Positions 1-20,906 of a DNA stretch of 20,906 bases are shown here, one piece after another. The notes under the pieces were generated by a model. The model was not told where the DNA came from. It made no database searches and worked only from the letters and a program-made list of their open reading frames with translations. A program made the position numbers and the translations under genes. The stretch is from IMG/VR virus record IMGVR_UViG_3300046006_003700, positions 1-20,906 of that record. One strand, given 5' to 3'. The number at the start of each line of letters is the position of its first letter. The stretch's first letter is position 1. Source of the stretch: a virus.

Positions 1-1
1 T

Positions 2-949
2 GAAATGGAAGAAGAGGAAGATATGGAAGAAGGTGATGTTGTTTACGAAATAACTATGGACGAAGATGACGAAGAAAATATGGAAGAAGACGAGTCTGTA
101 AATGAAAATAAATTCACAGTTAAACCAAAAATGGGAACATTGAAAAAATCATCATTAACTACTAAAGCAGAAACTAAAGAAGGTTCAATGATGTCAAAAC
201 CTGTGGTTGGTAAAGGTGTAAAAACAGGTACCGCAAAATTTGAATATAAAGAAGGTAAAAAAATGGAAACAAAAGAAGCTTCTATCGAACCAAAAGGTAA
301 AGCTAAAGGTGTTGGTATGAATTTATCTCCAAAGAAATTCGAATACAAAGAGGGTAAATATGGTATGAACAAAGGTGATGAATCTAAAACTCACAAAGGT
401 GATGAAGATTACACAACTAAAAAAGGTGATACTTTGAAAAGAAAGGCTTTTGAAAAAGAAGAAACTACAGAAGCTGCGAGAACTTTATCAAACGGTACGA
501 GAAACTACCCAATGAGAAAAGGACTACCTAAAATGAAAGTTAAACCTAATTCTGCTCTTTCTGAAGAAGTAGTACGTTTGAGAGAAAAGAACGAAGAGTA
601 TAGAAAAGCTTTGAATGTATTCAGAGAAAAATTAAATGAAGTTGCGGTATTCAACTCAAACTTGGCTTACGCTACAAGATTGTTTACAGAACATACAACA
701 ACTAAACAAGAAAAAATCAACATCTTAAGAAGATTTGATGACGTTGAATCATTGAAAGAATCTAAGTCTTTGTACGGCTCTATCAAAAACGAATTAACAA
801 ACAATAATCAAAGTGTTGTAACTGAATCTATGTCTAAGATTGAAAAATCTCCATCATCAGGTTCGGCTCAAAACTTAATTGAATCTAAGACATACGAAAA
901 TCCACAATTCTTAAGAATGAAGGATATCATGTCTAAAATAGTAAAATAA
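2..949 (+). CDS. Prohead core scaffold protein, gp22-like (5' end outside the window)
   Basis: This is likely the internal scaffold around which the T4-type prohead shell assembles; it is normally degraded by the prohead protease before DNA packaging. The first ATG in view is at 5, but the frame is open to the window edge, so the real start is probably upstream. Counting from that ATG, residues 1-30 are very acidic. Residues 40-180 are Lys/Glu-rich and low in complexity, with the peptide KFEYKEGK occurring twice (near 78 and 111). Residues 184-215 look like a charged coiled coil. The conserved-looking block at 216-245 (NSNLAYATRLFTEH, then KINILRRFD) is what I associate with gp22 of T4-like phages. 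Its position 36 bases upstream of the capsid gene matches the T4 order 22-23. The protein has no cysteine and no membrane segment. The role is inferred from this pattern plus synteny. Confidence 0.75.
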   Translation, partial: EMEEEEDMEEGDVVYEITMDEDDEENMEEDESVNENKFTVKPKMGTLKKSSLTTKAETKEGSMMSKPVVGKGVKTGTAKFEYKEGKKMETKEASIEPKGKAKGVGMNLSPKKFEYKEGKYGMNKGDESKTHKGDEDYTTKKGDTLKRKAFEKEETTEAARTLSNGTRNYPMRKGLPKMKVKPNSALSEEVVRLREKNEEYRKALNVFREKLNEVAVFNSNLAYATRLFTEHTTTKQEKINILRRFDDVESLKESKSLYGSIKNELTNNNQSVVTESMSKIEKSPSSGSAQNLIESKTYENPQFLRMKDIMSKIVK

Positions 950-985
950 AAATAAACATAAAACTAAAAACAAAATAAAATTAAA

Positions 986-2842
986 ATGGGTGCATTATTA
1001 GAAAGCGGTCTAGTTGGTAACATTGGGTTGAAACACTTAAAAGTTATCAAAGAAGACACAATTAACAAATGGGATAAACTTGGCTTTTTGGAAGGTTTGA
1101 AAGGTCACATGAAAGAAAACGTAGCTCAGTTGTATGAAAACCAAGCTTCTCACTTAATCAATGAGGCTTCTTCAACTTCTGACTCTGGTTCTTTTGAAAC
1201 AGTTGTTTTCCCAATCGTGAGAAGAGTATTCTCTAAATTATTAGCTAACGACATCGTGTCAGTACAAGCAATGAACTTACCAATCGGTAAATTGTTCTAC
1301 TTCGTACCTAAAATTCAAGGTTATTCTGGTGGTACTTCTACTAACGGATACTTTGGAAACAGTGGTTCACACTACGCTCCTGTAGGTTCTCCAGGAAACT
1401 ACCCTGGTGACCCAAATGCTGGTTATAGTTCAGGTGCAGGTACATACAATCCTACATACAATAAGGATTTGTACGATTTGTTCTACGAAGGTAACGAACC
1501 AAACTTGGACCCTCCAGGATTGTTTGATTACTCTAAAGGTCAGTGGACAGCTGTTACAGCTTCAACTGTAACTTACGCTTGGAGTAACGCTGGTTACTTA
1601 GTACCTTCAGCTTACACATTGACTGACTACAGAAAAGTAATCATCGTTATGAGTGGATTCTCTAACGCTGGTGCTGGTCAATTGATTGGTCCAAATGGTA
1701 ATACAATGGATACTGAAGAATTCTTATCAGGTTTGAACATCTTTGGTGTGACTGATAACACAACTACTTCAGGTAACACACAAGCTCCTTACTTATTCAG
1801 AGTAGTAACTCAAAGATATGGTAAAGGTATCGTTCAATACGGTAACACTGTAACAACTCAATTCCCTGCAGGTCCTGCTGGATACAACGCTAACTCAGGT
1901 GGTTCTTACTACAACGTATGTGATGCTAACGGTTTCATTTTCTTAGAAATTGATTTACAACAACCAGTTTGTATCTCTTGTGGTCAAACAACTCCTGATG
2001 GTTATACAGGTTCAACATTCTCATCTGATACATCTAGTAACGACGCTTTCTTAGCTGTTTACAGATTGTACAAAGAGTTGGAATTTGAAGACCAAATTGG
2101 TGAAGTTTCTTTTGACCTTGAATCAGTTACTGTTTCAGTTACAGAAAGAAAATTAAGAGCTCAATGGTCTCCTGAATTAGCTCAAGACGTTGCGGCGTTC
2201 CACAACATTGATGCTGAGGCTGAATTAACAGCTTTATTGTCAGAGCAAGTTGCGGCTGAAATCGACAGAGAAATCTTACGTGATTTGAGAAAAGGTGCAG
2301 CATGGAACTTGAGATGGGATTACAACGGTTGGAAGAGATTAGCTTCTACTGGAACTACTCCATACACTCAAAAAGATTGGAACCAAACTTTGATTACAGC
2401 TATCAACCAATTGTCAGCTCAAATCCACAAATCAACATTGAGAGGTGGAGCTAACTGGATTGTTGTATCTTCTGAAGTTTCGGCTATCTTTGATGATTTG
2501 GAATACTTCCACGTATCAAACGCAGCTCCTGACCAAGACCAATACAACATGGGTATCGAAAGAATCGGTACATTGTCAGGAAGATACCAAGTGTATCGTG
2601 ACCCTTACTTCCCAGCTAACCAAGTGTTGATTGGACACAAAGGTACTAGCTTGTTGGATACTGGTTACATCTACGCTCCATATGTTCCTTTACAGTTGAC
2701 TCCAACTATGTATAACCCATTCAACTTCACACCTATCAAGGGTATCATGACAAGATACGCTAAGAAAATGGTTAACAACCGTTTCTATGGTAGAGTAACA
2801 GTTGATGGTGTAAGAACATTCAACTTACAAGAATTGAGATAA
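986..2842 (+). CDS. Major capsid protein, gp23-like
   Basis: This is the shell-forming HK97-fold capsid subunit of a T4-like phage. It has 618 residues against about 520 in T4 gp23. The N-terminal 60 residues resemble the removable propeptide and end in Leu-Ile-Asn-Glu, followed by Ala61. That fits the T4 prohead protease rule (Ile/Leu-x-Glu, then cut), so the mature protein probably starts at Ala61. Residues 76-112 (IVRRVFSKLLANDIVSVQAMNLPIGKLF, in pieces) match the gp23 core. Residues 372-430 (EVSFDLESVTV, then LAQDVAAFHNIDAEAEL) match the most conserved gp23 block. Between them, roughly 113-360 is a long Gly/Ser/Tyr/Asn-rich insertion, probably a surface-exposed domain. Codons ending in C (AAC, TAC, TTC) are far more frequent than in neighbouring genes, as expected for the most highly expressed gene. 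The leader is A-rich with no Shine-Dalgarno. Confidence 0.95.
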   Translation: MGALLESGLVGNIGLKHLKVIKEDTINKWDKLGFLEGLKGHMKENVAQLYENQASHLINEASSTSDSGSFETVVFPIVRRVFSKLLANDIVSVQAMNLPIGKLFYFVPKIQGYSGGTSTNGYFGNSGSHYAPVGSPGNYPGDPNAGYSSGAGTYNPTYNKDLYDLFYEGNEPNLDPPGLFDYSKGQWTAVTASTVTYAWSNAGYLVPSAYTLTDYRKVIIVMSGFSNAGAGQLIGPNGNTMDTEEFLSGLNIFGVTDNTTTSGNTQAPYLFRVVTQRYGKGIVQYGNTVTTQFPAGPAGYNANSGGSYYNVCDANGFIFLEIDLQQPVCISCGQTTPDGYTGSTFSSDTSSNDAFLAVYRLYKELEFEDQIGEVSFDLESVTVSVTERKLRAQWSPELAQDVAAFHNIDAEAELTALLSEQVAAEIDREILRDLRKGAAWNLRWDYNGWKRLASTGTTPYTQKDWNQTLITAINQLSAQIHKSTLRGGANWIVVSSEVSAIFDDLEYFHVSNAAPDQDQYNMGIERIGTLSGRYQVYRDPYFPANQVLIGHKGTSLLDTGYIYAPYVPLQLTPTMYNPFNFTPIKGIMTRYAKKMVNNRFYGRVTVDGVRTFNLQELR

Positions 2843-2859
2843 TCTCAAAAATTCATAAT

Positions 2860-2892
2860 AAAAAAAAGGGGACTTATTGTCCCCTTTTTTTT
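2860..2892 (+). terminator. Perfect hairpin terminator after the capsid gene
   Basis: An uninterrupted inverted repeat begins 17 bases after the capsid stop. The arms are A8-GGGGAC (2860-2873) and GTCCCC-T8 (2879-2892), with the loop TTATT. The six G/C-rich pairs followed by eight T residues form a textbook intrinsic terminator. The A-tract on the other arm would make it work on the - strand too, though no - strand gene reads into it from the right nearby. Confidence 0.92.
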
Positions 2893-2899
2893 ATTATAT

Positions 2900-2910
2900 G
2901 ATATTTATTA
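2900..2910 (+). promoter_or_regulatory. Candidate promoter-like motif GATATTTATTA
   Basis: The motif lies between the capsid terminator and the ATG at 2921. Near-identical sense-strand copies occur upstream of three other genes (near 4317, 7321 and 11365). A promoter here would restart transcription after the terminator. No matching -35 element is obvious, and the base composition makes chance matches likely. Confidence 0.3.
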
Positions 2911-2920
2911 TTAAACTAAC

Positions 2921-4057
2921 ATGAGTTGTAAAAAATCCATATTAAAAAATACATCAAATACGTTTACTTCTGTAATTAATTACATAAGGTGTTCCGATAA
3001 TTTAACAATAAATAATTATCAAATTAATCCTAATGAAACTGTAAATATATGGTATGTTAATGGTTCATATTACACAGCTTCCAATACTATTGAAACTATT
3101 GAAACCATATCTTGGCCACCAGTAACGGTAACTCCAAGTACGTCATCAGTAACTCCAACACCAACGCCAACACAGAGTGTGACACCAACAAATACAAATA
3201 CGTTAACACCAACACCGAGTATTACACCAACAAATACAAATACGTTAACACCAACACCAAGTGTAACACCAACAAATACAAATACGTCAACACCAACAAA
3301 TACTCCTACAGCAACTGCGGGTGAAACACCAACACCGAGTGTAACACAAACACCAACACCGAGTGTAACACAAACAAATACTCCTACAGCAACTGCGGGT
3401 GAAACACCAACACCAACAAATACAACTACGTTAACACCAACAAATACTCTTACATCAACTGCGGGTGAAACACCAACACCAACTCCAACACCTACACCAA
3501 CGGGAACTCCTGCTGAAACTCCAACACCTACAAATACTCCAACAGCAACTGCGAGTGAGACACCAACACCTACAAATACAAATACATTAACACCAACGCC
3601 AACTAACACACCATTACCCCCTTCGTTAATGACCATTAATATGGTTGAAAGTGGTGGAGGTATTATTGTTTCAGGTAGTGGTAGAGTTAACTTATCTTCA
3701 CTAACATTTAGTGGATACACTAACGATGGAAAATCTGAAGCAAATCCTTTAAGTAATATAGTCCTTGGTAACGCATTATTTAACGATATTGATGTCTATA
3801 CGGGTATAACTAGCGGAAATACGTTCTATGGTAGTGGTAGTACATCATCACCAAGTTCATACGATTCAGGTTTAGACGTACTTGGAATTGGATATAACTT
3901 TACAGGTATTGTTGTACCATCTGGTTATATATCAAATGATTTAATATCGGCATATAACGTTTATAATTCTGCAACTTTTGCATCTAAAGGATATACACCA
4001 GGTACTTACACGTGGACTTGGGCTTCAGGTAGTTTAGTTCTTCAAATAGGACCGTAA
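2921..4057 (+). CDS. Thr/Pro-repeat structural protein with C-terminal beta domain
   Basis: This 378-residue protein has three parts. Residues 1-68 form a small domain with Cys3, Cys24 and the pattern [17 protein letters not shown]. Residues 71-234 are a low-complexity linker of Thr-Pro/Thr-Asn units ([26 protein letters not shown]). Residues 236-378 form a Gly/Ser-rich beta-type domain ending in [10 protein letters not shown], then a [13 protein letters not shown]-like stretch and LQIGP. That last pattern recalls modules I have seen in secreted bacterial proteins and in marine or freshwater phage proteins; this is recollection, not a search result. A rigid Thr/Pro stalk carrying a terminal beta domain suits a head decoration or fibre exposed on the virion, and the position next to the capsid gene supports that. 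No signal peptide or membrane helix is evident. No exact function can be assigned. Confidence 0.8.
3131..3622 (+). repeat. Degenerate tandem repeat encoding Thr/Pro/Asn stalk
   Basis: Imperfect in-frame repeats are built on units such as ACACCAACA and AATACAAATACG. Longer units of about 45 bases recur near 3182, 3227 and 3272, and a second type (ACTGCGGGTGAAACACC) recurs near 3313, 3394 and 3460. All copies stay in frame within the structural gene. Repeats of this type expand and contract by slippage or recombination, so stalk length may vary between related phages. Confidence 0.9.
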
Positions 4058-4068
4058 TTTACAAAAAA

Positions 4069-4308
4069 TTAATTTATTTTAATTCTTCTTAATGATTTGG
4101 AAATAACTTCACTTTCTAATAAAGTGAATGACCCTCTACTATGACAAGAATGAATTGCTTGTTCAATACAATATATTGCTTGTTCTTCAGTCATATTATC
4201 TATAAACGTATTTATTTGTTCATTTGACGTATAATCAATAGAATCAAATAAAGAACCCATCATTTCATTTTTTCCTATTATTTTTTCACTATTTTCAGTA
4301 TTTTCCAT
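4069..4308 (-). CDS. Small unknown acidic protein, 79 aa
   Basis: I do not recognise this protein. It starts with ATG at 4308. Its N-terminal third is Glu/Asn/Lys-rich, followed by NMTEEQAIYCIEQAIHSCHSRG and a C-terminal basic tail (KSLRRIKIN). It has two cysteines (in AIYC and HSC) separated by a predicted helix, and no signal peptide or membrane segment. It converges on the Thr/Pro-repeat gene, with 11 bases between the stops, and diverges from the gene at 4377 across a 68-base AT-rich gap. A clean ORF that fills the space between its neighbours supports a real gene, but the function is unknown. Confidence 0.6.
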   Translation of the reverse strand: MENTENSEKIIGKNEMMGSLFDSIDYTSNEQINTFIDNMTEEQAIYCIEQAIHSCHSRGSFTLLESEVISKSLRRIKIN

Positions 4309-4315
4309 AATTTTT

Positions 4316-4326
4316 TATATTTATCG
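4316..4326 (+). promoter_or_regulatory. Candidate promoter-like motif TATATTTATCG in divergent gap
   Basis: The motif sits in the 68-base gap between the divergent genes starting at 4308 (- strand) and 4377 (+ strand), 50 bases upstream of the latter. It matches the ATATTTAT element seen before 2921, 7306 and 11361. Read on the - strand it is GATAAATATA, which also resembles a T4-type late promoter core (TATAAATA), so it could serve either gene. Confidence 0.3.
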
Positions 4327-4376
4327 TTGGTTATTTTTAGTAATCAAATAATAAGAAATTTTTACATAAAAAACAA

Positions 4377-4958
4377 ATGGAAAACTCAAATAAATCAACA
4401 GATATTAATCCTATATTAAAAGAAGATTTGGCTGTTTGGTTTGGAACAAAAAAGAAACCAAAAGGTAGTAAACAACCAAAAGGTCCTTGGGTTAATATTT
4501 GTCGTAAAGATGAGAACGGTAAACATCCACCATGTGGTAGACCTGACACATCTAAAGGTGCATATCCAAAGTGTAGAGCGGCTGGTGTTGCGGGTAAGAT
4601 GTCCGATTCACAAAAAAAAGCTGCGTGTTCTCAAAAAAGAAAAGCCGAAAAAAAAGATACTCAAACAGGGAAAGGGCAAAAACCTGTAATGACATCTTAT
4701 AAACCAAAAAAATCTAAAAATGAAGGTATGAGACAAACAATCAAGTCCATCCTCCAAGAACAAGTTAGAAAAAGTAACATGCTAGAACTTGGAACTTTAT
4801 TCGAATCAAGAGAAGTTAAAAATATTAAAGAAGCTAAAAAAATAGCTCAACAACACTTGAACGAAAATCCAAGATATTATTGTGTCTTACATAGAATAGG
4901 ACTTATTGAGGGAGCAGATGCGACTAACTTAGCAAAGAAAAATTGCCCATCAGTCTAA
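4377..4958 (+). CDS. Basic four-cysteine protein with LxE-type motif, probable internal head protein
   Basis: This 193-residue protein is very Lys-rich and appears to be made of two parts. Residues 17-92 form a recognisable small module found in phages and large viruses: LAVWFGTKKKPKGSKQPKGPW, then Cys42, Cys53, Cys66 and Cys84, with HPPCGR and YPKCRAAGVAGKMS. The cysteine spacing suggests metal binding, but that is not proven. A Lys-rich linker follows, then MRQTIKSILQEQ (118-129) and a helical C-terminal part with EAKKIAQQHLNENPRYYCVLHRIGL. The SILQEQ segment ends in Leu-x-Glu and resembles the N-terminus of the protein at 5394-5870; both look like prohead protease sites. A basic, possibly DNA-binding protein packaged in the head would fit. 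Function is inferred, not known. The last nine bases overlap the convergent gene ending at 4950. Confidence 0.75.
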   Translation: MENSNKSTDINPILKEDLAVWFGTKKKPKGSKQPKGPWVNICRKDENGKHPPCGRPDTSKGAYPKCRAAGVAGKMSDSQKKAACSQKRKAEKKDTQTGKGQKPVMTSYKPKKSKNEGMRQTIKSILQEQVRKSNMLELGTLFESREVKNIKEAKKIAQQHLNENPRYYCVLHRIGLIEGADATNLAKKNCPSV

Positions 4959-5357
4959 CGTATGTAATATTTTTCTTAATGAATGTTTGATGTTGGAAGT
5001 AATTTCTTCTTCCATTTTTAATCTTTGTTTTTCCAAGACTTCATTAAAATAATTAATAATTTCCTCTTTTGATTTTTCCTGTACTAAAACAGTATATGAA
5101 TATTTGTGATTTATCACATTTATACTACTACCTTCAATTGTTATAAAAATAGAATTTGAAGGGTTATGAATATATCTCTTATTTGATAGCGGTGTCATTA
5201 ACAATTGACTATCAGGTTTATCAATAAGTTTTTTACATATAGATAAACAATCTAATTCATATTTTGTTCTTGACCCTCTTTCGTAATCCATTTTTCGAAC
5301 TGAATCAATGTACATTCGTTGAATCCATCTTCTAAATGCGTGTTTATATTCTTTCAT
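4950..5357 (-). CDS. Unknown helical/beta protein, 135 aa
   Basis: I do not recognise this family. I place the start at the ATG at 5357 (MKEYKHAFRRWIQR). A longer form could use a TTG at 5372 but adds only five residues. The N-terminal 50 residues are basic and helical. The middle (about 60-90, SIFITIEGSSINVINHKYSYTVLV in part) looks like a beta hairpin or small sheet. The C-terminal 45 residues are a charged helix (EKSKEEIINYFNEVLEKQRLKMEEE) ending in SLRKILHTLD. It has two cysteines. It overlaps the convergent gene by nine bases and lies 36 bases beyond the stop of the upstream gene at 5394, so it is probably the last gene of the long - strand run. Confidence 0.65.
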   Translation of the reverse strand: MKEYKHAFRRWIQRMYIDSVRKMDYERGSRTKYELDCLSICKKLIDKPDSQLLMTPLSNKRYIHNPSNSIFITIEGSSINVINHKYSYTVLVQEKSKEEIINYFNEVLEKQRLKMEEEITSNIKHSLRKILHTLD

Positions 5358-5393
5358 AAGTTTAGGATTCAAAGATAATAATATTATTTGAAA

Positions 5394-5870
5394 TTAACAA
5401 TAGGAACCAGAACAATGTTTTTTTCCATCTAAACCTGGCATTTTACCCTTACAAACTTGAACCGCATATCCATTGGCATATGCTGATGGATAAACATCAA
5501 ATTTTGATTTTGCAGCAGACTTACCACGAGCACAAAGTTTTGTACCTGTTTTTTTCTTTCCTTCCATCATTTGGGTTTCATCCCCCATTGAGTCATCGGT
5601 AATGTGGTCTGTATTGATTTGATTCATCATAAAATCAAATACTTGGTCGATGTTTTCTTTTGCTACAGCTACGTGGTCTTGAGCCCAATCGTGACCTTGT
5701 TCTAATATACTAACAACCGCATCTTCACCCAATTCAAGTAAGATTGCGGTTTGTCTGTGTAATTGTTCTAAATTACTAAAGAACATATATCTTTCATTTT
5801 CTTGTTCAGATAAAATTTTCTTAACCAAATTGGCGATATCTGATTCTTGGAGTCTAACTATTTTTTTCAT
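5394..5870 (-). CDS. Small Cys/Lys-rich protein with putative N-terminal capsid-targeting peptide
   Basis: This protein has 158 residues. The N-terminus (MKKIVRLQESDIANLVKK, then ILSE at 19-22) is amphipathic and ends in Leu-x-Glu before Gln23. That is the form of T4 capsid-targeting peptides, which the prohead protease removes from internal head proteins. Residues 30-105 are helical and acidic. The C-terminal 50 residues are basic, with KLCARGKSAAKSKFDVYPSA, VCKGK and a Cys-Ser-Gly-Ser-Tyr-Cys end (four cysteines in all). I recognise this C-terminal pattern from phage proteins of unknown function. The start overlaps the stop of the upstream structural gene as ATGA, so the two are translationally coupled. 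An internal virion protein is my best inference; it is not established. Confidence 0.75.
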   Translation of the reverse strand: MKKIVRLQESDIANLVKKILSEQENERYMFFSNLEQLHRQTAILLELGEDAVVSILEQGHDWAQDHVAVAKENIDQVFDFMMNQINTDHITDDSMGDETQMMEGKKKTGTKLCARGKSAAKSKFDVYPSAYANGYAVQVCKGKMPGLDGKKHCSGSYC

Positions 5871-7306
5871 TTTTCTCCGCTAGTATTCACACGGATGTCA
5901 ACATAATATTGATTTGGTATTTTATCTCTTGTATCAAAGATAAAATAATATTCATTTGGGGTTCTGTTAATTGGTGTCCAATCTTGAACTTGTACTTCAG
6001 TATTACCTTCCCTCACATAAACACGATAGAACGCTTCAATATCATTTAAGACTACTTGACTTGTATATGCTTGTTTGATGGTCACCATGACCTTCCTAAT
6101 GTCTGTATTTAGTATCTTTTCGTTTTGTTTGATACCACTAAAATCAAATCCGTATAGTATTGGGTCTTTTGATTGATAACCAATTTGATATACTGATGAT
6201 TGGCTTAATAATACGAACTCATTTTCTACATTGCTTAATGTTACACCATTTTTTACCAAATCAGACCATTGGTCAGTAAATTGACATGGTGTAGAATATC
6301 CGGTAATTGGTGGAACTGTAACTTCATAAACACCTTTTGTTTTCAAACAAGTGGTAAGTGCTGACATACCTGATACAACAAGACCATCAGGACCAATAAT
6401 TGACACTGTTGGGTCGTTATCCAAATTCATAAAGTCGCCACTTGAATATGCGTATAGAAATAATTTATTTGTTCTACCTGCTGGGAATTGGTTTCTATCG
6501 TCTTTAATTATATCATCATAAGTTGTTTGAAGATATGGTTGATAAAACGTTTGAGTATGTCTTGTAAAGAATCCAACAGAATATGTTTCTGTAAGTCCTG
6601 ATATATTTTCAATTTCAGGTACGTAAGCTATACCCCAACCTGTAACACCAGTAATTGTTCCTTGTAAAACACCATTAATTTCATTTGACATATCAAAAGA
6701 AATGTCTTCATTACCAAATTCAAAATGTTGTCTGTCAACGATAGTAAGTGCTGAGTAGTTAAGACCTGAAAAATTACCAACAATAGTGTTTGTATTGTTA
6801 TATAACCCAGGATATGACCAATTGTTTAATGTTGTGCCTTGAAACCAATTTGATGGACGAGTACTAAAAGCTTGGTTATTTGTGTATTCAGCAACCGCTG
6901 GTTGAAATACGTAATCAAAACCGACACCTTCATCCCAATCTTGAGCAATACCTGTTGAGCCTGAATATTCGGGAATTCTAAATAAGATTAAATCAAATGA
7001 TGTAGCTCTTCTTGAACCATCAGATGTTGTACCATTTAATAGTTCAATATCAAACGAGGAAGTGTTTGTCATGTTAAGAACATGTGTCATTCCTGAAGTA
7101 CATCCTGTTGAAATAATACCTGAGGCAATTTGTTCTTCTAAATAAGTTAAATCCAAATCAAATATAAATCTTGTAAAACCTCTTGGGGCGTAAGTTGCTA
7201 AATCACCACCAAAATATAATTGGGTTACAGGGTTTCTACCAGTGTTGGTATAACTGTTGTATTCAAGTGTGTTGTTCTTGCTAAAATATGACTTTAATAT
7301 AGACAT
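5867..7306 (-). CDS. Beta-rich virion structural protein (DNRLRE-like pattern)
   Basis: This 479-residue protein is rich in Ser, Thr, Asn, Tyr and Gly. The N-terminal part runs NPVTQLYFGG, then RGFTRFIFDLDL (residues 25-54). A middle stretch has SFDLILFRIPEYSG, WDEGVGFDYVF and, further on, FFTRHTQTFYQPYLQTTYDD. These pieces recall the jelly-roll DNRLRE-type surface modules (a strand pattern of 'R..FDL', then 'F.S...P.L...Y.D'), though I cannot verify this by profile search. The C-terminal 200 residues look like further immunoglobulin-like strands. There are no enzyme motifs. It lies directly downstream of the OB-fold baseplate gene, 21 bases apart. A baseplate-associated or tail-fibre attachment protein is the likeliest role. 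The leader has no Shine-Dalgarno but does have a GATATTTAT motif. Confidence 0.75.
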   Translation of the reverse strand: MSILKSYFSKNNTLEYNSYTNTGRNPVTQLYFGGDLATYAPRGFTRFIFDLDLTYLEEQIASGIISTGCTSGMTHVLNMTNTSSFDIELLNGTTSDGSRRATSFDLILFRIPEYSGSTGIAQDWDEGVGFDYVFQPAVAEYTNNQAFSTRPSNWFQGTTLNNWSYPGLYNNTNTIVGNFSGLNYSALTIVDRQHFEFGNEDISFDMSNEINGVLQGTITGVTGWGIAYVPEIENISGLTETYSVGFFTRHTQTFYQPYLQTTYDDIIKDDRNQFPAGRTNKLFLYAYSSGDFMNLDNDPTVSIIGPDGLVVSGMSALTTCLKTKGVYEVTVPPITGYSTPCQFTDQWSDLVKNGVTLSNVENEFVLLSQSSVYQIGYQSKDPILYGFDFSGIKQNEKILNTDIRKVMVTIKQAYTSQVVLNDIEAFYRVYVREGNTEVQVQDWTPINRTPNEYYFIFDTRDKIPNQYYVDIRVNTSGEK

Positions 7307-7318
7307 TGATACTTTAGT

Positions 7319-7330
7319 ATATAAATATCA
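7319..7330 (-). promoter_or_regulatory. Candidate promoter-like motif TGATATTTATAT
   Basis: On the - strand the gap before the ATG at 7306 reads TGATATTTATATACTAAAG. The GATATTTAT core is the same as at 2900 (+ strand), with similar spacing to the start codon (about 14 versus 10 bases). It overlaps the end of the upstream gene's stop region, so it would be an internal promoter in a long operon. Confidence 0.3.
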
Positions 7331-8815
7331 ATTAACTCTAATATGTGGATTCAAAATTGTATTTTGAGCATTTTGGAGTTGCGAAAGTATATTATTTGCC
7401 GATGTACCATCAGTTCCTACAGGTACTGCAGGTGCTCCTGGTATTGTGTGAACGTGAGACAATAAGAATTGGACAATAACATTAAGTAGTTGAATTAACT
7501 CTTCACCACGAACCATAGACGATGTACTTGGTAGTATTTTTTCCTCTAAAAAAGTTTGGTCAATACCATAAAGAGTACCTTCTAAATTAACACTTTTATT
7601 GGATAGGTGTGATAATAAAAACAACGTGTCTGCTCCCATACCACCAAACGTACCATAAGACATTTCAGTAGACTTTTCTTGATAGTCTTCAATATTGACC
7701 TTAAATGGTTTTCCTATTTGATTTTTTTGTCTGACAATTGCGAATCTATAACTTTCAGTCCCCAAACCAGAATTCAACGTGACATTTGATACGAATTTTG
7801 TAATATTTGAAAATACAATTGGATTAGTTTTTATATCTGTTGATGTTAAAATTTTTCTATTTGGTACCGATGGTCTATATGCAAATGGGAATTGATTCTC
7901 AACAACAGGACCATTTGGTATTTGTCCATCATTGACACCTTTAATAAAATCATTAATTAATTTTACTGTTCTTTCAAATGAATAACCAATAAAAGGTTGG
8001 TAAAATACCAACGATTTAACATCTTCTAAATCAGAATCAAAATTAATATTGTCACTCAATGTCTTATTAACAGGTTTCAAATTATACAATCTAATTGCTC
8101 CTGTAAATGCGTTTTGTTCGTTTTCTAAATTTTGAATATCCCACTCAACCAATTTTTGTATTTGTTGATTTGAGGCAATTAGTGATAAAAAAGTTTTTTT
8201 ATTTTTAGTAACCGTTTTAGACGTAAAATTAGAAAGTTGTAAAAAAGCTCTATTAGGATTTCCAACTGGTTGTTTATTTGTATCTAATCTTTTTGTTTTA
8301 CCCGCACGTAACATAACCGTGTCAGGTTTTACAATCATGTCTGAGGTCCCTCTACCTAATATGGCGTTGTCACCTGGTTCAGGAAAAATACCTTCTGTGG
8401 ATGCTGAGAAATAAACACCATTAGGATTTTTTAATTTTAATGTTTTAGCAACCCTGTCACCTTGTGCGGTAAAAGAATTCGCTGGTAATATTTGTTCATA
8501 TGGTAAACTCATTGGTGATGAAAATCCACCTTGTACATAATATTGGTCTTGATAAGGATAAAAACTATTTTGATAGATTACATTAACTCTTTCATCTATT
8601 AATGGAACTTGAGCAAAAAACATTGGTAATAGAGGTGTTTGAATAAACGGGTCTTTTGGACCCCATTTGTCTTTAGTCTCATCAAAGTCATACGCCTCTA
8701 ATGCCGCCCTAATTGTTCCATCAACAGGGTATGCTCTAATTCTTCCTAAAACCCACGGGTCCTGATTATCTCGGACAACCGCAGCAAACATTATTCTTTT
8801 ATAACTTTTGTCCAT
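7328..8815 (-). CDS. Baseplate hub/spike-like protein with N-terminal OB fold (gp5-like)
   Basis: This 495-residue protein begins with KRIMFAAVVRDNQDPWVLGRIRAYP in part (residues 6-30). The form is typical of the OB-fold domain at the start of T4 gp5-type and VgrG-type spike proteins, which reads 'V..N.DP..LGR..V..P'. The middle 350 residues have no enzyme signature; the lysozyme domain of T4 gp5 is absent. Near the C-terminus is HVHTIPGAPAVPVG. A His-x-His of this type resembles the metal-binding tips of some spikes, but it lies about 45 residues from the end, so I do not press that. The gene overlaps the small upstream gene by 17 bases. Synteny with two other virion genes supports a baseplate role. 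It could be a wedge component rather than the spike itself. Confidence 0.75.
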   Translation of the reverse strand: MDKSYKRIMFAAVVRDNQDPWVLGRIRAYPVDGTIRAALEAYDFDETKDKWGPKDPFIQTPLLPMFFAQVPLIDERVNVIYQNSFYPYQDQYYVQGGFSSPMSLPYEQILPANSFTAQGDRVAKTLKLKNPNGVYFSASTEGIFPEPGDNAILGRGTSDMIVKPDTVMLRAGKTKRLDTNKQPVGNPNRAFLQLSNFTSKTVTKNKKTFLSLIASNQQIQKLVEWDIQNLENEQNAFTGAIRLYNLKPVNKTLSDNINFDSDLEDVKSLVFYQPFIGYSFERTVKLINDFIKGVNDGQIPNGPVVENQFPFAYRPSVPNRKILTSTDIKTNPIVFSNITKFVSNVTLNSGLGTESYRFAIVRQKNQIGKPFKVNIEDYQEKSTEMSYGTFGGMGADTLFLLSHLSNKSVNLEGTLYGIDQTFLEEKILPSTSSMVRGEELIQLLNVIVQFLLSHVHTIPGAPAVPVGTDGTSANNILSQLQNAQNTILNPHIRVN

Positions 8816-9026
8816 GTAGTCTTGTTTCGTGTTCTTTTAATAACTTATTATAAAGTTCTTCTATATTATCTAAATGTTTTGTAAGGCTAAGAATCATTTC
8901 TTTGGTTTCTTCAAAGTCTTCACTTAGAAAATCCATAACTTTTGTTAAATCGGTATTGCTTCTATTTTTGATATCAGCGATAATTTCATTAAACTCTTCA
9001 ATCGATATTTTATTTGATGTAATCAT
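8799..9026 (-). CDS. Small helical protein coupled to baseplate genes, 75 aa
   Basis: I do not recognise this protein. It is almost wholly helical and charged (EEFNEIIADIKNRSNTDL, then EDFEETKEMILSLTKHLDNIEELYNKLLKEHE), probably a short coiled coil. It has no cysteine and no membrane segment. Its ATG overlaps the stop of the 653-residue virion gene as ATGA, and its 3' end overlaps the OB-fold gene by 17 bases. Tight coupling on both sides argues for a real gene made with the baseplate proteins. It could be a chaperone or small tail component, but this is inference from position only. Confidence 0.75.
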   Translation of the reverse strand: MITSNKISIEEFNEIIADIKNRSNTDLTKVMDFLSEDFEETKEMILSLTKHLDNIEELYNKLLKEHETRLHGQKL

Positions 9027-10984
9027 AATGGTATTCCTGTAAACGGTGTTGGTATTGTAAGACCAATCGGTGATACAATTTGTTGTGGTGTTAAACCAGC
9101 AATTTTTGAATTTTTATCTCTTTCAGATTCCATACCCGTAATGGCTGCTTGTTGGGCAATCATGAATAAGTTAGGACTTCCATCTGGCATTGGACCTGTT
9201 GGTACCCCCAGTGCTTGGAAGTTCTGAATAACTTGTAATGTCGCTCTTACCGAATTAAACCCTGAACGTAATGACGCTAATGGTAATAAGAACGGTGGAA
9301 TTTGTATACTGGTTCCCCTTAAGGCAAATTCAATAATGTTTAAGATATCCGCAATAACACTTTTACATTTTCTATAATCATCAATAAACTGAGTTATTAG
9401 AATTGTTAATTCAATTAATTGTGCGATAATTGCGTATTTTTTTGTTACGGCACTTTTCTGTAAGTCTTGAGTTACAACTTGTAATAATTTTCTAACATCT
9501 CTTACAATAATGTTTCTTAAAATTTTAACAAATTCAGCACCAATTTTGGACATGATTTGAACGTTCATTTTCTTAAACACATTTAAGAATGTCTTTAAGT
9601 CGTAAACTTCATTTACCGCTGATATAACCCCCACATTTATGGCTGTTTCTAACGCTTTGAACATTACCATAAATGGAAGTAAAACTTTTGGTGATAATAC
9701 CGCCGAATACAAGGCTCTTGGTAATGATTTGATTATTTCGTTATCAATTTTAATACCAATTGAATCAATTTGTGGCCATTGAGTATTACCTTTAACCGAA
9801 TCAACTGTTTGGTTCAACAATGCCGTAGTTGCGGCACTATTATTTTCATCCAAATCTAAAATCTGTAATAGATTGTTGAAAATTGCTTGAGTATCTACAG
9901 GTAGTTTTACATTTGTACAATCTTGGTATTCAATAACACCTCTTTGTATGTTTGATAAATTGGATTCAATTTCTCTTAAATCAATATCAGTTAATTCAAA
10001 GAAAGTTTCATCAACACCATCCAAAGGTGATACCTTAGCATTTCCACTAACATCGATTTCATTTCTATCATCAAAACATAATCCCAAAATTCTTGTTAGT
10101 ATTTTTTGGAAGTATTCACCATCTTCTATTTGACCAGTACCCATTTTCAAATCAATTGAAACCGCTCCGAATAGAATTTGGAATAATTGTAAGAAAATGT
10201 TTTTGGTGTTAACTATTTCTATTGAATTGAAATAATCAACCATAAATTGACTTATCAGATTTTTATTGTCGGCTCTGTTCTTTAAGTCAACCTTAAAGAA
10301 GTTACCATTATTACCATTACCATCTTTGGTTACATACGTCATGTCAAATAACCCTTGTTTAGATGTACCTAAATAATCTTGACCATAACTATCACTGTAC
10401 GACACGTTTTCATTTTGAATACGAGTATATAATTCTTTATTCATCGAAAATGGTGAATTTTGAATTGTAATTTTTGGTGATTCGTATGTTAATTTGCCCA
10501 CAGTTGTGTCGGGGGCCAATTTTAATGTTCCAAACAAATCAACACTTTCAACAGGGATATATATACCACCTGTAAATAAGTTTGTATCATAAGTTTGTTC
10601 TTGTGAACAACCTAATTGATTTAACATCTCATCAACAATAATCTGAGGTATTTTTGATTTTAACCCATTAAGGGCTTCAGTAAATTGGTTTTTGATTAGA
10701 CTGGCTGTTGAACTAACAGTTTGTCCTGATACACGGTTATTTGGTAATAACGTATTTAAGTCCAATAACTTTTCTAATTGAGAAGTTACTTGTCTTTGGT
10801 ATCGTTTGTTTTGTTCTTGTAATTGAGATAACTGAGAGGCAGTCTTAGTGGTATCTTGTTCTAAAGATGATTGTTGTTGTGAAAGAATTTGTTGGGTTCC
10901 TTGGGTTACTTGATTGTAAGTGTCAAGGGATTTAATTCGTTCACTGGTTTTAGCATAGTCGTCATTTAAGTCAATTCCAGCCAT
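9023..10984 (-). CDS. Large virion structural protein with N-terminal coiled coil
   Basis: This 653-residue protein lies between the small basic gene at 10990 and the baseplate genes. Residues 15-75 are Gln/Ser-rich and form a likely coiled coil (SQQQSSLEQDTTKTASQLSQ, then LQEQNKRYQRQ). The middle has beta-like segments (GGIYIPVESVDLFGTLKLA). Residues 420-600 are long, hydrophobic helices (LPFMVMFKALETAINVGVISAV; IIAQLIELTILITQFIDDY). These helices could be membrane-active or buried in an assembly, as in tape-measure or baseplate hub proteins. The C-terminus is Pro/Gly-rich (GLTIPTPFTGIPL). No enzyme motif is visible. I regard it as tail or baseplate structural, exact role unknown. The start ATG is 6 bases after the upstream stop, with no Shine-Dalgarno. 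Confidence 0.8.
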   Translation of the reverse strand: MAGIDLNDDYAKTSERIKSLDTYNQVTQGTQQILSQQQSSLEQDTTKTASQLSQLQEQNKRYQRQVTSQLEKLLDLNTLLPNNRVSGQTVSSTASLIKNQFTEALNGLKSKIPQIIVDEMLNQLGCSQEQTYDTNLFTGGIYIPVESVDLFGTLKLAPDTTVGKLTYESPKITIQNSPFSMNKELYTRIQNENVSYSDSYGQDYLGTSKQGLFDMTYVTKDGNGNNGNFFKVDLKNRADNKNLISQFMVDYFNSIEIVNTKNIFLQLFQILFGAVSIDLKMGTGQIEDGEYFQKILTRILGLCFDDRNEIDVSGNAKVSPLDGVDETFFELTDIDLREIESNLSNIQRGVIEYQDCTNVKLPVDTQAIFNNLLQILDLDENNSAATTALLNQTVDSVKGNTQWPQIDSIGIKIDNEIIKSLPRALYSAVLSPKVLLPFMVMFKALETAINVGVISAVNEVYDLKTFLNVFKKMNVQIMSKIGAEFVKILRNIIVRDVRKLLQVVTQDLQKSAVTKKYAIIAQLIELTILITQFIDDYRKCKSVIADILNIIEFALRGTSIQIPPFLLPLASLRSGFNSVRATLQVIQNFQALGVPTGPMPDGSPNLFMIAQQAAITGMESERDKNSKIAGLTPQQIVSPIGLTIPTPFTGIPL

Positions 10985-10989
10985 TATAG

Positions 10990-11361
10990 TTATTTAAGTT
11001 TGTATGGTTTATCAGCCATACTTTCAATATCCTTATTGATTAAAGATTGTAACATGTCATCGTCAATATCACTTAAAGACATATTATCGTCTTCTTTGGT
11101 GTTTGATTTTTCCCAAATTGTTGATTGTAATTTGGCAAGAGTTAATTTCTTTTCAACAACATCATTTATAATTTTTTGTTGTTTTTCTAAGACAGGACCA
11201 ATAACGGTCATATCTTCAGGGTCTTTTAATAAGGCTAACATTTTATTTTGAACTCTGATGGCCGTTGACCTTTGTTCTACAAGCTCATTATAAATCTCTT
11301 GTAGTAGAGACAATACAGAATCTTTATTAAGACTTATTTCTTTTTTCTTTGGTCTAGACAT
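10990..11361 (-). CDS. Small helical protein of unknown function, 123 aa
   Basis: This protein begins MSRPKKKEISLNKD, a basic tip, followed by long charged helices (SLLQEIYNELVEQRSTAIRV; LEKQQKIINDVVEKKLTLA). An acidic segment (EDDNMSLSDIDDDMLQSL) and a basic C-terminus (ADKPYKLK) complete it. It has no cysteine and no catalytic motif. It sits between the late sigma factor (26 bases upstream) and the large virion protein (5 bases downstream), so it is expressed with late structural genes. A tail assembly factor or small structural protein is plausible. I cannot name a T4 counterpart. Confidence 0.75.
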   Translation of the reverse strand: MSRPKKKEISLNKDSVLSLLQEIYNELVEQRSTAIRVQNKMLALLKDPEDMTVIGPVLEKQQKIINDVVEKKLTLAKLQSTIWEKSNTKEDDNMSLSDIDDDMLQSLINKDIESMADKPYKLK

Positions 11362-11363
11362 AA

Positions 11364-11375
11364 TGATAAATATTA
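11364..11375 (-). promoter_or_regulatory. Candidate promoter-like motif AATATTTATCAT
   Basis: On the - strand the 26-base gap before the ATG at 11361 contains AATATTTATCATT ending immediately before the start codon. The ATATTTATC core equals that at 4317. It is so close to the ATG that, if it is a promoter, the transcript would be leaderless. It may instead be a translation-related or chance element. Confidence 0.25.
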
Positions 11376-11387
11376 TTTTTTATGTTT

Positions 11388-12128
11388 TTATTCAATTATG
11401 CCATTAAGAACTACATAATACAGTTTTTTGAATCTTTTCATTGCGGTCCTAATTTCTTTGGTAGATAAGTTAGTCATTTCTCTAATTGATAGTAAAATAA
11501 TGTTCTTGTTAAACTTATTATTACCACTTTCCAAAAAAATAGTTTTATAATTTTCAAACAATTCTAATAAAGCAATTCCTAATTTTGTTTCATTATCAGT
11601 TAATTGTTCTTTTTCCAAGTATCTTTTTAATTCATCTAAAAATTCTTGTATTACATCATCGGCTTCTGTTTTTTCAAATTCCATATAATAAACCATGTCA
11701 GGTCTATTTTCTAAATTTGAAGATATGTCTTCATAGGACACTTTTCTGTTGGTATCTTTTTGGTCTTTAATAATTTGACCCATTAAATAATTCTTACAAA
11801 TTGTACCAAAATAAGAATAGGCTTTTTTGTTTTTTGATGGTTTGAATTTATCAACTTTGGTCATCAAAAACGAATGTGTGTCAGTATGAATATCTGTAAA
11901 ATTCATATCTTTACGATAAAGTTTATATCTTCTAATGATTGAAGATATCATTTTGTCCAAAGGACCTCGTAAAAATTCGTTATAAATTTGGTTTTTTTCC
12001 TCAAAAGTTTCTGCCGTGAGATACATTCTCACGGCATTCTCTTCTACCACATCAAAATAGTTTGTGGTGGTTGCTTTCCTACCTCTCTTTTTCAAGATGG
12101 TAGTAGTCGTTGTTTCGGATGAAAACAT
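11388..12128 (-). CDS. RNA polymerase sigma factor for late transcription, gp55-like
   Basis: This protein has 246 residues; T4 gp55 has 185. It is probably the phage sigma subunit that directs host RNA polymerase to late promoters. Residues 53-121 fit sigma-70 region 2: GPLDKMISSIIRRYKLYRKD, then KVDKFKPSKNKKAYSYFGTI and CKNYLMGQI. The 'FdP.k...a.SYF.t..kNyl' pattern is the sigma region 2.1-2.3 core. The C-terminal part has a possible helix-turn-helix-like stretch (LLSIREMTNLSTKEIRTAMKRFK), which could act as region 4. The N-terminal 23 residues are Thr-rich and basic with KKRGRKATTT, which might contact DNA. The classic gp55 C-terminal clamp-binding peptide is not obvious. Its start overlaps the upstream glycosyltransferase stop by one base (TAATG). 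Assignment comes from motif reading; a profile search was not run. Confidence 0.75.
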   Translation of the reverse strand: MFSSETTTTTILKKRGRKATTTNYFDVVEENAVRMYLTAETFEEKNQIYNEFLRGPLDKMISSIIRRYKLYRKDMNFTDIHTDTHSFLMTKVDKFKPSKNKKAYSYFGTICKNYLMGQIIKDQKDTNRKVSYEDISSNLENRPDMVYYMEFEKTEADDVIQEFLDELKRYLEKEQLTDNETKLGIALLELFENYKTIFLESGNNKFNKNIILLSIREMTNLSTKEIRTAMKRFKKLYYVVLNGIIE

Positions 12129-12934
12129 TAAGCACTTGGGGCTTCATATTTTATGTTTCTATCCTCAACGAAGAAATATTCTTTTTTTGCTGTAGAAATC
12201 CAAAACTTAACTTCATTTTCACTCATAACGTTTTCACCATTTTTGTAATTCCAAAAAATAGAACCTTCTCTCATACTGGTGTGTTTGTATCCAAGTTTTG
12301 GAATTGTCATAACACGAGCAGTGAAGTAAGTTAATCTTAATAAAAATTCGTAAACAAATGTCAACTTCATTGATGATTTCATCGGACCAATTTCATCCAA
12401 TTTAGATTTTTTAACAACCATACCGGCAGTTTGGAAATTTTGGTAATCCAACAAAGTATCGTTATTCAAATAACCCATTTCTTGAGTAAAGTTAGCTGCA
12501 AATGTTGCTTCATTTGTAAATCCTGCAAATACATCTTTAGAATCAACATCAACCACAATCGGTAAGAATGCATCCACATCAGAATATATTTCTGAATATT
12601 TCAATACATTGTCAAACCAAATATTTGAATATTCATCGTCAAATTCAAAGAATGATACCCATTCACTTGAAACATTTTCAATACCCAAATTAATTTGTGA
12701 TTGATAATTACCAACACCTTCAAATGGTATTAATTTAACATTCAAAGATTCGAAGTCGTAGTTTTTTAATTTTTCAACTAATTGTTCTTCTGTTGTGTGA
12801 ACAATCAAAAGTTCGTTGAATTGTACTTTTTGTATTTTAAGTGATTTGATACACTTATCAAAATATTCATCAAAATCTTTTACAACAGCAGATTTCAAAG
12901 GTAAAATAACGGATAGATTTAATTTTTTTTCCAT
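12128..12934 (-). CDS. Glycosyltransferase, GT-A fold (family 2-like)
   Basis: This 268-residue enzyme probably transfers a sugar from a nucleotide donor. LSVILPLKSA (7-16) is the usual family 2 first strand. GNYQSQINLGIENVSSEW (75-92) matches the 'G...A.N.gi....geyv' segment, followed by FFEFDDE (95-101) in place of the metal-binding DxD. A later TAGMVVKKSKLDEIG matches the acceptor-side 'g...vrrs.f..vG' block. No membrane helix is visible, so the enzyme is probably cytoplasmic. It is flanked by another glycosyltransferase (6-base gap upstream) and the sigma gene (one-base overlap downstream). Donor and acceptor cannot be read from the sequence. Candidates for the donor include the GDP-sugar made by the cassette at 15629-19741. 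Confidence 0.8.
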   Translation of the reverse strand: MEKKLNLSVILPLKSAVVKDFDEYFDKCIKSLKIQKVQFNELLIVHTTEEQLVEKLKNYDFESLNVKLIPFEGVGNYQSQINLGIENVSSEWVSFFEFDDEYSNIWFDNVLKYSEIYSDVDAFLPIVVDVDSKDVFAGFTNEATFAANFTQEMGYLNNDTLLDYQNFQTAGMVVKKSKLDEIGPMKSSMKLTFVYEFLLRLTYFTARVMTIPKLGYKHTSMREGSIFWNYKNGENVMSENEVKFWISTAKKEYFFVEDRNIKYEAPSA

Positions 12935-12940
12935 AATATA

Positions 12941-13984
12941 TTATTCAGCAATTTGAGCTTCAAAAGCTTCTTTACGTTTATTAATAAAGGTATTGATTTT
13001 TTCAACTACCTCTGTGTTAAATTTTTCAGTATCTGTAAACTTACTAGCTGTTTCTGCAGCTTCAGTATAAAGTTCAGGTTTCAAATTGTCTTCTAACCAT
13101 GTCTGACATATGTCAGCAATTACGTCTGGTAATTGAATAACATTATCAATCCAAACTCCGTTTGTTTCGGTCATCCATGAAGGTGTTAAATTTGGTATTT
13201 TTCCAACAACAGGAACTCCTGATTTCATACACTCTAATGGGAATGTTCCAAATGATGATGTTGGGTCCACCCAAACACCCAAGAAACATTCTTTGATTGA
13301 GTTAGCAAATTCTTCTTGGGACATACCTCTCAAATCTCTAAATGTAAAGAATCTGTACTGTGGGTATTTTACATAAAATTCTTTGATTATATTAAGACCT
13401 TCTCTTTGTTCTCTTGAGAAAATACCAATAATTGGTTTTGGTGGGAATTGTTGTTTTTCAAACACGTCAGCAATTACAGGTTCAATCACATCAACAGAAA
13501 TATTTTTCATTGTTCTTTGGATGTGTTCTTTTTGCAACTCAGATGTCGTAATACACTTCATAAAACCAAATTGTTGCCAAGTAGCACCAGGTGTTAAAGT
13601 TTCAAACATGTGGTCATATGCCTGACAAAGAACAATTTTACCACAAGGTAAGTTTTTAACTTGTTCCATGATAAAACCAAAAATTTCAGGAATAATCAAT
13701 GTGTCTTCAGGAGAAATGGCCAAATTAGTACCTTCCAAACATTGGTGTGGAATTTCATCGTATGAACCACTTAACCAAGATGTTACTGGTGTGAATTCTT
13801 TTTTCTCATAAAGCATTATTACGTTATGACCATCATTTTTTAAGGTCAATGCCATATCGTAAAGATATTTGATAGAGGCTTTCGCATTACCTCTTGTATC
13901 TTGTACAAAGAAGTAAATTCTGTTTAATTTAGATTCAATGTTTGCAATTGAACCTTTGATTTTTTCAATCATTTCTTGTTCCAT
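12941..13984 (-). CDS. Glycosyltransferase, GT-B fold (family 4-like)
   Basis: This protein has 347 residues. The N-terminal half has the Rossmann-type start RIYFFVQDTRGNAKASIKYL (22-41). The C-terminal half has IIGIFSREQREGLNII (185-200), then FLGVWVDPTSSFGTFPLECM (234-253) and SGVPVVGKIP. The 'S.GtfPLEcmksGvPVv' segment, with Glu251, is the conserved donor-binding block of retaining GT-B enzymes. There is no membrane helix. It sits 6 bases upstream of the family 2-like transferase, so the pair probably act in one glycan pathway. Donor and acceptor are unknown. The acceptor could be a virion protein or a host polysaccharide. Confidence 0.85.
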   Translation of the reverse strand: MEQEMIEKIKGSIANIESKLNRIYFFVQDTRGNAKASIKYLYDMALTLKNDGHNVIMLYEKKEFTPVTSWLSGSYDEIPHQCLEGTNLAISPEDTLIIPEIFGFIMEQVKNLPCGKIVLCQAYDHMFETLTPGATWQQFGFMKCITTSELQKEHIQRTMKNISVDVIEPVIADVFEKQQFPPKPIIGIFSREQREGLNIIKEFYVKYPQYRFFTFRDLRGMSQEEFANSIKECFLGVWVDPTSSFGTFPLECMKSGVPVVGKIPNLTPSWMTETNGVWIDNVIQLPDVIADICQTWLEDNLKPELYTEAAETASKFTDTEKFNTEVVEKINTFINKRKEAFEAQIAE

Positions 13985-13992
13985 ATTCTATA

Positions 13993-14268
13993 TTAAAATT
14001 TTTCAATAAATTTATTAAACAACATTGTGTTCCAAGCCAATTTGAATGGGATGGAAAGTTGTGACGATGCTTTAGCACCCATTTTTTCATCAATGTCTTC
14101 AGTTTCAGTCATAACAACATCAGTCATTATTTTAATCATTTCGTATTTAACGAATGCAATTTTTTCCTCACTCTCAGTTGTTCCTGTAGTTGGCATATTT
14201 GAAACGTTGACAAACTTATCTATGTTTTCCAAGTTCAAATAGTAGTGTTCTCCTAATAATTCTAACAT
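13993..14268 (-). CDS. Unknown 91-aa protein between HAD and glycosyltransferase genes
   Basis: I do not recognise this protein. It begins MLELLGEHYYLNLENIDKFVNV, then a Thr/Gly/Glu-rich turn (TTGTTESEEK), a helix (IAFVKYEMIKIMTDVVM) and FKLAWNTMLFNKFIEKF at the end. It has no cysteine, no signal peptide and no clear membrane segment. The start lies one base past the stop of the HAD-like gene, and it ends 8 bases before the GT-B gene, so it is co-transcribed with both. The hydrophobic, aromatic N-terminal strand pattern is compatible with a small globular domain, perhaps a partner of one of its neighbours. Confidence 0.7.
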   Translation of the reverse strand: MLELLGEHYYLNLENIDKFVNVSNMPTTGTTESEEKIAFVKYEMIKIMTDVVMTETEDIDEKMGAKASSQLSIPFKLAWNTMLFNKFIEKF

Positions 14269-14269
14269 G

Positions 14270-14860
14270 TTATTCTATTAATTTTTCAATTTGTTCATCC
14301 AAATCTTTTAAACTTTTAATTGATAATTCAGATGTGATATTTGAATTATATGATGTTTCATATTTAATTAAAGTTTTATTATGATTTTGATTCAATAATT
14401 CATGATTTGCAGTTAATAAAACATCAAATTCATCCCAAATTTTATTTTCAGTTAACTTATTGTAAAAAACAACCTTATCAATCTCACATCCAAATTTTGA
14501 AATAAAAAATAAAGTTGCTGGTTTTGTTTTTCCAATTTGTTTTGATATTAACATGAAATCAACCTTGTCTTTATATTTTTTGTAGGTTTCAGCCAATACG
14601 TGAAAAGTAGACATTTCAGATGACGGAGCGTGACCAAAAATCTGCATTGTAAATTCTTCATATAAAAATGAAAAAAACTCTTCTTCATTTTTGAACATAA
14701 AGTGATTTTGATAGTCAGGTGTATCATACGGAGTTTTAATTTCAAACTTAAAATCTTCATCAACCAACTCTAACTCATCAATAAAAAACTTTTGATAAGT
14801 TTGTTCAATCTTTAAGAATGTGTCTCTTAAAACACCATCAATGTCAATTGCTAATTTCAT
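14270..14860 (-). CDS. HAD-superfamily phosphatase, 5'-nucleotidase-like
   Basis: This protein has 196 residues. KLAIDIDGVLRDT (2-14) is HAD motif I, with Asp6 as probable nucleophile and Asp8 as acid/base. DFMLISKQ fits motif II, and GKTKPATLFFISKFG gives the lysine region of motif III. This is the layout of small 5'(3')-deoxyribonucleotidase-type HAD proteins common in phages, which would cleave phosphate from nucleotides or sugar phosphates. The usual motif IV acidic pair ('D.LIDD') appears here as DVLLTANHELL, so one or both metal-binding aspartates seem replaced. The enzyme may be altered, or use another acid. Its start overlaps the phoH stop (ATGA). Because the surroundings are sugar genes, a sugar-phosphate substrate is possible. 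Confidence 0.7.
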   Translation of the reverse strand: MKLAIDIDGVLRDTFLKIEQTYQKFFIDELELVDEDFKFEIKTPYDTPDYQNHFMFKNEEEFFSFLYEEFTMQIFGHAPSSEMSTFHVLAETYKKYKDKVDFMLISKQIGKTKPATLFFISKFGCEIDKVVFYNKLTENKIWDEFDVLLTANHELLNQNHNKTLIKYETSYNSNITSELSIKSLKDLDEQIEKLIE

Positions 14861-15591
14861 GTATTGTATTTCTTAAGAATTTGTGTAATTAATGGATTTC
14901 TTACGATGTCTGTTTCGTCAAATTCAAATACTCCGATATCATTCATATCTTTGAACTTCTCAATTGCGTCCCACAATCCTGTTTGTCTTTTGTCTTTGTA
15001 TCTATCAGTTTGTTCCAAGTCACCTGAAATAAAGAATTTACTGTTAAAACCAATACGGGTTAACAACAATTTCATTTGATTTGGTGTACTATTTTGAGCT
15101 TCTTCAAATATCAAAATAGTGTTATCAATATTCCAACCTCTGATATAAGCCAATGCTTGAACTTCAATAAACTCAGCTTGAATTAATCTTTCACGATTTT
15201 CTTTACCGATTAATTTATTCAAAAGGTAATATGATGGACTGATATATGGGTCCAACTTTTCTTCCAAAGTACCTGGTAATGAACCAAGTTTTTCTTCAGC
15301 TTCAACTGCAGGTCTTACAATCATAATCTTTTCGTAAGAGTTGTTTTTATCAAATAATAAATCAACAGCCGCTTTCATTGCGATATATGATTTACCAACA
15401 CCAGCGGGTCCTGAACATATTGTAATCTGATTTGATTTCAACATGTCGTAATACAACCTTTGGTTTTCAGTTAAAAATTTTTCTTTGGTTGGTCTTTGGA
15501 TTATTTGGGCAATGATGTCCTTTTTTGTTCTAGGTTCTGGTTTTGTTGTACCACTCAAAGGAGCAGGTTTACGTCTTGGTTTTTTTTCCAT
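14857..15591 (-). CDS. phoH: PhoH-like ATPase
   Basis: This 244-residue P-loop protein of the PhoH family is common in T4-like and marine phages. Its biochemical role is still poorly defined, with RNA-related functions proposed. Residues 40-55 (LTENQRLYYDML) match the usual 'kt..Q..Y...l' start. Walker A is GPAGVGKS (61-68). IMIVRPAVEAEEKLGSLPG (89-107) matches the conserved 'i.RP....e.lGfLPG' block, and Walker B is ILIFEEAQN (159-167). LTRIGFNSKFFISGDLEQTD (177-196) matches the sensor region. The N-terminal 35 residues are basic and Pro-rich, perhaps contacting nucleic acid. It lies 37 bases past the stop of the dehydrogenase-like gene. Confidence 0.93.
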   Translation of the reverse strand: MEKKPRRKPAPLSGTTKPEPRTKKDIIAQIIQRPTKEKFLTENQRLYYDMLKSNQITICSGPAGVGKSYIAMKAAVDLLFDKNNSYEKIMIVRPAVEAEEKLGSLPGTLEEKLDPYISPSYYLLNKLIGKENRERLIQAEFIEVQALAYIRGWNIDNTILIFEEAQNSTPNQMKLLLTRIGFNSKFFISGDLEQTDRYKDKRQTGLWDAIEKFKDMNDIGVFEFDETDIVRNPLITQILKKYNT

Positions 15592-15628
15592 TTATTATAT
15601 ATTAAATCATTTAATCATAAAAGAAACA

Positions 15629-16699
15629 TTAAAGAGTAATGTATATCCCTTTAGGCGATGTTCCTCGTTTGAAGAACTTAACATTACCGTTGAAATCATT
15701 AATTAATTCCTTTGGTAACTTTGATTCTCTTATGAATTTTTCAGTTTCAATAATATGAACTGTATAACCATCCCTTAGTAAGTCATAAACAAGATTTAAC
15801 TTGGATGATTCTACGTTGGACTCTGTATTCTCTTTATACCCCAAACCATCAATGATAAATGGTTCAGACTTATCTTCATTTAATTTGGTAAAATGTTTTC
15901 TTAAAAACTGATTGTGTTGAATATTAAAATCCTCAACAACATAAGGTAAAATAAACTCTAATTTATTACGATTACAAAACTCACCAAATACACGATTGTC
16001 TGATGGAATATATGGTCCCCCAAAACCAAAACCGTAATCAAAGTTCTTTTCACCAATTACACTATGTTTTGATAGTGTATCCATAACCAATTTGATTTCA
16101 TCGGTTAATCCATAATTGGTTAATAACTCACCCATCATGTTGGCAAAGTTGATTTTATATGCGGTGTAAGAATTTAGTGCGAGTTTACACAACTCGGCAC
16201 TTTTACTAGTCATAGAAACAATGGTTGTTGGTTTTTTCTGAAAATCAGATATTAAAGTTCCCACAATGTTTACTGTATATGGGTCAATACTACCCACAAT
16301 AATTTTTTCTTGTGATTGTAATGAATCTATGTAGTTATCACTCGATAAAGTAAGGGGTAAATAACATACTCGTAAATTCATGGGGGTTAAGATATCACTT
16401 ATCTCTCTTGTATCACCAGGGTTCATTGTGGAACACAATACGACAATCTTATCAACTAGCGGTACTTCTTCCTCAAACGCCACCCCAAAGTCTTCTACAA
16501 CGTCCATAACGTTCTTAATGTCGTATATGTTTGATGGAAGTATTTCCGTATTTACACAACAAAAAATAACATCAGAGTTTTTAATAACTTCATAGTTATC
16601 ACCATCAACATCTGAAACATAAATTTCATGTTGTTGTTCAGCAAAACAACGTAATAAATTTAGACCTAAATTACCAAGTCCTATAATACCAATTTTCAT
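15629..16699 (-). CDS. UDP-glucose/GDP-mannose dehydrogenase homologue lacking the catalytic cysteine
   Basis: This protein has 356 residues, shorter than the usual 390-430. The N-terminal Rossmann motif is KIGIIGLGNLG (2-12), followed by DVIFCCVNTE and VVLCSTMNPGDT, the usual NAD-domain strands. The central helix ELCKLALNSYTAYKINFANM keeps the conserved Lys and Asn of the family. The catalytic loop, normally GFGGxCFPKD, reads GFGGPYIPSD here: Tyr230 replaces the nucleophilic Cys, and Ser233 replaces the conserved Lys. The third domain (FIIDGLGYKENTESNVESS) is present. Classical four-electron oxidation to a uronic acid needs that cysteine, so the protein probably does something else or is regulatory. 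About 40 residues are missing between strand 2 and 'sDVIFCCV'. Its ATG overlaps the gmd stop (ATGA), so it belongs to the sugar cassette. Confidence 0.85.
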   Translation of the reverse strand: MKIGIIGLGNLGLNLLRCFAEQQHEIYVSDVDGDNYEVIKNSDVIFCCVNTEILPSNIYDIKNVMDVVEDFGVAFEEEVPLVDKIVVLCSTMNPGDTREISDILTPMNLRVCYLPLTLSSDNYIDSLQSQEKIIVGSIDPYTVNIVGTLISDFQKKPTTIVSMTSKSAELCKLALNSYTAYKINFANMMGELLTNYGLTDEIKLVMDTLSKHSVIGEKNFDYGFGFGGPYIPSDNRVFGEFCNRNKLEFILPYVVEDFNIQHNQFLRKHFTKLNEDKSEPFIIDGLGYKENTESNVESSKLNLVYDLLRDGYTVHIIETEKFIRESKLPKELINDFNGNVKFFKRGTSPKGIYITL

Positions 16700-17664
16700 T
16701 TATAAAAATCTAACCAATATTCAATCATCTCATCAAGCATGGTTTCAAATGTATATGTTGGTTCCCATCCAGTATGTTTTTTAAGTTTTGTTGGGTCACC
16801 TTTCAAATCATTTAATTCTTCAGGTCTTAAAAATTTTTCATCCATCACAACATAATCTTGATAAGAAAGTTCTAATTTACCAAATACGTATTCACACAAT
16901 TCCTTAACTGAATGTGATATACCAGTCGCACAAACGTAATCATCAGGGTTTTCAAGTTGTAAAATCATCCACATTGCTTCAACATAATCTTTTGCATGTC
17001 CCCAATCACGAGTAGCGTCTAAATTACCCAATGCTAATTTTTTTGATAATCCTAATTTAATTTTAACAGCTTCTTTTACAACTTTGTTAGTTACAAAATT
17101 AGTTCCTCGTCTAGGTGATTCATGATTAAAAAGAATACCATTTGAGATAAACATGTTATATGAATTTCTGTAATTTCTACAAATGTTATATGAATATACT
17201 TTTGCACAACCATACGGTGAAACTGGGTACATTGCGGTTGTTTCTCTTTGGAAACCATCAAAATCAATTGAGTTTCCGAACATTTCAGATGAAGACGCTT
17301 GATATATTTTAGCATCAGGTTTAATTAATCTAACCGCTTCTAACATGTTTAAAGTTCCAATACCAGTTACTTGTGCGGTATAGATTGGTTGGTCAAATGA
17401 AATTCTAACATGTGATTGTGCTGCCAAATTATAAATTTCATCTGGTTGTGTTTTTTGAATAACACTAATCAATGATGATAAATCTGTTAAATCGGCATAA
17501 AACAATTTTATTTTATCGTAAACTTTATCTAATCTAGCTGTTTGATTTTCTGCAACAGAATTACGTTTTAATGTACCAAATACTTCATAACCTTTTTCTA
17601 ATAAAAACTCCGCAAGATACGAACCATCTTGTCCGTTAATTCCTGTAATTAATGCTTTTTTCAT
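16696..17664 (-). CDS. gmd: GDP-mannose 4,6-dehydratase
   Basis: This 322-residue short-chain dehydrogenase/reductase family enzyme converts GDP-D-mannose to GDP-4-keto-6-deoxy-D-mannose, the common precursor of fucose, colitose, rhamnose and perosamine. ALITGINGQDGSYLAEFLL (4-22) is the NADP-binding start specific to this family. NLAAQSHV (79-86) follows, then SSSEMFG (124-130), whose Ser/Glu are catalytic, and Tyr151-x3-Lys155 in SPYGCAKVY. FNHESPRRGTNFVTNKV and GNLDATRDWGHAKDYVEAMW are diagnostic. RPEELNDLKGDPTKLKKHTGW closes the protein. All catalytic residues are present. Both ends overlap neighbours (stop/start ATGA), making it translationally coupled to the ColD-like gene upstream and the dehydrogenase-like gene downstream. 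The host must supply GDP-mannose, since no manA/manB/manC is in view. Confidence 0.95.
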   Translation of the reverse strand: MKKALITGINGQDGSYLAEFLLEKGYEVFGTLKRNSVAENQTARLDKVYDKIKLFYADLTDLSSLISVIQKTQPDEIYNLAAQSHVRISFDQPIYTAQVTGIGTLNMLEAVRLIKPDAKIYQASSSEMFGNSIDFDGFQRETTAMYPVSPYGCAKVYSYNICRNYRNSYNMFISNGILFNHESPRRGTNFVTNKVVKEAVKIKLGLSKKLALGNLDATRDWGHAKDYVEAMWMILQLENPDDYVCATGISHSVKELCEYVFGKLELSYQDYVVMDEKFLRPEELNDLKGDPTKLKKHTGWEPTYTFETMLDEMIEYWLDFYK

Positions 17665-18815
17665 ACGTATTGATTAACAATGTTAATAACTTTATCAATT
17701 TCTTCAACAGTCATTTGGTGATTGTTTGGAAGGTACAATCCATACTCATGAACTTTTTTAGATATTGGTAAATCTTGTTTACCATATCTTTCATACCAAA
17801 ATGGGTGTTCATTAATTGAACCACATATTAACGGTCTACATTCAACATTATTTTCAGTTAATTTTTCGACCAATTCTTTAATATTTTTAGTGATGACTGG
17901 ATATGAAAAATTTGAAATAAAGCTATCTTTTGGTGGGTTAATTTTCCACTCATTATTTTTAATACCTTCATGGTACTTTTGATAATTTAAGTTTCTATTT
18001 TTGACAATTAAATCTAATTTTTTTAGTTGTTCTAATCCAATAAAAGCTTGTAAGTCGGTTGCTCTTAAATTAAAACCTGGGTAATAAAAAGTATATAACG
18101 AACGGAAATCACCAATATTATACTTTTCACGTAATTCAATTTGTTTTGACTTTGGTAAATCCCTGTCCCATCCATGAGAACGAATGGACAATAAAATGTG
18201 ATACAATTCTTCATCATCAGTTGAAATCATACCACCTTCAATAGTTGACATATGGTGACCAAAGTAAAATGAGAATGTAGATAAATCACCAAATGTCCCA
18301 AGTTTTTTACCTTCATACTCAGAACCAATAGATTCGCAAGTATCTTCAATCAATCTGATGTTATATTCTTTACATAATTTAACAATTTCATTCATGTGAT
18401 TAGGAAATCCTAACACGTGAACCAAAATAATACTTGATGGGTCATGTTCTTTAATAATTTGTTTCAAGTGTTCAATGTTTAATCCTAAATTGTCTTCATC
18501 GCACTCACACATTATTGGTTCCATTCCAAATTGTACCGCAGGTGTCACAGTTGTTACCCAAGATACCGCTGGAACTACAATTTTATTATTTCTTAATTTA
18601 CCTGATAATAACAACGCATATAAAGCGGCTAAATTTGCTGACGAACCAGAATTAACAAATACTGAGTATTTTTTACCTAACCAATCGGACCATTCTTTTT
18701 CAAATTTAACATTTAATTCTCCTTTGGTTAATCTTGGGTTTGTTTCTAACCAAGATATTAATTTTTTAATGTCATCACTATCAATAGTGTCTTTTACTAA
18801 ATCAATCTTATTCAT
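17661..18815 (-). CDS. colD: GDP-4-keto-6-deoxy-D-mannose 3-dehydratase, ColD-like
   Basis: This 384-residue protein has the DegT/DnrJ/EryC1/StrS PLP-enzyme fold. NSGSSANLAALYALLL (55-70) binds the PLP phosphate, and LIEDTCESIGSEY (155-167) holds Asp158, which pairs with the PLP ring. The usual aminotransferase site 'SFH..K..t.GEGG' reads SFYFGHHMSTIEGG (182-195), so His187 stands where the PLP-binding lysine should be. A histidine there is the hallmark of ColD, the enzyme that removes the 3-hydroxyl from GDP-4-keto-6-deoxymannose using PLP and glutamate. ColD of Escherichia coli is of similar length (about 388). The Fe-S cysteines of the other His-type dehydrase (E1/RfbH) are not evident. 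Neighbouring gmd and a fucose-synthase-like gene support this. Specificity is inferred. Confidence 0.85.
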   Translation of the reverse strand: MNKIDLVKDTIDSDDIKKLISWLETNPRLTKGELNVKFEKEWSDWLGKKYSVFVNSGSSANLAALYALLLSGKLRNNKIVVPAVSWVTTVTPAVQFGMEPIMCECDEDNLGLNIEHLKQIIKEHDPSSIILVHVLGFPNHMNEIVKLCKEYNIRLIEDTCESIGSEYEGKKLGTFGDLSTFSFYFGHHMSTIEGGMISTDDEELYHILLSIRSHGWDRDLPKSKQIELREKYNIGDFRSLYTFYYPGFNLRATDLQAFIGLEQLKKLDLIVKNRNLNYQKYHEGIKNNEWKINPPKDSFISNFSYPVITKNIKELVEKLTENNVECRPLICGSINEHPFWYERYGKQDLPISKKVHEYGLYLPNNHQMTVEEIDKVINIVNQYV

Positions 18816-19741
18816 TATTTTCTTATATTAGGGTAGTTTTCTAAAAACCAATTTATTGTTTCTTTAATCCCATCGGACAATTTTGTAAACTTAAATTCTG
18901 TTGGTGCATTTGATATTGCAGGTTTTTTATGTTGACCTTTTGGTTTGTCATAATCAAAAATTAAATCATCGTCACCTATATTAAAATTATTACATATTTC
19001 TTTAGCAATTTCTAAGATAGTAATTTCATTTGGGTTAATAGCCATAAATGGTTCTTCATCTTTCCAATTATCTAACGACCAAAGAATTAATTTTGCTAAA
19101 TCATCTGAATAAATGATTTGTCGTAATGGACTTCCATCACCCCAAATAACCATTTTTTCTTTATTTTTATTTGCTAAATATGCTCTGTGAATCATTGCCG
19201 GTATCATGTGTCCTTCTTCTAAATGAAAATTATCATGTCTACCATAAACATTAGTTGGGATTACCGAAACCCAATTACTTTTAAGAACGTTTTTAACTAT
19301 GTTTGTTTCATATCCCGCTAATCGTTTTGCATATGCGTACCCATAATTTGAATGGTGGGGAGCACCATTATTGATTTGATTCGCTGTTAATGGATATGTG
19401 ATATTTTCATCGGGAAAAATACAGGTAGATAATATATTGACAAAATTTGGTATTTCATTTTTAAATGATGCCTCAATTACATTGTTATTTAGTAAAAAAT
19501 TATCAATAAAAAACCCTTTATTGTTTTTCATATTTGCTTGGACACCACCAACTTTAGCGGCACAATTAATAATGGTGTCAACACCATTATGTTTAACTTG
19601 ATAATTTATATAATCTAACGTTTGTTTTCTATCGGTTAATTCCGCATCTTTTCTATTGTGATAAACATGATTATCCCCTAAGATTTTTTTTAGTGCCGAC
19701 CCAACAAGACCATCTGAACCGGTAATTAAGTATTTTTTCAT
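18815..19741 (-). CDS. GDP-L-colitose/GDP-L-fucose synthase-like epimerase-reductase
   Basis: This 308-residue short-chain dehydrogenase/reductase resembles WcaG/Fcl and ColC. YLITGSDGLVGSALKKIL (4-21) binds NADP(H). The catalytic set is complete: Ser105 and Cys107 in LSTCIFP, Tyr135-x3-Lys139 in GYAYAKRLAG, and His178 in EEGHMIPA; Cys and His are the epimerisation residues. NVYGRHDNFHLEEGHMIPAM is the family signature, followed by WGDGSPLRQIIYSDDLA. Fcl epimerises C3 and C5 and reduces C4 to make GDP-L-fucose; ColC does C5 and C4 after ColD has removed O3. With a ColD-like gene immediately downstream (one-base TAATG overlap), the ColC role is likelier, but sequence reading cannot separate the two. 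This is the first gene of the coupled cassette. Confidence 0.9.
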   Translation of the reverse strand: MKKYLITGSDGLVGSALKKILGDNHVYHNRKDAELTDRKQTLDYINYQVKHNGVDTIINCAAKVGGVQANMKNNKGFFIDNFLLNNNVIEASFKNEIPNFVNILSTCIFPDENITYPLTANQINNGAPHHSNYGYAYAKRLAGYETNIVKNVLKSNWVSVIPTNVYGRHDNFHLEEGHMIPAMIHRAYLANKNKEKMVIWGDGSPLRQIIYSDDLAKLILWSLDNWKDEEPFMAINPNEITILEIAKEICNNFNIGDDDLIFDYDKPKGQHKKPAISNAPTEFKFTKLSDGIKETINWFLENYPNIRK

Positions 19742-19800
19742 ATTAAAAGTTTATAAGTTAAATTATAAAAATTTACTTATAGAATTCAACTATAAAAAAA

Positions 19801-20571
19801 TTATATCATAGATAAGATTTTAGATTCCCAATAATCTAAATCTAAAAGACTTCTATCCCACTCTTTTTTTTTGGCAATTTCAACCTGCTCTTTTACCAAA
19901 TCATAATTGTTTAACAAATTAACATCTTCAATTAACACTACCGGAAATTTATAATGTAGTGATTTATGAACATGTGGACCTGTAGTTATTGGAATTCTAT
20001 TCAAGTAAAGGGTTTCGTATATTCTATGATTATCACCAAGTCCATTTCCTTGTGGACATAACACGGCTTCAAAATCTAAAATTTTATTAAAAAAATCTTC
20101 GTGTGATAATGTTGGTTCCTCCCAAGTTATATAAATATTTTTTTTTGATATATCAATAATTCTATCCCTTAATCCTGGGTTAGTTTCTCGTCTACAATTA
20201 GAATAAATAAACTTTTTAGGTTTTCTATCTTCGTAGTTTAATATAAAATTTTCTTTTACCAAACCTCTATCATACCCAACACCGTGACCTTCTCTTACTG
20301 ACGGTTCGTAATTTTCAATACCTAATGGTATTGGAATAATTTTAGGGTTTTCACATATTACATTTGTTGCAAACCAAGCCTTAACATTTGATGGCATACT
20401 TTCACTCAATGGTTCATCAATAACAAAATCTGAATTACCTGAAATTAAAATTACTTCATTATCTAATTTTGAAATTTCCACAAAATCTTTACGCAAATAA
20501 TCTGTTTTAGTAAAAAACACATGTTTACCATCGTGAAGTTTTGATAATTTATTTATTTGAAAAACATTCAT
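19801..20571 (-). CDS. Exostosin-like glycosyltransferase
   Basis: This 256-residue protein probably transfers a sugar. The second half has the exostosin (GT47-type) pattern: KKFIYSNCRRETNPGLRDRI (119-138), then DFEAVLCPQGNGLGDNHRIY (166-185) and ETLYLNRIPITTGP (186-199). The segment 'f.lcP.GnglD.hR.wEalylg.iPI' is how this fold binds its nucleotide-sugar donor. The N-terminal half is a less conserved Rossmann-like domain (EVILISGNSDFVIDE, then KAWFATNV). The usual membrane anchor is absent, so the enzyme is cytoplasmic, as fits a phage. It starts one base after the stop of the preceding gene and lies 59 bases upstream of the sugar-nucleotide cassette. Donor and acceptor are unknown. Confidence 0.75.
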   Translation of the reverse strand: MNVFQINKLSKLHDGKHVFFTKTDYLRKDFVEISKLDNEVILISGNSDFVIDEPLSESMPSNVKAWFATNVICENPKIIPIPLGIENYEPSVREGHGVGYDRGLVKENFILNYEDRKPKKFIYSNCRRETNPGLRDRIIDISKKNIYITWEEPTLSHEDFFNKILDFEAVLCPQGNGLGDNHRIYETLYLNRIPITTGPHVHKSLHYKFPVVLIEDVNLLNNYDLVKEQVEIAKKKEWDRSLLDLDYWESKILSMI

Positions 20572-20572
20572 A

Positions 20573-20906
20573 TTATAATAATTTTTTTAGTAAATTACTC
20601 CATATGTTATATATCTTAACTTTTTTTTCTGTATTAAAAATTTCCATATTTTTAGAAATTTCATTAGGATTAATCTCTTTAACAATTTCATTTAACTCCT
20701 TAAATGAATTAAAATAATTAATGTGTGGCATCCATTCTTCATCATAAAAATCGGCAAGTTCAATCCATTTTTTAACCGCTTTAATATCTTTATAATCATT
20801 AAGGTCTAAACCATGTAATGGTGGGATAGACGACTTATTTGGTTGGTTATGTATTAAATTAAAAGAAGACTCACCCATAATTCCACCAAATTTTGCCTGA
20901 TATAAT
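20573..20906 (-). CDS. 3' end of a glycan-related gene, possibly a glycosyltransferase (start outside the window)
   Basis: The - strand frame is open from the window edge to 20573. The first ATG in view is at 20878, but codons before it read LYQAKFGGI without interruption, so this is probably the C-terminal part of a longer protein. Visible features are NQPNKSSIPPLHGLDLNDY, a Trp/Asp/Tyr-rich stretch (WIELADFYDEEWMPHINYF) and a helical end (FKELNEIVKEINPNEISKNM, then KIYNIWSNLLKKLL). The end pattern ('l..iv..in...i..nm......y..w') recalls the C-termini of capsule-type glycosyltransferases, but that is a weak likeness. It is tightly packed with the exostosin-like gene. Confidence 0.55.
   Translation of the reverse strand, partial: LYQAKFGGIMGESSFNLIHNQPNKSSIPPLHGLDLNDYKDIKAVKKWIELADFYDEEWMPHINYFNSFKELNEIVKEINPNEISKNMEIFNTEKKVKIYNIWSNLLKKLL

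Follow-up and report, generated by a model that had tools for sequence, protein, structure and literature searches.

The question raised by this locus is what a phage with a T4-like capsid encodes immediately behind its major capsid gene, and whether the product is displayed on the virion. The window analyzed here, the whole stretch of 20,906 nucleotides (IMG/VR record IMGVR_UViG_3300046006_003700), encodes a gp23-type major capsid protein of 618 aa (986..2842, plus strand; PF07068, E 6e-73), which is followed after 78 nt by a gene on the same strand with an ATG start and an ORF of 378 aa (2921-4057), here denoted the fibre gene. The description given in the initial annotation, a Thr/Pro stalk between two small domains, encoded right behind the capsid gene, is accurate: the protein consists of a 67-aa N-terminal domain (N-domain; residues 1-67, 2921..3121), a constant five-strand beta domain that is the proposed virion anchor, a Thr/Pro/Asn/Ser-rich repetitive stalk of 168 aa (residues 68-235, 3122..3625), and a 143-aa all-beta C-terminal module (C-domain, or tip; residues 236-378 and the stop codon, 3626..4057).

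The stalk contains 71 Thr (42%), about 37 Pro (22%), 14 Asn (8%), 12 Ser (7%) and 5 Glu residues, with Lys, Arg and Asp missing altogether. Overlapping arrays with periods of 24, 42, 66, 78 and 144 were detected by TRF at 3163-3597, within the stalk; all these periods are multiples of 3, as befits a genuine repeat array that keeps the reading frame. Stop codons are present in its two other forward frames and in two of the three reverse frames; on the minus strand, the same region contains a 216-aa ORF with Gly/Val repeats (3070-3720), probably a by-product of the Thr/Pro repeat and not a gene. Searches with the complete fibre protein returned no Pfam families at E up to 1 and no NCBIfam families at E up to 10, and the matches of several Thr/Pro proteins to phrog_15511 were set aside, given that it was the low-complexity stalk that matched. 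A near-identical sibling contig (L001) encodes the same fibre gene with one base different.

Relatives of this gene were identified by searching IMG/VR with one N-domain alignment, resulting in 62 contigs, all 62 of which were returned; duplicate loci (L001, L006-L009, L012, L013, L017 and L049) and two loci without the N-domain (L002 and L003) were left out of this count. In all 61 contigs that show both genes, the N-domain gene starts 78-89 nt behind gp23. The capsid proteins of these contigs are 84.4-99.0% identical to that of the window, with the first 100 and the last ~250 residues nearly invariant and the variation concentrated at about 100-350. The fibre proteins, in contrast, comprise 33 distinct complete sequences that run from 66 to about 1,126 aa and differ in stalk and tip (ORF lengths are too high for GTG starts, where 1,150 is really 1,126, and in a group that has an ATG further upstream, where 107 is really 66). 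L035 and L036 encode nothing but the bare N-domain, so that the stalk is dispensable there; the proteins of L062, L065 and L067 (106-108 aa) lack a stalk; those of L005, L010, L011 and L020-L024 include the N-domain and stalk only, and others carry different tips (L032-L034 and L060-L075). Proteins with identical first 68 residues can yet be 126, 130 or 140 aa long, and 12 of the 62 contigs encompass tandem N-domain genes, one encoding a bare 66-aa copy and the other a copy with a stalk. Thus, a hypervariable anchor-stalk-tip fibre locus, which the initial annotation did not describe, is located behind an almost fixed capsid gene. That annotation did predict a stalk of variable length and suggested comparing repeat number among related genomes; the prediction holds, and the difference in stalk length is apparent even between near-identical relatives.

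The single exception to the location behind gp23 is L052, in which the N-domain gene adjoins a head-tail adaptor gene (phrog_211, E 1e-9); the protein encoded there (5001-7118 of that locus) combines the N-domain and a stalk with DUF285 (PF03382) repeats as the tip. Another contig, L029, is 97.7% identical to the window over 452-2908 and then switches to L027, with that contig's fibre locus and the genes behind it, the homology break coinciding exactly with the end of a TATTTAT motif, 13 nt before the start codon. L029 is a natural recombinant and shows that capsid and fibre are exchangeable independently. Three near relatives by capsid, Mel-JY01, LR756508 and LR756511, have no Thr/Pro-stalk gene in the slot behind gp23.

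The short intergenic region contains an apparent transcription boundary. Behind the capsid gene, there is an intrinsic terminator hairpin (2855..2897, plus strand; GC stem 2868-2884; fold -25.3 kcal/mol), and every distinct intergenic sequence inspected in the relatives folds into a similar hairpin, with a GC stem and a T run behind it. The promoter-like TATTTAT motif comes next, before the fibre gene (2902..2908, plus strand; TATTTATT in the window), and is present in 61/61 homologous intergenic regions. The 8-mer TATTTATA, whose reverse complement is the T4 late box TATAAATA, is a candidate late-promoter element: in eleven stretches of the clade with 151 genes, the 100 nt before the genes contain 24 sense-strand copies, against about 2 expected from the 8-mer density, in a Poisson calculation that treats related loci as independent. 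This 8-mer stands 12-31 nt before many starts in the window, L006, L110-L113, L116 and other loci. At 11391-12128, the window also weakly matches a late sigma factor (phrog_234, E 0.008). We read this arrangement as a putative separate late promoter behind the capsid terminator and before the fibre gene. Transcription of the fibre gene would then be late and independent of that of the capsid gene and, with such separate transcription, the fibre would be made in smaller amounts than the capsid protein.

The N-domain is likely to be the virion anchor. Its AF2 model, built from 22 sequences, is a confident five-stranded structure (pLDDT 93.4, pTM 0.76), for which comparison with the PDB produced no significant match (Foldseek E no lower than 0.69; VIA-align Z no higher than 5.5, with an rmsd of 3.6 over 65 residues). 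A fit to an uncultured-phage protein in BFVD (TMq 0.70, rmsd 1.2) comes with a weak E of 0.046 and is a lead only. Neither the N-domain nor the C-domain has an acceptable match in a collection of 50,697 phage records, where hits at E 0.8 and higher represent chance. No signal peptide is visible by eye at the N-terminus of the fibre protein, which is instead occupied by the conserved N-domain. Given the constancy of the capsid core, the N-domain could dock there. However, members of the N-domain family are also encoded in a fibre/transferase cluster away from gp23 and, together with L052, these indicate that the domain need not mean "head".

The C-domain yields a good model as well (pLDDT 87.4, 24 sequences), with no relative identified by PDB sequence comparison and no clear fold match; for neither domain do we take these negative comparisons to mean a new fold. 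Its homologs were found in 18 bacterial loci, from Acetobacteraceae, Acidobacteria, Planctomycetes, Verrucomicrobia and others, the majority showing a PEP-CTERM-like end, and in ten loci of the viral collection, the window's sibling included. Of the bacterial homologs, seven were tested, and each matched PEP-CTERM family models with E no higher than 0.01; three of them scored above the curated cut-off of TIGR02595 (sorting domain), and L083 is at the PF07589 cut-off. In phages, the module is placed between Thr/Pro segments, and one such protein (L097) additionally contains ConA-like lectin domains. This sequence similarity identifies the C-domain as a module belonging to exported PEP-CTERM proteins and present in other phage fibres as well, a relationship not recognized in the initial annotation. 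L095 and L121 encode different Thr/Pro proteins, only one of them with the C-domain, in what by eye is a single slot between two conserved genes.

The initial annotation further considered the stalk a natural glycan acceptor, pointing to several glycosyltransferases and a sugar-nucleotide pathway in the window. The pathway is indeed there, as a cluster of four genes (15629..19741, minus strand) encoding a nucleotide-sugar (NDP-sugar) dehydrogenase (15632-16699), a GDP-mannose 4,6-dehydratase-like protein (16699-17664; TIGR01472, 400 bits, just below the 415-bit cut-off), a DegT-type sugar aminotransferase (17664-18815) and a GDP-fucose-synthase-like protein (18818-19741). As for the glycosyltransferases, one is clear, a GT2-family enzyme and possible partner (12128..12934, minus strand; PF00535, E 1e-6; PRK10073, E 2e-6), and the rest are only possible: a conserved 347-aa protein (12941..13984, minus strand) resembles a glycosyltransferase by eye but has no Pfam, PHROG or NCBIfam match. 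The window's sugar genes are a weak argument for glycosylation of the stalk: homologs of the 347-aa protein occur in 17/20 records (52-100% identity), and matches to the GDP-mannose dehydratase in 9/20, neither of which tracks the stalk, so that the idea of this dehydratase tracking the stalk was dropped.

Gene order in related phages makes a better case: there, Thr/Pro-stalk genes stand directly before a gene of the PF11397 (GlcNAc-transferase) family, which is represented in 13/20 records of this and related groups. No PF11397 gene is present in the window's record, a 20.9-kb fragment; in G001, this gene lies about 25 kb downstream of gp23, a spacing at which an equivalent gene would fall outside the window. 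A scan with the PF11397 protein found 367 loci, of which 80 were fetched and 51 were distinct with a complete upstream neighbor. A Thr/Pro-stalk gene is located immediately upstream of PF11397 in 29 of these 51 loci, at the second upstream place in 20/45 and at the third in 16/40, compared to 46/535 among other neighbors and 3/349 at the eight downstream places, where the loci are related and the counts not independent, and the Fisher calculation treats them as independent. In the other 22 of the 51, the gene immediately upstream has no such stalk. By a cruder distance count, covering 48 loci that extend 7.9 kb or more to each side, a Thr/Pro gene was found upstream in 36 and downstream in 15. 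The 29 immediate upstream neighbors belong to nine N-terminal sequence groups, the largest of which (12) is the N-domain family, homologous to the window's N-domain with an hhalign E of 7e-23. Further transferases are encoded downstream of PF11397, namely, GT25 in L100 and L115, and GT10 together with GT61 in L110. In two distant phages, XacN1 and RAS14, a PF11397 homolog is encoded but there is no Thr/Pro-stalk gene within about 8 kb. The general O-glycosylation motif of Bacteroidota, D-[ST]-[AILVMT], occurs nowhere in the window protein, the stalk of which has no Asp, making a host pathway of this type an unlikely modifier. By this indirect, genomic evidence, to which the reported glycoproteins of XacN1 add, glycosylation of the stalk is likely and, because the stalks of related phages adjoin sugar-attaching enzymes, the protein is probably a sugar-coated surface fibre.

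The PF11397 family presumably includes the Skp1 hydroxyproline GlcNAc-transferase of protists; sequence searches identified no solved relative of the phage enzyme. Four of the 20 records (G001, G003, G006 and G014; L202-L204) encode 2OG-Fe(II) oxygenases (PF13640), possible prolyl hydroxylases and, by analogy to protist Skp1, the acceptor could even be hydroxyproline where the phage has such an oxygenase. G001 carries Thr/Pro stalks at four places, on a total of at least five proteins: two are encoded close to the contig start (L120), one is the long fibre ahead of PF11397 (L110), one is encoded upstream of genes that by eye resemble portal/terminase genes (L121), and one is encoded behind gp23 (L006). 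The literature searches listed no paper that deals with Thr/Pro stalks in phage virions or names PF11397 in phages.

The explanation that we favor, with a probability of about 0.5, is that the fibre gene encodes a modular virion display fibre, most likely on the head, with a stalk decorated by phage transferases. For this clade, we found neither virion proteomics nor a structure, and the placement on the head, also suggested in the initial annotation, draws on gene position, 61/61 behind gp23. Under this scenario, the N-domain would dock on the conserved capsid surface, and the Thr/Pro stalk would form an extended spacer decorated in the host cytoplasm, before assembly, by phage-encoded transferases, the sugars keeping it stiff and soluble and potentially masking it. 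The tip would bind polysaccharide or cell-surface material, such that a change of stalk or tip alters what the particle sticks to and leaves the capsid untouched.

The same fibre might, however, carry its stalk as a bare disordered spacer, extended and protease-resistant, with the transferases acting on DNA, LPS or other proteins. Thr/Pro linkers are extended even without sugar and would need none for this role; the sugar genes, among which the GDP-mannose dehydratase fails to track the stalk, may instead serve DNA or host-surface modification; and PF11397 homologs exist in XacN1 and RAS14 without a nearby stalk. What such a spacer does not predict is that Thr/Pro stalks of nine N-terminal groups abut PF11397, and we consider this version doubtful albeit credible. 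Another alternative is an appendage of the neck, tail or baseplate that happens to be encoded behind gp23. The N-domain gene beside the head-tail adaptor in L052, the N-domain family members in the fibre/transferase cluster, and the annotation "tail fiber" of an 89-aa protein in the same slot of Flavobacterium phage immuto all point in that direction, but the uniform position of the subfamily directly behind gp23, in every contig showing both genes, and the large repeat protein that shares the immuto slot make this alternative unlikely.

The gene could also encode a protein that is not part of the virion, such as one that is secreted or placed on the cell surface and alters the infected cell, with a C-domain derived from exported bacterial proteins. 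The PEP-CTERM homologs are indeed exported, but this origin appears improbable considering that the gene is within the head gene cluster, that the protein starts with the N-domain and shows no signal peptide by eye and no sorting-motif family match (E up to 10), and that the C-domain is also found in phage fibre-like proteins. Finally, tandem repeats that shift in length among near-identical phages are what neutral expansion, a simple-sequence array growing and shrinking without function, would produce; nevertheless, the frame stays open and Thr/Pro-rich across the distinct proteins, whose lengths span 66 to about 1,126 aa, other domains stand behind the array, and several unrelated fibre-like genes of the same phages share the composition, so that we give this account hardly any credence.

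If the decorated display fibre is real, a group of uncultured large T4-like phages combines a nearly fixed capsid with a surface-display locus that evolves fast, and has a genome-encoded route for glycosylating virion proteins, which the recurrence of the stalk-transferase gene pair makes directly testable. A broader and more tentative possibility, which we would not yet call probable, is a mucin-like coat, in which the Thr/Pro stalks of several virion proteins, the fibre behind gp23 included, would be glycosylated in the host cytoplasm by phage enzymes headed by PF11397, with stalks and tips swapped as cassettes.

Several known systems share parts of this design. The exported PEP-CTERM proteins are homologous to the C-domain over nearly its full length (26-42% identity); the bacterial copies end in a sorting motif, whereas the phage copy sits on a stalk and shows no such end (NCBIfam, E up to 10). 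The cultured Xanthomonas phage XacN1 reportedly has two glycosyltransferases, ORF328 and ORF334, and at least two glycoproteins by proteomic analysis (PMC5852040). ORF334 is the PF11397-type homolog (46.6% identity) and, unlike in the window's phage group, where the PF11397 member is encoded beside Thr/Pro-stalk genes (outside the window itself), it has no such gene nearby. In the cultured T4-like Flavobacterium phage immuto, genes 206 and 207 behind gp23 (L206, 6672-8595) fill the slot of the fibre gene with the 89-aa protein followed by a 546-aa repeat protein. These have neither the N-domain nor a Thr/Pro stalk; the repeats look Ig-like by eye, with no family match above the cut-off, and the pair is perhaps another display-type gene in the same slot.

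A close parallel is T4 Hoc, which is described as a constant capsid-binding domain with variable outer domains, displayed on the capsid and nonessential in the laboratory (PMC10385173). By sequence, the window protein is not a Hoc family member: no Hoc or Ig-like family matched it (Pfam, E up to 1), and the absence of the Hoc capsid-binding fold among the weak Foldseek and VIA-align matches of the N-domain excludes nothing. It would nonetheless work like Hoc, coupling a constant docking-type domain to an outer part that varies among relatives, with the differences that the constant domain is N-terminal, the spacer is a Thr/Pro stalk of strongly variable length in place of a string of Ig domains, and the gene is located directly behind gp23.
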